Source of the DNA: Rhodanobacter glycinis
GTDB taxonomy: Bacteria; Pseudomonadota; Gammaproteobacteria; Xanthomonadales; Rhodanobacteraceae
Direction of reading: 5' to 3'
Assembly (NCBI RefSeq): GCF_900114325.1
Contig: NZ_FOSR01000006.1
Span: 1 to 64,000 of the forward strand
DNA length: 64,000 nt
Part shown: positions 1 through 64,000 of the stretch, one piece after another
How positions within the stretch are numbered: position 1 is the stretch's first letter
How the letters are laid out: every line of letters starts with the position of its first letter
Made by a program: the position numbers and the translations under genes
The notes under the pieces: generated by a model
What the model was told of the DNA's origin: nothing
The model's input: only the letters and a program-made list of their open reading frames with translations
The model's database searches: none

Positions 1-1
1 C

Positions 2-223
2 ATCGATGCGCGCAAGGCGCGCGGCAAGGGGTACGCGATGAGTCTTCAGGTACGCAAGCGCATCGAGCAGGGTTTTGGCTGGATCAAGACTGTTGGCGGG
101 CTGGACAAGTTGCCGCTGGTATCGCTGCCCAAGGTGCGTGGTTGGGTGACGTGGACGTTTGCGGCATACAACCTGATCCGACTCGGCGGCATTGGCGAGT
201 GGTGGAATCCATCGCCAACGTGA
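2..223 (+). mobile_element. 3' end of an IS5-family transposase gene (cut by window edge)
   Basis: The frame is open from base 2 to the TGA at 221-223, so the gene begins outside the window. The visible 73 residues carry the C-terminal signature of IS5-type DDE transposases: R-K-R-I-E-x-x-F-G-W-x-K-T-V-G-G, where the Glu should be the last residue of the DDE triad, followed by a hydrophobic stretch ending A-Y-N-L-I-R-L. An ATG at 38 is internal to the domain and is not a real start. Whether the element is complete cannot be judged without the upstream sequence, and no terminal repeat could be recognised downstream of the stop. Confidence 0.8.
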
Positions 224-543
224 GCCGCGACGGGAGGCGTGCGCCCGGAACCTGGAAAAGGGTCTTCACCCAAACGGACATGCACCTGCTGCGATAGAAA
301 AACTCTATCGCTGCAGCTTTGAAATCGACATTCTCAACAGCCTGCTAGAACTTGGTATCCCTGATCATCACCAGCGCAGTGATGATGTCCGGCCAGAGCT
401 CTGATCGCCTCTGCCCAACTCGCGCAGCCGAAGGCTTGCGCAGCGAATGGCAAGCAAGCCGAAGTGCCGCCAGCGCCCATCACCTGGTTTCCGCGCGAGG
501 CTGGCCAGGGCGGCTTGAGTGGTCCTTTCGCAAAATTCGCATT
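224..543. other. intergenic stretch after the transposase
   Basis: About 320 bases between the transposase stop and the Rrf2 promoter region. No convincing coding sequence, RNA gene or insertion-sequence end was found. An upstream extension of the Rrf2 frame to 352 exists but has no protein-like character. The right end of the insertion sequence should lie in the first part of this stretch. Confidence 0.5.
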
Positions 544-568
544 TCATGTGCTATCGTTTGTTACATGA
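544..568 (+). promoter_or_regulatory. inverted repeat at the Rrf2 gene start (candidate operator)
   Basis: TCATGT at 544-549 is repeated in inverse orientation as ACATGA at 563-568, the second arm covering the ATG of the Rrf2 gene. Between the arms lies TATCGT (552-557), a possible -10 box. No Shine-Dalgarno precedes the ATG, so the mRNA could be almost leaderless. Rrf2 proteins commonly autoregulate, so this is a candidate autorepression site; this is inferred. Confidence 0.4.
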
Positions 569-1017
569 GACGTGACAGCAAGCTTTCCTCCATCCTGCAT
601 GTGTTGCTGCACATGGCCCATGCCGAACGGTCGCTGACTTCCGAAGAGCTGGCCGGCTACCTGGGCACGAACCCTGCCGTGGTGCGCCGCACGCTTTCCG
701 GGCTGCGTGAACTGGGCTATGTGACATCGGTGAAGGGGCATGGCGGTGGCTGGTCGATCAGTTGTGACTTGCACGCCGTGACCTTGCGCGACATCTACGA
801 CGCGGTGGGTTCGCCCAGTGTCTTCGCCATGGGCAACCGCAGCGAACATCCCCAATGCCTGGTCGAGCAAGCCGTCAACCAAGCTCTGGATGAGGCCTTT
901 CGCGAGGCCGAAGAATTGCTGGTCCAGCGACTGGGCACCGTGACGCTGGCCGACCTCTCCCGTGACTTCAACCATCGCGCCGCGAAGATGCGAAGGAAAT
1001 CCGTCCATGACCATTGA
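565..1017 (+). CDS. Rrf2 family transcriptional regulator
   Basis: 150-residue DNA-binding regulator. The first 80 residues form the Rrf2/BadM winged helix: helix-turn-helix around S-E-E-L-A-G-Y-L-G-T-N-P-A-V-V-R-R-T-L and the wing G-Y-V-T-S-V-K-G-H-G-G-G-W. The linker holds one Cys after the wing and one in the P-Q-C-L segment, not the three-Cys cluster of IscR, so an iron-sulfur cluster is unlikely and a thiol-based or ligand-free mode (YwnA/NsrR-like subgroup) is possible. The ATG at 565 begins the conserved domain; a longer frame from 352 is not protein-like. It overlaps the next gene by 11 bases, which implies one transcript and control of the flavoenzyme. Confidence 0.85.
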   Translation: MRRDSKLSSILHVLLHMAHAERSLTSEELAGYLGTNPAVVRRTLSGLRELGYVTSVKGHGGGWSISCDLHAVTLRDIYDAVGSPSVFAMGNRSEHPQCLVEQAVNQALDEAFREAEELLVQRLGTVTLADLSRDFNHRAAKMRRKSVHDH

Positions 1018-1915
1018 AACCATGCCGAACAGCTTCGACGCCATCGTGGTCGGCGGCAGCTACGCCGGACTGTCCGCCGCCCTGATCCTGGCCCGAGCCC
1101 GCCAACGCGTGCTGGTGGTGGACGCTGGCCTGCGTCGCAATCGCTTTGCCAAGGCCGCGCACGGATTCCTGGGCCAGGACGGCCGCGCGCCCGGCGCCAT
1201 CGTTGCCGACGGCAAGGCACAACTGCTGGCTTATCCGAACGTGCAATGGCTGGACGGTGACGCCACGCGTGCCGAAGCCGCCAACGACGGCTTCATCGCG
1301 CATGTCGCCGACCGGCCGTACCACGCCAAGCGCCTGGTGCTTGCCACCGGCGTGGTCGACGAATTGCCGGAACTGGAAGGCTTGGCCGAACGCTGGGGAC
1401 GCAGTGTCTTCCACTGCCCGTATTGCCACGGCTACGAATTGAACGAAGGCCGCATCGGCATACTCGCGGTCGGCCCGCTGTCCATGCATCACGCCATGAT
1501 GCTGCCGGACTGGGGCAAGGTGACGTTCTTCACCAACGAAACCTTCGAGCCCGATGAAACGGAACGCATCGCCCTCGCCACCAAAGGCGTGATCATCGAG
1601 CCACGGCGCGTCGAACGCATCGTGGAAACCGCCACGGTCGAATTGTCCGGCGGGCAGCGCATCGCGTTCGACGGCCTGTTCACTGCCTCCCGCATCCACA
1701 TGGCCAGCCCGCTCGCCGAGCAGCTGGGCTGCGCCTTCGAGGACAGCCCGATGGGCTCGTTCATTCGCACCGACGCGATGAAGGAAACCTCCGTGCCCGG
1801 CGTCTTCGCCTGCGGCGATGCGGCGCGCATGGCTGGCAACGTCGCCCTGGCCGTGGGCGACGGCACGATGGCCGGTTTCTCCGCCCATCGTTCGATGCTT
1901 TTTCCGGCGCAGTGA
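1007..1915 (+). CDS. NAD(P)/FAD-dependent oxidoreductase, thioredoxin-reductase-like
   Basis: 302 residues with the fold of thioredoxin reductase. The N-terminal FAD loop reads V-V-G-G-S-Y-A-G-L-S-A-A. A C-P-Y-C pair sits at residues 137-140 (H-C-P-Y-C-H-G-Y-E), the position of the redox disulphide in this family, and a C-terminal V-F-A-C-G-D-A-A motif binds FAD. The second nucleotide loop (I-L-A-V-G-P-L) lacks a full GxGxxA, as in TrxB-like proteins that use another reductant. Start ATG 1007 has AAGGAAA nine bases upstream. Translational coupling to the Rrf2 gene suggests the pair responds to redox or nitrosative stress; the physiological electron acceptor is unknown. Confidence 0.88.
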   Translation: MTIETMPNSFDAIVVGGSYAGLSAALILARARQRVLVVDAGLRRNRFAKAAHGFLGQDGRAPGAIVADGKAQLLAYPNVQWLDGDATRAEAANDGFIAHVADRPYHAKRLVLATGVVDELPELEGLAERWGRSVFHCPYCHGYELNEGRIGILAVGPLSMHHAMMLPDWGKVTFFTNETFEPDETERIALATKGVIIEPRRVERIVETATVELSGGQRIAFDGLFTASRIHMASPLAEQLGCAFEDSPMGSFIRTDAMKETSVPGVFACGDAARMAGNVALAVGDGTMAGFSAHRSMLFPAQ

Positions 1916-2083
1916 ACGCCGCGAGGTCATGAATTTTCGGCTTTGCAGGCTGGCTCGGATTCCCGCACTTGTCCGCCGAACATGCAGCGTCCCACCATCA
2001 CAAGGTCGCCCGAGCAGGAATCCACGATAACGTCGGGCACTGCCGGACCAAACCCAGTCCTCATCTCCATCGTGAACCTCAAT

Positions 2084-3451
2084 ATGCATGCCTCCGCGCG
2101 ATCCAGTTGGATTTTGACGGGAATGCTCCTCTTCGCCGGCCTGCTCTGGGCGCAGCCGGGTCATGCCCGGCCGCTGCCCGACCCGGGTTTCCATGTCGTG
2201 CACTACACCGCTCGTCTCGATCCGGATTTGCCGCGCAAAACCCTTCGCGGCACCGAGACGATCAGCGTCGCCCTACTCGATGCCAATGTGCGCCAGCTCG
2301 ACTTCGATGCCGGTGAACTGACCATCGACGAGGTCAGCCTGCACGGCCGCAAGCTTTCATTCGAGAAAACCGGACACCGACTCGACATCCGGCTGGCCAG
2401 CAATCCAGCCACGAACAGACACCTCGACATCAAGGTTCGTTATCACGGTGCACCTCGTTTCGGCCTGGAATTCCATCCGCAAACGGAACAGCTCTACACG
2501 ATCTTCTCGACCAGCCAGTGGCTGGTTTGCCTGGATGCTCCGGACCAACGGGCATCGCTCGATCTGAGCGTGGCGTTGCCAAACGATTTCAAAGCCATCG
2601 CCACCGGCCGGCTGATATCGCGTCGACGACTGGGCGACCAACGCGTGCTGTATCACTGGCAACAGCAGGCTCCGGTACCGAGCTACGTCTACGGATTCGC
2701 CGCAGGAAGATTCAACGAGGCCGACGCACGGGCGAATGGCGTGGACATGCGTTTTCTCTCACGGGACATGTCGCCGGATCAGCTTCGACAGTTGTTCACC
2801 GACACCGGCGACATGCTGAAATTCTTCGGCGACCGCGCCGGCATTCCCTACCGCGACAGCTACGACCAGGCCCTGGTCACCCGCACCATCGGGCAGGAAA
2901 TGGCGGGCCTCGCACTGCTGTCGGAGGCTTACGGCCGCGATGCGCTGCAAACGCCGGCGGATGAAGACCTGATCGCCCACGAGGCGGCCCACCAATGGTG
3001 GGGCATCAAGGTCACCTGTCGCAGTTGGAGCGATTTCTGGCTCAACGAAGGCTTCGCCGATTTCATGGCGGCGGCGTATATCCAGCACCGGTTTGGCGAC
3101 GCTGCCTACCAGGCCATCGTCGAACACTGGCAGCGGAACGTGGAGGGTCTGGTGGCCTCCGGCAAGGATCACCCGCTGGTCTATGCGCACTGGGACCACC
3201 CGAGCCGGGATGATCGTGTCGTGGTTTACCAGAAGGGTGCCTACGTGCTGTACCTGCTCAGGCACGAGCTTGGCGAGCAGGCCTTCTGGAACGGCATCCG
3301 CGATTACACGCGGGCATTCCAGGGCAAGTCGGTGACGACCGCCGATTTCAAGCGCGCCATGGAGCATTCCAGCGGACGCAATCTCGATGGATTCTTCCGG
3401 CAGTGGGTGACCGGGAGCACGCCAACCGGTGCGGCCACCTCGCATTCGTGA
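2084..3451 (+). CDS. secreted short-form M1 family metallopeptidase
   Basis: 455 residues. A signal peptide (W-I-L-T-G-M-L-L-F-A-G-L-L-W-A, cut near A-R-P) points to export, which favours ATG 2084 over the upstream frame from 1943. The zinc site is complete: H299-E300-x-x-H303 followed 18 residues later by E322 (N-E-G-F-A-D-F). The exopeptidase motif GAMEN is replaced by G-Q-E-M-A-G-L-A-L. The protein ends after the catalytic domain, without the long C-terminal helical domain of aminopeptidase N (about 870 residues). It therefore belongs to short bacterial M1-like enzymes; the substrate may differ from classic aminopeptidases. A GTG at 2072 is an alternative start. Confidence 0.85.
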   Translation: MHASARSSWILTGMLLFAGLLWAQPGHARPLPDPGFHVVHYTARLDPDLPRKTLRGTETISVALLDANVRQLDFDAGELTIDEVSLHGRKLSFEKTGHRLDIRLASNPATNRHLDIKVRYHGAPRFGLEFHPQTEQLYTIFSTSQWLVCLDAPDQRASLDLSVALPNDFKAIATGRLISRRRLGDQRVLYHWQQQAPVPSYVYGFAAGRFNEADARANGVDMRFLSRDMSPDQLRQLFTDTGDMLKFFGDRAGIPYRDSYDQALVTRTIGQEMAGLALLSEAYGRDALQTPADEDLIAHEAAHQWWGIKVTCRSWSDFWLNEGFADFMAAAYIQHRFGDAAYQAIVEHWQRNVEGLVASGKDHPLVYAHWDHPSRDDRVVVYQKGAYVLYLLRHELGEQAFWNGIRDYTRAFQGKSVTTADFKRAMEHSSGRNLDGFFRQWVTGSTPTGAATSHS

Positions 3452-3665
3452 CCCTATCGAGGGAAACGAAAAGCAGCGCAGAGTCACACCATCGCCAACG
3501 CATCACCCGGGAATGCCGCGGCGTTTGCGTCCGGGCGGTCCCGAGTTCGCTCGCGGTGCGAACGGCCCCACTCCACATGGCCTATGATGGGGCAAGGCGG
3601 CAACAACGCCCCTGCCCCGGTCGATCCCTTGCCGGCCCCTCGCCGCACGTCTCCCGCACACACCC

Positions 3666-4379
3666 GTGTTGCAGGACGCACCCCTCGGATCCACCGTGCC
3701 CGGCTACGCCACCATCACTCGCACCCTCCGCCTGGGCGGGCAGGATTACCGTATCCGCTCGCTCACGGACCGTCAGCAGTTCGCCGACCCTGGCCACCAG
3801 GCGGAACGGTTGGGCATTTCATCCGCACAATGGAGTCTGTTCGGACAAGTCTGGCCGGCCGGGCGACTGCTCGCCGAAGCGATGAGCCGCCATGCCACCG
3901 GTCACAAGCGCATCCTCGAACTTGGCTGCGGCCTTGGCCTGGCCAGCCTGCTGCTGCAACGGCACGGCGCCGACATCACCGCCAGCGACATCCATCCGCT
4001 GGCCGAAGTGTTCCTGGCCTACAACGCGGCGCTGAATGACTTGCCGGCCGTGCGCTATCGCTCGCTGCGCTGGGACGAGCCGAATACCAGGCTGGGGCGC
4101 TTCGACCTCATCATCGGCAGCGACATCCTCTACGAACGCGATCACGCGGCGCTGCTCGCCGCGGTAGTGGAACACCATGCAAAACCGGACGCCGAAATAC
4201 TGATCACCGACCCCGGCCGCGGCAACAGCGCGCTGTTCACCCGCCTGATGGAAGCAGAAGGCTACGCCGTCAGCGAACAACGCAGCCCGATGGATGCCAA
4301 CGACCAGCCGCCGTTTCGCGGGCGGCTGCTGAGTTATCGGCGTTGCCCGCCACGCGCGACGGGCCGGCACCAGGCTTGA
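3666..4379 (+). CDS. class I SAM-dependent methyltransferase
   Basis: 237 residues. The SAM-binding motif I is clear (I-L-E-L-G-C-G-L-G-L-A-S), followed by the acidic residue of motif II (I-T-A-S-D-I-H-P) and the post-motif L-I-I-G-S-D-I-L-Y-E. The D-I-L-Y sequence and the small size resemble the protein lysine methyltransferase group (Methyltransf_16/METTL21-like), so a protein substrate is plausible but not shown. The start is a GTG at 3666; the residues before about 20 are poorly conserved in appearance, so a later start is possible. It stands alone between the M1 peptidase and the TonB-C-like protein. Confidence 0.75.
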   Translation: MLQDAPLGSTVPGYATITRTLRLGGQDYRIRSLTDRQQFADPGHQAERLGISSAQWSLFGQVWPAGRLLAEAMSRHATGHKRILELGCGLGLASLLLQRHGADITASDIHPLAEVFLAYNAALNDLPAVRYRSLRWDEPNTRLGRFDLIIGSDILYERDHAALLAAVVEHHAKPDAEILITDPGRGNSALFTRLMEAEGYAVSEQRSPMDANDQPPFRGRLLSYRRCPPRATGRHQA

Positions 4380-4542
4380 TCGCACGACGTGGGCGGGCAT
4401 GTCCGGTACTTGGCGTCCATGCCTTCTCCAGCGCGGGCCAGTAAACTGGCCCGACTACATCCACGGCTGGGAAATCCGCGAACATCGCCCTGCCGGCGTG
4501 CTCGTCGCCAGCCGTGAAGTCATCCAACCGGGGAATTCACAG

Positions 4543-5388
4543 ATGAAAGCCTTGCTTGCCGCCTTGTCGCTACTCGTACTGCCGGGCCTGATGCCGGCGC
4601 TTGCCCACACGCCACCGGCACAAGCCGAGGCCAGCATGCTGCTGGCCGGCAGCATCACCGTCAGCCCGCAGGGCGCAGTCCAGTCCTACACCGTGGACAA
4701 GCTGGCGACCTTGCCTGCCCCGGTGCAGCAGTTGCTGACCCAAAACGTGCCGCACTGGCGCTTCGAGCCCGTCATCGACCACGGCCACGCCGTCGCCGCG
4801 AAAGCGGCCATGCATTTGCGGATCGTCGCCACGCCGACGGACAAGGACCACTTTGCGCTGCGCATCGCCAGTCAATGGTTCGGCAATGCGGCCAACACGT
4901 ATGGACTGACCATCAAAAATCAAACGCTGCCGCATTACCCGGGACGGGAGATCAAGGAACGCGTATCCGGCACCGTCTACTTGGTGGCGCGCATCAACCG
5001 GCAAGGCAAGGTGGACCAGGTTGCCGCCGAGCAGGTCAACCTGCGCGTCAGAGGCCCCGAAATGCTGATGCGGATGTGGCGCAAGGACTTCGCCGACGCC
5101 TCGGTGCGCGCCGCGTCCCACTGGACCTACAACGTGCCTGCCAGCGGAGCGGCTGCAACGCGGCAAGCCTGGATCGTGCGCATACCGGTTTCCTACACGC
5201 TCCATGAGATGGGCAAGGCAAAAGCGCGCAGTTACGGCACCTGGACAGCCTATCTTCCCGGCCCGCGCGAAAAGATTTCATGGCTGAAGCCGGAAGCGTC
5301 CGTCCCCGGCAGCGCCGACGCACTCCCCGACAACGGCCTTTACCTGGCCGATCAGAGCCTGCACCTGATCACCACGCCGAAATCGTAA
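4543..5388 (+). CDS. exported protein with a TonB C-terminal-like domain
   Basis: 281 residues with a cleavable signal peptide (M-K-A-L-L-A-A-L-S-L-L-V-L-P-G-L, cleavage near L-A-H). Two stretches look like TonB-C repeats: residues about 35-90 and, more clearly, about 140-215 (L-P-H-Y-P-G-R-E-I, then G-T-V-Y-L-V-A-R-I-N-R-Q-G-K-V, then A-S-V-R-A-A-S-H-W-T-Y). Real TonB needs an N-terminal membrane anchor and proline-rich linker; here a signal peptide replaces the anchor and no linker is seen, so this is a periplasmic relative and not an energy transducer. Start ATG 4543 is chosen for the signal peptide. Function unknown. Confidence 0.7.
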   Translation: MKALLAALSLLVLPGLMPALAHTPPAQAEASMLLAGSITVSPQGAVQSYTVDKLATLPAPVQQLLTQNVPHWRFEPVIDHGHAVAAKAAMHLRIVATPTDKDHFALRIASQWFGNAANTYGLTIKNQTLPHYPGREIKERVSGTVYLVARINRQGKVDQVAAEQVNLRVRGPEMLMRMWRKDFADASVRAASHWTYNVPASGAAATRQAWIVRIPVSYTLHEMGKAKARSYGTWTAYLPGPREKISWLKPEASVPGSADALPDNGLYLADQSLHLITTPKS

Positions 5389-5403
5389 GCAGCACCCGCA
5401 ACC

Positions 5404-5431
5404 ATCGGGACAGCTATCGCGCTGTCCCGAT
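5404..5431 (+). terminator. strong stem-loop after the TonB-C-like gene
   Basis: ATCGGGACAGC at 5404-5414 pairs perfectly with GCTGTCCCGAT at 5421-5431 around a 6-base loop, 15 bases after the TAA of the upstream gene. The stem is GC-rich but no T-run follows, so it may act as a Rho-assisted terminator or as an RNA 3'-end stabiliser. Confidence 0.55.
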
Positions 5432-5627
5432 ATCGGCGCCGGTGAACCTCGCCCGTTGCCATGGAACCCCTGACGCCTTGCCATCGTTTCGCCCGTGGCG
5501 GCTCGACCGCGGGTGCCTTTCAGAACAGATGGCGACCTTCGCACGCGCTCGGCGAACCCGCACATTTTCCTATTGTCGACGGCATGGGATTTTGTGAATA
5601 TCGCAAGAAATTACGCAAAGGAATGTC

Positions 5628-8006
5628 ATGGAGACCTATCGGGTCAGGCTCACCGGTGAGGCGCTTCCCGGACACACCCCGGAAAGCATCGCCGAGGCGT
5701 TGCTCCGGCAGCTGAAACTGCGCCCCACCCAAGTGCAAACCATGCTGCCACCGGCCCGACGGGTGGTGAAAGCCGGCTTGAACCACGATGAAGCCGATCA
5801 CCTGCATCAGATACTTACGCTCGCGGGCCTGGCGGCACACAAGGAAAAGCAGGCTGTCACCGCCGACATTCCGTCGGCTTCGCCTGCGGCCACTTCTGCC
5901 ACCTCATCGCCCGCAGCTGCGACAGCGACGACCGCTGATCCGCTGTCCGACCTCGTCACGTCGCTTGCCAGGGGATTTCCCCGACGACGCCCCAGCCCGG
6001 GCTATGCCTTGCGACTGGTACTGGTGACGCTCTGCTGCGTGCTGATCCCGTTGCTTTATCTGGCCATGGTCACGCTGTTCGGCTACGGGCTGGTCTGGTA
6101 TCTGTGGCACGTGCACGATTTCACCAGCTTCCACGTACGCGGCTTCTGGCCCATGTTCGTGCTTTACGCGTTGCCCGGTGCGAGTGGCGCCCTCCTGCTG
6201 CTGTTCCTGCTGCGGCCGATGCTGCCGATGGGCGCTACCAGGGAACGCAGCCTGCTGCTGGACCCGGGCGAGGAACCACGCCTGTTGCAGGCCATCCATA
6301 GGCTCGCCGAAGCTATCGGCATCCGCCCGCCGGTTGCCCTGCGCCTGTCCAACGAAGTCAATGCCAGCGTGCATTTCGAAGGTGGCTGGGCCGGCTTTTT
6401 CAACGGCCGCAAGGTGCTCACCATCGGCCTGCCATTGGTCGCCGGCTTGAGCAGCCAGCAATTCCTCGGCGTACTTGCGCATGAGTTCGGCCACTTCGCG
6501 CAGCGCCTTGGCATGCGCTGCAGCTTCCTGATCAACCATGTCAACGCGTGGCTGTACCAGCGCGCCCATCGACCCGACCCGTGGGTCGAGCGACTGGAAC
6601 AATGGGCGCACGAAAACGATGAATTCGTGGTGCGCACCATAATGATCGTTACGCGTGCCGGCATCGGCGGCTCGCGATTGTTGCTGGCCGGCCTGTTCCA
6701 GTTGAGCTTTCGCCTATCGCAATCGCTGTCGCGCCAGATGGAATTCGATGCCGACCGCTACGAGGCCGTACTGGCCGGCAGCACCGCCTTTGGCGACACC
6801 GCGTTGCGCTTGCGCGCGCTGGCCCGCGCCTTCGGCGAAGTGGACAAGCGCAACGCCAGCACCTGGCGCGAGCACAAGCTGTTGCGCGACATGCCACAAG
6901 CGGTCGCTGCTCAGGTGGACGGCTACGATACGTCTGCGTGGGCCACACTCAGGCGAGGTCTCGGTTACGGCACCACCCGTTATTGGGACAGTCATCCGGC
7001 CGACCTGGAACGCATCCGCCATGCGCAATCGCTGCAGGCTCCGGGCATGTTCAGCGATGCGCGCCCCGCCGCGGTGCTGTTCGACCGTTTCGTCGAGCAT
7101 TGCCGCGACGCGACCCGCGCCTATTACCGTCTGCTGGGCGTGGACTTTCGCAATGCCGAATTGTGCGACACCGAGATCGTCACACGACTTGGCGCACAAC
7201 GCGACGACGCGCACTCGGACCTGCGCCGCTGGACCGGGCGGCAATGGCATGCGCGGCCGTGGTTACCATTACAACGCCCCTTGCCTGATGATCTGGGCAA
7301 GTTGTCCTGGCAGGCCTGCATCGACGAATTGCGCCTGCACTCGCCCGCCATCACCCAGGATTGGGCCAAGGCCGAACAGGAAGCAGGGCGACGCGCACGC
7401 ATCGCCTTCGCGGGATTGCTGGAACGCCATGGCATCCCCTTCCCTCTCAGCCGGGTGGAAGGTTTCGACGAACAACGTCATCTACCCGAGTACCAGCGGA
7501 TCATCGATTGGCAGACGCCGTCACGACAGGCCTTGTTGCGCACGGCGGGACTCTACCGACGCCGCATCGAATTGGCATTGAGAGCGGCCAACTTGCGCCA
7601 CGAGCCACTGTTCGCGCTGAGCACGCTGTACGCCGACGTGGAGTCGCTGCAGGAAGCATGGATCGTGGCCAGTCAGTTCGAAGGCACCGGCGACGTCGCG
7701 CAACACAAGGGACTGGAGCGCATCCGGCAAGACGCGATGATCGCGTGCCAGGAGCACTCGCTGCGCCTGCTGCGCAAGTGCGACGACATTCCACAGAGCC
7801 TGCTTGACGGCGACAGCATCGGCGGCTACCTGCGGCGACGCTGTCCCCGCGTGGCCCAGCCAAGCGACGGCCCGACGGAATTCGTGGCCATCGCCGGCAC
7901 ATTGCTCGACAGCCTCGGCCATGCCTACCGGCTGGCGTTTTCCTCGCTGGCCCAACGTTGTGCGCAAGCAGAGCGCGCACACGGTATCGCCGGGATCGAG
8001 AACTGA
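5628..8006 (+). CDS. M48 family metallopeptidase with extra N-terminal domain, membrane-bound
   Basis: 792 residues. Residues about 1-75 form a separate small domain (Y-R-V-R-L-T-G-E-A-L-P-G, then R-R-V-V-K-A-G-L-N-H-D-E-A, then L-T-L-A-G-L-A-A) like the short domain found in front of some zinc-ribbon or DUF membrane proteins. An Ala/Thr-rich linker and two membrane segments (about 125-160 and 170-200) follow. The catalytic H285-E286-F-G-H289 and third ligand E372 (M-E-F-D-A-D-R-Y) are the zinc site of HtpX/Ste24-type peptidases. A helix-rich region of about 400 residues follows without recognised family. Start ATG 5628 has AAAGGAA upstream. A role in membrane-protein quality control is inferred from the family only. 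Confidence 0.85.
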   Translation: METYRVRLTGEALPGHTPESIAEALLRQLKLRPTQVQTMLPPARRVVKAGLNHDEADHLHQILTLAGLAAHKEKQAVTADIPSASPAATSATSSPAAATATTADPLSDLVTSLARGFPRRRPSPGYALRLVLVTLCCVLIPLLYLAMVTLFGYGLVWYLWHVHDFTSFHVRGFWPMFVLYALPGASGALLLLFLLRPMLPMGATRERSLLLDPGEEPRLLQAIHRLAEAIGIRPPVALRLSNEVNASVHFEGGWAGFFNGRKVLTIGLPLVAGLSSQQFLGVLAHEFGHFAQRLGMRCSFLINHVNAWLYQRAHRPDPWVERLEQWAHENDEFVVRTIMIVTRAGIGGSRLLLAGLFQLSFRLSQSLSRQMEFDADRYEAVLAGSTAFGDTALRLRALARAFGEVDKRNASTWREHKLLRDMPQAVAAQVDGYDTSAWATLRRGLGYGTTRYWDSHPADLERIRHAQSLQAPGMFSDARPAAVLFDRFVEHCRDATRAYYRLLGVDFRNAELCDTEIVTRLGAQRDDAHSDLRRWTGRQWHARPWLPLQRPLPDDLGKLSWQACIDELRLHSPAITQDWAKAEQEAGRRARIAFAGLLERHGIPFPLSRVEGFDEQRHLPEYQRIIDWQTPSRQALLRTAGLYRRRIELALRAANLRHEPLFALSTLYADVESLQEAWIVASQFEGTGDVAQHKGLERIRQDAMIACQEHSLRLLRKCDDIPQSLLDGDSIGGYLRRRCPRVAQPSDGPTEFVAIAGTLLDSLGHAYRLAFSSLAQRCAQAERAHGIAGIEN

Positions 8007-8042
8007 GCTCCATCGCCAGCCATGCTGGCCATGCTCGTAAAT

Positions 8043-8061
8043 GATAACGAATATCATTATC
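8043..8061. promoter_or_regulatory. Fur box
   Basis: GATAACGAATATCATTATC matches the 19-bp Fur consensus GATAATGATAATCATTATC at 16 of 19 positions and lies 35 bases before the ATG of the DUF4405 gene. The surrounding bases extend the symmetry on both sides. This is a direct reading; repression by iron-loaded Fur is the expected consequence. Confidence 0.85.
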
Positions 8062-8095
8062 ATGACTGGAGCCTTTTTATCGATAGCAAACCGAC

Positions 8096-8617
8096 ATGAC
8101 CTTCAGCCACTTCATGCACCGCTACGGCACGCCGTTGACAGCCGGCCTGTTCGCCGTCTCCACCGTTTCGGGCGTCGCGCTTTTCTTCCACTGGGCGCCA
8201 CGGACTTTTCACGCCATGCACGAGTGGCTGAGCCTGTTGCTGCTGGCGCCCTTCGTCCTGCACCTGTGGAAAAACTGGAAGCCGCTGCTGGCATACGCCA
8301 AGCGCAAGACCTTGTTCATCCCGCTGGCGCTGTCGCTGTTGGTGGCCGTGCCATTTGCGCTGACTGCCGGCAAGGGCCGCGGCGGCAACCCGGCTTTCCA
8401 GACCGTGGCCTTGATGACCGAGGCAAGCGTGGCCGACCTGGCACCCGTGTTCCATGCAACGCCCGACGCCCTGCTGCAACATCTGCAGAAACGTGGCTAC
8501 AAGGTCGCCTCTCCCCATGATTCGGTAACGACGATTGCCACCGCCTCCGCCGTGCCCGCGACCGAAGTCCTGTACGCGATGATGCCGGCACAACGCAACG
8601 CCGCCACAAAGCAGTGA
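8096..8617 (+). CDS. DUF4405 family membrane protein, probably iron-regulated
   Basis: 173 residues. Three hydrophobic segments are seen: about 12-32, 42-60 and 70-90. Histidines flank and lie within the first two (F-F-H-W-A-P, T-F-H-A-M-H-E-W, V-L-H-L-W-K-N-W), the arrangement expected for a small haem-binding cytochrome-b-like four-helix relative, to which DUF4405 is thought to be related. The soluble C-terminal half (about 95-173) is unassigned; its V-A-D-L-A-P-V-F-H-A-T-P-D-A-L-L-Q-H-L-Q-K-R-G segment resembles small periplasmic recognition helices. The Fur box in its promoter suggests induction in iron starvation, perhaps in ferric reduction. This role is inferred. Confidence 0.75.
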   Translation: MTFSHFMHRYGTPLTAGLFAVSTVSGVALFFHWAPRTFHAMHEWLSLLLLAPFVLHLWKNWKPLLAYAKRKTLFIPLALSLLVAVPFALTAGKGRGGNPAFQTVALMTEASVADLAPVFHATPDALLQHLQKRGYKVASPHDSVTTIATASAVPATEVLYAMMPAQRNAATKQ

Positions 8618-8647
8618 GCACCGATGAAAGATCCGCACCCATCAAGT

Positions 8648-8725
8648 GCAGGAGCCCGCTCGCGGGCGATGCTTTTACCTTCAACAGGTATCAGAACAGA
8701 GCATTGCCCGCGGGCGGTCACCTAC
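8648..8725. repeat. REP-like inverted pair (GGAGCCCGCTCGCGGGCGAT type)
   Basis: The left unit (8648-8672) contains GGAGCCCGCTCGCGGGCGAT with an internal GCCCGC/GCGGGC stem. The right unit (8699-8725) is an imperfect inverse copy around TTGCCCGCGGGCGGTCACC. The pair begins 31 bases after the DUF4405 stop, as expected for REP/BIME elements at gene 3' ends. The first stem followed by GATGCTTTTA could also act as a weak terminator. Confidence 0.6.
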
Positions 8726-8857
8726 CTGGCCATGGCGGCGTGAGGATGGGTTTTCATACGCACCGAGCCCACGCCGCCGACGCGACACGCCACTCCAAAT
8801 CCGCGCGATGCCCCGGCTGATTTCGCCGAAGCATCACGCCGACGGACCAGGCCAAGC

Positions 8858-10813
8858 CTACTTGCGCGCGGCGATGATCTGGCTGAGGTAATCCGGCGTG
8901 CCCGCGACGCGCACCAAATGCGGGTACTGCAGGCCGCCGTGGTAATCCACCGGCACGGTGCGGACTGCGCCCTGGTACTTGAACAGCAACCGGATCGGTG
9001 ACTTGCTGTCCTTTGCCGCGGTGATCGCGTTCTTCAACACGTCGCTCGAATAGGCTTCGCCATTCACCGCCACCAGCGTGGCGCCGGTGCTGACGCCGGC
9101 CTTGAATGCCGGTCCGTTCCAGCGCACGTCATTGACCTGACCCTTCTTGGTCAGGGTCATGCCGATCGACCAGGTGAAGTTGAAGATGTGCCGTGGCGAT
9201 TCCGGTCGGCTCTCGTACTGCTTCTCGTACGGGCTTTCCTTGTCGGTGTAGACCAGCTTCCAGCCCGAGCCCTTCACGCCATCCAGCAACGGTGGCTGGC
9301 GTTCGTCGACGAACGAATGCAGGTACGAGGTCCAGTCGTATTTCGCCACCCCGTTCAGTGCCGCCACCACGTCGTCGAACGTGTAGGTCCTGGTCACGAA
9401 GCTGCCGTTGTCGACGCCGAAGAACGCGCGCGCGAAATCGTCCAGCGACTTGCTGTCATGCGTCAGCGCGCGGATCTTGGCGTCCACGGCCAGCCACATC
9501 ATCTGCCCGGCGCTGTAGTACTCCTCGCTCATCTGCCAGCTGCGATACGGCAGGCCCGCGCGGTGCGCAGCGGTGGCGTCGTTGGTGGTGTCTTCCATCG
9601 TGCGCCAGTCGAAACCGGGGCGATTGCGGTCGTAGTTGGCCGCGACCATGGCCAGCGCATCGCGGAACTGTTCCGGCGTCCACATGCCCGAGCGCGCGGT
9701 CAGCACGAAGCCCCAGTACTGCGTCTGACCCTCGTAGACCCACAGCAGCGAATCACCCATCGGCACGTTGAAGTTGGGCGTCCACAAGTCAGCCGGACGG
9801 CGGAACTTGCCGTTCCACGAATGCACGTATTCGTGCGCCAGCAGGTCGCGATTCGGCGCGTTGTCGGCCCATGCCGTGAAGTAGTCGGGGCCCATGCCGT
9901 CCTCGCTGGACTGGTGATGCTCCAGGCCATTGCCGCCGAGCTGGTCGGACAGCGAGAACAGGAAGTCGTAGTGGTCGTAATGATGCGAACCGAACAGCTT
10001 CACGGCCTGCGTCACCAGCGCGCGATGCACCTTCAGCTGTTCCGGCGACATCACCAGGTACTTCGGCGCGTCCGCAACGACATCCAGATGCACCGGCGCC
10101 TTGCCACCCGGGTTGAGGTCGACGCGATTGAAGTACAGCCCCGCATACATCGGCGAATCAACCAGGGTGTTGAACGGTACCGGCTTGAAGGTGGTGGTAT
10201 TACCGGACGTCGAAGCCGTCTCCAGCGCGGTGCCGAACTTCCATCCACCGGGCAGCGTCACACTGGGCTTGAAGGTGATGTCGCGCGAGAAATGCCCGGC
10301 CGGATACAGCGCCATCTTGTTCCATTCCAGGTCGAGCATGCGGTCGGTCATTTCAGCCGAACCCTCGCCACGGCTGGACAGGAACTGGAAGTTCACGTCG
10401 ATGCTGGACACACCTGCGGGCACGTCGAGGTGAAAGGCATACACGTCGTACTCGTCGCGCACCCACTTCAGCGACTTGCCGTTTGCCGTCACGTCCAGGC
10501 CGGCCAGCATGTCGACCGGGCCGCTTGGCGAATGCTCGCCGGGAATCCACTGCGGGAACAGCAGCGTCAGCTTGCCCGCCTGCACCGGAATCGTTTCGTG
10601 CACGCGAAAGATGCCTTGTCGCGTATCGCTGGCATCCACATGCAGGGCGATGGTGCCCGGGTACGGCGTGTCCTGCGGCGGCGGCACGTTGGCGCTGCGC
10701 GAGACCTGCGCAAAGGCCGTGCTGGCGGCGAGCGCCACCGATACGGCCACGGCAAGGCGAATGGCGGGACGACGCGCACCCGCCGACAACCCGGCAAAGG
10801 AAACAAGGGACAT
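8858..10813 (-). CDS. secreted M61 family metallopeptidase (glycyl aminopeptidase type) with PDZ domain
   Basis: 651 residues. A signal peptide (A-V-A-V-S-V-A-L-A-A-S-T-A-F-A, cleaved before Q-V-S) is followed by the N-terminal beta domain of M61 peptidases. The zinc site is H327-E328-Y-V-H331 (A-H-E-Y-V-H-S-W-N-G-K-F-R-R-P), with E361 in W-V-Y-E-G-Q-T-Q-Y-W-G as the third ligand. A PDZ-like domain near 520-620 (G-M-T-L-T-K-K-G-Q-V-N-D-V-R-W, G-A-T-L-V-A-V-N-G) completes the family layout. ATG 10813 is preferred over the GTG at 10825 because GGAG lies seven bases before it. The family cleaves peptides with N-terminal Gly or Ala. Confidence 0.92.
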   Translation of the reverse strand: MSLVSFAGLSAGARRPAIRLAVAVSVALAASTAFAQVSRSANVPPPQDTPYPGTIALHVDASDTRQGIFRVHETIPVQAGKLTLLFPQWIPGEHSPSGPVDMLAGLDVTANGKSLKWVRDEYDVYAFHLDVPAGVSSIDVNFQFLSSRGEGSAEMTDRMLDLEWNKMALYPAGHFSRDITFKPSVTLPGGWKFGTALETASTSGNTTTFKPVPFNTLVDSPMYAGLYFNRVDLNPGGKAPVHLDVVADAPKYLVMSPEQLKVHRALVTQAVKLFGSHHYDHYDFLFSLSDQLGGNGLEHHQSSEDGMGPDYFTAWADNAPNRDLLAHEYVHSWNGKFRRPADLWTPNFNVPMGDSLLWVYEGQTQYWGFVLTARSGMWTPEQFRDALAMVAANYDRNRPGFDWRTMEDTTNDATAAHRAGLPYRSWQMSEEYYSAGQMMWLAVDAKIRALTHDSKSLDDFARAFFGVDNGSFVTRTYTFDDVVAALNGVAKYDWTSYLHSFVDERQPPLLDGVKGSGWKLVYTDKESPYEKQYESRPESPRHIFNFTWSIGMTLTKKGQVNDVRWNGPAFKAGVSTGATLVAVNGEAYSSDVLKNAITAAKDSKSPIRLLFKYQGAVRTVPVDYHGGLQYPHLVRVAGTPDYLSQIIAARK

Positions 10814-10984
10814 GACGGACTCCACGGACAGGCAAATGATTGCCCCAACTTAACACCACGACACCCCGATATGGAGCAGGCCGGATGGGCCATGCCGGCA
10901 AGGCCATCCGCGTGCAAAAGCCGGCGCAGGCCGCCGCCATGCCATCGCGATACGGCGCTGCGGCCTCGCCTCCAGCGCATGCCG

Positions 10985-11013
10985 TTGACATACTGTGTGT
11001 AGCTATGTACTTT
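10985..11013 (+). promoter_or_regulatory. sigma-70-type promoter of the padR-HAAS pair
   Basis: A perfect -35 TTGACA (10985-10990) is followed after 17 bases by TACTTT (11008-11013). The spacer contains TACTGTGTGTAGCTATG, rich in TAC/GTA steps like other PadR-controlled promoters, so autoregulation is likely. It starts about 25 bases before the PadR ATG. Confidence 0.6.
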
Positions 11014-11037
11014 GCACGAAACTCTACAGAGCACCGC

Positions 11038-11394
11038 ATGGCTCCGACTCACGAAAACCCCTTGTCCAAGCTGGAGCTTGAGCTGCGGCGCGGCGCGTTG
11101 GTACTGGCGGTGCTCTCGCAGCTGCGAAGTGCGCAATACGGCTACTCCCTGCGCCAGGCCTTGGCCCAGCGCGGCATGCCGATCGAGGAGGGAACGCTCT
11201 ATCCCCTGCTCCGGCGGCTGGAAAAGCAGGGGCTGCTGGCCTCCGAGTGGCGCATCGACGATGGCCCGCCGCGCCGCTACTACCACCTGAACGACGCCGG
11301 CGAGGCGCTGCTCGCCAATCTCACGACCGTGTGGAGCGACCTCGTCGCCACCATGGGCGGCCTGCTGAAGGGAGCGGAACATGAACCCGAATGA
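11038..11394 (+). CDS. PadR family transcriptional regulator
   Basis: 118 residues, the size of subfamily-2 PadR proteins. The winged helix is typical: L-R-R-G-A-L-V-L-A-V-L-S-Q-L, Y-G-Y-S-L-R-Q-A-L, then E-E-G-T-L-Y-P-L-L-R-R-L-E-K-Q-G-L-L and the wing W-R-I-D-D-G-P-P-R-R-Y-Y-H-L. ATG 11038 gives a normal N terminus; the same frame is open back to 10840 but that part is not protein-like. It overlaps the following HAAS membrane gene by 14 bases. Such pairs, in which the regulator represses its own two-gene operon, are common; the inducing signal is unknown. Confidence 0.9.
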   Translation: MAPTHENPLSKLELELRRGALVLAVLSQLRSAQYGYSLRQALAQRGMPIEEGTLYPLLRRLEKQGLLASEWRIDDGPPRRYYHLNDAGEALLANLTTVWSDLVATMGGLLKGAEHEPE

Positions 11395-12289
11395 CGTGAT
11401 CGAAGCCTATGTCCTCGATGTGATGCGCCGTTTGCCCGGTCGAGAACGCAACGGGATCGGCCTGGAACTTCGCGGCCTGCTCGCCGACATGCTGGCCGAG
11501 CGTGCCGAGAGCCATGCCAACCCTGCCGATGACGCACTGGTGCTGGCCATGTTGCGGGACTTCGGCACGCCGGCCGAAGTCGCCGCACGCTATCGCCCGC
11601 CTGGCGTCGTGATCATCCCCGCCGAGCAGACCCGCTCATTCGTGCTGCTGTCGGTCGTCGGCATCGTGCTGCAATGGGCGTTGACCCTGCCGCGCGTATT
11701 CCAGGGTGCGCCACTGGCCGGCTGGTGGTTCAGTTGGGGACTGGGCGCGCTGTGGTGGCCCGGTTTCCTCGCCATGCTTGCCGTGATCGCCGCAGGCATC
11801 CGGCAAACGGGGCTGTTCAAGCCCGGCTGGCGGCCCCGGGTAGTCGATCCCGAACGGATTCATCGCGGCTCGCTGGCCGTGGGCCTCGCGTGGTTCCTTG
11901 TCGGCGCCGCTCTGGTAACCGCCCTGCCATGGATCGCCCACCGCATGCCCGCCCCACTCGCGCAGGTCTTCGCCTTCGACGCCGGTTTCCTGCACACACG
12001 GGCGCCGTGGGTCCTGCCGCTCTGGCTGGCCAGCTTCATCACCCTGGCGTTGGTGTTCCACCGAGGACGCTGGTCGCCACCGATGCGATGGACTCACATC
12101 GCGGTAAGCATGGCCTTCGTGGCGCTGCTGCTGTGGTGGGTTGCGGCCGGACCGATCTTCCTGGCCGAGGCCACCGACAAGGGCGCCAAGGGCGGCCTCG
12201 AACTGGTCGTGCTGTTCATCGTTATCGACGCAGTCTGGAAGCTGTACCGCCAGCGCACACGTATCCGGATGCCCAGCGCGCACCGGTGA
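11381..12289 (+). CDS. HAAS-domain membrane protein, partner of PadR
   Basis: 302 residues. Residues 1-75 form the helical HAAS/permease-prefix-like domain (V-L-D-V-M-R-R-L-P-G-R-E-R-N, L-R-D-F-G-T-P-A-E-V-A-A-R-Y) usually encoded beside PadR regulators. The rest is a membrane region with about six hydrophobic segments (near 85-105, 115-140, 170-190, 215-235, 245-265 and 275-290). ATG 11381 lies inside the end of padR with GGGAGCGG before it, so translation is coupled. These proteins are thought to sense envelope or membrane state; no enzyme motif is seen. Confidence 0.8.
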   Translation: MNPNDVIEAYVLDVMRRLPGRERNGIGLELRGLLADMLAERAESHANPADDALVLAMLRDFGTPAEVAARYRPPGVVIIPAEQTRSFVLLSVVGIVLQWALTLPRVFQGAPLAGWWFSWGLGALWWPGFLAMLAVIAAGIRQTGLFKPGWRPRVVDPERIHRGSLAVGLAWFLVGAALVTALPWIAHRMPAPLAQVFAFDAGFLHTRAPWVLPLWLASFITLALVFHRGRWSPPMRWTHIAVSMAFVALLLWWVAAGPIFLAEATDKGAKGGLELVVLFIVIDAVWKLYRQRTRIRMPSAHR

Positions 12290-12440
12290 AGTTGATCCGC
12301 TTGACCCATCAATGGTGATCAGTGCGTCGGCACCCTGACCATCATCGACTCGCGGACATCGCCACGATGACTCACGAAGCCGGGAAGTGTTCGCGGATGA
12401 GACCAGCGCCAATACACGCGCGGAACGCGCGCCCACGCCC

Positions 12441-12812
12441 TCATCCAGCCAGATAGAAATCCATGGGGATCAGCTCGACGGCCCACCCGCCTTCCTCGCC
12501 CAGCGTGGCAGCCGGATGCATGGATGCGATGCGCAGCGCTTCGTCACGGCTGTCCGCCTCGATGATGAACAGGCCGCCCACCACTTCCTTCGACTCGGTA
12601 TAAGGCCCGTCGCTGACCTGCGTCTTGCCGCCGCGAGGGCGAAGCGTCCGCCAGCCGTCCAGATCGCCAAGCGATGCGGAAACCAGAACCTTGCCGGTCG
12701 CGCGCATCTTCTCGTCCAGTGCCGGACATTGGCTCACCAGTGCCTTGACGTCAGCGGGCGCCATCGCGGCAAATTTTTCGGGCGTGAAGTAGGCCAGTCC
12801 GAGATATTTCAT
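12441..12812 (-). CDS. YCII-related (YciI/DGPF domain) protein
   Basis: 123 residues forming one ferredoxin-like YCII domain. It begins M-K-Y-L-G-L-A-Y and carries the D-G-P-Y-T-E-S-K-E segment that names the DGPF group, then G-G-L-F-I-I-E-A-D-S-R-D-E-A-L-R-I-A and the terminal V-E-L-I-P. This group is often encoded beside ECF sigma factors, but no sigma gene is here. The next genes on the strand are GNAT and 2'-5' ligase-like proteins 170 bases away. The biochemical function is unknown. Confidence 0.85.
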   Translation of the reverse strand: MKYLGLAYFTPEKFAAMAPADVKALVSQCPALDEKMRATGKVLVSASLGDLDGWRTLRPRGGKTQVSDGPYTESKEVVGGLFIIEADSRDEALRIASMHPAATLGEEGGWAVELIPMDFYLAG

Positions 12813-12982
12813 GGGAGATCCATTGGGTGGGAATGCATTGACGACGAAGCGGATGATCGGAAATCGACAATCCTGCGCGCCGGGCCAGTCAGCGAATTCG
12901 ACCGCTCTGGAAGCGCACAGTCACCACAAGTAGCAACAAGCTCGCCGGCGATTTCAACGGGCGCCTTCCATTTCCGCCGGGC

Positions 12983-13495
12983 CTATGGGGCCGGAACCGG
13001 TCCATCCCGCAACGGCTTTGCCATGGGTACGCATGCAAGGCGTACGCCCAAAGACGATTCATAGATCGATTGGCCTTCCCCCTCAAACCCCAGCGACCGA
13101 TAGAACGCGACGGCATTCAACGTGGACTCGAGGTGGATACTGCCAAGTCCAGCGCCAAGCGCAAGGCTTTCCAGATGCTCCATCATGGCGCGTCCCACGC
13201 CTCGCCCCATGTACCCGGGCAAGACAAAGATCGCATCGACCTTTCCTGTTGCGAGATCAATCATGCCGGTGCCCACGACCTGGCCATCGGCCACCGCGAC
13301 GTGGAAGTGCTCCGCCACGCGCCTGGCAAATGCCTCCGACATCGCTCCCGACGTCCAGATCGCCAGATCACGCTGGGGATAGAAGCCAGTGCATCGGGCC
13401 AGAATGGCTTCGCGGCGAATGGCGAAGCAGGCCAGCGCCTCCTCGATGGTCGCTTTTTCAATATGCAAGGCGGTCTCCCGACCTGGAAGGTCCAT
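12983..13495 (-). CDS. GNAT family N-acetyltransferase
   Basis: 170 residues with the acetyl-CoA-binding core: V-A-D-G-Q-V-V-G-T-G-M-I-D-L, then V-D-A-I-F-V-L-P-G-Y-M-G-R-G-V-G-R-A-M-M (the Q/R-x-x-G-x-G/A loop), and the closing N-A-V-A-F-Y-R-S-L-G-F. The acceptor is unknown. The gene starts 25 bases after the end of the 2'-5' RNA ligase-like gene on the same strand, so the two are probably co-transcribed. Confidence 0.88.
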   Translation of the reverse strand: MDLPGRETALHIEKATIEEALACFAIRREAILARCTGFYPQRDLAIWTSGAMSEAFARRVAEHFHVAVADGQVVGTGMIDLATGKVDAIFVLPGYMGRGVGRAMMEHLESLALGAGLGSIHLESTLNAVAFYRSLGFEGEGQSIYESSLGVRLACVPMAKPLRDGPVPAP

Positions 13496-13520
13496 TCACC
13501 GCACCCGCCGCAGCGACGCC

Positions 13521-14105
13521 TCAGCCACCGGCCAAAGCACGACTGGCCAACGGGATGTGCCGTGTCTTGCCCAGCAGGCTGTGGACAAGCCGCACCTCAC
13601 CTGCCGGCCATGAAATCGGCTCGATCGTCTCGAACGGAAGCAGCGCCTTGCCGTAAGCCACGGTCATGTGCGGCACGAAGGAGCCATGCGTCGACTGTCC
13701 CAGGCCATGGGCCCGCAAATGCATTGCCAGTTGCCCGTGCAATGCATGCAACGTCTCGTTGCCCTCGCTCGCGGCAAGCACGAGCGGGCTTTTGGAGCGG
13801 TGGTTCCCGAAGCTGCCAGCCTGGTCGAAGCGGATGGTAAACGGCTCGGCCACCAGCCGCGAAAGTGCCTGGCCGGCATGCTCCACCAACCCGGGCGGCT
13901 GGCCCGCGTAATCACCCAGGTGGAACAGCGTGACATGGAGCCGCGAGGCGGCGACCGCTCCGGCACCCAGGCCGTGCTTGCCGAGAAAGCCATCCGCCAG
14001 CGTAGCCAGGCTGGCGGCATGGCGTGCGTCGGGGAATATCGCCAGGAAGAATCGGTCGGTGGGTTGATCCGGCTCGAAGCCCGGCAAGGATCCTTGGGTG
14101 GACAT
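13521..14105 (-). CDS. 2'-5' RNA ligase / cyclic phosphodiesterase family protein
   Basis: 194 residues. The two H-x-T/S-x motifs of the 2H phosphoesterase superfamily are seen: H-V-T-L (after A-A-S-R-L) and H-M-T-V (after S-F-V-P), with the usual F-F-L-A-I-F-P start of the domain. The family (LigT/ThpR) opens 2',3'-cyclic phosphate ends or forms 2'-5' bonds in vitro; the cellular target is uncertain. ATG 14105 is preferred over a TTG at 14120. It lies upstream of the GNAT gene in a likely two-gene unit. Confidence 0.87.
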   Translation of the reverse strand: MSTQGSLPGFEPDQPTDRFFLAIFPDARHAASLATLADGFLGKHGLGAGAVAASRLHVTLFHLGDYAGQPPGLVEHAGQALSRLVAEPFTIRFDQAGSFGNHRSKSPLVLAASEGNETLHALHGQLAMHLRAHGLGQSTHGSFVPHMTVAYGKALLPFETIEPISWPAGEVRLVHSLLGKTRHIPLASRALAGG

Positions 14106-14219
14106 GCATCGTCTCGACAATGGAATGGACAGGTGGATGCGGCGGAACGAATGGGCACGGCCTGGCCGAATGACTCCGCTCCGAAACGTTCGCGGCTTTC
14201 GGGGCGGACACCATACACA

Positions 14220-15818
14220 TCAAAGATGCGCGTCGGGCTCCACGCGCTGCAGGAAGTCGTAGCGCGTCACGGCATGATCGACGCGGGTATGCGTGTCCGC
14301 GCCGATCACCTGGCGCAGCAGGCCGCCATCCTTGTCCGCTGTCGCCGGCCAGTGCGGCAGGCCCGCACCGTTGGGGTTGCCGGTCTTGATGAAGTTGGCC
14401 CAGTAGCCTTCCATCGTGGCCGACACCTTGCGGTCGGTGGCGGTCCACGCGAAGACGTGGTTGCCGGACAGGTTGCCCAGCGCGAATTCGATCTCGCTGC
14501 TGTGCACCGCGCCCGGATCGGGGCCGGCGCTGCCATCACGCTTGGCCGGACGCGCCTGGTCGAAATAGTAGTAATACACCGGCGCGTGACCGGTCTGGCG
14601 TTGCAGCTGCATCCAGCGTCCGGTGGCGAAGGCGATGAACTGGTCGCCAGCCAGCGCCGTGCCGGACGTCTTCACTTCGGCCGCGGTATTGCCCGGATAA
14701 AGCTTCAGCGCCTCGGCGGCATGCGCGCCGAATTGCTTCTCCAGCACGGCGCGATAGTTGGCTGGCGTGGGCGCCCTGCCGTTGAACAGGTCGGCGTAAT
14801 AGTCTTCCTGCGAATTCGAGCCCACCAGCAGCGGAATGTGCGCCTGCTCGCCGGCCTGGTAGATCGCCTCGGGCGAACGCGGCAGGAAATAGCCGTCGAT
14901 CGTGGGGCTGAATTCGGCCACGCCCTTGTCACCGCAGGCCTTGATCAAGACGCTCGCATTCATCGCACGCAAATCGGCCAGGGAATGCGCGCCGACGTGT
15001 TGCTCGAATGCCTGGCCTTCTTTCTCGGTCTGCGCCAGCGGTCGCGGCTTCAGATTGCCGAGCACGGAGCCGCTCTCACCGATGGCTTGCTGCATCAATC
15101 CCTTCGACAACGGCGAAGCCATCAAGGCCGAGACCGACATGGAACCGGCCGACTCGCCGCCGATGGTGACCTTCGCCGGGTTGCCGCCAAACGCGGCGAT
15201 GTTTTGATGGACCCAGCGCAGCGCGGCAGCCTGGTCGAGCAGGCCGTAATTGCCGGTGGCGTGTTGCGGTGACTCGTCAGCCAGCGCCGGCAACGCGAGA
15301 AAGCCGAACACGTCCAGCCGATAGTTCACGGTGACCGTGACGATCCCGCGCCGGGCCAGGCTGGCACCGTCATAGCGCGACTCCGAACCGTCGCCCGCGA
15401 CAAAACCGCCACCGTAGAAATACACCAGCACGGGCAGCTTCTTGCCTGCGCTGTGCGCGGGTCGCCACACGTTGAGGTACAGGCAGTCCTCGCTCATGCC
15501 GTCGGAGCGGAACACCATGTCGCCGAACAACGGCCGCTGCATGCAACGCGGACCGAAGTGGTCGGCCTTGCGCACACCACTCCAGGCCGTCATCGGTTGC
15601 GGCGGCTTCCAGCGCAGGGAACCGACCGGCGGCGCGGCGTACGGAATGCCCTTGAACTCGCCCAGGCCCGCTGCGGCGACATGGACGCCGGACAATGCAC
15701 CGGCTTCCGTGTGCACCACCGGCACCGAAGAACCCGCGGCGAGCAGCGGCAGCGGAGCGGCGACAACGGCCAAGCCCAGCAACATGTGGATCGAACAGGC
15801 GAATGCACGGCGCATCAT
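14220..15818 (-). CDS. secreted type-B carboxylesterase
   Basis: 532 residues. The signal peptide is M-L-L-G-L-A-V-V-A-A-P-L-P-L-L-A-A. The carboxylesterase B hallmarks follow: F-K-G-I-P-Y-A-A-P-P-V-G-S-L-R-W, E-D-C-L-Y-L-N-V-W, Y-F-Y-G-G-G-F (oxyanion hole) and nucleophile S223 in G-G-E-S223-A-G-S. The acid lies in S-N-S-Q-E-D-Y and the catalytic His is probably in G-A-V-H-S-S-E-I. ATG 15818 is chosen because GAGG precedes it and it opens the signal peptide. It follows the MFS and LacI genes on the same strand, so removal of ester groups (acetyl or feruloyl) from imported or extracellular glycans is plausible. Confidence 0.92.
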   Translation of the reverse strand: MMRRAFACSIHMLLGLAVVAAPLPLLAAGSSVPVVHTEAGALSGVHVAAAGLGEFKGIPYAAPPVGSLRWKPPQPMTAWSGVRKADHFGPRCMQRPLFGDMVFRSDGMSEDCLYLNVWRPAHSAGKKLPVLVYFYGGGFVAGDGSESRYDGASLARRGIVTVTVNYRLDVFGFLALPALADESPQHATGNYGLLDQAAALRWVHQNIAAFGGNPAKVTIGGESAGSMSVSALMASPLSKGLMQQAIGESGSVLGNLKPRPLAQTEKEGQAFEQHVGAHSLADLRAMNASVLIKACGDKGVAEFSPTIDGYFLPRSPEAIYQAGEQAHIPLLVGSNSQEDYYADLFNGRAPTPANYRAVLEKQFGAHAAEALKLYPGNTAAEVKTSGTALAGDQFIAFATGRWMQLQRQTGHAPVYYYYFDQARPAKRDGSAGPDPGAVHSSEIEFALGNLSGNHVFAWTATDRKVSATMEGYWANFIKTGNPNGAGLPHWPATADKDGGLLRQVIGADTHTRVDHAVTRYDFLQRVEPDAHL

Positions 15819-15985
15819 GAAAACCTCGCACGGATGGAACGGATATCCCTGGAACCTAAGGAACGGCACAGCACGAATCGCCCCGCCCCTTCGCCACGCT
15901 CGACTACCCGGGTGGCTCCGCCGCAGCGTAGCGCAAAGAAGCCGCCCCACGCTTGCCAAGGGAGCACCTCGAATAACCCACGTTT

Positions 15986-16074
15986 GCAGGAGCTCACCCA
16001 GTGCGCGAAAGGTCCTTGCGAAAGATTTTCGCAGTCTCCAACCAAGAGCACTCGCGCACAGGGTGCGCTCCTAC
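15986..16074. repeat. REP inverted pair, copy 1 (one arm degenerate)
   Basis: The right arm TCGCGCACAGGGTGCGCTCC (16052-16074 with flank) is the exact family sequence. The left arm (15986-16009, AGGAGCTCACCCAGTGCGCG) is a degraded inverse copy. It lies 33 bases downstream of the MFS gene stop, in the gap before the carboxylesterase. Copies 2 and 3 are at 26126 and 57130. Confidence 0.8.
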
Positions 16075-16106
16075 CGGGTTTCGGCAAGGCTTTCGAGTCC
16101 GCAAGC

Positions 16107-17369
16107 TCAACGCACGCCGCGCACCGGCAGGATCGCCCAGGCGCCCAGCGCGACAAGAACCGCCGCCACCATGAACAGGACCGCATAGCTGCCGCTGCTC
16201 ACGGCAAGAATGGCCGGGGCGACGGCAGGCATCAGCCATTGCGGCAGGACGCTGGCGATGTTGAAGATGCCCAGGTTCCTGGCTGCGTGGGTTTCGCGCT
16301 CCGGCAACACGTCGGTGACCAGCGCGAAGTCCACGGCCAGGTAGGTGCCCTGCGCGATACCGCTCAACGCCATGCCGACCAGGAACCAGGCATACGACGT
16401 GGCAAACGCGATCACCACCAGCGCCAGCGCGTAGAGCAGCGCCGCACCGCATACGAAAACCTTGCGCCGCCCGACGGCATCGGACAATCCGCCACCCAGC
16501 ACACCGAAGATGGCCACCATGCAGCACTGCACCACGGTGGACAGGAAGATCCGGTGCGGCACATCGCCCGGTGGGCAGTTCAACTGATGGATCAGGTAGA
16601 ACTCCTGATAGGTCAGCAACATGGCAACGCCGGCGTAGAGCAGGAAGCGGCTGCTCCAGGCCCAGCTGAAATCGGGGAAACGCAACGGGTTGATCCAGAA
16701 ACTGCCCAGGAACCCGCGCCAGCCGTAAGGCGGCCGGTGCGCCGAATCCAACCTGCTGTCGCGCAGCACGCATGCCAGCACGAGTGCGCAGAGCAACGCG
16801 ATCGCGGCCGGCACCAGGAAGATGGCCAGCGTGGACGCCACCAGCACTTCCACCAGGAAGGTGCCGCCGATCATGCCCAGCGGCAGGCTGATGCTCACGA
16901 TGCCGGATACCGTACCGCGCTGCGATGTCGGGATCTGGTCGGAAAGGATTGCCGCCAGCACCGCCAGTTCGGCGTTATAGGCAAGCTGCGTGATGCACCA
17001 ACCCAAGAGGAGCTGCGGGATCGACGTGGCCTGCGCCACGACTGCCAGCCCGGCCACGCCGCCCAGCGCGCCGGCAATCAGCCAGGGCCGGCGCATGCCG
17101 TGGCGCGAGGTCGTGCGATCCGACAGCCGGCCAAAGAACGGATTGCCGAACAAGGCCACCAGCGCTCCCACGCCCACCACCAGCGACAGGCTGTCGGCCG
17201 CATGTGCCGGGTCGATCACGCTGACGCGCATCGCCAGCCCCACCAGGATCGGCGGCAGCAAAGCCATCCACAAGCCCGTATAGGCCAGGCCATAGACCGC
17301 CATGAACAACCGGCCGACGCGACGCGTGCACGGCACGGTCGCGGCCTCGACATGGTCACTGCCCACCAT
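16107..17369 (-). CDS. MFS sugar transporter (GPH-like)
   Basis: 420 residues with about twelve hydrophobic segments. MFS signatures are P-F-F-G-R-L-S-D-R-T-T-S-R-H-G-M-R-R-P-W between helices 2 and 3 and G-G-L-S-D-A-V-G-R-R-K in the second half. The R-x-G-x-R-R-P-W pattern is typical of the glycoside-pentoside-hexuronide/sucrose-type branch. It follows the LacI gene by 66 bases on the same strand and sits opposite the TonB receptor/GH3 genes, so it probably moves a mono- or disaccharide across the inner membrane. The substrate is not readable. Confidence 0.88.
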   Translation of the reverse strand: MVGSDHVEAATVPCTRRVGRLFMAVYGLAYTGLWMALLPPILVGLAMRVSVIDPAHAADSLSLVVGVGALVALFGNPFFGRLSDRTTSRHGMRRPWLIAGALGGVAGLAVVAQATSIPQLLLGWCITQLAYNAELAVLAAILSDQIPTSQRGTVSGIVSISLPLGMIGGTFLVEVLVASTLAIFLVPAAIALLCALVLACVLRDSRLDSAHRPPYGWRGFLGSFWINPLRFPDFSWAWSSRFLLYAGVAMLLTYQEFYLIHQLNCPPGDVPHRIFLSTVVQCCMVAIFGVLGGGLSDAVGRRKVFVCGAALLYALALVVIAFATSYAWFLVGMALSGIAQGTYLAVDFALVTDVLPERETHAARNLGIFNIASVLPQWLMPAVAPAILAVSSGSYAVLFMVAAVLVALGAWAILPVRGVR

Positions 17370-17435
17370 TCCTCCGCATCCCCTGGAATCAGCACATCCC
17401 GTGCCCGGCTGGAACCGGGCGGCACATGACGAATC

Positions 17436-18449
17436 CTAAGGCTTTCCGGGAGCGGCCGTGGATGCGCGCAGTTGCACCTGATAGGGCACCCGCTCCTGCT
17501 TGCGCAGGGCCGGGTCGCGGATCGCCTGCAACACGCGTTCGGTCGCCGCGCAGCCCATTTCGCGGCACGGCTGGTGCACCGTGGTCAGGCCGGGCGAGAT
17601 CAGCTGCGATACCGGCGTGCCGTCGAAGCCGCACACCGACAGGTCGCGCGGAATGACCAGCCCGCGTTCATGCGCCTCGCGCATCACACCGCAAGCCATG
17701 TCGTCGTTCGCCGCAAAAATGGCCGTGGGCGGGCGGCGCTGGTCGAGCAAGGCCTTGGCGGCCGCCACGCCCGATGCGAAGGTGAAATCCCCTTCCGCCA
17801 CCAGCGATTCATCGTAGGCGATGCCGCCTTTGCGCAATGCATCGCGGTAGCCATTGCGCCGCCAGGTGCGTGCGCCATGCCCTTTCAGTCCGGTGACGTG
17901 GCCTATTCGCCGATGCCCGAGCGAAATCAGGTGGGCGACGATCTCTTCCGCCGCCTTGCGCTCGTCGAAGCCGATGTCGATCTGCGACTCGCGCAATTTC
18001 GAGGAGATCGTCGAATAGCGGATGTCGAGTTCGTCGAGGCGCTGCAGCAGCTTGGCGTTGCTCGCATGAGGTGGCACCAGCACCAGTGCGTCCGGACGAT
18101 GCTGGGCCACGAAACCGTCGATGCGCGCGGCCAGGTCCTCGCCTGCCTCGAAGGGATGCAGGACGGCGTTGTACGGCGTCCCCCTGCACGCCTGCAGGAC
18201 GCCCACGATCAGCTCCATGACGTAGCTGGAACCGGCCGTGGGGTTGTCGTACAGCAGCGCGACCAGGTACGAACGGTTCCCCGCCAGGCTGCGTGCCGAT
18301 GCGTTGGGCACGTAATTGAGCTCGCGGATCGAGGCCTCGATCCGGGTGCGCAGCTTGGCACGCACGTTCGTATAGCCATTGAGTACACGGGACACCGTCT
18401 TGACGGATACCCCGGCATGCACAGCGACGTCTTCGATTCTCGCAGGCAT
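17436..18449 (-). CDS. LacI family transcriptional repressor
   Basis: 337 residues. The N-terminal helix-turn-helix and hinge are clear: R-I-E-D-V-A-V-H-A-G-V-S-V-K-T-V-S-R-V-L-N-G, then L-N-Y-V-P-N-A-S-A-R-S-L-A-G. The rest is the periplasmic-binding-protein-like sugar sensor (V-A-L-L-Y-D-N-P, G-H-R-R-I-G-H-V-T-G, I-F-A-A-N-D-D-M-A-C-G). ATG 18449 starts exactly at the family-typical M-P-A-R-I-E-D-V; an ATG at 18473 is less likely. The divergent operator pair at 18544-18583 is its probable target, so it should control the receptor/GH3 genes and probably itself plus the MFS gene. Confidence 0.93.
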   Translation of the reverse strand: MPARIEDVAVHAGVSVKTVSRVLNGYTNVRAKLRTRIEASIRELNYVPNASARSLAGNRSYLVALLYDNPTAGSSYVMELIVGVLQACRGTPYNAVLHPFEAGEDLAARIDGFVAQHRPDALVLVPPHASNAKLLQRLDELDIRYSTISSKLRESQIDIGFDERKAAEEIVAHLISLGHRRIGHVTGLKGHGARTWRRNGYRDALRKGGIAYDESLVAEGDFTFASGVAAAKALLDQRRPPTAIFAANDDMACGVMREAHERGLVIPRDLSVCGFDGTPVSQLISPGLTTVHQPCREMGCAATERVLQAIRDPALRKQERVPYQVQLRASTAAPGKP

Positions 18450-18543
18450 GTATCTGCCACCCCACCCTGTCATGACTTGCAGTGCGCCATGCTAACCCAA
18501 GCGGAAAGCGCACATCCATCCGCATTTCACCCCTGCACGAACA

Positions 18544-18583
18544 AAAATACCAGCGCTGGTATTTTCTATTGACAGCGCTGGTA
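18544..18583. promoter_or_regulatory. LacI-type operator pair
   Basis: A 22-bp perfect palindrome at 18544-18565 has the core ATACCAGCGCTGGTAT. A second site at 18571-18583 (GACAGCGCTGGTA) keeps one full half-site. The two centres are 22 bp apart, about two helical turns. The central CG step and ACCAGCGCTGGT symmetry are typical of LacI-family operators. It lies between the divergent LacI and TonB-receptor genes. Confidence 0.88.
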
Positions 18584-18597
18584 CATTTGACTAGCTT
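18569..18597 (+). promoter_or_regulatory. promoter of the TonB receptor transcript
   Basis: TTGACA at 18569-18574, 17 bases, then TAGCTT at 18592-18597. The -35 box is part of the second LacI operator, so bound repressor would block RNA polymerase directly. The leader to the receptor GTG would be about 345 bases long. Confidence 0.65.
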
Positions 18598-18651
18598 GCA
18601 TCCACACAAGGGGGCTCGCGTGCTGCAGTGCGCAATGCAAGGGGAAGGGAA

Positions 18652-18780
18652 ATGTCCATTCGTCGGATCGCGCGCAACGCGCGCCACATCACCTTCGCCG
18701 CCACCATTGCCGCGGCCTCGGGGGACGCCGCAGGCACGCGCAACGCCCATGCAATGCATTGCAACGGGCGCGGGCAATGA
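18652..18780 (+). CDS. possible 42-residue leader ORF
   Basis: ATG 18652 follows a very good ribosome-binding site (AGGGGAAGGGA) and opens a 42-codon frame ending TGA 18778-18780. The peptide starts M-S-I-R-R-I-A-R-N-A-R-H-I-T-F-A-A-T-I-A and is basic then Ala-rich, like a remnant of a signal peptide. It lies within the predicted leader of the receptor mRNA. It could be a translated leader peptide, a decayed start of an older receptor gene, or chance. Confidence 0.3.
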   Translation: MSIRRIARNARHITFAATIAAASGDAAGTRNAHAMHCNGRGQ

Positions 18781-18949
18781 ATAGCCACCCGATGACGGCA
18801 AGCCTGCGGCTACCCGACACCCATCGGCAGCGCTGCATCAGGTCAACGGGTTCGTAATCAAGTCGCGACCGACCTGCCGCGGGACGACTGGCCGGCGCAA
18901 CAAGGTTGTATCGATCGAGTATTCACTGGACATCTGGGGAGAGCAGAAA

Positions 18950-21900
18950 GTGAAAAAGCCATCCATGTACACACGTGCGCCGGGCGCCAACCAGCCGTGC
19001 CGGCTGTCGCTGGCGATCGCGATGACGCTGTTCGCGGCCGGACAGTTGCATGCGCAAACCACGCCGACGACGAATGATCAAACCACCCCGTCCACGACAC
19101 AGGCCACCAGCAAGGACATCAAGGCGGCCGACAAAAAGACGTCCAAGTCGGTGGACGGCAAGGACGTCACGCAGCTCAACAGCATGACTGTCAGCGGCTA
19201 CGCGTCCAGCCTGAATCGTGCGCAGCAGATCAAGCGCTACTCCGACACCGTGGTTGACGCGATCTCGGCGCAGGACGCCGGCTCGCTGCCCGACCTGTCG
19301 GTGACCGAAGCGCTGCAACGCGTGCCTGGTGTGGCCGTCAGCGCCTTCGGTGTCGCCGCCGATCCGGACCACTTCTCGATCCAGGGCTCGGACATCAGCC
19401 TGCAGGGCCTGCCCTATACCAGCACGCTGTTCAACGGCCGCGAAGTGTTCTCCGCCGGCGGTGGTCAGGGCCTGAACTTTTCCACGGTGTCGCCGGAATT
19501 GATCGGCTCGGTGGTGGTAAGCAAGAACCAGACGGCGGACATGATCGAAGGCGGCATCGCCGGCTCGATCGACCTGCGCACGCGCAAGCCCTTCGACAGC
19601 GACAAGGATACGCAGGCCGCCTTCACCGTCGGCGACTACTGGGGCAGCCTGGACAAGCGCGGCACGCCGCAGATCGCCGGCCTGTTCAGCCACAACTGGA
19701 ATACCGGGATCGGCCGCTTCGGCATCCTGGCCAACCTGGCCTACGACCGCATCGACCAGGCCGACAATGCGATCTCGCTGGTCGATTTCCAGCGGCGCTG
19801 CAACGGCTGCACGCTCCCAGGGAATCGACCCGACCACTATCCAGGCCTGCCTGAGGGCACCGACGGTCCCTACGCCTACCTGCCGATCGGCGGCGACCTG
19901 CGTACCCAGCACGAAACCAGCACGCGCTTCGGCCATGTGCTGGCGGCACAATGGGAAAGCCCGGACAAGGCCTGGTCGGCCACGCTGGAATGGGACCGCG
20001 CTTCGGACACGGAAACCACCTACGAACATACCCTGCAAGCGTCGACAGACGGTTGCGCCTGGTCGGATGCGGACCAGTGCGACATTCCGCTGGCAGGCAC
20101 CACGCCGGTGTTCGATTCCAACGGCGTGTTCCAGTCGGGCATCGTCACGGCGCAGCCCAGCCAGTACACCTATCCGAACGTTTATACGGATAGCAAGGGC
20201 AACCAAATTCCGATGGGCGGCTTGCCCACGCAGATCAACAGCACCGGCTACAGGAACCGCTACGTCACCAACGACTACAGCTTCAACCTGAAGTGGAACG
20301 TCAACGACCGGCTACACCTGAACCTGGACGCGCAGGACACCCACTCCCAGTACAAGTACGCCTACTACTACATCCGCCAGCTGACCAACGCCAACTGGTA
20401 CATCGCCACGCACGGCGACAGCGTACCCACGGTCAAGCTGCTGTCGCCCGACCCTGCCGAAACGACGGCCCAGTACTTCGCCAATCCCGCCAACACGTAC
20501 TGGGCGGCGGCGCAGGACAGCCAGCGCTACTCCTGGGGCAACCAGCGCGCCTTCCGCCTGGACGGCGACTTCGACGCAGACAAGGGACCCCTCAGCGACA
20601 TCCAGTTCGGCTTCCGGCATACCGACCAGAGTGAAACGGTGCAAAGCTCGGCGTTCAACTACGTGCCCATCAGCACGCCGAGTCCCGGGATAGCCCCGAT
20701 CACCGCCGCCGACACGCCCAACTACGTCTCGCCGTACCACGTCAACCTGCCAGCCTTCGGCGGCGGCGATTTCGGTATCGTCGCCCCCTACTTCAACCTG
20801 AATCCGCTTACGCAATTCTGGCAGTCCGCCGCGGCCATCAAGCAGATCAACCAGCAGTGGCTGGCCAACACCCCCAACGCTGTCGGCCCGTACTACACCA
20901 ACTACGATCGCGAGCAGTACGTCGCCGGCGACGTCTTCGTGCCCGGCACGTATTACCTGCCGCAGGAAGTCGCCTCCAACCGGGAAAAGACCAACGCCAC
21001 GTATGTGCGGCTGAACTTCGGCAACAGCAACCTGGATTTCCTCAGCGGGCTGCAGATCAGCGGCAACATCGGCCTGCGTTACATCCACACCCAGGATGAC
21101 GCTTCGGGCTATCTGATCCTGCCGAACATGCTGCAAACCCTCAACGGGCATACCATTGCGCAGTACTGCAATTCGGGCGCGAGCGGCCCGGCACCACAAC
21201 CGGGCACGTTCTGCGCGCTGACGCCGGCACAGCAGCAGCAATACATGAATTTCGCCAATGGCGCGTTCACCCCGATCACGGCCCACAGCTCGTACGGCAA
21301 CTGGTTGCCCAGTTTCAACCTGGCTGTTGGCTGGACCGACGACCTGATTACCCGCTTCGCCTTCTCCGAGTCGATCTACCGGCCCTCGCTGGTGCAGTTG
21401 CAGGCCGGGCAATCGGTCGGCGGACTGCTGCCCTACGGCACCAACGGCAGCACCGAGCCGACGGTGGGGAATGGCTACAACGGCTCGAACCCGTATCTCA
21501 AGCCGATCACCGCGCACAACTTCGACCTGAGCCAGGAGTGGTATTTCGCCAACGCCGGCTCGCTCACCGGCATGCTGTTCTACAAGCAGCTGAACCACAC
21601 CATCCAGTACATCACCAGCGTCGTCGACACCACGGTGACCAACAATGGCGTGACCTATCCCGAGCAATACACGGCCGGCCTGGCCAACCTGGACCAGAAG
21701 GGCAGCGTGCGTGGCGCGGAACTGGCCTACCAGCAGAAGTACGATTTCCTGCCCGGCTGGTTGTCCGGCTTCGGCACGCAGATGAACTACACCTACATCA
21801 AGCCGCACGGACTGGGTTTCGGCTCGATCAACTACTGCCCCAGCGGCTATGTGGCACCGACGCAATGCATCAACCAGCTCAAGCTGCCGCCGTCGGAGCT

Positions 21901-22228
21901 GTCCCGCGACACCTTCAACTTCACCGCCTATTACGAGAAAGGCCCACTGTCGGCACGACTGGCCTGGAACTGGCGTTCGCAGTTCCTGATCTCCGGCCAG
22001 GAAGCGGATTACCCGTTCCTGCCGGTGATGGCCGAGTCGCAGGGCAAGCTGGACGGCTCGCTGATCTACACGATCAACCCGCACGTCAAGGTGGCACTGC
22101 AGGTATCCAACCTGTTGAACTCGACGTTCAAGACCCGCGAGATCGTCAACACCGACGGCCTGAGCGTGCCCAAGGGCTTCTTCCGCGACGACACCCGCTA
22201 CAACCTCAGCCTGCGCGCGAACTTCTGA
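18950..22228 (+). CDS. TonB-dependent receptor (carbohydrate type)
   Basis: 1092 residues. The signal peptide (L-A-I-A-M-T-L-F-A-A-G-Q-L-H-A) is followed by a Thr/Lys-rich linker. The plug domain at about 95-230 has P-D-L-S-V-T-E-A-L-Q-R-V-P-G-V, I-Q-G-S-D-I-S-L-Q-G-L-P and V-V-V-S-K-N-Q-T-A-D-M-I-E-G-G-I-A-G-S-I-D-L. The barrel ends with Y-N-L-S-L-R-A-N-F, a C-terminal Phe as in outer-membrane barrels. The TIGR01782-type plug and the neighbours (LacI, GH3, MFS, esterase) point to oligosaccharide uptake. Start is GTG 18950 with GGGGAGAG upstream. Expression is probably repressed by the adjacent LacI protein. Confidence 0.93.
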   Translation: MKKPSMYTRAPGANQPCRLSLAIAMTLFAAGQLHAQTTPTTNDQTTPSTTQATSKDIKAADKKTSKSVDGKDVTQLNSMTVSGYASSLNRAQQIKRYSDTVVDAISAQDAGSLPDLSVTEALQRVPGVAVSAFGVAADPDHFSIQGSDISLQGLPYTSTLFNGREVFSAGGGQGLNFSTVSPELIGSVVVSKNQTADMIEGGIAGSIDLRTRKPFDSDKDTQAAFTVGDYWGSLDKRGTPQIAGLFSHNWNTGIGRFGILANLAYDRIDQADNAISLVDFQRRCNGCTLPGNRPDHYPGLPEGTDGPYAYLPIGGDLRTQHETSTRFGHVLAAQWESPDKAWSATLEWDRASDTETTYEHTLQASTDGCAWSDADQCDIPLAGTTPVFDSNGVFQSGIVTAQPSQYTYPNVYTDSKGNQIPMGGLPTQINSTGYRNRYVTNDYSFNLKWNVNDRLHLNLDAQDTHSQYKYAYYYIRQLTNANWYIATHGDSVPTVKLLSPDPAETTAQYFANPANTYWAAAQDSQRYSWGNQRAFRLDGDFDADKGPLSDIQFGFRHTDQSETVQSSAFNYVPISTPSPGIAPITAADTPNYVSPYHVNLPAFGGGDFGIVAPYFNLNPLTQFWQSAAAIKQINQQWLANTPNAVGPYYTNYDREQYVAGDVFVPGTYYLPQEVASNREKTNATYVRLNFGNSNLDFLSGLQISGNIGLRYIHTQDDASGYLILPNMLQTLNGHTIAQYCNSGASGPAPQPGTFCALTPAQQQQYMNFANGAFTPITAHSSYGNWLPSFNLAVGWTDDLITRFAFSESIYRPSLVQLQAGQSVGGLLPYGTNGSTEPTVGNGYNGSNPYLKPITAHNFDLSQEWYFANAGSLTGMLFYKQLNHTIQYITSVVDTTVTNNGVTYPEQYTAGLANLDQKGSVRGAELAYQQKYDFLPGWLSGFGTQMNYTYIKPHGLGFGSINYCPSGYVAPTQCINQLKLPPSELSRDTFNFTAYYEKGPLSARLAWNWRSQFLISGQEADYPFLPVMAESQGKLDGSLIYTINPHVKVALQVSNLLNSTFKTREIVNTDGLSVPKGFFRDDTRYNLSLRANF

Positions 22229-22451
22229 CAAGACGCGCCGTACAAGCCTTCGTCATGGCGCATGCCGGGTCATGCGCCATGACGGCGGTGGAAAGCAACG
22301 TGACAAGCTTTGATGCAGCCATGCCTGCTCTCCCCGGCATGGCTGCCTTTTTCACCGACAGCCTGCGCAACTCGCCGGGATACTGTGTTCACACCCGCTG
22401 AAGGACACAGCTCGCGGGCAACCCGTCGCATCACTTCGAGGCTACGCGGTA

Positions 22452-23810
22452 TTGATCAGATTCACGGCAATCAGGCTCGGCAACACCCGGCGCGGCTGGC
22501 TGGGCGGAGTGGCCGTGGGCCTGGTGCTTGCCATGTCTTCGATGCTGCCGGCCCACGCGCAAGCGGCAGCCATCCCGAGATCCGACACACAAGCGGCAGC
22601 CGCCCGAATCGAAGCCATCGCGCGCACGGGCTGCAACGTCCTTGCTGCACGCGTCGATACACTGCCCGGCAACGCTCCGGTCTTGCTGCGCAGCTACGAC
22701 AACTCGCGAGGCCAGGGCGCACCCGATCTGCTGCCGTTGCGCTCGGCGGCGTTCACTTACGACAACGCGCTGGCGGTGATCGCCCTGCTCGCCTGCCACC
22801 GCCGATCGCAAGCCGAGCGGATCGGCGCCGCGCTGCGATTGGCCGCGATGAACGACACGCGCCTGCGCGACGCCTACCGCGCCGGCATCGTGGCAGGCGA
22901 CAAGCCGCTGCCAAACGGCTGGCGCGATCCCGACAGCGGACGCTGGATCGAGGCGGCGCAGCGGTATGCCGGCGCCTACCAGGACGGCAGTTCGTGCGGC
23001 AACGTGGCCTGGGCGGCACTGGCACTGCTGGCCCTGCATCACACCACCGCCGAGGGTCGTTGGCGCGATGCCGCCGTGCATCTCGCCCGCTGGGTGGTCG
23101 AGCATGCCGCCGACACGCGTGGCGCCGGCGGCTTCGATGGCGGCATCGAGTCCTACTTGCTGGTTCCACGCAAGGCGGCATGGAAATCCACCGAACACAA
23201 CATCGATCTGGTCGCCATGTTCGAATGGCTGCAGCGGATTGCCGCGCCCGGCGGCGACTGGCAGGCCCAGGCGCGGCACGCGCGTCGATTCGTGGATGCG
23301 CAATGGGATGCGGCCAGCGGGCATTTCTGGATGGGCACCACCGCCGATGGCGTGACGCCGCTTCGCTCACCCTCGGCACTCGATGTGCAACTCTGGGCAC
23401 AATTGCTGCCGAATGCGCCGAAGCCATGGCGGCGGGCGCTGCACTGGATCGAACGCATGAACAGCGTCAAGGGCGGTTTCGACTTCACCGACGATCGCGA
23501 CGGCTTATGGACGGAAGGCACCGCACAGGCCGCACTCGTCTATCGCTGGACGGGCAACGCAGCCAGGGCCAACGCCTTGTTCGTATCGATCGCACAACAG
23601 GCATCGCCCGGCGGCTTCCTGTACGCCACGCCCGCGCCGCGCATCACGGCGGTGTATTCCTACTACCGGCACCAGCCGTGTCTTGCAGCAACGGCATGGG
23701 CCGTGATCGCCGCGCTGGATCGCAATCCGTACCTGCCGCCAAACATGCACCGAGCGAACACGCCGCCGCACGCAAGCCCTGCACATGCCGGCCACCCCAC
23801 CCTGCAATGA
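22452..23810 (+). CDS. secreted protein of unknown family, probably an alpha/alpha-toroid glycan enzyme
   Basis: 452 residues with a signal peptide (W-L-G-G-V-A-V-G-L-V-L-A-M-S-S-M-L-P-A-H-A). I do not recognise the family with confidence. The mature part is a series of helix pairs with aromatic loops (F-T-Y-D-N-A-L-A-V-I-A-L-L-A, Y-Q-D-G-S-S-C-G-N-V-A-W-A-A-L-A-L-L-A-L, S-T-E-H-N-I-D-L-V-A-M-F-E-W, G-L-W-T-E-G-T-A-Q-A-A-L-V), a pattern seen in (alpha/alpha)6-barrel glycosidases. Y-D-N, E-H-N-I-D and W-T-E-G could hold acidic catalytic residues. Start is a TTG; an ATG 27 codons later would spoil the signal peptide. It sits 40 bases before the GH3 gene and 223 after the receptor. Confidence 0.65.
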   Translation: MIRFTAIRLGNTRRGWLGGVAVGLVLAMSSMLPAHAQAAAIPRSDTQAAAARIEAIARTGCNVLAARVDTLPGNAPVLLRSYDNSRGQGAPDLLPLRSAAFTYDNALAVIALLACHRRSQAERIGAALRLAAMNDTRLRDAYRAGIVAGDKPLPNGWRDPDSGRWIEAAQRYAGAYQDGSSCGNVAWAALALLALHHTTAEGRWRDAAVHLARWVVEHAADTRGAGGFDGGIESYLLVPRKAAWKSTEHNIDLVAMFEWLQRIAAPGGDWQAQARHARRFVDAQWDAASGHFWMGTTADGVTPLRSPSALDVQLWAQLLPNAPKPWRRALHWIERMNSVKGGFDFTDDRDGLWTEGTAQAALVYRWTGNAARANALFVSIAQQASPGGFLYATPAPRITAVYSYYRHQPCLAATAWAVIAALDRNPYLPPNMHRANTPPHASPAHAGHPTLQ

Positions 23811-23850
23811 ACCTGCTCGCACCCCGCTTCGCAACACGAGGAAAAATGTC

Positions 23851-26115
23851 ATGACCCTTCGCAAGACTCCCGTAGCCGCCTTCATCGGCATGGCGTTGCT
23901 GACCTGTTTCGGGGCAAGCGCCGCAAGCTCTGCGAGCAAGCCGGCGCGACCATGGCTGAACACCCATCTGTCGCCCGACCAGCGCGCCTCGCTGGTGGTG
24001 AAGGCGATGACCCAGGACGAGAAGTTCCAGCTGATCGATGTCCAGTTCGGCGACACCGAGAACGGTCACGTGATGTCGCCCGGCGCGCTGGCGTCCGCGG
24101 GTTACGATCCGGCGATCAAGCGGCTGGGCCTGCCGGCGCTGCAGGAAAGCGATGCCGGCCTGGGCGTGGCCAAACCGCACAAGCTGGGTGCCACCGCGCT
24201 GCCGTCCGGCCTGGCGACCGCGGCCAGCTTCGATCCCGCGCTGGCCTACGCCGGCGGCGCGATGATCGGCAGCGAAGCGCACCACCGCGGCTTCAACGTG
24301 ATGCTGGCCGGTGGCGCCGATCTGGTGCGCGATCCGCGCAACGGTCGCAACTTCGAATACGCCGGCGAAGACCCCTTGCTCACCGGCCTGATCGTCGGCC
24401 ATGCGATCGCCGGCATCCAGAGCCAGCACGTTGTCTCCACCATCAAGCATTACGCCTTCAATGATCTGGAAACGGCACGCACCACGTTCAGTGCCGACAT
24501 CAATCCGACCGCCGCGCGCGAATCGGACCTGCTCGCCTTCGAGATCGCCATCGAAACCGGGCATCCCGGTTCGGTGATGTGCTCCTACAACCGCGTCAAC
24601 TCGGTCTACGCCTGCGAGAACGACTGGCTGCTCGACAAGGTGCTGAAGCGCGACTGGCACTACCCCGGCTACGTGATGTCGGACTGGGGCGCGGTGCACA
24701 GTGCGGCCAAGTCCGCGCTGGCCGGGCTGGACCAGGAATCGGCCGGCGAGACCTTCGACAAGGAGGTGTACTTCGGCAAGCCGCTGCGTGCTGCCGTGGC
24801 CTCCGGCGAGGTGCCGCAGTCGCGCATCGACGACATGGCGCACCGCATCCTGCGCAGCCTGTTCGCGAGCGGGGTGATCGACCATCCGGCCGAACAGGCG
24901 CCGATCGATTTCGCTGCCGACCGCAAGGTGGCGCAGCACGTCGAGGAAGCGGGCGCGGTGCTGCTGCGCAACCAGAACGCATTGCTGCCGCTGTCGGGCG
25001 CGCAGTCGGTGGCCGTCATCGGCGGCCATGCCGACAAGGGCGTGCTGACCGGCGGCGGCTCCTCCGCGGTGCAGTCACCCGAAGGCAATGCCGTGCCGGG
25101 CCTGGCGCCCACCGCATGGCCGGGGCCGCGCATCTACCAGCCGTCCGCGCCATTGACCGCGATCCGGCAGCGCGCACATGGCAAGGTGAGCTACGCCAGC
25201 GGCGAGGACATTGCCGCCGCCGCGAAACTGGCCGCGCAAGCCAAGGTGGCGGTGGTGTTCGTCGAGCAATGGTCGGCGGAAAGCTTCGACTCGCCGCACA
25301 TGACGCTGCCCGGCAACCAGGACGCGCTGGTCGCGGCCGTGGCCAAGGCCAACCCGCACACCATCGTCGTGCTGGAAAACAACGGCCCGGTCGCGATGCC
25401 GTGGCTGGATCAGGTCGGCGCGGTGCTGGAAGCGTGGTACCCCGGTGCCGGCGGCGGCGAAGCCATTGCACGGCTGCTGTACGGCGAAGTCGATCCGGCC
25501 GGACGCTTGCCAGTATCGTGGCCGCGTGACGAAGCGCAGTTGCCGCGCCCGCAAATTCCCGGCGCCGGCCTGGCCTCCATCGGCCTGATACCGCAAGGCC
25601 AGCCGGCCGAGCATGTGGACTACAACATCGAAGGCGCGAACGTCGGCTACCGCTGGTACCAGCACAAAGGCATCCAGCCGCTGTTCCCGTTCGGCTACGG
25701 CCTGGGCTACACGCATTTCGCCTACAGCGACTTCAAGCCGCGTATCGAGCATGGGCGCGTGGTGGCCTCGTTCACGGTGACCAATCGCGGCAAGCGCGCA
25801 GGCGTGGACGTGCCGCAGCTGTATGCCACCCTGCCCGGCAGCGGCGAGGTACGGCGATTGGCCGGATGGTGCCGGGTCAGCCTGAAGCCGGGGCAGTCCG
25901 CGCATCTCGAAGTCACCGCCGATCCTCGCCTGCTGGTGAACTTCGACGCGTCAGGACAACAATGGCAGCGTCCGGCCGGCAGCTATCAGCTGCAATTGGG
26001 GCACTCTGCTACCTCTTTCCAAGGCCAGGGCTCCGTGACGCTGCCAAAGGCCAGTTGGCCTGCGGACGCACCACCGAAGGGTGCATCGCAAAGCTGCCTA
26101 GCCAGTCGGAGTTAA
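23851..26115 (+). CDS. secreted GH3 family glycosidase (beta-glucosidase/xylosidase type)
   Basis: 754 residues. The signal peptide is A-F-I-G-M-A-L-L-T-C-F-G-A-S-A-A. The N-terminal TIM barrel has K-H-Y-A-F-N-D-L-E-T and the nucleophile D278 in V-M-S-D278-W-G-A-V-H. The second domain follows (L-L-R-N-Q-N-A-L-L-P-L, V-V-F-V-E-Q-W-S-A-E-S-F-D), then L-F-P-F-G-Y-G-L-G-Y-T-H-F and a C-terminal fibronectin-III-like domain at about 640-730. Start ATG 23851 has GAGGAAAA upstream. It shares the probable transcript of the receptor and of the preceding unknown protein. It should release terminal beta-linked sugar in the periplasm; the exact sugar is unknown. Confidence 0.93.
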   Translation: MTLRKTPVAAFIGMALLTCFGASAASSASKPARPWLNTHLSPDQRASLVVKAMTQDEKFQLIDVQFGDTENGHVMSPGALASAGYDPAIKRLGLPALQESDAGLGVAKPHKLGATALPSGLATAASFDPALAYAGGAMIGSEAHHRGFNVMLAGGADLVRDPRNGRNFEYAGEDPLLTGLIVGHAIAGIQSQHVVSTIKHYAFNDLETARTTFSADINPTAARESDLLAFEIAIETGHPGSVMCSYNRVNSVYACENDWLLDKVLKRDWHYPGYVMSDWGAVHSAAKSALAGLDQESAGETFDKEVYFGKPLRAAVASGEVPQSRIDDMAHRILRSLFASGVIDHPAEQAPIDFAADRKVAQHVEEAGAVLLRNQNALLPLSGAQSVAVIGGHADKGVLTGGGSSAVQSPEGNAVPGLAPTAWPGPRIYQPSAPLTAIRQRAHGKVSYASGEDIAAAAKLAAQAKVAVVFVEQWSAESFDSPHMTLPGNQDALVAAVAKANPHTIVVLENNGPVAMPWLDQVGAVLEAWYPGAGGGEAIARLLYGEVDPAGRLPVSWPRDEAQLPRPQIPGAGLASIGLIPQGQPAEHVDYNIEGANVGYRWYQHKGIQPLFPFGYGLGYTHFAYSDFKPRIEHGRVVASFTVTNRGKRAGVDVPQLYATLPGSGEVRRLAGWCRVSLKPGQSAHLEVTADPRLLVNFDASGQQWQRPAGSYQLQLGHSATSFQGQGSVTLPKASWPADAPPKGASQSCLASRS

Positions 26116-26125
26116 CCTCGCTGTC

Positions 26126-26204
26126 GTAGGAGCGCACCCTGTGCGCGAAAAGCTTCTGGTCCCGATGAAGCACCAGAGCATTCGCGCACAGGGTGCGCTC
26201 CTAC
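26126..26204. repeat. REP inverted pair, copy 2 (perfect arms)
   Basis: A 24-base arm (26126-26149, beginning GTAGGAGCGCACCCTGTGCG) is repeated exactly in inverse orientation at 26181-26204. The loop contains a second stem, CTGGT/ACCAG. It begins 11 bases after the GH3 stop. This is a BIME-like REP pair that can act as mRNA 3'-end protection or terminator. Confidence 0.92.
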
Positions 26205-26265
26205 GCGACGGTACGATCGCCCCCGGTCATCGATCGCGATCGAGCGTCTAGCACTCGCCTTGCGA

Positions 26266-26670
26266 TCAACGCGCGGCGGATGTATTCAATGCCGCCGCCG
26301 CGCGAATCAGTGCGATCAGCGCCTTGTCATCGATTTTGTCGCCCTCGTGGAAATCGATGGCCCGCCGAGTGTTGCCGTCGAGGCTGGCATTGAAGAGATT
26401 CGCGGGATCGTCCAGCGAAGCTCCCTTGGCAAACGTCATCTTCACGGCGGTCTTGTAGCTCTCGCCGGTGCAGATCATGCCGTCGCGATACCACACCGGA
26501 ACGCCACGCCATTTCCATTCCTCGACCACGTCGGGAATCGCCTGCCTGATCAGCTTGCGGACATGCGCCAGCGTCTCGCCGCGCCAGTCGCCCAGCTCCT
26601 TGATCCGCGCATCGATCAGCCGGGACGGCGTATTACTGGCCGATCCATCCTTTGCGTCGATTTTCTTCAT
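26266..26670 (-). CDS. DUF1801 (YdhG/YdeI-like) domain protein
   Basis: 134 residues with the DUF1801 fold: residues 15-60 contain R-I-K-E-L-G-D-W-R-G-E-T-L-A-H-V-R-K-L-I-R-Q-A, then V-E-E-W-K-W-R-G-V-P-V-W-Y, and the C-terminal half has V-K-M-T-F-A-K-G-A-S-L-D-D-P. The family is small, cytoplasmic and of unknown biochemical role. It ends just after the REP at 26204 on the opposite strand and precedes the VOC/AraC group, with which it may be co-transcribed. Confidence 0.87.
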   Translation of the reverse strand: MKKIDAKDGSASNTPSRLIDARIKELGDWRGETLAHVRKLIRQAIPDVVEEWKWRGVPVWYRDGMICTGESYKTAVKMTFAKGASLDDPANLFNASLDGNTRRAIDFHEGDKIDDKALIALIRAAAALNTSAAR

Positions 26671-26736
26671 GCTCGCAGTCGCCTCCGGGTGATGGTCATT
26701 GATTCAGCAGGTGCAAGTGCCTGCGGCGCGAACGCA

Positions 26737-27147
26737 TCAGTGCCGCTGCTGTACGCGTAGCAGATTGCCGGCAGGATCACGAACCGCGCAATCGCGCACG
26801 CCATACGGCTGCTCGGTCGGTTCCTCGACGATCTCGGCGCCGCTGGCCTGGATCCGCTTGAATGCCGCATCCAGGTCTGCGGTGGCCAGCAACATCATCG
26901 CGAAGGTGCCCTTGGCCATCATCTCGGCGATGGTGCGCTGCTCGTCCTCGGTCACGCCGGGGCTGGCGTTCGGCGGGTACAGCACGATGGACGTGCCGGG
27001 CTGGTCGGCCGGGCCGACGGTAATCCAGCGCATGCCGTTGTAACCGACATCCTTGCGCACCTCGAAACCGAGAGTGTCGCGGTAGAACGCCAGCGAGGCG
27101 TCCGGATCGGTGTGCGGGAGAAAGCTCGAGTGAATGCTGATATCCAT
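26737..27147 (-). CDS. VOC family (glyoxalase/bleomycin-resistance fold) protein
   Basis: 136 residues in two beta-alpha-beta-beta-beta units. The first has H-T-D-P-D-A-S-L-A-F-Y-R-D-T-L-G-F-E-V; the second has T-A-D-L-D-A-A-F-K-R-I-Q-A-S-G-A-E-I and R-D-C-A-V-R-D-P-A-G-N-L-L-R-V. The start is taken at ATG 27147, preceded by AGGA; the frame stays open to 27642 but that part is not protein-like. It lies 29 bases after the AraC regulator on the same strand, so it is likely in its transcript. Metal and substrate are unknown. Confidence 0.85.
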   Translation of the reverse strand: MDISIHSSFLPHTDPDASLAFYRDTLGFEVRKDVGYNGMRWITVGPADQPGTSIVLYPPNASPGVTEDEQRTIAEMMAKGTFAMMLLATADLDAAFKRIQASGAEIVEEPTEQPYGVRDCAVRDPAGNLLRVQQRH

Positions 27148-27176
27148 CGTGGTCCTGCTCGCTGTGACGGGAGCCA

Positions 27177-27626
27177 TCATGCTAGATCCGGTTCGGGATC
27201 CGGCGCTTCTCGATTCCTGATCGGTCGCGTCACCTGTCGCGCCACGCACGATGGCATGCCTGCGGTCATGGCCGCTGCCTCGCGCCGATAGGCACTGGGC
27301 GACATGCCCACCAGTTCGCTGAAGCGCGTGCTGAACGTGCCCAGCGATGCGCAGCCCACCGTGAAGCAGACATCGGTGACGCTGAGGTCGCCACGCCGCA
27401 GCAAGGCCATCGCACGCTCGATCCGACGCGTCATCAGGTAGCTGTAGGGCGACTCGCCGAAAGCGCGCTTGAACTGGCGGCTGAGATGCCCGGCCGACAT
27501 GTGCACGCCACGCGCCAGCGCCGCCAGATCCAGCGGTTGTGCGTAGTCCCGGTCGATCCGGTCGCGCACGCGGCGCAACCGTGCCAGGTCGCGCAAATGC
27601 TGCGTGGTGGCGGGCTTGCCGGTCAT
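27177..27626 (-). CDS. short AraC family transcriptional regulator
   Basis: 149 residues. Residues 8-110 are the double helix-turn-helix of AraC proteins: L-D-L-A-A-L-A-R-G-V-H-M-S-A-G-H-L-S-R-Q-F-K-R-A-F-G-E-S-P in the first, T-V-G-C-A-S-L-G-T-F-S-T-R-F-S-E-L-V-G-M-S-P-S-A-Y-R in the second. There is no sensor domain, so the protein is of the DNA-binding-only type, like MarA or SoxS relatives. ATG 27626 is chosen; the open frame back to 27962 overlaps the next VOC gene and is a shadow. It is flanked by two VOC genes on the same strand, which it may control. Confidence 0.88.
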   Translation of the reverse strand: MTGKPATTQHLRDLARLRRVRDRIDRDYAQPLDLAALARGVHMSAGHLSRQFKRAFGESPYSYLMTRRIERAMALLRRGDLSVTDVCFTVGCASLGTFSTRFSELVGMSPSAYRREAAAMTAGMPSCVARQVTRPIRNREAPDPEPDLA

Positions 27627-27685
27627 GGTGCGATCGTCCCATGCCGCATCAGCATGCTCAAGCGCAACCAGGGCGAAAACTTCGG

Positions 27686-28087
27686 CTACCGGTCGAACTT
27701 GCTGATCGCTGCGGGCGTGACCGGCGTGAAAAAGTTGACCAGGTTGCCATCGGGGTCGCGGAACAGCAGCGAGCGGTTTCCCCATGGCATGGTGGTCGGT
27801 GGCTGGACCAGGCTGGCGCCGATCACCTGGGCCAGATTTGCGTACTCGGCATCGACGTCGTCGACGCGGAATTCGATGATGGCGGTGTGGTTGTCCGCCG
27901 CGCGTGCCACATCGGCACCGAACAGCTGCAGCGTGCGCGTGCTGCCGATCGCCAGCGTGCACGCCGGCGTCGCCAACTCGCCGAAGTCCTCGGTGTACAT
28001 CGTCACCGGAATACCGGTGATGTGCTCGTAAAAACCGACCAGACGCTGGATGTCATCGGTGATGATGCGGATCGAGACGAAGTTCAT
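27686..28087 (-). CDS. VOC family protein
   Basis: 133 residues. It begins M-N-F-V-S-I-R-I-I-T-D-D-I-Q-R-L-V-G-F-Y-E-H-I-T-G, then F-R-V-D-D-V-D-A-E-Y and ends with S-L-L-F-R-D-P-D-G-N-L-V-N-F-F, the usual motif of VOC dioxygenase or glyoxalase-fold proteins. ATG 28087 has AAGGAAAG seven bases upstream. It is the first gene of a probable unit with the AraC regulator and the second VOC protein. Substrate unknown. Confidence 0.87.
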   Translation of the reverse strand: MNFVSIRIITDDIQRLVGFYEHITGIPVTMYTEDFGELATPACTLAIGSTRTLQLFGADVARAADNHTAIIEFRVDDVDAEYANLAQVIGASLVQPPTTMPWGNRSLLFRDPDGNLVNFFTPVTPAAISKFDR

Positions 28088-28137
28088 GCTGCTTTCCTTC
28101 AAGGGGCGGTTGCCCGGCACGGCACTGTTGTACACGG

Positions 28138-28167
28138 AGGCTGCTGACAGCCTGTTGTCAGCAGCCT
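28138..28167. terminator. 12-bp stem-loop between NmrA and VOC genes
   Basis: AGGCTGCTGACA at 28138-28149 pairs perfectly with TGTCAGCAGCCT at 28156-28167 around a 6-base loop. It lies 62 bases past the end of the NmrA-like gene and 51 bases before the start of the VOC gene on the same strand. It has no T-run; it may end the NmrA transcript or structure the leader of the VOC unit. Confidence 0.5.
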
Positions 28168-28228
28168 TCCGCATCGCCATGGTCGACTCAGGCTGAAATG
28201 CCCCTGCAATCGGCAGCGACTTGCCCGA

Positions 28229-29107
28229 TCAGGACGGCTGCCACGTCTTCGCCCATTCCTCGGCCAGGTCCCGATAACGACGCAGCGGATGGCCGAGCAG
28301 GCCGGCAAGCGTGTCGGCCGCATGCGGCTTGCCGAGCATGCCGTCGGTGTGGAACCGCGCCAGCATCAGGCGGATGTCATGGGCCGACCAGGACGGCATG
28401 AAGTTGGCCAGCATCCCTTCGTAAGCATCCAGGTCGTTGCCGGCATGGGTCACCGGCTTGCCGAGCACGCCGGACCAGATCGTGGCCAGTGCATCACTGG
28501 TCAGCGCTTCCGGACCGGTGATCTCGATCACCTCGCGCGGCAGTGGCATCTTTGCCCGCGCCCGGCGCAGCAGCGAGGCCACCGCGATCTCCGCGATATC
28601 GCGCACATCGACCATGGCCACCCCGGCCTCGCCAAGCGGCATGCCGTAGCGACCCTGCGTCAGCAACCCGTCCTTCTGCATGACGTCGTTCTGCATGAAA
28701 TAGGACGGCCGCAGCACGGTCACCGGCAGGTCGAGCTGCTCGATCATCCGCTCCACCGTGTACTTGCCGGTGAAATGCGGCACATCCGTGAAGCGCTCGC
28801 TGTTGAGCACCGACAGGTAGACGATGCGCTGGATACCGGCCTCGCGCGCCAGGGCCAGCGTACCGATCGCCTGGGTCACTTCGTCGGCGACCACGGCATT
28901 GAGCAGGAACAGCGTATCGACGTTCTTCAACGCCGCGCGCATCGAGGCGATGTCGGTCATGTCGCCCTTGACTGCAAGGACGCCCTCGGGGAATGCGGCC
29001 TTGCCCGGGTCGCGCGTCAACGCGTGGACATGGGCGCCCTGGGCAAGCAGCCCGCGGACAACCAGGCTGCCGATCGTGCCGGTGCTGCCGGTAACGAGGA
29101 TGTTCAT
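28229..29107 (-). CDS. NmrA-like NAD(P)-binding oxidoreductase
   Basis: 292 residues, atypical short-chain dehydrogenase. The nucleotide loop is M-N-I-L-V-T-G-S-T-G-T-I-G-S-L-V (GxxGxxG), followed by A-L-T-R-D-P, whose Arg suggests NADP(H). Then come V-K-G-D-M-T-D and V-L-R-P-S-Y-F-M-Q-N, as in NmrA/HSCARG and quinone reductase 2 (YtfG-type) proteins. No Y-x-x-x-K pair is evident, as usual for the group. GAAGGAGAT precedes ATG 29107. It is divergent from a LysR gene with a T-N11-A box between them, so LysR control is likely. Confidence 0.87.
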   Translation of the reverse strand: MNILVTGSTGTIGSLVVRGLLAQGAHVHALTRDPGKAAFPEGVLAVKGDMTDIASMRAALKNVDTLFLLNAVVADEVTQAIGTLALAREAGIQRIVYLSVLNSERFTDVPHFTGKYTVERMIEQLDLPVTVLRPSYFMQNDVMQKDGLLTQGRYGMPLGEAGVAMVDVRDIAEIAVASLLRRARAKMPLPREVIEITGPEALTSDALATIWSGVLGKPVTHAGNDLDAYEGMLANFMPSWSAHDIRLMLARFHTDGMLGKPHAADTLAGLLGHPLRRYRDLAEEWAKTWQPS

Positions 29108-29152
29108 GGGGTATCTCCTTCAGTGGGTGGGTGGTGATGGACGGCCCCATCC

Positions 29153-29165
29153 TGATGTTTCATCA
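29153..29165. promoter_or_regulatory. LysR-type T-N11-A box
   Basis: TGATGTTTCATCA is a perfect interrupted palindrome (5-bp arms, 3-base centre) with exactly 11 bases between the outer T and A. It lies in the divergent region between the NmrA-like and LysR genes, 46 bases before the NmrA start and 54 before the LysR start, and overlaps the -35 area of a LysR promoter with -10 CATAAT at 29182-29187. Confidence 0.65.
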
Positions 29166-29218
29166 ATCGCCCCGATAGCCGCATAATCTGGACATCTTGT
29201 CTCACTGTTGGAACACCC

Positions 29219-30115
29219 ATGGATCTGCTCGCCCTGGCCGATTTCAACGACGTGGCCCGCCATGGCGGCGTGGGCCGCGCCGCACGCCTCACCGGCCGCC
29301 CCAAGGCCACGCTGTCGCGCCGCGTCCGCCAGTTGGAGGACGCGCTCGGTGTGCGCCTGTTCGAACGTGGCGGCCATGAGCTGCGCCTTACCGCGGAAGG
29401 CCGTGCCTTGCATGAGCAGACCCAGTCGCTGCTGGAACACATCGATGAAGTGGGCGACACCTTGCGCCAGGGCACCACCACACCACGCGGCCGGCTGCGC
29501 ATCAGCGCCCCGGTGCTGTTCGGCCAGCGCGGGCTGGGCCGCATCGCGGCGGACTACGCGCTGGCCTATCCGCAGGTGCAATTGGAAGTCATCACCGAGG
29601 ACCGTTTCGTTCATCCGGTAGAAGATGACTTCGACCTGATCATCCGCGCCAACCCGGATCCTTCGACCGATTTGTCCGGCCGCTGCTTCCTGCGCGATAC
29701 GCAGGTGGTCGTGGCCGCGCCGTCCCTGCCCCGGCCCACGCGACAGCGTGACGTGGCCGTTCCGGTCATCACCCTGCCGCGCACAACGCCCGGCATCACA
29801 TGGCAACTTGAACGCGCACGCAGCACGCTTCGCGTGACCACCCGCACCGTGCTGCGCCTGTCGTCGATGGCGATGATCCACGACGCGGTGCTCGCCGGCG
29901 TGGGCGCCGCGGCCGTGCCGCGCTCGCTGGTGCAGGCCGACATCGACGCCGGCCGGCTGCTCGACTGGGGCACGCTGGGCAGTCGCCCGATCGAAGTCTG
30001 GGCGCTGTATCCCTCGCGTCGCCACGTCAGCGCACGCGTATCGGCCTTCGTGCAACTGCTGGTGGATCGCTTCGAGCACGCCTCGCCCGCGGCCTTCAGC
30101 CGACTCGTTGGCTAG
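29219..30115 (+). CDS. LysR family transcriptional regulator
   Basis: 298 residues. The N-terminal helix-turn-helix reads F-N-D-V-A-R-H-G-G-V-G-R-A-A-R-L-T-G-R-P-K-A-T-L-S-R-R-V-R-Q-L-E, with V-R-L-F-E-R-G-G in the wing. The effector domain begins near 90 (G-R-L-R-I-S-A-P-V-L-F-G). The normal S-x-x-A-L-S-x is altered to G-R-P-K-A-T-L-S-R, as in the group close to AaeR/DsdC-like redox regulators. It is transcribed away from the NmrA-like reductase, the usual LysR arrangement, and ends opposite the AhpD-like gene. Confidence 0.92.
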   Translation: MDLLALADFNDVARHGGVGRAARLTGRPKATLSRRVRQLEDALGVRLFERGGHELRLTAEGRALHEQTQSLLEHIDEVGDTLRQGTTTPRGRLRISAPVLFGQRGLGRIAADYALAYPQVQLEVITEDRFVHPVEDDFDLIIRANPDPSTDLSGRCFLRDTQVVVAAPSLPRPTRQRDVAVPVITLPRTTPGITWQLERARSTLRVTTRTVLRLSSMAMIHDAVLAGVGAAAVPRSLVQADIDAGRLLDWGTLGSRPIEVWALYPSRRHVSARVSAFVQLLVDRFEHASPAAFSRLVG

Positions 30116-30143
30116 GAGCGGCAGACAAGACAAGGCACCGCGC

Positions 30144-30172
30144 CGGAACCGGGCCGTGTGGTCCCGGTTCCG
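30144..30172. terminator. bidirectional stem-loop between convergent genes
   Basis: CGGAACCGGG at 30144-30153 pairs perfectly with CCCGGTTCCG at 30163-30172 across a 9-base loop. It sits in the 69-base gap between the convergent LysR and AhpD-like genes, so it can end both transcripts. Confidence 0.65.
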
Positions 30173-30184
30173 TTCGTCCATGGC

Positions 30185-30721
30185 TCAGGCCACCTTGGGG
30201 AAATCCACCACGGTGTCGTTGATCCGGTTGACCATGTTGGTGAACAGGATGGCACTGACTACGAGCGGAATTTCCACCAGCTGGCGATCGCTGAAACCGA
30301 CATCGCGCATCGCGTCCACGGCGGAGGCCTCGACGGTGCCGCGATCGCGCACCAGCCCAAGCACGAACTTCACCAGGGTGTCGATGCGCGCATCCGCGGC
30401 GAAACCACCTGCGCGCAGTTCACGCGCCTGCTCGTCGCTGTAGCCGGCCAGCTTGCCGGTGAAGGTATGCGCGGCCACGCAGTAATCACAGCCCGTGGCT
30501 TCGCTGACCGAGAGGTTGATCGCCTCCTGCTCGCGCTTCGAAAGCGTGCTCTTGCCCAGCGTGGCGCCGGTATGCAAGACGTTCGCCAACACGTTGGGGG
30601 CATTGCTACCGATGACGGCGTAGGCATTCGGCAGCTTGCCGACGTTGCGCTTGATGCTGGCGAACAGTTCGGCGGTTTCGCCTTCGGCCTGGTCGAGGGT
30701 AAGGGTATGCAGTCGGTTCAT
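30185..30721 (-). CDS. AhpD/carboxymuconolactone decarboxylase-like protein
   Basis: 178 residues, all-helical. The AhpD-type redox site is clear: E-A-T-G-C-D-Y-C-V-A-A-H-T, that is C-x-x-C followed by x3-H. The N-terminal helix region has A-S-I-K-R-N-V-G-K-L-P-N-A-Y-A-V-I-G. The family contains peroxidase-related proteins that reduce hydroperoxides with an exchangeable dithiol donor. The gene is divergent from an AraC regulator whose probable repeats lie between them, so a stress role under AraC control is a reasonable inference. Confidence 0.9.
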   Translation of the reverse strand: MNRLHTLTLDQAEGETAELFASIKRNVGKLPNAYAVIGSNAPNVLANVLHTGATLGKSTLSKREQEAINLSVSEATGCDYCVAAHTFTGKLAGYSDEQARELRAGGFAADARIDTLVKFVLGLVRDRGTVEASAVDAMRDVGFSDRQLVEIPLVVSAILFTNMVNRINDTVVDFPKVA

Positions 30722-30813
30722 GAGGGTGACTCCGGTCGGGAAGGAAAGGGTCCGGCTTGCTTGCGTTGTTTCCGGTGGTGAGAATGCTAGCCACGGCGCC
30801 GCGTCCCGCTTGT

Positions 30814-30846
30814 CCCGGGCGTCTCGGTGTTGATCCCATTCGTCTC
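30814..30846 (+). promoter_or_regulatory. two direct repeats, candidate AraC sites
   Basis: CCC-N3-CGTCTC occurs twice in the same orientation: 30814-30825 and 30835-30846. The period is 21 bp, two helical turns, the spacing expected for an AraC-type dimer. The second repeat ends 10 bases before the AraC start codon and the pair is about 95 bases upstream of the divergent AhpD-like gene. Confidence 0.5.
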
Positions 30847-30856
30847 AGGCAACCCC

Positions 30857-31783
30857 ATGGACAGTCTCGCTGCGCTGGTCACCTCGATGCGGCTGCGCGG
30901 AAGCGTCGACCTGCTGTGTCGCTTCGCCGGCATGTGGTCGGTGGACGAGGAAGCCAGGGAACCCGGCACGGTGCGCTATCACATGGTGCTGGAAGGCCGT
31001 GCGCATCTCGAGTCGGGGCGTACGCACATCGACCTTGCCGGTGGCGACCTGGTGCTGTTTCCCCATGGCGCGGCGCACACCCTGCGCAGCTCGGAGGGGC
31101 GAACCGCCGTTGCGTATCCGGTCACGAGGCAGGCGCAAGGCGAGCTGACCCGGGTCGACAGCCTGACCGAACAACACGACTACGACATGCTCTGCGGCAG
31201 CTTCGAACTGGGCCAGTCGCACTCGTTGCTGCTGCAGTCATTGCCCGAGGTCGTGCACGTGTCGACGCAAGGGCGCGATGACTGCGCATGGCTGCTGGCC
31301 TTGATGCGACTGATGCGGCACGAAAGTGCGCAGCCGCTGGCTGGCGCGCCCGCCGTGATCGACGACCTGTCCCGCGCGATGTTCACCATCGTGTTGCGCA
31401 TCCTGATGGAACAGGGCGCCTTCACGCACGGCTTGCTGGCTCTGTTGACCGATGCGCGGATGGCCCCCGCCATCGCCGCCGTCATCGATACCCCGGCCGA
31501 AGCCTGGACACTGGAACGCATGGCCGAACGAAGCCGCATGTCACGTGCCAGCTTCGCCCGGCACTTTGCGGAGCTGAGCGAGATGACGCCACTGGACCTG
31601 GTAACGTCGTTGCGCATGGAACAGGCGGCCCGCCTGCTGCGCGACACCCGGCGCTCCATCGAGTTGATCGGCGAGTCCTGCGGCTATGCCACGCACTCTG
31701 CCTTCGGCCGCGCCTTCAAGCGCCATTACGGTATGTCGCCGGCGGCCTGGCGGCGCGCGGGTGACGAGCCGAACCCATCCTGA
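30857..31783 (+). CDS. AraC family regulator with cupin sensor domain
   Basis: 308 residues. The N-terminal half is a cupin (G-T-V-R-Y-H-M-V-L-E-G-R-A-H-L, L-A-G-G-D-L-V-L-F-P-H-G-A-A-H) of the AraC_binding_2/RclR type. The C-terminal 100 residues are the DNA-binding domain: W-T-L-E-R-M-A-E-R-S-R-M-S-R-A-S-F-A-R-H-F and S-C-G-Y-A-T-H-S-A-F-G-R-A-F-K-R-H-Y-G. In E. coli RclR, related in layout, cysteines sense reactive chlorine. Start ATG 30857 gives a normal N terminus; the frame opens at 30827. It is divergent from the AhpD-like gene and probably activates it. Confidence 0.9.
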   Translation: MDSLAALVTSMRLRGSVDLLCRFAGMWSVDEEAREPGTVRYHMVLEGRAHLESGRTHIDLAGGDLVLFPHGAAHTLRSSEGRTAVAYPVTRQAQGELTRVDSLTEQHDYDMLCGSFELGQSHSLLLQSLPEVVHVSTQGRDDCAWLLALMRLMRHESAQPLAGAPAVIDDLSRAMFTIVLRILMEQGAFTHGLLALLTDARMAPAIAAVIDTPAEAWTLERMAERSRMSRASFARHFAELSEMTPLDLVTSLRMEQAARLLRDTRRSIELIGESCGYATHSAFGRAFKRHYGMSPAAWRRAGDEPNPS

Positions 31784-32006
31784 GCGACCGCCCGGCCCTT
31801 GCCAAATCCAGGCAACCCGGTGTCGCCCCGGGCTGGCGCCCCACCCCGGCACACGCCCTTCTCCATCGCCCGGAGCTGCAACAAAGTCCCGGTCAGAAGG
31901 TGCACACTAGTGCCGGGAATCGCCGGGGGGCGCCCACGGGACAGCATCGGAACGGCAGCGGCCACATGCAGTGGCCGGCCTGACATTCCGCCATGACTGG
32001 GATCCA

Positions 32007-34907
32007 ATGTCGACTTGGGAGCGCATCGTGCCGGAGATGGAGTTTCAGCATATGTTCGAGCGCATCAGCGATGCCTGCATGGCGCTCGACCGCGACTGGC
32101 GCTACACCTATCTGAACGCAAATGCCCTGGCCCTGCTCGGCCAGCCAGGGCAAAACCTGCTCGGCCAAAGCCTCTGGGCCGACTTCCCCGAAGACACCCG
32201 GCAGCCATTCCGGCGTGCGTGCGAACAGGCCATGGAGCAGCAACGCCCGATCCAGATCGAGGCGTTCCACCCCACCTGGCAGCGCTGGTTCGAAAGCCGC
32301 ATCCACCCGTCGGAAGACGGCGTGACGATCTACTTCCTCGACACCACCGAGCGCCGGAAAGTCGCGCAAGGCCTGTTGCGACAGCAGCAGATGATGGTGC
32401 AGGCGCAACAGCTGGCGCAGACCGGAAGCTGGGAATGGGACCTGCCAGACAACCGCGTCATCTGGTCGGCCGAGCTTTATCGCATCTACGGCGTGACGCC
32501 CGAGGAACACGACGCCACGTTCGAAGCGTACCTCGCGCTGCTGCATCCGCTGGATCGCGATCGCGTGCAGCAGATCATCACGCATGCCATCGACGACCAG
32601 GAACCATTCGAGTTCACGGAGCGCATCATTTGTCCCAACGGGACTGAGCGCACCTTGCTCAGCCGCGGCACCGTGGTGGCCGATGCCGCGGGGCATACGG
32701 TACGCATGCTGGGCGCCTGCCAGGACATCACCGAGCGCACGCGCGCCGAGCGCTTCGATATCGGCCAGCACGACATCCTTACTGCCATCGCCACGCAACA
32801 ACCGCTGCGGCAAAACCTCGAAGCCATTGCGCGCCTGCACGAAACGCTCAACCCCGGCGCGATGTGCTCGCTGCTGCTGGTAGACGACGACAGCCGGCAC
32901 GTCCTGCACGCCGCCGGACCGAGCCTGCCGGAGGCCTACAACCGGGCCATCCACGGACTGGAAATAGGCATGGCGCACGGTTCATGCGGCACGGCTGCGT
33001 GGCGCGGCGAACGCGTCGTGGTCGCCGACATTGCCACCCATGCCTACTGGGCGGACTACAAGGACCTGGCACTGGAGCACGGCCTCAAAGCATGCTGGTC
33101 GACCCCCGTCTACGGCAGCAACGGGCAATTGCTTGGCACGTTTGCGGTGTACTACCGCGAGATACGCGAGCCGCGACCGGACGAGCTTCGCAACATCGAT
33201 CGCATGCTGCCGATCACCAGCATCGCCATCGAGAGCGACAAGCTGCTCGCACGCCTGCGCGAACGCAACCTGTTTTTCGAAATGTCGCAGGAAATATTCT
33301 GCATCATCAACACGCGAAGCCGGCGAATCGTCCAGTTCAATCCGTCGTTTTCGCGTGCCACGGGTTACAGCGCCGCCGAGTTGACGGCACGCGACTACCG
33401 GGAATTCCTGCAGTCGGAACACGATTCGGATGATGGCGATCCGATGCACGCATCGACGATATCCACCGAGCAGGTCCGCGAGTTCGTCAACCGCTGCCGC
33501 TACAAGGATGGCAGCGTGCACTGGCTGGAGTGGATGGCCTTCGCCGCGCCGGATGGATTGCTTTACGCGGTGGCGCGCGATGTCACCGAGCGACGCGAGG
33601 TCGCGGCGGAGTTGGCTTACGCCTCCAATCACGATGCCATCACCGGGCTGCCGTACCACTCGGCGGTGGAACACGTCCTTGCCACCCTGCTGCAGGATGA
33701 GGCCACGTCATCCGTATGGGTGCTGGTGCTGGGGCCGGATCGCTTCCAGGTGGTCAACGAATCCGTCGGCCACGCCGCCGGCGATGATGTTCTCAGGCAA
33801 CTGGCCAGCCGGCTGCAGGCCGTGCTCGGCAAACAGGGGCGGATGGCCCGCTTCGCCGGCGACACATTCGTCACCGTCGTACACGATCTATCCCGGCCGG
33901 CCGTACTCGAACTGGCCGAACGACTGCGCGCCGCCGTGGCGCTGCCGGTCGAGGGAGACGACTACCGCCTGCTGCTGACCGCCAGCGTCGGCATCAGCCA
34001 ATCGCCCGACCATGGCCGTGCCCCGACAGACCTGCTGCGCAATGCCGAGGCCGCGATGAACCAGGCCAAGCGCGAAGGGCGCGATCGTGTTTCCGAGTTC
34101 ACCATCGAACAAATGCGCGCGCTCGACGAACGCCTGGTCCTCGGCCGTTATCTGCGCGACGCGGTCCGCCGCGGCGAACTGGAGCTGTACTACCAGCCGC
34201 AGCACCGGGCGAGTGATCACGCCTTGACCGGTTTCGAAGCCCTGTTGCGCTGGAACAGCCCCGAGCTTGGCCTGGTCATGCCGAACCGCCTGGTTCCGGT
34301 GGCCGAAGCACTGGGCCTGATGCGTGAAATCGGCGAATGGGCGCTGGAGGCCGCGTGCAGGCAGATACGTGCCTGGATGGATCACGGTCATCGCGATTTC
34401 CATGTCGCCGTCAACATCTCCGCACAGCAACTGCAGAGTCCGGGGCTGGTCGACACGGTACGGGCCGCGCTGCAACGCCACGCCGTGCCGAACAGCATGC
34501 TCGACATCGAAATGACCGAGAACGCGTTGATGGAAAACGTCGGGCAGACCCGGCGCACGCTGGCTGAGCTGAAGGCATTGGGCACGCGGCTGGCGCTGGA
34601 CGATTTCGGCACCGGCTACTCCAGCCTGGCCTACCTCAAGCAGTTCCCCATCGACAAGGTCAAGATCGACCAGAGCTTCGTGCGAGGCCTGCCCACTGAT
34701 GCCGATGACGCAGTCATCGCCAAGACCATCATCGCGCTCGGTCACCAACTGCACATGACGGTGGCGGCTGAAGGCGTGGAGACTTCGGCACAAGCCGCGT
34801 TTCTCGCCCAACTGGGCTGCAACGAGCTGCAAGGCAACCACCTGGGTGCTGCACTTCCCGTCAGTCAGGCGGAGATTTGCTTTGGCAAACACGCTGCCGG
34901 GTCATGA
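32007..34907 (+). CDS. PAS-PAS-GAF-PAS-GGDEF-EAL protein, probable c-di-GMP phosphodiesterase
   Basis: 966 residues, no membrane segment seen, so likely cytoplasmic. Domains in order: PAS (about 15-110), PAS with PAC (about 140-245), GAF (about 260-410), PAS (about 425-530), GGDEF (about 545-700), EAL (about 715-955). The GGDEF loop is A-G-D-T-F at 617-621, so diguanylate cyclase activity is probably lost. The EAL domain is intact: E744-A-L, M-T-E-N, D-D-F-G-T-G-Y-S-S-L, K-I-D and A-E-G-V-E-T. Hydrolysis of c-di-GMP with the degenerate GGDEF as GTP sensor is the most likely function. ATG 32007 is preferred to GTG 31971; neither has a good ribosome site. Confidence 0.9.
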   Translation: MSTWERIVPEMEFQHMFERISDACMALDRDWRYTYLNANALALLGQPGQNLLGQSLWADFPEDTRQPFRRACEQAMEQQRPIQIEAFHPTWQRWFESRIHPSEDGVTIYFLDTTERRKVAQGLLRQQQMMVQAQQLAQTGSWEWDLPDNRVIWSAELYRIYGVTPEEHDATFEAYLALLHPLDRDRVQQIITHAIDDQEPFEFTERIICPNGTERTLLSRGTVVADAAGHTVRMLGACQDITERTRAERFDIGQHDILTAIATQQPLRQNLEAIARLHETLNPGAMCSLLLVDDDSRHVLHAAGPSLPEAYNRAIHGLEIGMAHGSCGTAAWRGERVVVADIATHAYWADYKDLALEHGLKACWSTPVYGSNGQLLGTFAVYYREIREPRPDELRNIDRMLPITSIAIESDKLLARLRERNLFFEMSQEIFCIINTRSRRIVQFNPSFSRATGYSAAELTARDYREFLQSEHDSDDGDPMHASTISTEQVREFVNRCRYKDGSVHWLEWMAFAAPDGLLYAVARDVTERREVAAELAYASNHDAITGLPYHSAVEHVLATLLQDEATSSVWVLVLGPDRFQVVNESVGHAAGDDVLRQLASRLQAVLGKQGRMARFAGDTFVTVVHDLSRPAVLELAERLRAAVALPVEGDDYRLLLTASVGISQSPDHGRAPTDLLRNAEAAMNQAKREGRDRVSEFTIEQMRALDERLVLGRYLRDAVRRGELELYYQPQHRASDHALTGFEALLRWNSPELGLVMPNRLVPVAEALGLMREIGEWALEAACRQIRAWMDHGHRDFHVAVNISAQQLQSPGLVDTVRAALQRHAVPNSMLDIEMTENALMENVGQTRRTLAELKALGTRLALDDFGTGYSSLAYLKQFPIDKVKIDQSFVRGLPTDADDAVIAKTIIALGHQLHMTVAAEGVETSAQAAFLAQLGCNELQGNHLGAALPVSQAEICFGKHAAGS

Positions 34908-34943
34908 GCGAGTCACCGCCGCCGACGATCCGGCTTGCCACGA

Positions 34944-35465
34944 TCAATGCATCGTGCGCAGCGCCGAAAGCAGCAACCCCACCACGGCGCTGCCACCCAT
35001 GAACACGATCAACAGACGATAGGCATATGCCGGCCAGCCGCAACGGACGGCGCGAGTCGCATGCAGGAAGATGGCCAACGCCAGAGCGAACAACAGCGTC
35101 CCGAGCAACACCACCCACCACGCCGACACGACCGTCCCGATGATGACGCCGGCATTGCCCGCATTGAACGCCAGCCATTCGAGGGTCACGACACGCACAG
35201 CGGGTGCACGCTGCAGCAGAAGTGCCTGGCCCACGCCGAGTACGGCCTGTATCACACCAACCACCAGCACCAGATAGGCCACGGCCCACATCACCGTGCG
35301 ACTCGGCACATGGGCCATCACGGCCGCCAGCACACCACCACCCACCACCGCCAGCGCAGCCATCGCCGCGAATGGCATCACCGTCCACGATGGCGGATTC
35401 GCATGCGCCGTTTCGCCGGATTTTGCAGCCTGACGCAAGAACCTGAGTGGGTTGGACATGCCCAT
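34944..35465 (-). CDS. hypothetical membrane protein, four hydrophobic segments
   Basis: 173 residues, no family recognised. After a short basic N terminus (N-P-L-R-F-L-R-Q-A-A-K) come hydrophobic segments at about 30-52 (F-A-A-M-A-A-L-A-V-V-G-G-G-V-L), 60-85 (A-Y-L-V-L-V-V-G-V-I-Q-A-V-L-G-V-G), 105-130 and 150-168 (L-I-V-F-M-G-G-S-A-V-V-G-L-L-L). The two possible starts, ATG 35465 and 35459, differ by two codons. It is convergent with the GGDEF-EAL gene, 36 bases apart, and divergent from the exporter gene. Confidence 0.65.
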   Translation of the reverse strand: MGMSNPLRFLRQAAKSGETAHANPPSWTVMPFAAMAALAVVGGGVLAAVMAHVPSRTVMWAVAYLVLVVGVIQAVLGVGQALLLQRAPAVRVVTLEWLAFNAGNAGVIIGTVVSAWWVVLLGTLLFALALAIFLHATRAVRCGWPAYAYRLLIVFMGGSAVVGLLLSALRTMH

Positions 35466-35889
35466 GGGGTTGCTACCTCGTCGAATCGAATCACCCGGAC
35501 GGATGTTCGCATCACGCCCCGCAGCTTGCACCGCAGGCACGCTACAACCAGCGCCGGCCATTGCGAATGACCTGGATCAGGCGTGTCGCCAGGGCAGCCA
35601 TCAGACCGCCTCGCCACATACCCGCGACGATGCCATTGGCGTATCCTGATCGCTGCGCCTGATTCGGCCCCTGGACATTCGCAGCGTCCGGAACAACCGC
35701 GACGCATTTCATTCACGGGCAGGATCGACAGCGTGCAACCGATACCAGACGCGAGCCGGGGACTCCCCATCCCATGCTTCGCGCGCCAGCTCGCTCCAGT
35801 CCGTCGTCCACCGCATCCACCCGCCCCGACCGGTTCGCCACGACCGGCATGATCGGGTGATCCCTGCCGTACCGCCACGTCCCCACCGC
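35466..35889. other. 424-base divergent gap
   Basis: It lies between the membrane protein and the fosmidomycin-type exporter. No strong promoter, repeat or RNA could be recognised. Short open frames here (for example on the minus strand to 35709) lack protein-like conservation signs and overlap in several frames. Confidence 0.45.
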
Positions 35890-37158
35890 ATGAACGACAC
35901 AGCCTCCAGCACTCAATCCCTGCTAAACGATCCCGAAGCGGGCGCCGCGCCGCCGATGGTCACGACGGCGCAAGCGGCCGGTAAATCGCCCACGCGCTAC
36001 AGCGTGCTCGGTGCGGTCAGCTTCGTGCATGTCCTCAACGACATGATGCAGTCGGTGATCCTGGCGATCTATCCGCTGCTCAAGGGCGAGTTCAACCTGA
36101 GCTTTTTCCAGATCGGCGCGATCACCCTGACCTTCCAGTTGACTGCCTCGCTGCTGCAACCGGTGGTCGGCATGGTCACGGACAGGAAGTCGTTGCCGTA
36201 TTCGCTGCCGATCGGCATGTGCTTCACCCTTTCCGGCCTGCTGCTGTTGTCGGTGGCGCCGAGCTATCCGCTGTTGCTGCTGGCGGTGGCGCTGATCGGT
36301 TGCGGCTCGTCGGTGTTCCACCCGGAGTCCGCGCGCGTGGCGCGCATGGCCTCGGGCGGACGATACGGATTCGCCCAGTCGGTGTTCCAGATCGGCGGCA
36401 ACCTTGGCCAGGCGCTGGGTCCGTTGCTGGCCGCCGGCATTGTGCTGAAGTTCGGGCGCAGCCACGTCGGCTGGTTCGGCCTGGCGGCGGTGCTGGGAAT
36501 CATCGTGCTGCTGCAGGTCAGCCGCTGGTACAGCCACCACATCAACGAGCGTGTCAGGAAACGCACGCACGCGGATCATCCGCCCTTTCCTGCGCCCGTC
36601 GTGCGTCGCACGATCGGCGTGTTGATGGTGCTGATGTTCTCGAAATTCTTTTACCTGGCCAGCATCAGCAGCTATTACGAGTTCTACCTGATGCACCGTT
36701 TCGGCTTGTCGATGGCGAGCGCGACCCGGCTGCTGGCGGTGTTCCTGATGGCCGTCGCGGCCGGCACCTTGATCGGCGGCCCGATCGGCGACCGCATCGG
36801 CCGCAAGCAGGTGATCTGGTTTTCCATCCTCGGCATCGCCCCGTTCACCCTGCTGCTGCCGCACGTCGGCCTGACGTGGACGGTAGGGCTCAGCGTGGTG
36901 ATCGGCGTGGTGCTGGCCTCCGCGTTTCCGGCGATCATCGTGTATGCGCAGGACATGATGCCGCATCGCATCGGCATGATCTCGGGCATGTTCTACGGCC
37001 TGTCGTTCGGCCTGGGTGGCCTGGGCGCCGCGGTACTTGGCGTGGTGGCGGACCACTTCGGTATCGTGTTCGTGTACCAGGTTTGTGCGTTCCTGCCGCT
37101 GCTGGGGTTGCTCGCGGTGTTCCTGCCGAATGTGCATCCGCCCGGGCACGGGGCGTAA
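35890..37158 (+). CDS. fsr: MFS exporter, fosmidomycin resistance (Fsr) type
   Basis: 422 residues with twelve hydrophobic segments. Fsr hallmarks are F-V-H-V-L-N-D-M-M-Q-S in helix 1, L-Q-P-V-V-G-M-V-T-D-R after helix 2, G-S-S-V-F-H-P-E-S-A-R-V-A-R in helix 4 (the conserved F-H-P-E motif) and G-G-P-I-G-D-R-I-G-R-K in the second half. E. coli Fsr exports fosmidomycin; chromosomal relatives have unknown natural substrates. ATG 35890 is chosen as the first Met with a family-like N terminus. The ClC channel gene follows after 128 bases. Confidence 0.9.
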   Translation: MNDTASSTQSLLNDPEAGAAPPMVTTAQAAGKSPTRYSVLGAVSFVHVLNDMMQSVILAIYPLLKGEFNLSFFQIGAITLTFQLTASLLQPVVGMVTDRKSLPYSLPIGMCFTLSGLLLLSVAPSYPLLLLAVALIGCGSSVFHPESARVARMASGGRYGFAQSVFQIGGNLGQALGPLLAAGIVLKFGRSHVGWFGLAAVLGIIVLLQVSRWYSHHINERVRKRTHADHPPFPAPVVRRTIGVLMVLMFSKFFYLASISSYYEFYLMHRFGLSMASATRLLAVFLMAVAAGTLIGGPIGDRIGRKQVIWFSILGIAPFTLLLPHVGLTWTVGLSVVIGVVLASAFPAIIVYAQDMMPHRIGMISGMFYGLSFGLGGLGAAVLGVVADHFGIVFVYQVCAFLPLLGLLAVFLPNVHPPGHGA

Positions 37159-37286
37159 ACCGGTCGCTGCCCGCCGGCGCGCCGTCCCGGAAAGCCACCC
37201 GACGCCCCATGGCGGGCGGTTTTCCGCGAACTCCGGCAGCTTGATACAATGGGCGGTCCACTTTCCCATATCAGGCCCTTCAGCGC

Positions 37287-38675
37287 ATGCGCGGCTCCCA
37301 CCTAACCGAACCGCTGGTGATGCTGGCAACCGTGCTGCAGTGGCTGGTATTGGCAACCCTCACCGGCATCCTGGTGGGCACGGGTTGCAGCCTGTTCCTG
37401 CGCATCCTGTTCGCGACCGCCGGACACACCTACACCGCGCCGCTGTGGCTGCAGATGGCCGTGCTGCCAGTCGGTGGCCTACTGAACGGCCTGCTGCTGT
37501 ATTACGGCAAGCGGCAGAACCGTACCGGGCTCAAGGATTCGGTGATCATTGCGGTCAACGACCAGAACGGCAAATTGCCGTGGAAGACGCTGTGGATCAA
37601 ACCCGTGGCCACGCTGATCACGCTGGGCTGCGGCGGTTCGGCCGGCAAGGAAGGTCCCTGCTCGCACCTGGGCGCCAGCATCGCCGCCGGTCTCGGTGAG
37701 CTGCTGCACCTCAACTCCGAATTGCGCCGGCGTCTGGTGGCCTGCGGCGTCAGCGCGGGTTTCGCCAGCGTGTTCGGCACGCCCATCGCGGGCGCCATCT
37801 ACGGCGTCGAGATGCTGGCCATCGGTCGCATCCGCCACAACTTCCTGTTCCCCGCCATCGTCGCCGGCGTGACCTCGTATGAAGTCAGCCGCTTCTGGGG
37901 TGTGCCGTATCCGAAGATCAATGTCTCCTTCGTCGGCGACTTCACCGAGCTGCTGTTCCTGAAGACCGTGATGATCGGCATCCTGTGCGGCGTGGTGGCC
38001 TGGATATTCATCGAATTGCTGCACGGCATGCGACGCCAGTTCACCCGCCTGCGCGAGCGCTTCGGGATCTGGCCACCGCTGATGCCATGCATTGGCGGCG
38101 TGATTCTGGCCTTGTTGATCGTGGTGATCCCCAACCAGTACATGGGCCTGAGCCTGCCGCTGATGGATAACGCGCTGCAGGGTCAGCCGATGCCTTATCT
38201 CGGCTTCCTGTGGAAGGCGCTGCTGGTCGCGGTCACGCTGGGCTCGGGCTTTTACGGCGGCGTGATCACCGAACAGTTCGTGATGGGCGCGGTCGCCGGC
38301 GGCGCCTTTGCGCACCTGTTCGGACTGTCGCCGCCACTGGGTGCGGCGGTGGGGCTGGTCTCGGTCGTGGCGGCCGCCTCCAATACGCCGATTGCGGCGA
38401 TCCTGATGGGTGTCGAATTGCTCGGCGGCGACAGCACGCTATACGTCGCCGGTGCCTCGATCGCCGCCTATCTCATCGTCGGCCACCGCAGCGTCTACCC
38501 CGAGCAGCAGATTGCCGCCACCAAGACCTCGTGGATGACCGCTCGCGCCGACGTGCTGGTCAGCCAGGAAAAGGTGCGCCTGTCCGGCGAACTGCTGCGC
38601 TGGTGGCACGAACGCCGGCACCCTGGCACGCCGTATACCGCGGACCCGACCGATCCGCCCGAGGACCGGCTGTAG
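37287..38675 (+). CDS. ClC family chloride channel/antiporter
   Basis: 462 residues, about ten to twelve membrane helices. The anion-filter motif is G-G-S-A-G-K-E-G-P-C-S (the G-K/R-E-G-P loop with the gating Glu). Further signatures are G-F-A-S-V-F-G-T-P-I-A-G-A-I-Y-G-V-E and G-A-A-V-G-L-V-S-V-V-A-A-A-S-N-T-P-I-A-A. The third filter loop reads G-S-G-F-Y-G-G-V-I-T-E-Q-F, not the usual G-x-F-x-P, so ion selectivity may differ from the H+/Cl- exchanger ClcA. No CBS domains follow. The ATG is close to the predicted promoter (C-T-T-G-A-T-A-C-A-A-T near 37240), so the leader is short. Confidence 0.9.
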   Translation: MRGSHLTEPLVMLATVLQWLVLATLTGILVGTGCSLFLRILFATAGHTYTAPLWLQMAVLPVGGLLNGLLLYYGKRQNRTGLKDSVIIAVNDQNGKLPWKTLWIKPVATLITLGCGGSAGKEGPCSHLGASIAAGLGELLHLNSELRRRLVACGVSAGFASVFGTPIAGAIYGVEMLAIGRIRHNFLFPAIVAGVTSYEVSRFWGVPYPKINVSFVGDFTELLFLKTVMIGILCGVVAWIFIELLHGMRRQFTRLRERFGIWPPLMPCIGGVILALLIVVIPNQYMGLSLPLMDNALQGQPMPYLGFLWKALLVAVTLGSGFYGGVITEQFVMGAVAGGAFAHLFGLSPPLGAAVGLVSVVAAASNTPIAAILMGVELLGGDSTLYVAGASIAAYLIVGHRSVYPEQQIAATKTSWMTARADVLVSQEKVRLSGELLRWWHERRHPGTPYTADPTDPPEDRL

Positions 38676-38834
38676 TTCGCAAGGCTTGCAGCCGCGCCGC
38701 AAAAACCCGCGATGTTCCGGGGCAAACTTCATCCTATGCTTGCTGTCAGTTTGTCCGCACGGCTGAAGGCATCCATGTCCGTCGTCGTGACGTATATGGA
38801 AGTGCGGCACCTCTGCCCCGCCAAGGAACTGTCC

Positions 38835-39419
38835 ATGAAGCTTTCGACCAGACTGACCATCGTCGCCGCAGTGGCTGCCATCGCCCTTGCACCACCTGCC
38901 TTCGCGGCGCTCAAGGTGGGCACCCAGGCCCCCGACTTCACCGCGCCGGCCTACCTCGCCGGGCAACCGTTCACCTTCAACCTCACTGCCGCCTTGAAAA
39001 AGGGCCCGGTGGTGGTCTATTTCTTTCCCGCGCCACACACCAGCGGCTGCAATATCGAGGCGCATCTTTTCTCGCAGGCCATCGACCAGTTCAAGGCGCT
39101 GCACGCTACCGTGATCGGCGTCAGCGCGGGCCATCTTTCGCAACTGGCGGCGTTCTCGAAAGAAGCCGATCACTGCAGCGGCAAGTTCCCGGTGGCCGCC
39201 GACAAGGGCGCGAAGATTGCCAAGGCCTACGACGCCACCTTGTTCTTCCGCCCCGGCTGGTCGAACCGGACCTCGTACGTGATCGCCCCGTCCGGAAAAA
39301 TCGCGTTCGTCTATTCCAGCCTCAGCCCGACCAAGCATGTGCAGGAAACGCTGGATGCCGTGAAGGCGCTGGAGAAATCGCAGGCGGCACGCCCACGTAC
39401 GGCGTCGAAACAACCCTGA
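38835..39419 (+). CDS. exported peroxiredoxin (PrxQ/BCP-like)
   Basis: 194 residues with a signal peptide (I-V-A-A-V-A-A-I-A-L-A-P-P-A-F-A). The thioredoxin-fold domain begins V-G-T-Q-A-P-D-F-T. The peroxidatic Cys is in A-P-H-T-S-G-C-N-I-E-A-H; the usual T-P-G-C-T is changed to T-S-G-C-N and the resolving Cys five residues later is absent, though a second Cys occurs in A-D-H-C-S-G-K-F-P. A 1-Cys or atypical mechanism in the periplasm is likely. AAGGAA lies before ATG 38835; the longer frame from 38712 is not used. GST follows by 89 bases. Confidence 0.85.
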   Translation: MKLSTRLTIVAAVAAIALAPPAFAALKVGTQAPDFTAPAYLAGQPFTFNLTAALKKGPVVVYFFPAPHTSGCNIEAHLFSQAIDQFKALHATVIGVSAGHLSQLAAFSKEADHCSGKFPVAADKGAKIAKAYDATLFFRPGWSNRTSYVIAPSGKIAFVYSSLSPTKHVQETLDAVKALEKSQAARPRTASKQP

Positions 39420-39508
39420 GCAGTTGCACGGCATCACCGCGTGTCGATTCCACGACACGCCATTCGTCGTCTCCCCGGATCACCCACAACCATCCGAGGA
39501 GACGCCAC

Positions 39509-40132
39509 ATGAAGCTGTACTGGTCGGACGTACTGTCGCCACGCAAGGCCTGCGCGGTGGCGAAATACCTGCAATCACCGGTGGAATATGCCTATCTCGA
39601 CCTTGGCCGGGGCGAGCACAAGACCACGGATTATCTCGCGCTCAATCCCAACGGCAAGGTGCCGACGCTGGTGGACGGCTCGCTCGTGTTGTGGGAAGCC
39701 GATGCCATCATGTGCCATCTGGCCGCGCGCAGCGATTCGGAGCTGTGGCCGCAGGACGGGCGCCAGATCGAGGTGATCCGCTGGCTCAGCTGGAACACGC
39801 AGCACTTCACCAGGCACGGCGGTACGCTGTATTTCGAGTACATCATCAGGGCACGCTTCGGCATGGGTATTCCCGACCCGAACGAAGTAGAGCAGGCCAC
39901 GAAGGAATGGCGTCGCTTCGCCAAGGTGTTGGACCAGCACCTGCGTGATCGCCGCTGGCTGGTCGGCGATACGCTGACCGTGGCTGATTTCGCGGTGGCC
40001 GTGACGCTGCCCTATGCGGAGCGCGCGCACATTCCGTTGGCCGAATTTCCCGCCATCGAACGCTGGCACGAACGCCTGAACGAGCTGGACGCCTGGCGCG
40101 AACCCTTTCCCGAGCTGGTGGCGGCCGACTGA
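39509..40132 (+). CDS. glutathione S-transferase family protein
   Basis: 207 residues. The N-terminal thioredoxin-like domain has M-K-L-Y-W-S-D-V-L-S-P-R-K-A, N-P-N-G-K-V-P-T-L-V-D and W-E-A-D-A-I-M-C-H-L (usual E-S replaced by E-A at the glutathione gamma-Glu site). The C-terminal helical domain contains L-V-G-D-T-L-T-V-A-D-F-A-V-A, the N-capping box. GAGGAGA precedes ATG 39509. The change of the conserved Ser to Ala may reduce glutathione binding. It converges with the oxidoreductase gene at a terminator hairpin. Confidence 0.9.
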   Translation: MKLYWSDVLSPRKACAVAKYLQSPVEYAYLDLGRGEHKTTDYLALNPNGKVPTLVDGSLVLWEADAIMCHLAARSDSELWPQDGRQIEVIRWLSWNTQHFTRHGGTLYFEYIIRARFGMGIPDPNEVEQATKEWRRFAKVLDQHLRDRRWLVGDTLTVADFAVAVTLPYAERAHIPLAEFPAIERWHERLNELDAWREPFPELVAAD

Positions 40133-40191
40133 TCGGGGAAGGACGAACGCCAGAACGGCCGCACGACAGTGTCAGCGTCATGCCCGGCACC

Positions 40192-40211
40192 TTCCCGGCC
40201 TGCGCCGGGAA
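40192..40211. terminator. bidirectional stem-loop between GST and oxidoreductase
   Basis: TTCCCGGC (40192-40199) and GCCGGGAA (40204-40211) form a perfect stem with a four-base loop in the 94-base gap between the convergent GST and MDR reductase genes. Confidence 0.6.
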
Positions 40212-40226
40212 ACCCGGGCGCCTGTT

Positions 40227-41273
40227 TCAGGCCGCCGCGTCGAGGCGAACCACCGCCCAGCCGGTCGTCGCCCCCGCGAGCAAGCTGGAAAAGGCGCGCG
40301 GCAATGCGTCGATACCCGCGAACACGGTCGAGCGGACCACCACTTCGTCACGGCTGAGCCAGCCGCGCATGCTCGCCTCGAAATCGGCGCGGGCCGATTC
40401 GTGTTCCAGCACCGTGAAGCCGGTCATGCAAAGCCTGCGCTTGATGAAAAGATGCAGATTGCGCGGCCCGTGGGCATCGGGTTGCGCGTAATCCGAAACC
40501 ATGCCGCACAGCACGATGCGACCATGCTCGCCCATCGCCGCGATCGCCGCTTCCAGTTGTTCGCCGCCGACGTTGTCGTAACAGAGCGACAGCCCCTCGG
40601 GAGCGAATTCCGCCAGCGCCTCGGCCACCGCGGTGGCCTTGTAATTGAACGCCGCGGACAGCTTCAGCTCATCGCGCAGATACGCCAGTTTTTCCGCACT
40701 GCCGGTGCTGCCGATCACGCGGGCCCCGCGCAAGCGTGCGATCTGGGCGGCATAGCTGCCCACGCCACCCGCGGCCGCCGACACATATACGCTGTCCTTC
40801 GCGCCCACCTTCCCCACTTCCACCATGCCCACATAGGCGGTGAACGCCGTATGCCCGAGTGCCGTCAGATACATTTCCGGCGGTTTCTGTGCACCCACAT
40901 CCACCCGCCGCAGCTTGCTCGCCTGCACCACGTCACGCGTACGCCAAGGGGCGATATGCACCACCCAGTCACCGGGTTTGAAATCCGCCGTCGTGGATTC
41001 CAGCACCTGCGCCACCGCATCGCTTTGCGGTACGTCGCCCACGCCCAGCTGCCCGGCATAACTGTGGGTTGCCGCGGCCTTGTTGCCGTCGTGCGCTGCC
41101 GCACGTCCGAGGCGCGAACGCATGCCGGCGTTGACGCCGAAACACACGTTCCTCACCCGCACGGCGCCGGCTGGCAGAACGGTCGGCACGCTGGTGTCGA
41201 AGCAGCCGAAATGTTCAGGCGTGATGTTGCCCTCCGGCAGCTTCACCAGGCGGATTTCGGATACGGATGTCAT
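40227..41273 (-). CDS. NADP-dependent oxidoreductase, zinc-free MDR family
   Basis: 348 residues. The medium-chain fold is shown by V-G-D-V-P-Q-S-D-A-V-A-Q-V, F-K-P-G-D-W-V-V-H, the NADP loop V-S-A-A-A-G-G-V-G-S-Y-A-A-Q-I-A and the next strand A-R-V-I-G-S-T-G-S-A-E-K. C-Y-D-N-V-G-G-E-Q-L-E-A-A-I fits the leukotriene B4 dehydrogenase/CurA-type reductases. No zinc Cys cluster is present. These enzymes reduce alpha,beta-unsaturated carbonyls with NADPH. The SDR gene upstream on the same strand (gap 127 bases) may be co-regulated. Confidence 0.9.
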   Translation of the reverse strand: MTSVSEIRLVKLPEGNITPEHFGCFDTSVPTVLPAGAVRVRNVCFGVNAGMRSRLGRAAAHDGNKAAATHSYAGQLGVGDVPQSDAVAQVLESTTADFKPGDWVVHIAPWRTRDVVQASKLRRVDVGAQKPPEMYLTALGHTAFTAYVGMVEVGKVGAKDSVYVSAAAGGVGSYAAQIARLRGARVIGSTGSAEKLAYLRDELKLSAAFNYKATAVAEALAEFAPEGLSLCYDNVGGEQLEAAIAAMGEHGRIVLCGMVSDYAQPDAHGPRNLHLFIKRRLCMTGFTVLEHESARADFEASMRGWLSRDEVVVRSTVFAGIDALPRAFSSLLAGATTGWAVVRLDAAA

Positions 41274-41400
41274 GCGTGTTCTCCTGCGCTTCTACCGCCG
41301 TATGGACGTGCATGCCGACTCGCGCGGGGAGCCGTGGATGCATCGAAGGCACTCTGAGGCGGCGCGACGGTTTCCGGCAAGCTCGCGCTACGGAAATGCC

Positions 41401-42123
41401 TCAGACCAGCATGCGCCCGCCATCGACGATCAACACCTGCCCGGTGGTGTAGCTGCCACGCATCAGATACAGGAAGGCTTGCGCCACCTCGACCGGTTCG
41501 GCGGCACGGGGCAACGGCTGGCGCTCGGTCATCTGGCGGATCATCTCTGCCGGCAATGCCGCCAGGCGTTCGGTCAACACCGGCCCCGGACAGACCGCGT
41601 TGACCCGGATCGGAGCCAGATCCACCGCCAGGCCCCGCACCAGATGTTCCGCCGCACCGGAAAAGGCCGTAGCCAACGGGACGCCCTTCCTCGGCAAGTG
41701 GGCCAACAGTCCGTCGGTAAGCGTGATCGAGCCGTGCGCCGACAAGCGCGGCTGGGCATGCTTGATCGCCCTCAGCGCGCCCCAGAAGCGAACCTGCAGG
41801 CCCTCGCCCGCCGCGTCGATATCCAGTTGCGCCAGCGGGGTCGGCGCAAAGCCGCCCGATTCGCCCGCCGTGAATACCAGATGGTCGAAACTTTCCTGCG
41901 CGGCAAAGAAGGCCGCGACACTGGCCTCGTCATGGACGTCCAGCACCGCACCCGATGCCCCCGCGCCCAGCCGCTGCACCGCGGCGTCCACGTTGGCCTG
42001 GCTGCTCGAACCGATCACGACGCGCGCGCCCTCGGCCAGCGCGCCTTCGGCCACGGCATAGCCCATGCCGGAACTGCCGCCGATGATGATGACGGTTTGA
42101 TCGCGCAATGTGCATGCGGGCAT
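41401..42123 (-). CDS. SDR family protein lacking the catalytic Tyr-Lys pair
   Basis: 240 residues. The Rossmann loop is I-I-I-G-G-S-S-G-M-G-Y-A-V-A, followed by V-V-I-G-S-S and the C-terminal V-N-A-V-C-P-G-P-V and Y-T-T-G-Q-V-L-I-V-D-G-G. Where classical SDRs have Y-x-x-x-K this protein has A-T-A-F-S-G-A-A-E-H-L, so Tyr becomes Thr and Lys becomes Gly by my alignment. I-T-L-T-D is found in place of the catalytic-Ser strand. It may bind NAD(P) without the usual reaction. GGAG precedes ATG 42123; a longer frame is open upstream. Confidence 0.82.
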   Translation of the reverse strand: MPACTLRDQTVIIIGGSSGMGYAVAEGALAEGARVVIGSSSQANVDAAVQRLGAGASGAVLDVHDEASVAAFFAAQESFDHLVFTAGESGGFAPTPLAQLDIDAAGEGLQVRFWGALRAIKHAQPRLSAHGSITLTDGLLAHLPRKGVPLATAFSGAAEHLVRGLAVDLAPIRVNAVCPGPVLTERLAALPAEMIRQMTERQPLPRAAEPVEVAQAFLYLMRGSYTTGQVLIVDGGRMLV

Positions 42124-42341
42124 GGGAGCGGACTCCAGGGTTCGGGGATGGAATAGACGCCCCATGATAATCCCCCAACCGTGCGCTACCTGTTCAAGCC
42201 GGCATCTCTCATTCGCGCCGAAGATATCGACAACCGCCCCATCATCGCCCGTCGTCGCCTTGCACTGTCGTGCACACAACCATGATGTCGTGTTTACCCT
42301 CATCGTCGCATGGTGCAGGTGCCCAACCCGAGTGAGCGCAC

Positions 42342-42503
42342 ATGAAACCCAAAGACCCGCACCAGGCAACACATGGCAGCAACGACGCCAGGCAGGAGCA
42401 GGCGGCCGTCGCCTCGCGCGATTACGCCAGGCAGCGCGAGGCCGGCGTCAAGGAAACCGAGGCCAAGGTGAAAAAGCAGAAGCAGAAGGACTCGGACAAG
42501 TAG
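42342..42503 (+). CDS. small, highly charged protein (53 residues)
   Basis: The frame runs from ATG 42342 to TAG 42501-42503. The peptide (M-K-P-K-D-P-H-Q-A-T-H-G, later R-D-Y-A-R-Q-R-E-A-G-V-K-E-T, ending K-K-Q-K-Q-K-D-S-D-K) is rich in Lys, Gln, Glu and Ala, has no membrane segment, and is predicted to be helical. AGTGAGCGC before the ATG is a weak ribosome site. Its 27-base distance to the end of the convergent GH30 gene and clean codon use suggest a real gene. I know no function. Confidence 0.55.
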   Translation: MKPKDPHQATHGSNDARQEQAAVASRDYARQREAGVKETEAKVKKQKQKDSDK

Positions 42504-42529
42504 CCGCAGGCGCACGCGCCCGCCGCCGG

Positions 42530-44062
42530 CTATCTGGCCACACTTGCCGCCGGAGCCGGCGCGTCCGGCGCCCCCGGCGGCCACTCGAATGTCGCGACGC
42601 TGTTCGCCGGCAGGTCGTACCGGAAGCGGACATCGCCCTGTTCGACCGACAGCCGGGTCGCCTTCGCGTTGCCGTTGACGGCCACCAGCACCACCGACCC
42701 ATGGTCCGGGTTCTGGAAGGCCACCTGGTGGACGCCCGTCTGTGTGTTGCCGGATTTCACGCGCACTGCGCCGGGCAACACGAAACGACTGAAATGGGCG
42801 AAGGCGTAATACTCGTCATTGCGGCTGATCTCGCCGGTTTGCGCGTCGACCGTGACCACGCCCTTGCATTGATCGCAACCGCCGGCATGCGGGCCATGGT
42901 CTTCGTCCAGCACCAGGTTCCAGTACACCGCGCCACGCGCCCAGTTCTTGATCGACATCATCAGGATGTTGCGCGCGAACAACAGCAACTCGCCATTTTT
43001 TGCCGATGGCCAGTCGCCGCCCGAACATTCGGTGAGATAGGCATCCTTGCCGGGATAGGCCCGGTGCACCGTGGTTTGCGCACTCGGATCGCCGGCATAA
43101 CAGTGCCAGGCGACCCCGGCGACATACCGGTTGGCGGTCGGATCCGCCAGCACGCTCAGGGGCTGGTTCGGGGTATCCCAGTTGTGATCCCAGCCCAGGA
43201 TCAGCGTTTTCGGCTTGCGCGCGGCCAATGCCGGCCCGAGGTACTGGCCTATGATCCGTGCGCGCGCGTCTGCCGTCAGCTCCATGCCCGGATAGGTCAA
43301 GGGTTCGAACGCCGGTTCGTTCTGCAAGGTCAACGCGAAAATCGGGATGCCGTATCCCTTGAACGCATCGAGGAAGTGCACGAGATAGGCCGCATAGTTC
43401 GGCTCGTATTGCTCAAGCAAGCTGCCGCTGATCAGGTTTGCACTGGTCTTCATCCAGGCCGGCGCGCTCCATGGCGAGGCGATGATGCGCAGCCCGGGAT
43501 GGATCGCCAGGATGTCCTGCAACACCGGAATCACGTTGCGCTGGGCCACGGCCACGTTGAAATGCTGCAAGCCGGGGTCGGTCTGGCCCGCCGGCATGTC
43601 GTCCAGGGTGTAATGCTGCAGCGAGAAATCCGACGCACCGATGGTGATGCGCAGCATGTTGAAGTCGAGGCCGGGCGGCGGCCCGAACATTTCATGCAGC
43701 AACGCAGCGCGCTGCAAGGCGCTCATCTTGTTGCGGATCAGCCATGCCGACGAATCGGTCAGTGCCGCGCCGAAGCCGGTCATCGTCTGGTAGGTGTGGG
43801 CCAGGTCGATGACCACATCGGCCGTGCCTGTATCGGCACCGCGTTCTTCGGCCATGACATCGGGTTGTTGCGCAAGGCGCAGGCGTCGGTCCGCCGTGCT
43901 CAACCACACCTGGACCATCACGCCAGTGGCTGGCAGCACTTCGCCCGTCGTGTTCGCAAACGGTTCCGGACGCGGCCAATGCACTGCCGACACGGCCAAC
44001 AGCGTCAGCAGGGCTACCGACGAAACCGCCGCCCAGCGGCCAATCCCCCGGGTTTCACCCAT
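42530..44062 (-). CDS. secreted GH30 family glycosidase
   Basis: 510 residues. An N-terminal hydrophobic segment (A-A-V-S-S-V-A-L-L-T-L-L-A-V-S-A-V) acts as signal or anchor. GH30 features are M-T-G-F-G-A-A-L-T-D-S-S-A, I-A-S-P-W-S-A-P-A-W-M-K, acid/base E249 in L-Q-N-E249-P and nucleophile E345 in L-T-E345-C-S-G. The C-terminal beta domain begins near 425. Subfamilies 1 and 3 include glucocerebrosidase and beta-1,6-glucanases; this protein's length and motifs fit that side and not xylanases. It is downstream of the TonB receptor on the same strand, and is probably part of the same uptake system. Confidence 0.92.
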   Translation of the reverse strand: MGETRGIGRWAAVSSVALLTLLAVSAVHWPRPEPFANTTGEVLPATGVMVQVWLSTADRRLRLAQQPDVMAEERGADTGTADVVIDLAHTYQTMTGFGAALTDSSAWLIRNKMSALQRAALLHEMFGPPPGLDFNMLRITIGASDFSLQHYTLDDMPAGQTDPGLQHFNVAVAQRNVIPVLQDILAIHPGLRIIASPWSAPAWMKTSANLISGSLLEQYEPNYAAYLVHFLDAFKGYGIPIFALTLQNEPAFEPLTYPGMELTADARARIIGQYLGPALAARKPKTLILGWDHNWDTPNQPLSVLADPTANRYVAGVAWHCYAGDPSAQTTVHRAYPGKDAYLTECSGGDWPSAKNGELLLFARNILMMSIKNWARGAVYWNLVLDEDHGPHAGGCDQCKGVVTVDAQTGEISRNDEYYAFAHFSRFVLPGAVRVKSGNTQTGVHQVAFQNPDHGSVVLVAVNGNAKATRLSVEQGDVRFRYDLPANSVATFEWPPGAPDAPAPAASVAR

Positions 44063-44272
44063 GACCGGCGCACTTGCCGCGGCCCACGGCCTCGTGCGCC
44101 CGCACCACTTTCGCGGTCATCGTGCAACGGTCTCAGGGCATGCCGTATCCGCGCCGCTGCCGGCATTCCCAGGCTGGTCCCGGCCAAGCCCGTCCAGCGG
44201 GCATCGATCATCTGAAATCATCATTCGAATCATCAACTTGTGCGCACACCACGCACGGCCATCACAAGGCAG

Positions 44273-44300
44273 CGGCACACGGCACGAAGGCCGTGTGCCG
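44273..44300 (-). terminator. stem-loop downstream of the second TonB receptor
   Basis: CGGCACACGGC (44273-44283) pairs perfectly with GCCGTGTGCCG (44290-44300) around a 6-base loop, 15 bases after the receptor stop codon. No T-run follows; partial termination before GH30 is possible. Confidence 0.55.
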
Positions 44301-44314
44301 GGTACCCGGTCAGC

Positions 44315-47275
44315 CTACAACTTGTAGTTGATGCCGAACAGGACGGTACGCCCCCACGTGTCGTATTCCAGCGGCCGGGTCAGCGGCACGTTGTTGGGCA
44401 GGGTGGATACCTGCACGGTCGAATCCGAGGAATTGGTGAGGTTGTTCACCTGCAGCAGCAGCGACAGCCCCTTCCAGCGGCCCTCGCTAAACGCGTAGCC
44501 CAGTTGCAAATCGGTTTGCCGGTTGGCCTGGATCTGGGTGTAGCCGAGCTGGTCGAACAAGGCCACCGCTTCGCCGGTGAACGACGAGCGATAGCGTTCG
44601 GCCACGCGGATCGAGAAACCATAGCGTTCGTAGAACAACGCCAGGTTCGCCACCTTGCGCGACAACCCCGGCAAGGTCTTCGGCCCGCCGGGAACGGACG
44701 AGATGGAGCTCAGCGGAATGGAACTATGGGTCAGCGAGAAGTTGGCCTGCGCGCCAAAGCCTTGCAGCGCGGACGTGAGCAGGCCGCCTTCGATGGCACC
44801 GGACAATTCCAGGCCATCCATTTTGCCGCCGGTGCCGTTTTCCGGCGTGGTGAACGAGCCCTTGTTGCTGGTCGGAATCAAGGTGGGCGTGTCGTTGGTG
44901 TAGTTCGAGAAATCGTAGTCGAGCACGGTCTTGTTGTAGATGTAGTTGAGCAGGTTCTTGTGGAACGCCGCCACTGCCACATAACTGGCGTTGCCGAAAT
45001 ACTTCTCCCACGACAGGTCGGTACCCACCGCCACGTACGGCCGCAGTTGCGGGTTGCCGCCGCTGCCCGACCACAGGATCTGGCCGGCACCGGGGCCCGT
45101 GGTGATCTGCGACACGCCGGCAGACGTGGCCACCTTTTCGTCATCGATGCGGCCGCGCGCCATGGTCTTGGCCAGGCCAAAACGCAGGTACTGCCGGTGA
45201 CCGATCTCGGCCACCAGGTTCAGGCTGGGCAACACGTTGTTGTACGAGGCACCGCCGGTGATCTTGCCGACCAGCGCATTGCCATTGGTCTGCAAGGCCT
45301 GCGACGACTGGTTGGTGTGCACGAATTGCACGCCCACGTTGCCGCGCAGCGGAACATCACCCAGGTGCGTGTCGATGTTGAACTTGACGTATCCCAGCGG
45401 CACTTTTTCTTCGACGGTGTAGTTGCGGCTCCAGTCACCCTGCCCGTTCTTCTGCACCAGGTAGAACTGGTTGCCATACAGCGCACCGAGCACGTTGTAG
45501 TTGACGATGCCGGGAATGCCGCCGTAGCCCAGCGACGTCGTTCCGCGCAGCAGCGACGGATCGATCGGCGCGCTGAAATGGCTCTGGTACGTATCCGCCG
45601 TGGAGCCATTGCCGTTCAAGTAAGCGAAGAAGACATCGGCATGCTTGGTCTTGGTACGATCCGACCAGGCCACGCCGACATCCACGTTGCTGAAGATCCA
45701 GCCAACGGGATGGCTGACCTGCAGGCGCAGCGCATGAATGGTGTCGTCCTGGCGATCGAACTCTTCGCGCCCGTCGTAACCGTAGCCGGGCGGGTTGCTC
45801 CAGGGACTTCCCGGATCGGTGAACACCATCGTGCCGGGGTCGCCCAGGTCCACCCCGGGCCTGAAGTCCGGATAGCCGAACCCGCTCGGCGTGTTGAAGT
45901 CGATGCTGGTGAAGGCACCGTCCGCCAGTCCGCTGAACAGGTAGGCATCGTGCAGTTTCACCCGCGCGCTGGATGAGGACAGGTCCGCCATCAGCGTCCA
46001 GTCGCCCACGTATAGCTTGTTGTTCCAGCCAATCGAGTAGAGCTTGTCGTGCTCCTTGGTGTACTCGTTCTGCAGGATCGGCGCGACGCCGAGAATGGTG
46101 CCGGACGTGACGATCGGCAACGGCTGGCCGGGCGAGGTCTGCACGTTGTCGTAGCCGACGTGGTCGTACGGGCTGCTCGACCACTGCGCCCCGTTGGTGT
46201 ACTTGCGCTTGCTGAAGGTGGAGTAATACATGTCCAGCTTCGAGTAATAGACGTCGTTCGGCGCCCACTCCAGCACCGCCATCAGGCCATTGCGCTTCTG
46301 CGTTTGCGATTGCGCGCGCAGTTGCATGCCTTCCTGCGAGATCACGTTGTCCGGCATGCCCGGCGTGTGCGGGCCGCCCCAGTTCTGGTCGATACCGGCG
46401 CTGCCGTTGTCGGCGCTCCACCACCAGGCCTGGTACTGCTTCTCCTGGATCGGCTGGTCGACCATGGCGAAGCCCACCGCCACGCCCAGCGTGTGGTCGA
46501 GGAACTGATCGACATACGAGATGCTGGCGCGATGGCCACTGGTGCCCGTGCCGGTGCCCGGGTTCAACGAGCCGTTGCTGTTGTGCGCGCCGCGCAGGTT
46601 GAACACCAGCGTCCGCCTGGACAAGTCCAGCGGGTTGATCGTATGCAGATCCACCGTGCCGGACAGGCCCTGCCCGACCAGGCTGGCATCCGGCGTCTTG
46701 TAGATGGTCACGCCGTTGATCAGCTCGGCCGGGTACTGGTCGTATTCCACGCCACGGTTCTCGCCGACCGTCGCCTGCTCGCGTCCGTTCAGCGTGGTGC
46801 CGGCAAAGTCGGGCGACAGGCCACGAATGGAAATGGCGTTGGCCTGGCCATCGGCACGTTGCGTGGCCAGACCGGGCACACGCGCCAGGCTGTCGGCGAT
46901 GCTGACGTCGGGCAGCTTGCCGATATCTTCGGCGGAGATCGCCTCGACGATGTCGTTGGCGTCCTCCTTGGTCTTCATCGAGCTCTCGATGCTGCCACTG
47001 ATCCCGGTCACCACCACGCGACTCAGGTCGGTGACCGGGGCCTTGGGCTTCTTCTTGTCACTCTGGCTCTTGTCGTCTGCGGCTGTCTTGCCGACGACCG
47101 GCGAAGTCGAGGTGGCCGTGGGTGTCGTCTGTTGCGGACTGGCCGACTCCTGCGCTGCGGCAGGCGCGGCACTTGCGATGGCAAACAGTGCGACCGCGCA
47201 CGCGGCGGCCAGCGGACGGAGATGATGAAACCGGACGGGCGCCACAGCGCCATGCAACACACAACGATCGTTCAT
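44315..47275 (-). CDS. TonB-dependent receptor (carbohydrate type)
   Basis: 986 residues. The signal peptide (A-A-C-A-V-A-L-F-A-I-A-S-A-A-P-A-A-A) is followed by a Thr/Ser- and Lys-rich linker, a TonB box-like V-V-V-T-G at about 90, and a plug with S-A-E-D-I-G-K-L-P-D-V-S-I-A-D-S-L-A-R-V, I-S-I-R-G-L-S-P-D-F-A and Y-K-T-P-D-A-S-L-V-G-Q-G-L-S-G-T-V-D-L. It matches TIGR01782-type receptors of Xanthomonadales and Caulobacter. The last residues are Y-K-L in place of a terminal Phe. GGGAGG precedes ATG 47275. It is flanked by an EEP hydrolase upstream and GH30 downstream on the same strand. Confidence 0.93.
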   Translation of the reverse strand: MNDRCVLHGAVAPVRFHHLRPLAAACAVALFAIASAAPAAAQESASPQQTTPTATSTSPVVGKTAADDKSQSDKKKPKAPVTDLSRVVVTGISGSIESSMKTKEDANDIVEAISAEDIGKLPDVSIADSLARVPGLATQRADGQANAISIRGLSPDFAGTTLNGREQATVGENRGVEYDQYPAELINGVTIYKTPDASLVGQGLSGTVDLHTINPLDLSRRTLVFNLRGAHNSNGSLNPGTGTGTSGHRASISYVDQFLDHTLGVAVGFAMVDQPIQEKQYQAWWWSADNGSAGIDQNWGGPHTPGMPDNVISQEGMQLRAQSQTQKRNGLMAVLEWAPNDVYYSKLDMYYSTFSKRKYTNGAQWSSSPYDHVGYDNVQTSPGQPLPIVTSGTILGVAPILQNEYTKEHDKLYSIGWNNKLYVGDWTLMADLSSSSARVKLHDAYLFSGLADGAFTSIDFNTPSGFGYPDFRPGVDLGDPGTMVFTDPGSPWSNPPGYGYDGREEFDRQDDTIHALRLQVSHPVGWIFSNVDVGVAWSDRTKTKHADVFFAYLNGNGSTADTYQSHFSAPIDPSLLRGTTSLGYGGIPGIVNYNVLGALYGNQFYLVQKNGQGDWSRNYTVEEKVPLGYVKFNIDTHLGDVPLRGNVGVQFVHTNQSSQALQTNGNALVGKITGGASYNNVLPSLNLVAEIGHRQYLRFGLAKTMARGRIDDEKVATSAGVSQITTGPGAGQILWSGSGGNPQLRPYVAVGTDLSWEKYFGNASYVAVAAFHKNLLNYIYNKTVLDYDFSNYTNDTPTLIPTSNKGSFTTPENGTGGKMDGLELSGAIEGGLLTSALQGFGAQANFSLTHSSIPLSSISSVPGGPKTLPGLSRKVANLALFYERYGFSIRVAERYRSSFTGEAVALFDQLGYTQIQANRQTDLQLGYAFSEGRWKGLSLLLQVNNLTNSSDSTVQVSTLPNNVPLTRPLEYDTWGRTVLFGINYKL

Positions 47276-47526
47276 GAAGGCCTCCCTTTTGCCCCTGATT
47301 TGCACTACCCCTGTGACATGAAACAAATCTTGCACCCGTACTTCCCCCATGGAATGGGCGCGAGTTCACTTTCCGGCACGCCAGCAAATGGCTGCAGCCC
47401 CGAATGGTCTCCGTCGTCAGAAGCCATTCATGATTTTCGCGTGGCCATACTGCCTATCCCGCGAGCAAGCGCGAGGAAACAGCATCCACTGTGTCGAGAC
47501 GATGAAGAGACGCTGGCAACCCGGCG

Positions 47527-48366
47527 CTACAAGCCGAGCTCGGCGACCACCGGGAAGTGGTCGGAGGGATAGTGCGCGCCATCGTGCGTGGTGATGGTAT
47601 GCACGGAGAGCACCTTGAAGCCGCGGCTCAGGATCCAGTCGATGCGCTGGTCGGGAATGCCGGTGAAGTTGTGGAACGTCTTCTCCGGACCGGAGTGCGA
47701 CGCGGCCGCCGTCCACGCATCGTGCAAGTTCTGCACAAGCCTGGCGTGTACCGGAGTATCGGGGCCCGCATTGAAATCGCCCGCGAGAATCACCTTCGCC
47801 CCGGCAGGCAATGTGCCGATCCGTTGCAGGATCTCGTTGGCACTGAGCATGCGCGCGTGCACATCCTCGGGCCGATACGGAAAATGCGTGTTGAAGTAGT
47901 CGAACGTGCCGCCGCCATCACGCAGGCGAAAGTGCGCCCAGGTCACCATGCGCGGATACGGCTGCCCCCAGGTTTTGCTTCCCGGTACCGTCGGTGTGTC
48001 GGAAAGCCAGAAATCACCCGAGCGAATCACTTGCAGGCGCGCCGTGCGATAGAACACGCCCATGTGTTCGCCCTTGGTGCCGCCATCCCGGCCCTGCCCG
48101 AACCACGCGTAACCCGGCAGATGCGCGGCCAGGTATTCACCCTGCTCTTCGGTCAGCTCCTGCGTGCCGAGCACATCCGGATGCGCCGCCTCGATCACCT
48201 TCACCATCAAGTCGCGCCGGTTCACCCAGGCATTCATGCCGGTATCCACCGGCACGCGCACGTTGAAGGTCATGACCCGCAGCGGCGCCTCGGCCGCCAC
48301 ACTCGTGCCGGCCACGCCCAATCCGAGCACACAGGCAACGACCGAAAACCAACGGCGCAGATTCAT
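47527..48366 (-). CDS. exported endonuclease/exonuclease/phosphatase-family hydrolase
   Basis: 279 residues. The signal peptide (V-V-A-C-V-L-G-L-G-V-A-G-T-S-V-A-A) is followed by the EEP fold: L-R-V-M-T-F-N-V-R, D-V-L-G-T-Q-E, F-N-T-H-F, I-L-A-G-D-F-N and the terminal S-D-H-F-P-V-V, all the metal-site residues. Periplasmic EEP proteins of this kind occur in glycan-use loci, where some are phosphodiesterases acting on phosphorylated sugars; a nuclease role is less likely given export without other nuclease context. GGAGA precedes ATG 48366. It is 250 bases upstream of the TonB receptor on the same strand. Confidence 0.87.
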   Translation of the reverse strand: MNLRRWFSVVACVLGLGVAGTSVAAEAPLRVMTFNVRVPVDTGMNAWVNRRDLMVKVIEAAHPDVLGTQELTEEQGEYLAAHLPGYAWFGQGRDGGTKGEHMGVFYRTARLQVIRSGDFWLSDTPTVPGSKTWGQPYPRMVTWAHFRLRDGGGTFDYFNTHFPYRPEDVHARMLSANEILQRIGTLPAGAKVILAGDFNAGPDTPVHARLVQNLHDAWTAAASHSGPEKTFHNFTGIPDQRIDWILSRGFKVLSVHTITTHDGAHYPSDHFPVVAELGL

Positions 48367-48518
48367 CAGAAGTCTCCGAGCATGACGTCATGTCGAACGC
48401 TTGAGACTAGCGCGAAAAAGCGTCGTGAAACCAATGCCGATACTCGGCAATGAAACGTTGTGACGAAACACAGGCACTTGGTTCCGCCCTCAGCCTCGCA
48501 AGCGGGCTGGAAGCGGTT

Positions 48519-49796
48519 TCAACGGGCCGCGTCGACACGCGGGCCGGCAATATCCGGTGGCGTTTTAGGTCGGCCCATGGCGGCGAGTGTGTCGACAAAT
48601 CCGTCCGACAAGGGAAACCGCCCAAACCAGCCTTTGCGCGTACCCGTCAACACGCGAAGCATCTGGCCGCGACCACCTGGCACGCGCGACAGCGGGTGGA
48701 ACAGCCGGTCGCGCCAGCGTGCAGCGGTGTCGCGATCGGACTGGAACAGCGGCGTCAGCCAACGGCTCCAGAAGTGGTAGATGCCGACATGGGATCGACG
48801 CTGGCGTTCATACGCGGCCAACGCATCCGCGACCGCTCCATGCACACGCAGCGCATCGCGCAACGCATGTGCATCCAGCAGCGCCATGTTGACGCCCTGC
48901 CCCAGCTGCGGGCTCATCGCATGGGCGGCATCACCAAGCAGCACCGCGCGACCGTGGGACCAGTGCCGGTGCACGGCATCGCGATAGCGGGCAACGGCAA
49001 GCCCCGTCGGCACATCGGTGGCGCGCAAGCGGTCGGCCGCCTCGGGCCAGACGGCGGCAACGTCTTCGCGCCAGCGATCCGCATCCACGACACCGTCATC
49101 GAGCGAGGCCGTCGGCATGCTCCAGAAGAAGCTCAGGCGGCGTACCGGATCATCCGGCCGCGTACCCACCGGCAGCATGCCGACCATTCGACGCGCAGCC
49201 ACGTAACGCTGCCGCAACTCGTCTATCCACGGCCAGTCACCTTGCTCGACCAGACACCATTGCGCCCCCCATGGATAGGGGCGATCCAGCGTCGCGGGCA
49301 CCACCTGATTGCGCAGGCGCGAAGCCGTGCCGTCGGCAACAATGATCAGGTCGAAACCATCATGCCGATGACCTTCGGCATCGGTCACCGATCCGCGCTC
49401 GGCATCGATCGATGCCACGGTACAGCCACGATGGATCTGGCGCCCCTCCTGCCACGCGGCATCAAGCAGGCCAAACAGCGCACCGCGTTGCAGTCCAAGG
49501 CCGAACAGCCGCTTGTCGAGCTCGCCATAACGCATGTCCATCACCGGGCGGCCCCGGCTGGTCTGGCCATACAACCGCGTGACCATGGCGCCATGGCCGA
49601 GCACGTCATCGAGCAGGCCCATCTCCCATAACACGGCCAACCCCACCGGCTGCAGCAGGAAACCGGCGCCAACCGGACCCAACTCCAACGCACGCTCGAA
49701 CACTTCCACCGCGTGGCCGTCGCGCGAAAGCATCAGCGCCGACGCCTGCCCACCCGTGCCGTAACCGACAATTGCAATCCGCAAACGTCCGCCCAC
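48519..49796 (-). CDS. FAD-dependent monooxygenase (aromatic hydroxylase type)
   Basis: 425 residues. The N-terminal FAD fold reads I-A-I-V-G-Y-G-T-G-G-Q-A-S-A (GxGxxG), then V-E-V-F-E-R-A. The DG motif is I-I-V-A-D-G-T-A-S-R-L-R and the GD motif is A-V-L-L-G-D-A-A-H-A-M-S-P-Q-L-G-Q-G-V-N-M-A, both typical of p-hydroxybenzoate-hydroxylase-like enzymes. GTG 49796 is chosen, with GGGGAAGGA just before it; a GTG at 49814 is possible. The substrate is not visible. The next gene on the strand, 127 bases upstream, is the PNGase A-like amidase, with no obvious link. Confidence 0.88.
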   Translation of the reverse strand: MGGRLRIAIVGYGTGGQASALMLSRDGHAVEVFERALELGPVGAGFLLQPVGLAVLWEMGLLDDVLGHGAMVTRLYGQTSRGRPVMDMRYGELDKRLFGLGLQRGALFGLLDAAWQEGRQIHRGCTVASIDAERGSVTDAEGHRHDGFDLIIVADGTASRLRNQVVPATLDRPYPWGAQWCLVEQGDWPWIDELRQRYVAARRMVGMLPVGTRPDDPVRRLSFFWSMPTASLDDGVVDADRWREDVAAVWPEAADRLRATDVPTGLAVARYRDAVHRHWSHGRAVLLGDAAHAMSPQLGQGVNMALLDAHALRDALRVHGAVADALAAYERQRRSHVGIYHFWSRWLTPLFQSDRDTAARWRDRLFHPLSRVPGGRGQMLRVLTGTRKGWFGRFPLSDGFVDTLAAMGRPKTPPDIAGPRVDAAR

Positions 49797-49923
49797 GCGT
49801 CCTTCCCCTGCCACTCCAATTGCCGGGAATTAGGCCGTCATCGCGTTCTTCTGTAAACCTTCACTGGAAAGCGGAACAACCGTCCATTCGAGCCGCGCCC
49901 CCGTTCCGAGGGCGCGCCCCGCA

Positions 49924-51768
49924 CTACAAAGGCGCCAGCGACGGGCTATCCGGCCGCGAGCGACTGTCGAGGTGATTGACCTGGTCGGGGCAGCCCTTGC
50001 CCTGGCTGAACCCGGTCAGGCGTTCGTCGCTCGAGGCGAGGTCGGTTCGATAACAGCTGCCGAACGAATCGACGAAGCTCACCTGCTCGGTCCCTTGCTC
50101 GTGATGCGCAAAGTCGCTGCGGTCCAGCGGGTCCGGAATGGTCTTGCCATCTGCCTGGACACGCGTGGACAGGTTTTCCTGCAGCGAGGCGTGGTAGGCC
50201 GTCCCGTGCGCATTCGTCTGCTGCCGGTCGATCCGATGGCCTTGCCGCATGGCGACGAGTGCCGTGAAATCCTGCCCTTTGGTCACTACGGACTTGTCGA
50301 CCGAGAGGTAGAGCGGATCGTCCTGCCTGAGCGTATAGCCGTCCAACGGATGCCCGTCCCGGCTGCGTTCAACAGTCAACGACAGCGATGTCGACTGGTC
50401 GATCGTCTCCACATAGCGCTTCGCGGCGGGCTGGCGGAAGGTCTGGTGATTATGGAAGCCGCCCCGATAACGAACCGTGGTGTCGATGGTTCCGCGTGAG
50501 GTGTGCAGGCGACCGACGATGACATACGACTGGGTCTGGTCGGTGTTCAGCGTGCCTTCGCTGGCGCCATGGCTGCCGGTGTGCAGGGTGTCGCGCACGA
50601 TCAGTGTGGCCGGCGGTTGCCGGGCCAGCGTATTGCGCACGATACGACCGCCGAGCTGGCGGCTTTGATGATCCTGATAGACCAGCAGGTTGGCCGCGAC
50701 GTTGAAGAAATGATCGGCACCCGGTACGCGCACGGATACCGTGTGCGGCTTGCCGTCATCCAGCAAACCGGCGAACGGCGTCAGATCCACCCGGAACGGA
50801 ATGAAGTTCACCGTCTGGATGCCCGGTGTCGGCAACCACAGATGCGGCGCGATGCCGCCGGTGAAGATCCACGGATACACCGGCGCCAGTCCGGCCGGCT
50901 GGCCATCCAGCAACACTTCCACACCGCGAAAACTGCCGCCGTCGCAGGCCTCGAAGCCCTCCAGCGAATACGCCCGCGTCTGCTCCAGGTACGCCTTGTC
51001 GACACAGGTGTACCAGCGTTCGTCGTGCGCCTGGCTTTGCGCGATCACATCCAGGTAGGCCCGCTCGACATTGCGCGGAAACGTGAGCTTGCGCGACAGG
51101 CTTGCGTTTGGCGTATCCAGCGGCGTCTGCTCGCCGCGCGGGTCGGAGCTCAGCGCATAGACATGATCGGCCGCGCCGGCGACGGGCAGATGGGCATCCG
51201 CCGGATAGAACTTCAGCTGCACGCTGACCACGATGGGGCTGTTGGTGGTCGGGCTCACCCAGTTGTTGAGGATCATCTGCCCGGCCTGCGCATGCGTGAA
51301 CAGCGAGGCGTAATCGGTAAGGTCGCGCTCGACATGCCAGTGCTGGGCCACGTCCGGCGACGGCTCGATGGTGGTGCCGAAATAGAGATTGATGCCACCG
51401 AGCCAAAGTGCCACGGTACGATCAAACTGGCGACCCGCCGGCACCGAGAAATCCGCCTCCAGCACCACCTTGCCCCAACCACCCCGGCAGCCCCTGGGTG
51501 GCGTGAAATCGAACGCGTAGGGACGCGCGTCCATCGATGACGCATCGCCATGTTCATCGAACGCGTGATGATCAAGCAGGGTCACCGTGCACGGCGTGGT
51601 CGCCGGTCGCGAAACCAGTGGCTCGGCCGAAGCCACTACCGGCGAACCGATATCGAACCGCGATGGCGAAGTGGCCTTCGGAGCGGATGCCGACAGCGTC
51701 CCCGCACACGCCATCAACACCGCGGCGACCACTGGCCGCCAGTTCTGCGTGCTCTCACGTCTTGTCAT
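49924..51768 (-). CDS. secreted peptide-N-glycosidase A (PNGase A/PNGaseA) family amidase
   Basis: 614 residues. The signal peptide (V-V-A-A-V-L-M-A-C-A-G-T-L-S-A-S-A) precedes the plant-type PNGase A fold: F-D-F-T-P-P-R-G-C, L-W-L-G-G-I-N-L-Y-F-G-T-T, W-H-V-E-R-D-L-T-D-Y, F-R-G-V-E-V-L-L-D-G, A-P-V-Y-P-W-I-F-T-G-G-I and P-F-R-V-D-L-T-P-F-A. These enzymes cut the N-glycan-Asn bond and accept core-alpha-1,3-fucose. ATG 51768 is used; the open frame to 52230 is not coding. It is divergent from the CocE-like hydrolase. Bacterial copies are uncommon and point to eukaryotic glycoproteins as food or host contact. Confidence 0.88.
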   Translation of the reverse strand: MTRRESTQNWRPVVAAVLMACAGTLSASAPKATSPSRFDIGSPVVASAEPLVSRPATTPCTVTLLDHHAFDEHGDASSMDARPYAFDFTPPRGCRGGWGKVVLEADFSVPAGRQFDRTVALWLGGINLYFGTTIEPSPDVAQHWHVERDLTDYASLFTHAQAGQMILNNWVSPTTNSPIVVSVQLKFYPADAHLPVAGAADHVYALSSDPRGEQTPLDTPNASLSRKLTFPRNVERAYLDVIAQSQAHDERWYTCVDKAYLEQTRAYSLEGFEACDGGSFRGVEVLLDGQPAGLAPVYPWIFTGGIAPHLWLPTPGIQTVNFIPFRVDLTPFAGLLDDGKPHTVSVRVPGADHFFNVAANLLVYQDHQSRQLGGRIVRNTLARQPPATLIVRDTLHTGSHGASEGTLNTDQTQSYVIVGRLHTSRGTIDTTVRYRGGFHNHQTFRQPAAKRYVETIDQSTSLSLTVERSRDGHPLDGYTLRQDDPLYLSVDKSVVTKGQDFTALVAMRQGHRIDRQQTNAHGTAYHASLQENLSTRVQADGKTIPDPLDRSDFAHHEQGTEQVSFVDSFGSCYRTDLASSDERLTGFSQGKGCPDQVNHLDSRSRPDSPSLAPL

Positions 51769-52008
51769 CGTTCGCGCCTGCCCGGGATCACATCCGGTCA
51801 TCATAACCGGCGAAAAACCGCCGTACCGATTTGGCCTTCCATCATCCGGCCCAAGACCCGGCGGCAGACACCAACCGCCACTCCGGAAATTCCACGCCAG
51901 CGCGTCCAAAACGGCAAGAGAAGCTGCATCGACGACTTCGCGCCGGCACCTGATGGCCAAGCCGTGATAGGTTGCCGACGCATCCACCACCATCAGGATT
52001 CCCTCGAC

Positions 52009-53952
52009 ATGAAGACTGCGGCTTTCAGCTCGGTGCTCGTCACGCTCGCCTGCCTCGTGTCGGCCAGCGCATTCGCGATGGCCCCGACAGGCCAGAGTTC
52101 GGCAAAGGTCACCCCCGACATGATTCAGACCGGGTCGGACATCCCGGCGCACTGGACCCAGCCGGAAGGCAACTTCGACTACGTCAAGCGCGACGTGATG
52201 ATCCCGATGCGTGACGGCGTGAAGTTGCACACCGTGATCCTAATCCCGAAGGGCGCGCACGACCTGCCGATGCTGCTGGAGCGCACGCCGTACAACGCCA
52301 GCGGTTTCGTGCCGAACAACAGTCCGCACATGGCCGACGCGGTGTGGTCGGGCGACAAGGACTGGGCCGACGGCAGCTACATCCTGGTGTGGCAGGACGT
52401 GCGCGGCAAATACGGCTCGGAGGGCAAGTACATCATGACGCGCCCGCCGATGGGACCGCTCAATCCGACCAAGACCGACGACACCACCGACGCGTGGGAC
52501 ACCATCGACTGGCTGGTGAAGAACATCACGCAGTCGAACGGCAAGGTCGGCATGATCGGCTCGTCCTACGACGGCTGGACCGTCGCCATGGCCCTGCTCC
52601 ATCCAAACCCCGCGCTGAAGGTCGCCGCGCCGGAAAGCCCGATGATCGACGGCTGGATGGGCGACGACTGGTACCACTACGGCGCGCTGCGCCAGGTGAA
52701 CCTGGACTACTTCACCGGCCAGACCACCCGGAAAGGCAAAGGCGAGAGCGTTCCGCGCGACAACTACGACGACTACACCAATTTCCTCGAAGCAGGTTCG
52801 GCCGGCGACTACGCCGACGCCCATGGCTTCAAGCAGTTGCCGTGGTGGAATCGCTTCGCCGCGCACCCGGCCTACGACGCCTTCTGGCAACTGCAGGCGC
52901 TGGACAAGCTGTTGCCCGAACACCCGTCCAGCGTGCCCACGATGTGGCTGCAAGGCCTGTGGGACCAGGAGGACATCTACGGCGCCATCCACGCCTGGGA
53001 AGCGCTCACCAAGGCCGGCCACGGCGCCAACAATCACCTGGTGATCGGCCCGTGGTGGCATAGCCAGATCAACCGCCAAGGCTGGCATCTCGGGCCGCTC
53101 AAGTGGCCCGGCGACACCGCCGCCGAATTCCGCCAGCAGGTGATGATTCCCTGGTTCAACCATTACCTGCGCGGCACACCGATGGCCAAACCGTTGCCGC
53201 AGGCGATGATCTACAACGCGGTCGAAAAACGCTGGGACCGCTTCTCGAACTGGAAGGTGGCGAGTGCCCAGCAGCTCACCCCGATCTACCTGCAGGCGGA
53301 CATGGGCCTGGGCTTCCAGCAACCCGCCGGTGGTGGTGACAGCTACGTCTCCGACCCGGCCAAGCCGGTGCCCTACCTGCCGCGCCCGATCCCGCAGAAG
53401 AACGACAACTGGCGCACCTGGCTGGTCCACGACCAGCGCTTTGTAGCTGACCGGCCCGACGTGCTGTCCTACACCACGCCGGTGCTGACCAAGACCGTGA
53501 CACTGCAGGGCGCACCGATCGCTGACATCTTTGCCAAGACCACCGGTACCGACGGTGACTTCGTGGTCAAGCTGATCGACGTCTATCCGGGCACCGACCC
53601 CAGCGACCCGACGATGGGCGGCTACGAGCTGCCGATCTCGCTCGACATCTTCCGCGGGCGCTACCGCAAGAGCTTCGCCGATCCGTCGCCGATCCTGGCG
53701 AACGTGGTGCAGGAATACAAGTTCCGCCTGCCCAGCGTGAATTACGAGTTCAAACCCGGCCACCGCATCATGGTGCAGATCCAGTCCAGCCTGTTCCCGC
53801 TCTACGACCGCAACCCGCAGACGTATGTGCCCAACATCCTGTTCGCCAAGCCGGCCGACTACAAAAAGGCGACGGTGACGATCGAGCATGGACCGGATGG
53901 ACACAGCGCCGTGCTGTTGCCGGTGGTGGCGCACTCGACCGCCAGCCACTAA
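52009..53952 (+). CDS. secreted CocE/NonD hydrolase (alpha-amino acid ester hydrolase/X-Pro peptidase type)
   Basis: 647 residues. The signal peptide (V-L-V-T-L-A-C-L-V-S-A-S-A-F-A) is followed by the S15-type alpha/beta hydrolase. Signatures are M-R-D-G-V-K-L, the oxyanion Tyr in R-T-P-Y-N, Q-D-V-R-G-K-Y-G-S-E-G, and nucleophile S186 in G-S-S186-Y-D-G. A cap region follows and the C-terminal jelly-roll is near 480-640. The length and the G-S-S-Y-x-G motif fit alpha-amino acid ester hydrolases and PepX_C-type peptidases. It is divergent from the PNGase A-like gene and may process the peptides left after deglycosylation, which is inferred. Confidence 0.9.
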   Translation: MKTAAFSSVLVTLACLVSASAFAMAPTGQSSAKVTPDMIQTGSDIPAHWTQPEGNFDYVKRDVMIPMRDGVKLHTVILIPKGAHDLPMLLERTPYNASGFVPNNSPHMADAVWSGDKDWADGSYILVWQDVRGKYGSEGKYIMTRPPMGPLNPTKTDDTTDAWDTIDWLVKNITQSNGKVGMIGSSYDGWTVAMALLHPNPALKVAAPESPMIDGWMGDDWYHYGALRQVNLDYFTGQTTRKGKGESVPRDNYDDYTNFLEAGSAGDYADAHGFKQLPWWNRFAAHPAYDAFWQLQALDKLLPEHPSSVPTMWLQGLWDQEDIYGAIHAWEALTKAGHGANNHLVIGPWWHSQINRQGWHLGPLKWPGDTAAEFRQQVMIPWFNHYLRGTPMAKPLPQAMIYNAVEKRWDRFSNWKVASAQQLTPIYLQADMGLGFQQPAGGGDSYVSDPAKPVPYLPRPIPQKNDNWRTWLVHDQRFVADRPDVLSYTTPVLTKTVTLQGAPIADIFAKTTGTDGDFVVKLIDVYPGTDPSDPTMGGYELPISLDIFRGRYRKSFADPSPILANVVQEYKFRLPSVNYEFKPGHRIMVQIQSSLFPLYDRNPQTYVPNILFAKPADYKKATVTIEHGPDGHSAVLLPVVAHSTASH

Positions 53953-53961
53953 GCACGACCG

Positions 53962-53978
53962 GGGCAGGCAACCTGCCC
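53962..53978 (+). terminator. stem-loop after the CocE gene
   Basis: GGGCAGG (53962-53968) pairs with CCTGCCC (53972-53978) over a three-base loop, 10 bases after the stop. No T-run. Confidence 0.5.
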
Positions 53979-54092
53979 TCGCCGGCAAACGGCAGCACCT
54001 GGTCCGCGCGCTCGCGCGGGCCGGGGCTGCGATGCCTTGTGCGATGCTCCTTGAGCACCACTGGCATCACATGGATATGGCCATCCATACTG

Positions 54093-54131
54093 ATGGACGT
54101 CCATGAAATAATCGACTGAAACCATTACACT
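54093..54131 (+). promoter_or_regulatory. metY promoter with palindromic operator
   Basis: ATGGACGTCCAT (54093-54104) is a perfect 12-bp palindrome that touches a -35-like ATGAAA (54103-54108). After 17 bases comes TACACT (54126-54131). A related ATGGAT...ATCCAT-like repeat lies at 54071-54088. This is probably the binding site of a repressor of methionine biosynthesis such as a SahR- or MetJ-type protein; the regulator cannot be named. No SAM riboswitch was seen. Confidence 0.5.
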
Positions 54132-54188
54132 CGGGCATCCGCCATGCCTTAACGAGCATGATGGCCGCACAACGCTCGAGGGCATTTC

Positions 54189-55460
<1,272 letters not shown>

Positions 55461-55574
55461 GAACAAAGCGCGCGATTCATGCACCGCTGGTGCGCGCGAA
55501 GCGCCAGCTACCGTGGCGAGCAAGGTCAACTGCGCAACCTGAAAGCATGGCGTCTCCCTGGTTGGTACGCCTGC

Positions 55575-56891
55575 TCAGGTCACACGCTCGCCCGCCGCCA
55601 CGCGCACGGCGGTTACGTCAGCCGGCTCCGGATGGATAGTCAGGCGCAGTCGGCCGGCCTCGCGGAACAGGCGCAGGTGGCAATGTCTGACCAGATAAGC
55701 CACCGCCACCCCGGCCGCCGCAATGCCCGCCACCGCGCCGACGCCCAGTGCCCAGCGGGCGCCGAAACGGTCGACCACCCAGCCGACCAGCGGCGCACCG
55801 ATCGGGGTGCCGCCCATGACCACGGCGATGCGCAGCGCCAGCACCCGGCCGCGCATGCTGCGTTCGGTGGTGAGCTGCATCATGGAGTTGCTGGCGGTCA
55901 TGAAGGTAAGCGCGGCCAGGCCGACGAAGAACAGCACGATGGCGAACAGGATGGGGCTGGGCATCACCGCCGCCACTGCCACGCTGACACCGAAGGCGGC
56001 CGCCGCGACGCCCATCAGCACCATGCCGGGGAACGCCCGGCGCGCCGACAGCAAGGCTCCGCACATGGTGCCCGCGGCCATCGCCGAGGTCAGCAGGCCG
56101 TACTGGCTGGCGTTGCCGTGGAACACGGTAACCGACATGGTCGAAATGAAGATGGCGAAGTTGAAACCGAAGGTGCCGAGCAGCAACAGCATCACCAGCA
56201 CCGCCATCAGGTCGGGTCGCTTCCACACATAGTGAAACCCGGCTAGCAGACTGCCACGCGTGCGCTTGGGTCGCGCCTCGGTCAGCAGTTCGTGCCTGCG
56301 AAGAAACCACAGCGATACCAGCACGGCGGCGTAGGAACCTGCATTGATCAGGAACAGCCAGCCCTCACCGACCGCGGCAATCAACACGCCCGCTGCCGCC
56401 GGGCCGACCATGCGCGCGGCATTGAAGGACGCCGAGTTCAGCGCCACCGCGTTAGCCAGAACGTCATCGCTGACCAGATCCGACACAAACGCCTGCCGGG
56501 CCGGCGCGTCGAACGCGGTGACGATGCCGAGCAGCAACGCGAAGCCATACACCTGCCAGAGTTGGATCGCACCGAAGATGGTCAGCAGGCCCAGGCCCAG
56601 CGCCAGCAAACCTGAAGCTCCCTGGGTCCACAGCAGCAGCTTGCGCCGATCCATGTGGTCGGCGGCAAAACCAGACAACGGCAGCAGCAGCAACGGCGGT
56701 CCGAACTGCAGCGCCATCACCGTACCCACCGCCGTCGCGTTGTGATGGGTGAGCACGGTAAGCACCAGCCAGTCCTGCCCGATGCGTTGCATCCAGGTGC
56801 CCACGTTGGACACCAATGCGCCACCGGCCCACAGCCGGTAGTTGTAGCTTCTGAGCGAATGGAACATGCCGCTCATTGCGCGCCTGACCAT
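55575..56891 (-). CDS. MFS exporter (EntS/TM-secretion-effector type)
   Basis: 438 residues, twelve hydrophobic segments. It begins F-H-S-L-R-S-Y-N-Y-R-L-W-A-G-G-A-L-V-S-N-V-G-T-W-M-Q, the MFS_3 opening, and has A-D-H-M-D-R-R-K-L-L after helix 2 and F-D-A-P-A-R-Q-A-F in helix 4. R-V-L-A-L-R-I-A-V-V-M-G-G-T-P-I-G follows in the second half. EntS exports enterobactin, but no siderophore genes are near, so drug or metabolite efflux is as likely. Starts at 56891, 56876 and 56867 are possible. It converges with metY (115 bases). Confidence 0.88.
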   Translation of the reverse strand: MVRRAMSGMFHSLRSYNYRLWAGGALVSNVGTWMQRIGQDWLVLTVLTHHNATAVGTVMALQFGPPLLLLPLSGFAADHMDRRKLLLWTQGASGLLALGLGLLTIFGAIQLWQVYGFALLLGIVTAFDAPARQAFVSDLVSDDVLANAVALNSASFNAARMVGPAAAGVLIAAVGEGWLFLINAGSYAAVLVSLWFLRRHELLTEARPKRTRGSLLAGFHYVWKRPDLMAVLVMLLLLGTFGFNFAIFISTMSVTVFHGNASQYGLLTSAMAAGTMCGALLSARRAFPGMVLMGVAAAAFGVSVAVAAVMPSPILFAIVLFFVGLAALTFMTASNSMMQLTTERSMRGRVLALRIAVVMGGTPIGAPLVGWVVDRFGARWALGVGAVAGIAAAGVAVAYLVRHCHLRLFREAGRLRLTIHPEPADVTAVRVAAGERVT

Positions 56892-57211
56892 TCCGTCGAG
56901 GCGTTGCCACCGATGAAAAGGATGGCACTTGCAGACAAGGTAAGCCGTTCAAATAGGGACATGCGAAATGCTTGGAGTGGGGAGCAACTGGGCGGCACGC
57001 GACAACGACCGTCGCGCAAGCGTACATCCAATCGGCCACAAGCCCAGCGTCACAACGGGCCCGCATCACGCCAATGCCCGCACCTTGGGGAATCTCGAAC
57101 AACCCTGTTTTGCTCGCTACTCCTTTTTTGTAGGAGCGCACCCTGTGCGCGAACGCTCCTGGCGTCGATCGAAGCCAGAGCCTTCGCGCACAAGGTGCGC
57201 TCCTACACGGC
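56892..57211. other. 320-base gap containing REP copy 3
   Basis: Between the MFS exporter and the disrupted DUF4965 gene. Apart from the REP pair at 57130-57206 nothing coding was found; GC content and frames give no support for a gene. Confidence 0.5.
57130..57206. repeat. REP inverted pair, copy 3
   Basis: The left arm (57130-57153) equals that of copy 2, and the right arm (57183-57206) differs by one base (AAGG for AGGG). It lies five bases beyond the second stop (57212-57214) of the DUF4965 frame, the position REP pairs take behind intact genes in this window. Confidence 0.9.
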
Positions 57212-59518
57212 TCAGGCAGAGGTTTCGGGATCGCCAGGGGAACCTGTCCGCCCCATGCTCCGAACCGCCAGTGGCGCGAAGATGCCGCCCTGCACCGGCC
57301 GGGCCTCGAAGCCGGTGCGGCGACCGGTAACGGTGTTGTACAGATCGCAGAAGGGCACGCGATCGGGCGTGGTATTGGCGTAGGCGTAGACGCGATCGAT
57401 CAGGTCCTGCGCCACCGGCTGGTCGGCCAGTCAGGCCGCCGTGAACAGCTCCCAATCGGACTTGGCGTAACTGTGCGGCACCTGCAAGGGAAGACCGAAG
57501 GCATTGCACTGCTGGCGATACCAGTTCGCCTGCATCACGCGGACTTGCGGCGGAATCAGCCCCGTGCCCAGCAACGTATCAGCAAAGCCGTTGTAGAGCG
57601 TGCCCCACGTACCCTGCCCGCCGGCGTCGTGGTAGGTGAGATCCAGGTGCGGGGCTTTCGGATCCTTCGCCCGCTTCGCCCAGTAAGCGATGTCCTTGCG
57701 TGCGCGCTGCTGGTAGTGCGCGACCTCGGTGGCCCGGCCAACCAGCTCGGCCACCTGGCCCATGGCTGCCAGCGCCACGATGCCTTTCAGCGACAGGTTG
57801 ACGCTGTGCGCGATCGACCCGGCGAAATCGTCGGTCTGGTTCTGGAAACCCGGATCGGGCAGGTTCTTTTCCAGATAGCCCGCCCACTTTTTCAGCAGCG
57901 GGTAATGGCGCGTGGCGAACGCGCGTGCTTCGGCACGCGGAACCCGCCGCAAATAAGCGGCCATCATGATCAGCATGTCGCCGGTCTCCTCCACCGGCAT
58001 GTCCTCTTCCTTGCCGTCGTTGTGACCCGATGCCTGCGGGTAGGACGAACCCACGTCGTGCTCGGCGAACGTCTTCGGCCAGCCGCCCTTCTCGGCGTAA
58101 TCGAGCAAGGGCAGTAACAGCATGCGCAGATAATCGGGATCGAGGTACATCCACACCGGTGATGCCGGAAACAGCACATCCACCGTGGACACGTTGCCGT
58201 CGCTGGAGATTTCCTTCAGGAACGCCCATGGCGAACCGTCCGGCCCCAGCACCAGTTCCGTGCCGCCGTAGGCCTGCCGCAGCGCAAGCACGCACAGGCC
58301 TTCGTAATGCCCGCCGCCGGCGGCACGTGCGTCGCGCGTGATTTTTGCATCCAGCGTGTCGGCCCGCGCACGTGCTGCGGTGGCGTCCCCATGGAAGAAA
58401 TCCAGCATCGTCTTCCAGTCACCGAAATGGTGGGTCCACAACGCATTCAGCGGCTTTCCGAGATAGTTGATGGATTGCTCGCGCACCTGTCCCACGACAA
58501 AGTCCACGCCGATGGCAGAGGTACCGCAGCGCCCCAGGTCGACCGCCAATGCCAGCGCCGGCATCGACTTGATCGTGGACTGCTGCGCGTCGTTTCTGCC
58601 GTCGAGCGAACCATGCTCGACGAACCGGCGACGCACCTTCAGGCAATCCCCCGCCTGCATGCTGATGCCCGTGCGATTCGGCGTCGACCAGACGACATGC
58701 CCCCAGGCCGCGAATTCGTGCTGCTCGGTCAGCGGCTGCGGCTTGGCCAGCGCCAGCGTCCAGGTGCGGGCGGCCTTTGAGTCGCCGCGCGCAATCACCA
58801 CTTCCTGTGCATGATCGCCACTGGCCCAGTCGCCGGTGATTTCCATGTAGATCTGCACGGCATGCGCCGCACCATCCGCGCTTCGTGCCGAGACACGGAC
58901 ATAGCTCATCGGAATGGACTGGCGGCGTGCGTCGCCCGACTCCACCGGGGAAAGAAAATCCACCGACAGTTCGACACCGCCGCCTTGCAAGGTGAAGCAC
59001 GAGCGCGTCGCCGTGATGTGCAACGCAGTCTGCTGCATGGCACGTGGATAATCCTCGACCGTGTGCGCCTTGCCGTGATTGCCATCGGGAATGTCCCGGA
59101 CGATCTTGCCGTCGCCCATGAACAGCCACGCCACGCCATCGATGCGGGCCAACCCCACCATGCCCGTGGCGTTGGTGGAAGTGGCATCGAGATGGCTCGG
59201 GTCGATTTGCCAGAATTGCGGCGAGGTCCCGGGAAGCAGCGTCGCCGGCAACCAGGTGCTCAGATACGGCTGGCGCACCGCCAACGGCACAGCGGGCGGA
59301 CGGATCGGCGTGGCCGCCGTCGAGAACGGCACGACAGCACCCTCGGTGGCTGTCGCCGAGCCGGTGCGTGCCACGCCGAACGGCACGCGCGCCTCGGCCG
59401 GCAGCAGCGCCGAGCCGGCAAGCGCCAGGCCGGCAAGACCGGAAAGCTTCAGGACATCGCGGCGGCGGGGATCGGCGACAGCCGAAGGATCGATGAGAGG
59501 CGTGCGCTTTTTCGACAT
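57212..59518 (-). pseudogene. DUF4965/glutaminase A-like secreted enzyme with in-frame TGA
   Basis: Read from ATG 59518 the protein has a twin-arginine signal (P-R-R-R-D-V-L-K-L-S-G-L-A-G-L-A), then the DUF5127-DUF4965-DUF1793 layout of GtaA-type proteins (residues about 75-330, 330-520, 520-768): Y-H-D-A-G-G-Q-G-T-W-G-T-L-Y-N is the last-domain hallmark. At residue 696 the codon is TGA (57431-57433) where relatives have Trp (T-A-A-W-L). The frame then continues without shift for 72 residues (L-A-D-Q-P-V-A-Q-D-L, R-V-P-F-C-D-L-Y-N, G-F-E-A-R-P-V-Q-G-G) to TGA 57212. Loss of the end may inactivate it; recoding or sequencing error are alternatives. Reported GtaA homologues act on glutamine or peptides, but glycosidase activity is also claimed. 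Confidence 0.82.
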
Positions 59519-59633
59519 GGATGGACGTCCAGATGGGGCGGGCCGGCGTTGTCGGCGGAATGTGCACGGAGCACCCCGTACAAGCAGGGCCAAATGCACC
59601 ATGGCGCCATCGGCAAGACGCACCTCGAAATGT

Positions 59634-59655
59634 ATGACTTATTTGCTATAGTCAT
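59634..59655. promoter_or_regulatory. inverted repeat in the divergent DUF4965/GH31 region
   Basis: ATGACT (59634-59639) and AGTCAT (59650-59655) flank a 10-base spacer, arms exact. On the minus strand TTGATG, 18 bases and TACATT form a possible promoter for the DUF4965 gene; on the plus strand TATAGT (59647-59652) is a possible -10 toward GH31. A regulator bound here could control both genes. The binding protein is unknown. Confidence 0.5.
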
Positions 59656-59942
59656 CAAGGGCCGCCTTCCATCGGACACGTTGAATCGCCACGAAACCGG
59701 CGAGTCGACGGCGATGGAGAGTCCGGTCCGTGGTGTGGAGGAGCGCACACCTTCATGACCGCACGCCGGATGCCGCACCCGGGGATAACGGGTCGACACC
59801 TGACTGCATCAGCATTGCTGAGGGTAGTCTTCCCTGCGTGCGGTGGCCCCGCATGAAGCGCTGTTGTCTGATCCTGGCGTGGCGAAAGGCGTGACACCGC
59901 ATCGCCGCGCGTCCGGATCTTCCCCGACGATCGAGGATTCCG
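59656..59942. other. 287-base leader between regulatory repeat and GH31
   Basis: No coding sequence or repeat recognised. The DUF4965 ATG is preceded by a TGGACGTCCA palindrome at 59521-59530 that resembles the one before metY, possibly by chance. Confidence 0.4.
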
Positions 59943-62591
59943 ATGAAGCGACAGATCCATGTACAGGCAGCCATCGCGCTGCTCGCGTTGATGACAGCGC
60001 TGCCGGTACTAGCGCAGAACGCCGAACCCGCCATGCACGGCAAGGCCAACCCCGCCGCAGTCGTCCAACGCAGCCATGTGCGCTTCACCGTACTGACGCC
60101 ACGCATCATCCGCATGGAATGGTCTCCCGACGGGCACTTCGTCGATGCGCCTTCGCAGGTGTTCATCGACCGCGATCAGCCGGTACCGAAGTTCACCACG
60201 ACCACCCGCGATGGCACGCTGCACATCGACACGGCTTCGTTGAGCCTTGCCTACAAGCTTGGCAGCGGCCGCTTCAATGCCGGCAATCTCACCATCCATT
60301 CGAAGGGCTTCAAGACCGCCTTCGACTGGCACCCGGGCGACGTGGAAACAGGCAATCTCAAGGGCACGGCGCGCACGCTGGACCGCTATCGCGGCGACGT
60401 GCAACTGGACACCGGCAAGCAGCTGGATCTCGGACAAGGCCTGCTGTCACGGCAGGGCTGGCACCTGGTCGACGATTCGAAGAGCTTCCTGTTCGACGAC
60501 AGCGCCTGGCGCTGGGTCAAGAAACGCACCTGTAGCGATTGCCAGGACCTCTACTTTCTCGGCTACGGCCATCACTACAAGAAAATCCTGGGTGACTTCG
60601 CCAAGGTGGCCGGGCGCGAACCGATGCCGCCGCGGTTTGCGTTCGGCTACTGGTGGTCGCGTTACTGGAACTACTCGGACAGCGAACTGCGCGCGCTGGT
60701 AAAAAACTTCGAGCGCTACGGCATTCCGCTGGACGTGCTGGTCATCGACATGGACTGGCACCGCACCGACCAGCTCAGCTGGGATCCCCGCTACGTCAAG
60801 CGCGACGCGTTCGGGCAAACCGTCGGCTGGACCGGCTACAGCTGGAACCACAGCCTGTTCCCGGACCCGGCCAAATTCCTGGCGTGGCTGCACAGCCAGC
60901 AACTGAGAGTGACGCTCAACCTGCACCCGGCGTCCGGCGTGCCATCGAACGAGACGCGCTACCCCGCCTTCGCCAAGGCGATGGGCGTGCATGACGGCAA
61001 AGCCATCGGCATCGATACCGTCGACAAGCGCTACATGAGCAACCTGTTCGATATCGTGCTCGCGCCCCTGCGCGCCGAGGGCGTGAACTTCTGGTGGCAC
61101 GACTGGCAGCAATGGCCCGATGCGAAAAAGCTGCCGGGCCTGTCCAACACCTGGTGGCTCAACTACGTCTTCTATACGCACATGCAGAACGCGGACAAGG
61201 CCCGCGCGCTGATCTACCACCGCTGGGGCGGCCTCGGAAACCATCGCTACCAGGTGGGCTTTTCCGGCGACTCGGTGATTGCCTGGCAAACGCTGGCCTA
61301 CCAGCCCTACTTCACGGCAACCGCATCGAACGTGCTTTATGGCTACTGGAGCCATGACATCGGCGGCCACATGTTTTCCGACGACACACCGGAAGACCAG
61401 CGCCACATCAATCCGGAACTCTACGTGCGCTGGATGCAGTTCGGCGCCTTCAGCCCGATCCTGCGCACCCACTCCTCCAAGGAAGCCGGCCTGCGCAAGG
61501 AGCCCTGGCGTTTCCCGCCTGCGGATTTCACCGCGCTGCGGCAGATCATCGACCTGCGCTACGCCCTGGCGCCCTACATCTACACGGCTTCGCGCGAGGC
61601 CTACGACAGCGGCGTGTCGCTGATGCGCCCGCTGTACTACGCATGGCCGAACCTGGCCAAAGCCTACGACGTCGGCAACGAATACATGTTCGGCGACGAC
61701 ATGCTGGTCTCCCCCGTCGCGCAACCGATGAAGGACGGCGTGGCCAACGTCTCGACATGGCTGCCACCCGGCCGCTGGTACGACCGCAACCGCGGCGACG
61801 TGCTGCAAGGCGGACGGACCGTCACGCGTGATTACACGCTGGATGAAGTACCGGTGTTCGTCCGCGCCGGTGCGATCGTGCCGATGAACCCGCCCTCGGT
61901 GAAAAAACTGCAGGACATGGACAACAGCGTCCTCGTGCTGCGCCAGTTCCCGGGTGGAACTGCGCACACGCGGCTTTACACCGACGCCGGCAACAGCGAA
62001 GGCTATCGCCATGGCGAATACGCCTTCACCGCGATCGATGGGAAACGCGACGCGCACACCGCGACACTGACCGTCGGCCCACACCAGGGCAGCTATCCCG
62101 GCATGCCGCACGACAAGCAATTCACCATCGAACTGCCGGACGCGACGCTGCCGAAAAGCGTGATGGTCAATGGCAAGCCGTACACCCGCGCGGATGACGT
62201 CCGTCCGGGCACCTGGCAGTACGACGGCGACGCGCTGACGGTCCGCATCATCGTGCCGGCGCAGAACGCGGACCAGCCATTGAAAGTGACCGTGCATTTC
62301 GCTGACCACCCGGTCGATGTAGCCGGTTTGCGCTACCGCATGAAACGCACCGCGGCCGCAGTCGAATGGCTGAAATACCACTGGAATTCACCGGCCCCGC
62401 TGCCAGACGATGTGTCGTTGGCGGCGCAGCTCGGTCGCCTGATCGACTATCAACCCGAGCAGTTGCCAACGCTGGTCAAGGCGTTCAATGCGCGACTGAC
62501 GAAGCTACCGTCCGAAATTGATCAATCGCATGCCGACCCCAAGGTCAAGGCCCACTTCGCACAGATGATCAAGGCCATCGGCAAGGACTGA
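59943..62591 (+). CDS. secreted GH31 family alpha-glycosidase
   Basis: 882 residues. The signal peptide is A-A-I-A-L-L-A-L-M-T-A-L-P-V-L-A (cleaved before Q-N-A). The catalytic barrel has F-A-F-G-Y-W-W-S-R-Y-W-N-Y, L-D-V-L-V-I-D-M-D-W-H and nucleophile D387 in W-W-H-D387-W-Q-Q-W. The acid/base Asp is probably in F-S-G-D-S-V-I-A-W. H-D-I-G-G-H-M-F and T-H-S-S-K-E are typical later motifs. A C-terminal DUF5110-type domain (about 690-780) and an extra 100 residues end the protein. The nucleophile motif W-x-D-W-Q-x and the length are unlike alpha-xylosidases of the YicI type; specificity (glucoside, xyloside, galactoside) is open. GAGG precedes ATG 59943. Confidence 0.92.
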   Translation: MKRQIHVQAAIALLALMTALPVLAQNAEPAMHGKANPAAVVQRSHVRFTVLTPRIIRMEWSPDGHFVDAPSQVFIDRDQPVPKFTTTTRDGTLHIDTASLSLAYKLGSGRFNAGNLTIHSKGFKTAFDWHPGDVETGNLKGTARTLDRYRGDVQLDTGKQLDLGQGLLSRQGWHLVDDSKSFLFDDSAWRWVKKRTCSDCQDLYFLGYGHHYKKILGDFAKVAGREPMPPRFAFGYWWSRYWNYSDSELRALVKNFERYGIPLDVLVIDMDWHRTDQLSWDPRYVKRDAFGQTVGWTGYSWNHSLFPDPAKFLAWLHSQQLRVTLNLHPASGVPSNETRYPAFAKAMGVHDGKAIGIDTVDKRYMSNLFDIVLAPLRAEGVNFWWHDWQQWPDAKKLPGLSNTWWLNYVFYTHMQNADKARALIYHRWGGLGNHRYQVGFSGDSVIAWQTLAYQPYFTATASNVLYGYWSHDIGGHMFSDDTPEDQRHINPELYVRWMQFGAFSPILRTHSSKEAGLRKEPWRFPPADFTALRQIIDLRYALAPYIYTASREAYDSGVSLMRPLYYAWPNLAKAYDVGNEYMFGDDMLVSPVAQPMKDGVANVSTWLPPGRWYDRNRGDVLQGGRTVTRDYTLDEVPVFVRAGAIVPMNPPSVKKLQDMDNSVLVLRQFPGGTAHTRLYTDAGNSEGYRHGEYAFTAIDGKRDAHTATLTVGPHQGSYPGMPHDKQFTIELPDATLPKSVMVNGKPYTRADDVRPGTWQYDGDALTVRIIVPAQNADQPLKVTVHFADHPVDVAGLRYRMKRTAAAVEWLKYHWNSPAPLPDDVSLAAQLGRLIDYQPEQLPTLVKAFNARLTKLPSEIDQSHADPKVKAHFAQMIKAIGKD

Positions 62592-63137
62592 GGGAAGTCT
62601 GATCCATCAGTCTTTTGCCCGTCATCCCGACAAGGCGCTTTTCAACAGCCGACCTGATTGGCGACAAGATTCAGGCGACACCTCACCGTTCGCCCTGAGC
62701 GTAGGCCCGTAGGGCCGGAGTCGAAGGGGCATTGCTTTCGTGCGCTTCAATTCTGCTTGCTGGCGCAAGCCACGCTCAGCGCGAACGGCCCCGGGCGGAG
62801 TTTCGTCGTTGATCAGAGCGGCTGTTGAACTAGCGTCTCGCGGGAATGACGAGAAAACAGGGTCATCCGCGGCTCCGTGTTTGGACGGCTATTCGAAGCG
62901 CCCGGGGCCATCGATGAGCAGTCCGTGGCGTGGTTCTCACAATTGGAAGGATCCTCCGGCAATACTCGATCGGGCGCACGGGCCTGCCAGCTTCGTCGAC
63001 TTGTGCCCTGAAGGCTGCGCCACACGTGCACTTTTCCAGACCGGCATGGCGCCAAGCCACTGATCTGGCCATGGAAAGATGGGGCAATCCAGCCTCCATC
63101 CCTTTCCCGGGTATTCCCACGAGGAGAGCTTCCGATC
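62592..63137. other. 546-base gap with a nested palindrome
   Basis: Between GH31 and GH76 on the same strand. It contains the 230-bp inverted-repeat element listed separately; the last 290 bases hold no recognised promoter or gene. Short minus-strand frames here are shadows of the repeat or of GH76. Confidence 0.5.
62621..62850. repeat. 230-bp nested inverted-repeat element (MITE/REP-like)
   Basis: Outer arms: GTCATCCCGACAAGGCGCTT and following bases at 62621-62650 pair imperfectly with 62820-62850 (inverse of CGTCATTCCCGCG-type repeats, sharing TTCAACAGCC and GTCAT). Inner arms: CCGTTCGCCCTGAGCG (62686-62701) pairs with CGCTCAGCGCGAACGG (62773-62788) at 15 of 16 positions. The inner sequence resembles the TTCGCCCTGAGC repeats common in Xanthomonadales. 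No open frame lies inside, which suits a non-autonomous element. Confidence 0.7.
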
Positions 63138-64000
63138 ATGCATTCGACGACAAAATTCCACTCGCTTTTAGATCGATTGAAATTGCTCCCAAAGATCCGC
63201 TCAGGCTGGCTCGGCGCCCCGCGAATGCGCCGTTCGATCACGCCGGGCCTGACCGGTCTGATGACCCTGTTCATGGTGCTGACCGCAGTGGCAAGCGCGC
63301 ACGCCCGACAACCCGAAGCCAGCCCGCGAATCGATGGTCCCACGGCCGTCGCCCGTGCCCGGGTGGCGGCGGATGTGCTGATGAGTTCGTACGATCCAAA
63401 CAAGGCCTGGTTTCCCTCCAGCTGGTGGAATTCGGCGGTCGCCCTGCAAACCATCGGCGACTACATGCAACGCACCGGCGACCGCCGCTATCTCGGTCAA
63501 CTGGACAACACCTTCGAGAAGGACAAGGGCGTGTTTCCGCCGGGCGTGCTGTCCGGCGATCCCCTGCTCGGCAACTTCACCAGCCGGGCCATCGACGACT
63601 CCGAATGGTGGGTGCTGACATGGCTTCAGGCCTATGACCTGACCCGCAATCCGAAGTACCTGGACATGGCGGTGACCATCGCCAACTACGTCTACGGCTA
63701 CTGGGACACCAGCACCTGTGGCGGTGGCGTGTGGTGGAACGCGGAACGCACCTACAAGAACGCCGTCACCAACGCGCTGTGGATCCGGCTCACCGCCGAA
63801 CTGCACAACCGCATCCATGGCGATCATCTCTGGCTCGCCCGTTCCAGCACCGCGTGGAAGTGGTTCAACGGCAGCGGCATGATCAATGCCAACGGCCTGG
63901 TCAACGATGGCCTGACCGACACCTGCACCAACAATGGACAAACCGTGTGGAGTTACAACCAGGGCATGCTGATCGGTGCCGGCCTGGAACTCTGGCGCGC
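63138..64000 (+). CDS. secreted GH76 family glycosidase (alpha-1,6-mannanase type), cut by window edge
   Basis: The first 287 residues are visible, the gene runs off the right edge. A hydrophobic segment after R-R-S-I-T-P-G (L-M-T-L-F-M-V-L-T-A-V-A-S-A-H-A) is the signal peptide, with an unusually long basic N-region of about 30 residues. The GH76 catalytic pair is D153-D154 in A-I-D-D-S-E-W-W. N-A-V-T-N-A-L-W and W-S-Y-N-Q-G-M-L-I-G-A-G are further family motifs. GH76 enzymes cut alpha-1,6-mannan, chiefly in yeast cell walls. GAGGAGAG lies before ATG 63138. It follows GH31 and may be in the same inducible group. Confidence 0.9.
   Translation, partial: MHSTTKFHSLLDRLKLLPKIRSGWLGAPRMRRSITPGLTGLMTLFMVLTAVASAHARQPEASPRIDGPTAVARARVAADVLMSSYDPNKAWFPSSWWNSAVALQTIGDYMQRTGDRRYLGQLDNTFEKDKGVFPPGVLSGDPLLGNFTSRAIDDSEWWVLTWLQAYDLTRNPKYLDMAVTIANYVYGYWDTSTCGGGVWWNAERTYKNAVTNALWIRLTAELHNRIHGDHLWLARSSTAWKWFNGSGMINANGLVNDGLTDTCTNNGQTVWSYNQGMLIGAGLELWR

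Follow-up and report, generated by a model that had tools for sequence, protein, structure and literature searches.

Gene organization at the locus

The window, i.e., the complete 64,000-nucleotide stretch of DNA that was analyzed, contained a gene for a 452-residue protein (22452–23810, forward strand, TTG start) between genes encoding a TonB-dependent receptor of the TIGR01782 type (18950–22228, forward strand; Pfam, NCBIfam) and a β-glucosidase-type GH3 enzyme (23785–26115, forward strand; Pfam PF00933, PF01915, and PF14310, NCBIfam and PDB relatives). The start of the GH3 reading frame overlapped the end of the preceding gene by 26 bases. Genes for a LacI-family regulator (17436–18473, reverse strand; Pfam) and, adjoining it, an MFS transporter (16107–17369, reverse strand; NCBIfam), the latter found at the same position in sister loci, were divergent from these three genes.

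A genome contig search yielded 80 relatives (kept out of 108; 38–77% identity), which indicated that the open reading frame at 22452–23810 is coding, and relatives occurred in 49 of the 147 genomes of its own family, the Rhodanobacteraceae. Inspection by eye indicated a Sec-type signal peptide, consisting of a hydrophobic stretch followed by AHAQA. These results bear out a first-pass annotation of the window, which had described a secreted 452-residue protein encoded between a receptor and a GH3 enzyme. In loci L027 and L030 and in genome G127 (contig C3:197556–198824), the family gene was split over frames or pieces, possibly by decay or assembly error.

Relationship to CrdC

Neither Pfam nor NCBIfam gave an above-cut-off match for the 452-residue protein, and a PDB sequence search with this single protein as query returned nothing better than E 0.13, in agreement with the first-pass annotation, which had found no family to name. 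Among 56 relatives, no Pfam model covering the family was found; weak matches comprised GH127 in 14 of the 56 (best E 3.5e-4; not in the 452-residue protein), TPR, and others. Several candidate families were rejected by sequence: PF00723 (GH15) had no match in the 56 members, PF10091 (GH144, clan GH-S) had none in the protein or the 56 members, PF01270 (GH8, BcsZ) was not among the matches at E 1 in the 56 members, and PF07221 (AGE) did not match the protein. Profile–profile comparison by hhalign, which the annotation had proposed, joined the family to neither GH15 (6%) nor GH144 (0.3%), both values being based on small alignments of 8 and 13 sequences. In the plasmid records examined, family members were annotated as hypothetical proteins. 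Residues 182–421 were weakly similar (E ~1e-4) to the C-terminal parts of two phage tail-fiber families, phrog_7032 and phrog_13714, regions that are perhaps helical-toroid depolymerase domains. This phage link was dropped because a tblastn search of 50,697 phage records was empty and matches in BFVD were mostly generic.

Computational comparison revealed a relationship that the first-pass annotation had missed, namely full-length homology with the 421-residue CrdC (38% identity over 435 positions, E 2e-63). CrdC is the third protein of crdASC, the operon for synthesis of the β-1,3-glucan curdlan, in which crdS encodes the curdlan synthase. A protein search of the genus Agrobacterium identified a crd locus (L136), and this one locus was fitted by four published primer pairs (PMC4327974) for crdA (227 and 395 bp), crdS (179 bp), and crdC (248 bp), with 0–2 mismatches per primer and amplicon lengths exactly as published. 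The gene matched by the crdC primers in this locus was a member of the family. An exact search with the crdC primer pair in 394 Rhizobiaceae genomes gave no match. On the basis of these sequence comparisons, the 452-residue protein can be firmly assigned to the CrdC family. CrdC itself was likewise unmatched in NCBIfam and, above cut-off, in Pfam. PMC3293034 lists CrdC (AGRO_1849/Atu3055) as hypothetical and as induced 66-fold during production of curdlan; information on the crd genes was also taken from PMC9495663. No published function for CrdC was found in the literature library searched, and the relevant text of PMC10819609 likewise gives its function as unknown.

Predicted fold

An AlphaFold2 model of the 452-residue protein, built from a 56-sequence alignment (pLDDT 88.5, pTM 0.86), was mostly helical, with outer and inner helices in alternation, and was read as an (α/α)6 toroid. 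Among 1000 realigned chains, its best structural neighbors were dextran dextrinase (Z 33.0, 2.8 Å, 326 residues), cellobiose 2-epimerase (Z 31.1), KfIG-type GH15 (Z 31), and methylmannose polysaccharide hydrolase (MmpH, Z 30.8), so that the top neighbors differed by only about 2 Z units. Structural alignments with GH15 enzymes (Z 31–33, 2.8–3.0 Å, 313–326 residues) were those of an (α/α)6 barrel. A second model, with a Rhizobium freirei protein encoded in a crd operon as its lead sequence (pLDDT 89.9), had the same neighbors, and BcsZ was among the Foldseek matches of the first model (E 2.3e-6). GH81, another (α/α)6 β-1,3-glucanase family, was absent from the top 50 neighbors of both models, an absence from which no exclusion follows.

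The structure prediction and fold search, also proposed in the first-pass annotation, supported its description of paired helices in a toroid and showed likeness to GH15 and MmpH hydrolases and to sugar 2-epimerases. That annotation had suggested a new glycoside hydrolase or lyase family. Since the folds closest to the model belong to glycoside hydrolases and epimerases, a lyase role is less likely, and the reading that fits best is a new glycoside hydrolase family of predicted activity.

Invariant acidic residues and a lost loop

Five acidic residues, D104, E248, D252, D311, and E355, were identical in all 114 aligned members, a count that leaves out the frameshifted L027 and L030. Four of them lie in the motifs that had looked conserved in the single sequence, Y103-D104-N105, E248-H-N-I-D252, and W353-T-E-G356. 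By helix order in the model, rather than by coordinates, the five acids start inner helices 2, 6, 6, 8, and 10, respectively; (α/α)6 barrels bind sugar on the face where the inner helices start. W, Y, R, and Q positions at the barrel mouth were also invariant.

The 14 loci whose LacI and TonB genes resembled those of the window are here called utilization loci. In all 14 of their members, including the 452-residue protein, a loop of 10 residues located between helices 11 and 12, ahead of the last inner helix, was deleted (29 residues in region 389–417 vs. 36–39), and an acid inside this loop was kept in 96 of the 100 members outside the clade. The loop before helix 4 had 51 residues in the utilization clade vs. 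44–45 in relatives from Rudaea and Tahibacter. According to the account of GH15 in PMC12446779, the general acid of that family is a Glu in the helix 5–6 loop and its general base a Glu in the helix 11–12 loop; no invariant D or E was present in the latter loop across the CrdC family. For MmpH, PMC9883506 describes an Asp in the first helix-pair loop.

Absence of the acid-bearing loop makes binding without catalysis possible in the utilization clade, with catalysis lost or altered. The clade, including the 452-residue protein, would then be a non-catalytic β-1,3-glucan binder that arose from an enzymatic CrdC by loss of an active-site loop. Such an origin would fit the consistent deletion, in 14 out of 14 members, of a loop that otherwise nearly always carries an acid and that corresponds to the location of the GH15 base. 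However, invariance of the five acids and of the W, Y, R, and Q positions at the mouth goes beyond the obvious needs of binding, and we consider this explanation unlikely. We prefer retained catalysis, with E355 or D311 as the base, given that none of the five acids varies. In such an inverting glycosidase mechanism, E248 would act as the acid, in the place of the GH15 acid, D104 would take the place of the Asp in the first loop of MmpH, and E355, D311, or D104 would serve in other roles. Should the base indeed be E355 or D311, the loop deletion may open the cleft for short oligosaccharides.

Genomic contexts of the family

In 116 loci with a family gene, analyzed by tblastn, CrdS adjoined on the same strand in 34, LacI and TonB genes like those in the window were present in 14, and neither context applied to 68. 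This set is non-random; it consists of 80 loci from the search for relatives (of 108), the window, three plasmid records, and 32 stretches selected for carrying the gene. The context table omits L082–L100 and the doublets L104–L119 and L131–L135, and retains near-copies (e.g., L101 and L138). A quick tree with open forks and long branches, from which L027 and L030 were left out, required two changes for the utilization-locus label (mean of 12.6 after shuffling) and 10 for all three labels (41.2 after shuffling).

The family gene was present in 12 of 394 Rhizobiaceae genomes, each time with CrdS adjoining, and in Rhizobiaceae and Variovorax it occurred together with a gene for an HlyD-like protein and a GT2 synthase. 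CrdS was found in 7 of the 147 Rhodanobacteraceae genomes, always beside a divergent copy of the family gene. Neither the source genome (at E 1e-60) nor the locus in the window contained CrdS, and the gene studied here was not associated with a crd operon. Matches to the CrdS query in 13 of 45 genomes of the genus Azospirillum (E 1e-60), with best identities of 36–39%, were taken as other synthases.

By their gaps to crdA and crdS, crd loci showed two gene orders, crdA-crdS-crdC in the Agrobacterium types and crdA-crdC-crdS elsewhere (contrast L071–L080, L103, L122, and L124–L130 with L067, L101, and L136). A gene for an outer-membrane efflux protein of the NodT/TolC type (e.g., L183:2910–4421) lay beside crdS in 12 of 34 crd loci, seven from Rhodanobacteraceae and five from Variovorax; the same query found none in the remaining 22. 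Its product is a candidate for the outer-membrane exit for curdlan.

Among 17 sister stretches from Rhodanobacteraceae, 10 kept a CrdC-like gene without CrdS. CrdC-like genes without crdA or crdS were located between ybeY/phoH and corC in L186, L187, L191, L193, and others, a place that in L183 and L192 is taken by a crd operon. A CrdC-type protein therefore seems to have a use without the synthase, since such genes persist without CrdS, several of them in the ybeY–corC neighborhood of crd-bearing genomes.

These contexts bear on the alternative that the entire family, CrdC included, is a non-catalytic glucan-binding factor for export or assembly. Insertions in crdC abolish curdlan, according to the relevant text of PMC10819609, and the company of the HlyD-like protein and, in part of the crd loci, of the efflux protein would suit such a role. 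Retention of the gene where CrdS and CrdA are missing, at a chromosomal site shared with sister genomes (L186 vs. L183), its use in uptake loci, and the five invariant acids all speak against it, making this explanation decidedly improbable.

A shared predicted operator and the probable link to β-1,3-glucan

Between the lacI and TonB-receptor genes, sequence comparison identified an operator-like palindrome, TACCAGCGCTGGTA (18548–18561), inside the 24-base sequence AAAAATACCAGCGCTGGTATTTTC (18543–18566), and a second, imperfect copy with two mismatches (18570–18583) that overlapped a TTGACA −35-like box. TACCAGCGCTGGTA was present as an exact copy in nine other utilization loci. Within one mismatch, its sole other sites in the source genome were two tandem copies on a different contig, spaced 24 bases apart, in which the flanked form AAAAATACCAGCGCTGGTATTTTC was kept with one mismatch each. 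This pair lay approximately 290 bases upstream of a gene for a 602-residue secreted protein that combined a GH64 β-1,3-glucanase domain (E 3.6e-80) with CBM56 and CBM5/12 modules. The GH64-CBM56 locus with the same double operator (L201:8894–11024, contig C12 of the source genome) adjoined homologs of zwf, pgl, edd, and eda.

The 24-mer, within three mismatches, was absent from 1.28 Mb of Markov-shuffled window sequence. The bare 14-mer at up to one mismatch was no rarer in the source genome than a reversed control (3 vs. 4), and the case for an operator is therefore based on tandem spacing and flanks. Other palindromes were present in the same intergenic regions. We infer that the double palindrome is a predicted operator that would be bound by the LacI protein of the locus.

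The GH3 type of the window was encoded in 7 of the 14 utilization loci and, judged by its relatives, is not linkage-specific. In three of the 14, all sister loci, an ExoP-type GH3 gene preceded the receptor gene; its best PDB match was an exo-1,3/1,4-β-glucanase (6.7e-182). Together, the GH64-linked operator and the ExoP-type GH3 provide a line to β-1,3-glucan that is independent of the crd link, and β-1,3-glucan as the substrate is well supported. Kinship with CrdC and the presence of the gene in an uptake locus tied to β-1,3-glucan breakdown therefore make a β-1,3-glucan-cutting family probable.

A glycosidase for another glycan, such as a mixed-linkage, β-1,4-, or α-glucan, to which the CrdC and GH64 links would be indirect, might be considered on the grounds that the nearest folds are the α-active GH15 enzymes and MmpH and that the name of the ExoP-type GH3 covers 1,3 as well as 1,4 bonds. 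Yet curdlan synthase and the GH64 β-1,3-glucanase are two separate links that name one polymer, and we regard activity on another glycan as very improbable.

Proposed role

Our favored reading, which we hold to be fairly probable, is that the 452-residue protein is a periplasmic, (α/α)6 glycosidase-like member of the CrdC family with β-1,3-glucan as its substrate and a predicted activity, acting here in a catabolic regulon and associated with the synthase in crd operons. Points that weigh against it are the deleted loop in the utilization clade, top structural neighbors that cleave α-linked glycans or are epimerases, the majority of members (68 of 116) outside both contexts, the occurrence of the ExoP-type GH3 in only 3 and of the window's GH3 type in 7 of the 14 utilization loci, and the frequency of the bare 14-mer relative to its control. 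We infer a scheme for the order of steps, catalysis, and linkage specificity in which a LacI-type repressor would control a β-1,3-glucan utilization regulon. The secreted GH64-CBM56 glucanase, whose gene lies on a different contig downstream of the same predicted operator, would cut the polymer outside the cell, and the TonB-dependent receptor would take up the pieces. These may then be shortened in the periplasm by the CrdC-family protein and the GH3 enzyme, and the MFS transporter would take on the glucose. In crd operons, CrdC would act in the periplasm on curdlan as it is being made, in the manner of BcsZ with cellulose and AlgL with alginate.

The CrdC family thus probably consists of unclassified β-1,3-glucan-cutting enzymes that serve both synthesis and consumption of the polymer. 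With slightly better than even odds, in our estimate, CrdC and related proteins constitute a new family of glycoside hydrolases, namely single-domain (α/α)6 β-1,3-glucanases, one branch being an obligate hydrolase of the curdlan synthase and the other having been recruited to TonB-dependent uptake with remodeled loops at the barrel mouth. An AGE-type sugar epimerase or isomerase is extremely unlikely: cellobiose 2-epimerase stood level with the glycosidases in the fold search, but the AGE histidine pair is not kept in the family, and the 452-residue protein lacks the Pfam match.

Curdlan is an industrial β-1,3-glucan, and the CrdC family is without a name in Pfam and NCBIfam. If true, the new-family reading would assign CrdC the function that it has so far lacked. 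The fold, the five candidate active-site acids, and the catabolic, GH64-linked cousin make the role of CrdC directly testable on soluble oligosaccharides.

Comparison with known systems

The 452-residue protein shares full-length homology, a signal peptide, and all five invariant acids with CrdC. CrdC is encoded with CrdS, whereas the 452-residue protein is encoded in a LacI/TonB/GH3 locus of a genome without CrdS and has lost the helix 11–12 loop.

With GH15 (KfIG, 5z3a; dextran dextrinase, 9ju0; glucoamylase, 1lf6; glucodextranase, 1ug9) the family has the (α/α)6 barrel in common (Z 29–33), and E248, at the start of helix 6 by the helix order of the model, would correspond to the GH15 acid. 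GH15 differs from the CrdC family in Pfam assignment, in sequence profile, and in having its base in the helix 11–12 loop. MmpH (7qsj), an endo-enzyme, is likewise a single-domain (α/α)6 protein with an Asp in the first helix-pair loop, but shares only 12% identity and acts on another substrate. The closest folds by structure act on α-linked glycans or epimerize sugars. AGE epimerases use two conserved catalytic His, a pair that is not kept in the CrdC family: its sole near-invariant His is H249, and 9 of 13 utilization rows have another residue at position 410. The β-1,2-glucanases of clan GH-S (GH144, 162, and 192–194), described as (α/α)6 barrels in PMC12102758, have this barrel in common with the CrdC family, from which they are set apart by the profile comparison.

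In synthase-dependent exopolysaccharide operons, BcsZ (GH8) and AlgL (PL5) are helical-barrel proteins of the periplasm whose genes accompany that of a GT2 synthase. They belong to other sequence families than CrdC, which is paired with a β-1,3-glucan synthase.

Follow-up and report, generated by a model that had tools for sequence, protein, structure and literature searches.

The GtaA-type gene of Rhodanobacter glycinis at 57212..59518 (minus strand) in the 64,000-nucleotide stretch of DNA that was analysed as a whole, here called the window, is interrupted by an in-frame TGA. Homology to the protein family lies on both sides of the interruption, relatives carry a sense codon at the site, and the genome holds no dedicated decoder of UGA. 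The TGA is most likely an ordinary nonsense mutation of very recent date, with probable loss of function, in this strain or species. On this view, a single, very recent G-to-A transition changed the gene, which encodes a putative glycoside hydrolase, so that its conserved Trp codon 696 now reads UGA, and RF2 would terminate translation there. The resulting 695-residue product would be cut inside a helix, would lack the C-terminal motif and would probably be inactive, while traces of full-length protein might arise by near-cognate tRNA-Trp misreading of UGA. Among the three options offered by an earlier sequence-only reading, a recent TGG-to-TGA mutation is the one best supported.

The gene and the codon at the interruption

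The gene was assigned from Pfam PF16335 (GtaA_6_Hairpin), PF17168 (DUF5127) and PF16334 (DUF4964) together with full-length homologues. GtaA_6_Hairpin and DUF5127 are above their Pfam cut-offs, which places the gene in the GtaA-type family, and DUF4964 is below its own (27.5 vs 30.7). From the ATG at 59518 up to, but not including, the second, family-type stop, the frame has 768 codons, one of which is the in-frame TGA. The part before the interruption, delimited by reading frame and Pfam, spans 695 codons (57434..59518, minus). The TGA is codon 696 (57431..57433, minus; context GCC TGA CTG) and is followed by a tail of 72 codons (57215..57430, minus) and by the second stop, also TGA (57212..57214, minus). 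In relatives the C-terminal tail is variable, with stops a few codons before the position of this second stop. The product is probably a secreted, sugar-cleaving enzyme, and its N-terminal sequence, RRRDVLKLSGLAGLALAGSALLPAEA, resembles a signal for Tat-type export, a motif judged by eye. A 10-residue in-frame insertion at residues about 105-114 (about 59177-59206, minus) is missing from all 12 homologous loci, whose proteins are all short there (FWQ-GS-TGM).

Exactly 72 open codons between the two stops and a single family protein running across the first had been proposed from the letters, and both claims hold. PF16335 is matched at positions 1-288 before the TGA and 293-342 after it, as adjoining parts of one domain, and the 72-residue tail alone recovers positions 293-342 with an E-value of 8e-12. 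GtaA_6_Hairpin scores 417.7 bits when the stop is read through and 355.2 bits in the truncated product; the corresponding DUF5127 scores are 215.2 and 215.6 bits. The match of the termination product breaks off at position 288 of the 343-position profile, short of the complete hairpin domain to the C-terminal ARPV.GG motif, which according to Pfam is reached only when the stop is read through. Open-frame length was dropped as evidence: 72 open codons carry little weight in a window as GC-rich as this one, where frames often stay open well past the stop and many genes have extensions longer than that found here. It is the homology on both sides, rather than the length of the frame, that lifts the interruption above chance.

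In a comparison set of one genome per species, gtaA was present in 4 of 15 Rhodanobacter genomes, the present one included, and the full-length homologues in the genus are 78-81% identical. Only this genome has an internal stop among the gtaA-bearing members of the genus. A family search of 369 genomes in the class returned no further homologues besides the gene itself. When the homologues were aligned, as the sequence-only reading had proposed, all 12 loci showed a sense codon at position 696: TGG in 11, among them all Rhodanobacter and Oleiagrimonas relatives with the gene and most distant ones, and GCC (Ala) in a distant locus (L018). The Trp predicted at the stop is thus upheld as the family residue, although in the alignment the position is nearly rather than strictly invariant. 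Given TGG in the relatives, a single G-to-A transition accounts for the TGA, and a sense codon at the site in the close relatives is what is expected of a young nonsense pseudogene.

In the count of 12 loci, strain C06 contributes two rows, one for each of its gtaA copies. These copies lie at mirror-image positions on contig NZ_MUNP01000077.1 (182,054 bases; L084 and L085), and the 19.7 kb surrounding them match at 99.995% identity when one side is inverted. Judged from this arrangement, the contig looks like a fold-back palindrome, an assembly artefact, and the two copies are probably one gene.

The state of the tail and the age of the stop

The tail has been kept much as the rest of the gene has. 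Pairwise dN/dS against the genus relatives is 0.14-0.21 for the part before the stop and 0.18-0.34 for the tail, and all 15 tail columns that are invariant in the relatives are retained. Nonsynonymous changes on the gene's own lineage number 3 in 60 tail codons, compared to 35 in 614 codons before the stop. Neither measure shows relaxed selection in the tail, in what is a weak test on only 60 codons. From these counts, neutral substitutions since the stop arose were estimated by hand, as a weak clock, at no more than about 0.03 per site. Since the tail carries the same signature of purifying selection as the rest of the gene, the stop is either very young or not real. An undecayed tail is equally expected from a functional readthrough product or from a base error.

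The true genome would have a sense codon and an intact gene if the TGA stemmed from miscalling of a base, from misassembly or from a change acquired in culture. This explanation is unlikely. In its favour, the assembly is a draft of 29 contigs, the sequence is one base away from an intact gene, and the tail is wholly undecayed. Against it, no local assembly trouble was seen, reading frame and homology run on unbroken through the site, and consensus assemblies of the usual depth seldom contain substitution errors. We infer that the base itself is real. In the one strain of the species examined, the evidence points to a stop that is recent and fixed.

Decoding of UGA in this genome

A wholesale reassignment of UGA to Trp, or its use for selenocysteine, has in its favour a single TGA that stands in frame where the family has Trp, and is effectively excluded by the survey of the machinery. 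The genome yields 45 tRNA hits, none with a UCA anticodon, and a single, ordinary tRNA-Trp(CCA) with a 5-bp anticodon stem, A9 and G24. RF2 is intact, scores over the cut-off and has a CTT TGA C frameshift site, which presupposes UGA as a stop (PMC5289835). SelB has no match over the cut-off in the genome, and the sole match over the cut-off to the tRNA-Sec model is tRNA-Ser(UGA), so there is no tRNA-Sec. TGA is the commonest stop, ending 27 of 42 window genes, and UGA is not depleted. Across the genome, 39 MFS hits contain no in-frame stop, and the one in-frame TGA among 44 TonB receptor hits is explained by a frameshift. The gene concerned, for a TonB-dependent receptor (L090, G000:C8:154800-159000), is shifted near 157,390 and reaches an in-frame TGA at 157,399; the genome contains at least one broken gene besides gtaA. 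A selenoprotein is effectively ruled out, with SelB, tRNA-Sec and a significant hairpin just past the UGA all lacking. A suppressor tRNA, a changed tRNA-Trp and a defective RF2 were each examined, each with a negative outcome.

Functional, regulated readthrough, in which the UGA is kept because a useful share of ribosomes inserts Trp to give short and long forms, is very improbable. In its favour, UGA is the leakiest stop and may be misread by a normal tRNA-Trp, the UGA-C context is that of the RF2 frameshift, and a C at +4 increases readthrough in yeast (PMC5289835). Trp insertion would also restore the family residue, and the tail is under purifying selection. Against these points, programmed readthrough calls for a stop conserved in related species, whereas this stop occurs in one genome only and all close relatives have a sense codon. 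Furthermore, the RNA after the TGA shows no unusual fold relative to shuffled sequences (z -0.97 and -0.44), and the tRNA-Trp has none of the features A24, C9 or a 4-bp anticodon stem, which are tied to UGA reading in tRNA-Trp(CCA) (PMC13092985). In two species of Pseudomonas, UGA readthrough was 0.04-0.08%, although E. coli reached 12% (PMC9481147), and a short form that cuts the core domain is implausible as a second isoform. The recoded stop that had been put forward as an option is thus unsupported by the tRNA set, RF2, the selenocysteine machinery, stop usage and RNA folding alike. There is likewise only a slim chance that the UGA is simply tolerated, with near-cognate tRNA-Trp at UGA-C supplying enough enzyme and the stop acting as a switch that lowers expression, not as a null.

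Predicted structure, surroundings and known systems

Under the preferred reading of a recent nonsense mutation, the consequence of termination can be gauged from an AlphaFold model in which confidence is modest (mean pLDDT 56.6, pTM 0.63, with much of the tail below 50). In this model residue 696 lies within a predicted helix (686-698), and termination there removes both the helix that pairs with it (700-716) and the conserved motif F.ARPVQGG.FA at the C-terminus. The top structural match is the GH116 beta-glucosidase TxGH116, nearly full length (E 1.8e-17, TM 0.59, 14% identity), in which the sugar-binding residues E777, R786 and R792 are close to the C-terminus (PMC10167657). Judged by location in the chain rather than from aligned residues, the missing motif, which includes Arg-740, would fall in the same part of the protein as these contacts. 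Loss of the helix and motif, together with the location of the TxGH116 contacts, makes loss of activity likely, and the 695-residue product is probably misfolded or inactive. No second gtaA copy was found in the 29-contig draft, so a paralogue to supply the function is missing.

Three Rhodanobacter relatives have gtaA flanked on one side by pyrF (a label assigned by eye from the protein sequence) and on the other by a TonB receptor gene followed by GH92. On contig 11 of the present genome, pyrF, the TonB receptor (84% identical) and GH92 stand together without gtaA (L091, G000:C11:284866-292359), and gtaA is found on another contig, in the window, next to an MFS transporter and a divergent GH31 gene. 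A displaced single copy would fit a reduced need for the enzyme, or its dispensability. Further along the window, a GH30 enzyme, a TonB receptor (plug domain) and an Exo_endo_phos protein at 42530-48366 may form a small polysaccharide-use group.

Behind the second stop lies a REP pair (57130..57206, no strand assigned) with inverted GTAGGAGCGCAC arms at 57206-57195 and 57130-57141, folding into a hairpin of -70 kcal/mol (z -10.3). As had been noticed from the sequence, it starts five bases past the stop, as behind an intact gene; the only other full REP pair in the window, at 26126-26204, begins about ten bases past a TAA-ended gene. The pair does not discriminate between the explanations for the TGA.

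Taken as an ordinary nonsense allele, the gene matters chiefly for annotation: its entry should show an interruption instead of a 695-residue enzyme, and the enzyme activity should not be credited to the strain without a check. If appreciable readthrough were nevertheless true, the gene would offer a natural test of UGA leakiness outside enteric bacteria.

Among known systems, the best fold match is TxGH116 (PDB 7dks and others), and the PDB holds no solved relative by sequence. The domain set is shared with the DUF4964-DUF5127-GtaA_6_Hairpin proteins Phchr2|3002168 of Phanerochaete and WP_074995790 of Streptomyces (PMC9668830). The family is named after fungal glutaminase A, and the Streptomyces protein proved weakly active as a beta-galactosidase and inactive as a glutaminase (PMC9668830). 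Homology of such proteins to GH116 and GH52 has been predicted (PMC9668830), and a likeness to GH116 is indicated here by structure comparison with the model of modest confidence. Unlike the Phanerochaete and Streptomyces proteins, the present copy carries a stop at codon 696 together with its own 10-residue insertion. A UGA at a Trp position is also what is read through by tRNA-Trp(CCA) with a 4-bp stem or of the Hirsh type (PMC13092985), in contrast to the ordinary tRNA-Trp of this genome. The closest parallel is with singleton in-frame nonsense codons and young pseudogenes, in which a one-base stop interrupts an otherwise conserved gene (PMC7918605). As in those pseudogenes, dN/dS of the tail is well below 1, and no difference from them was found in the one strain considered here. 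Bacterial genomes commonly contain in-frame stops that are confined to single lineages, persist only briefly and show dN/dS below 1 (PMC7918605), which makes the interrupted gtaA an ordinary case.
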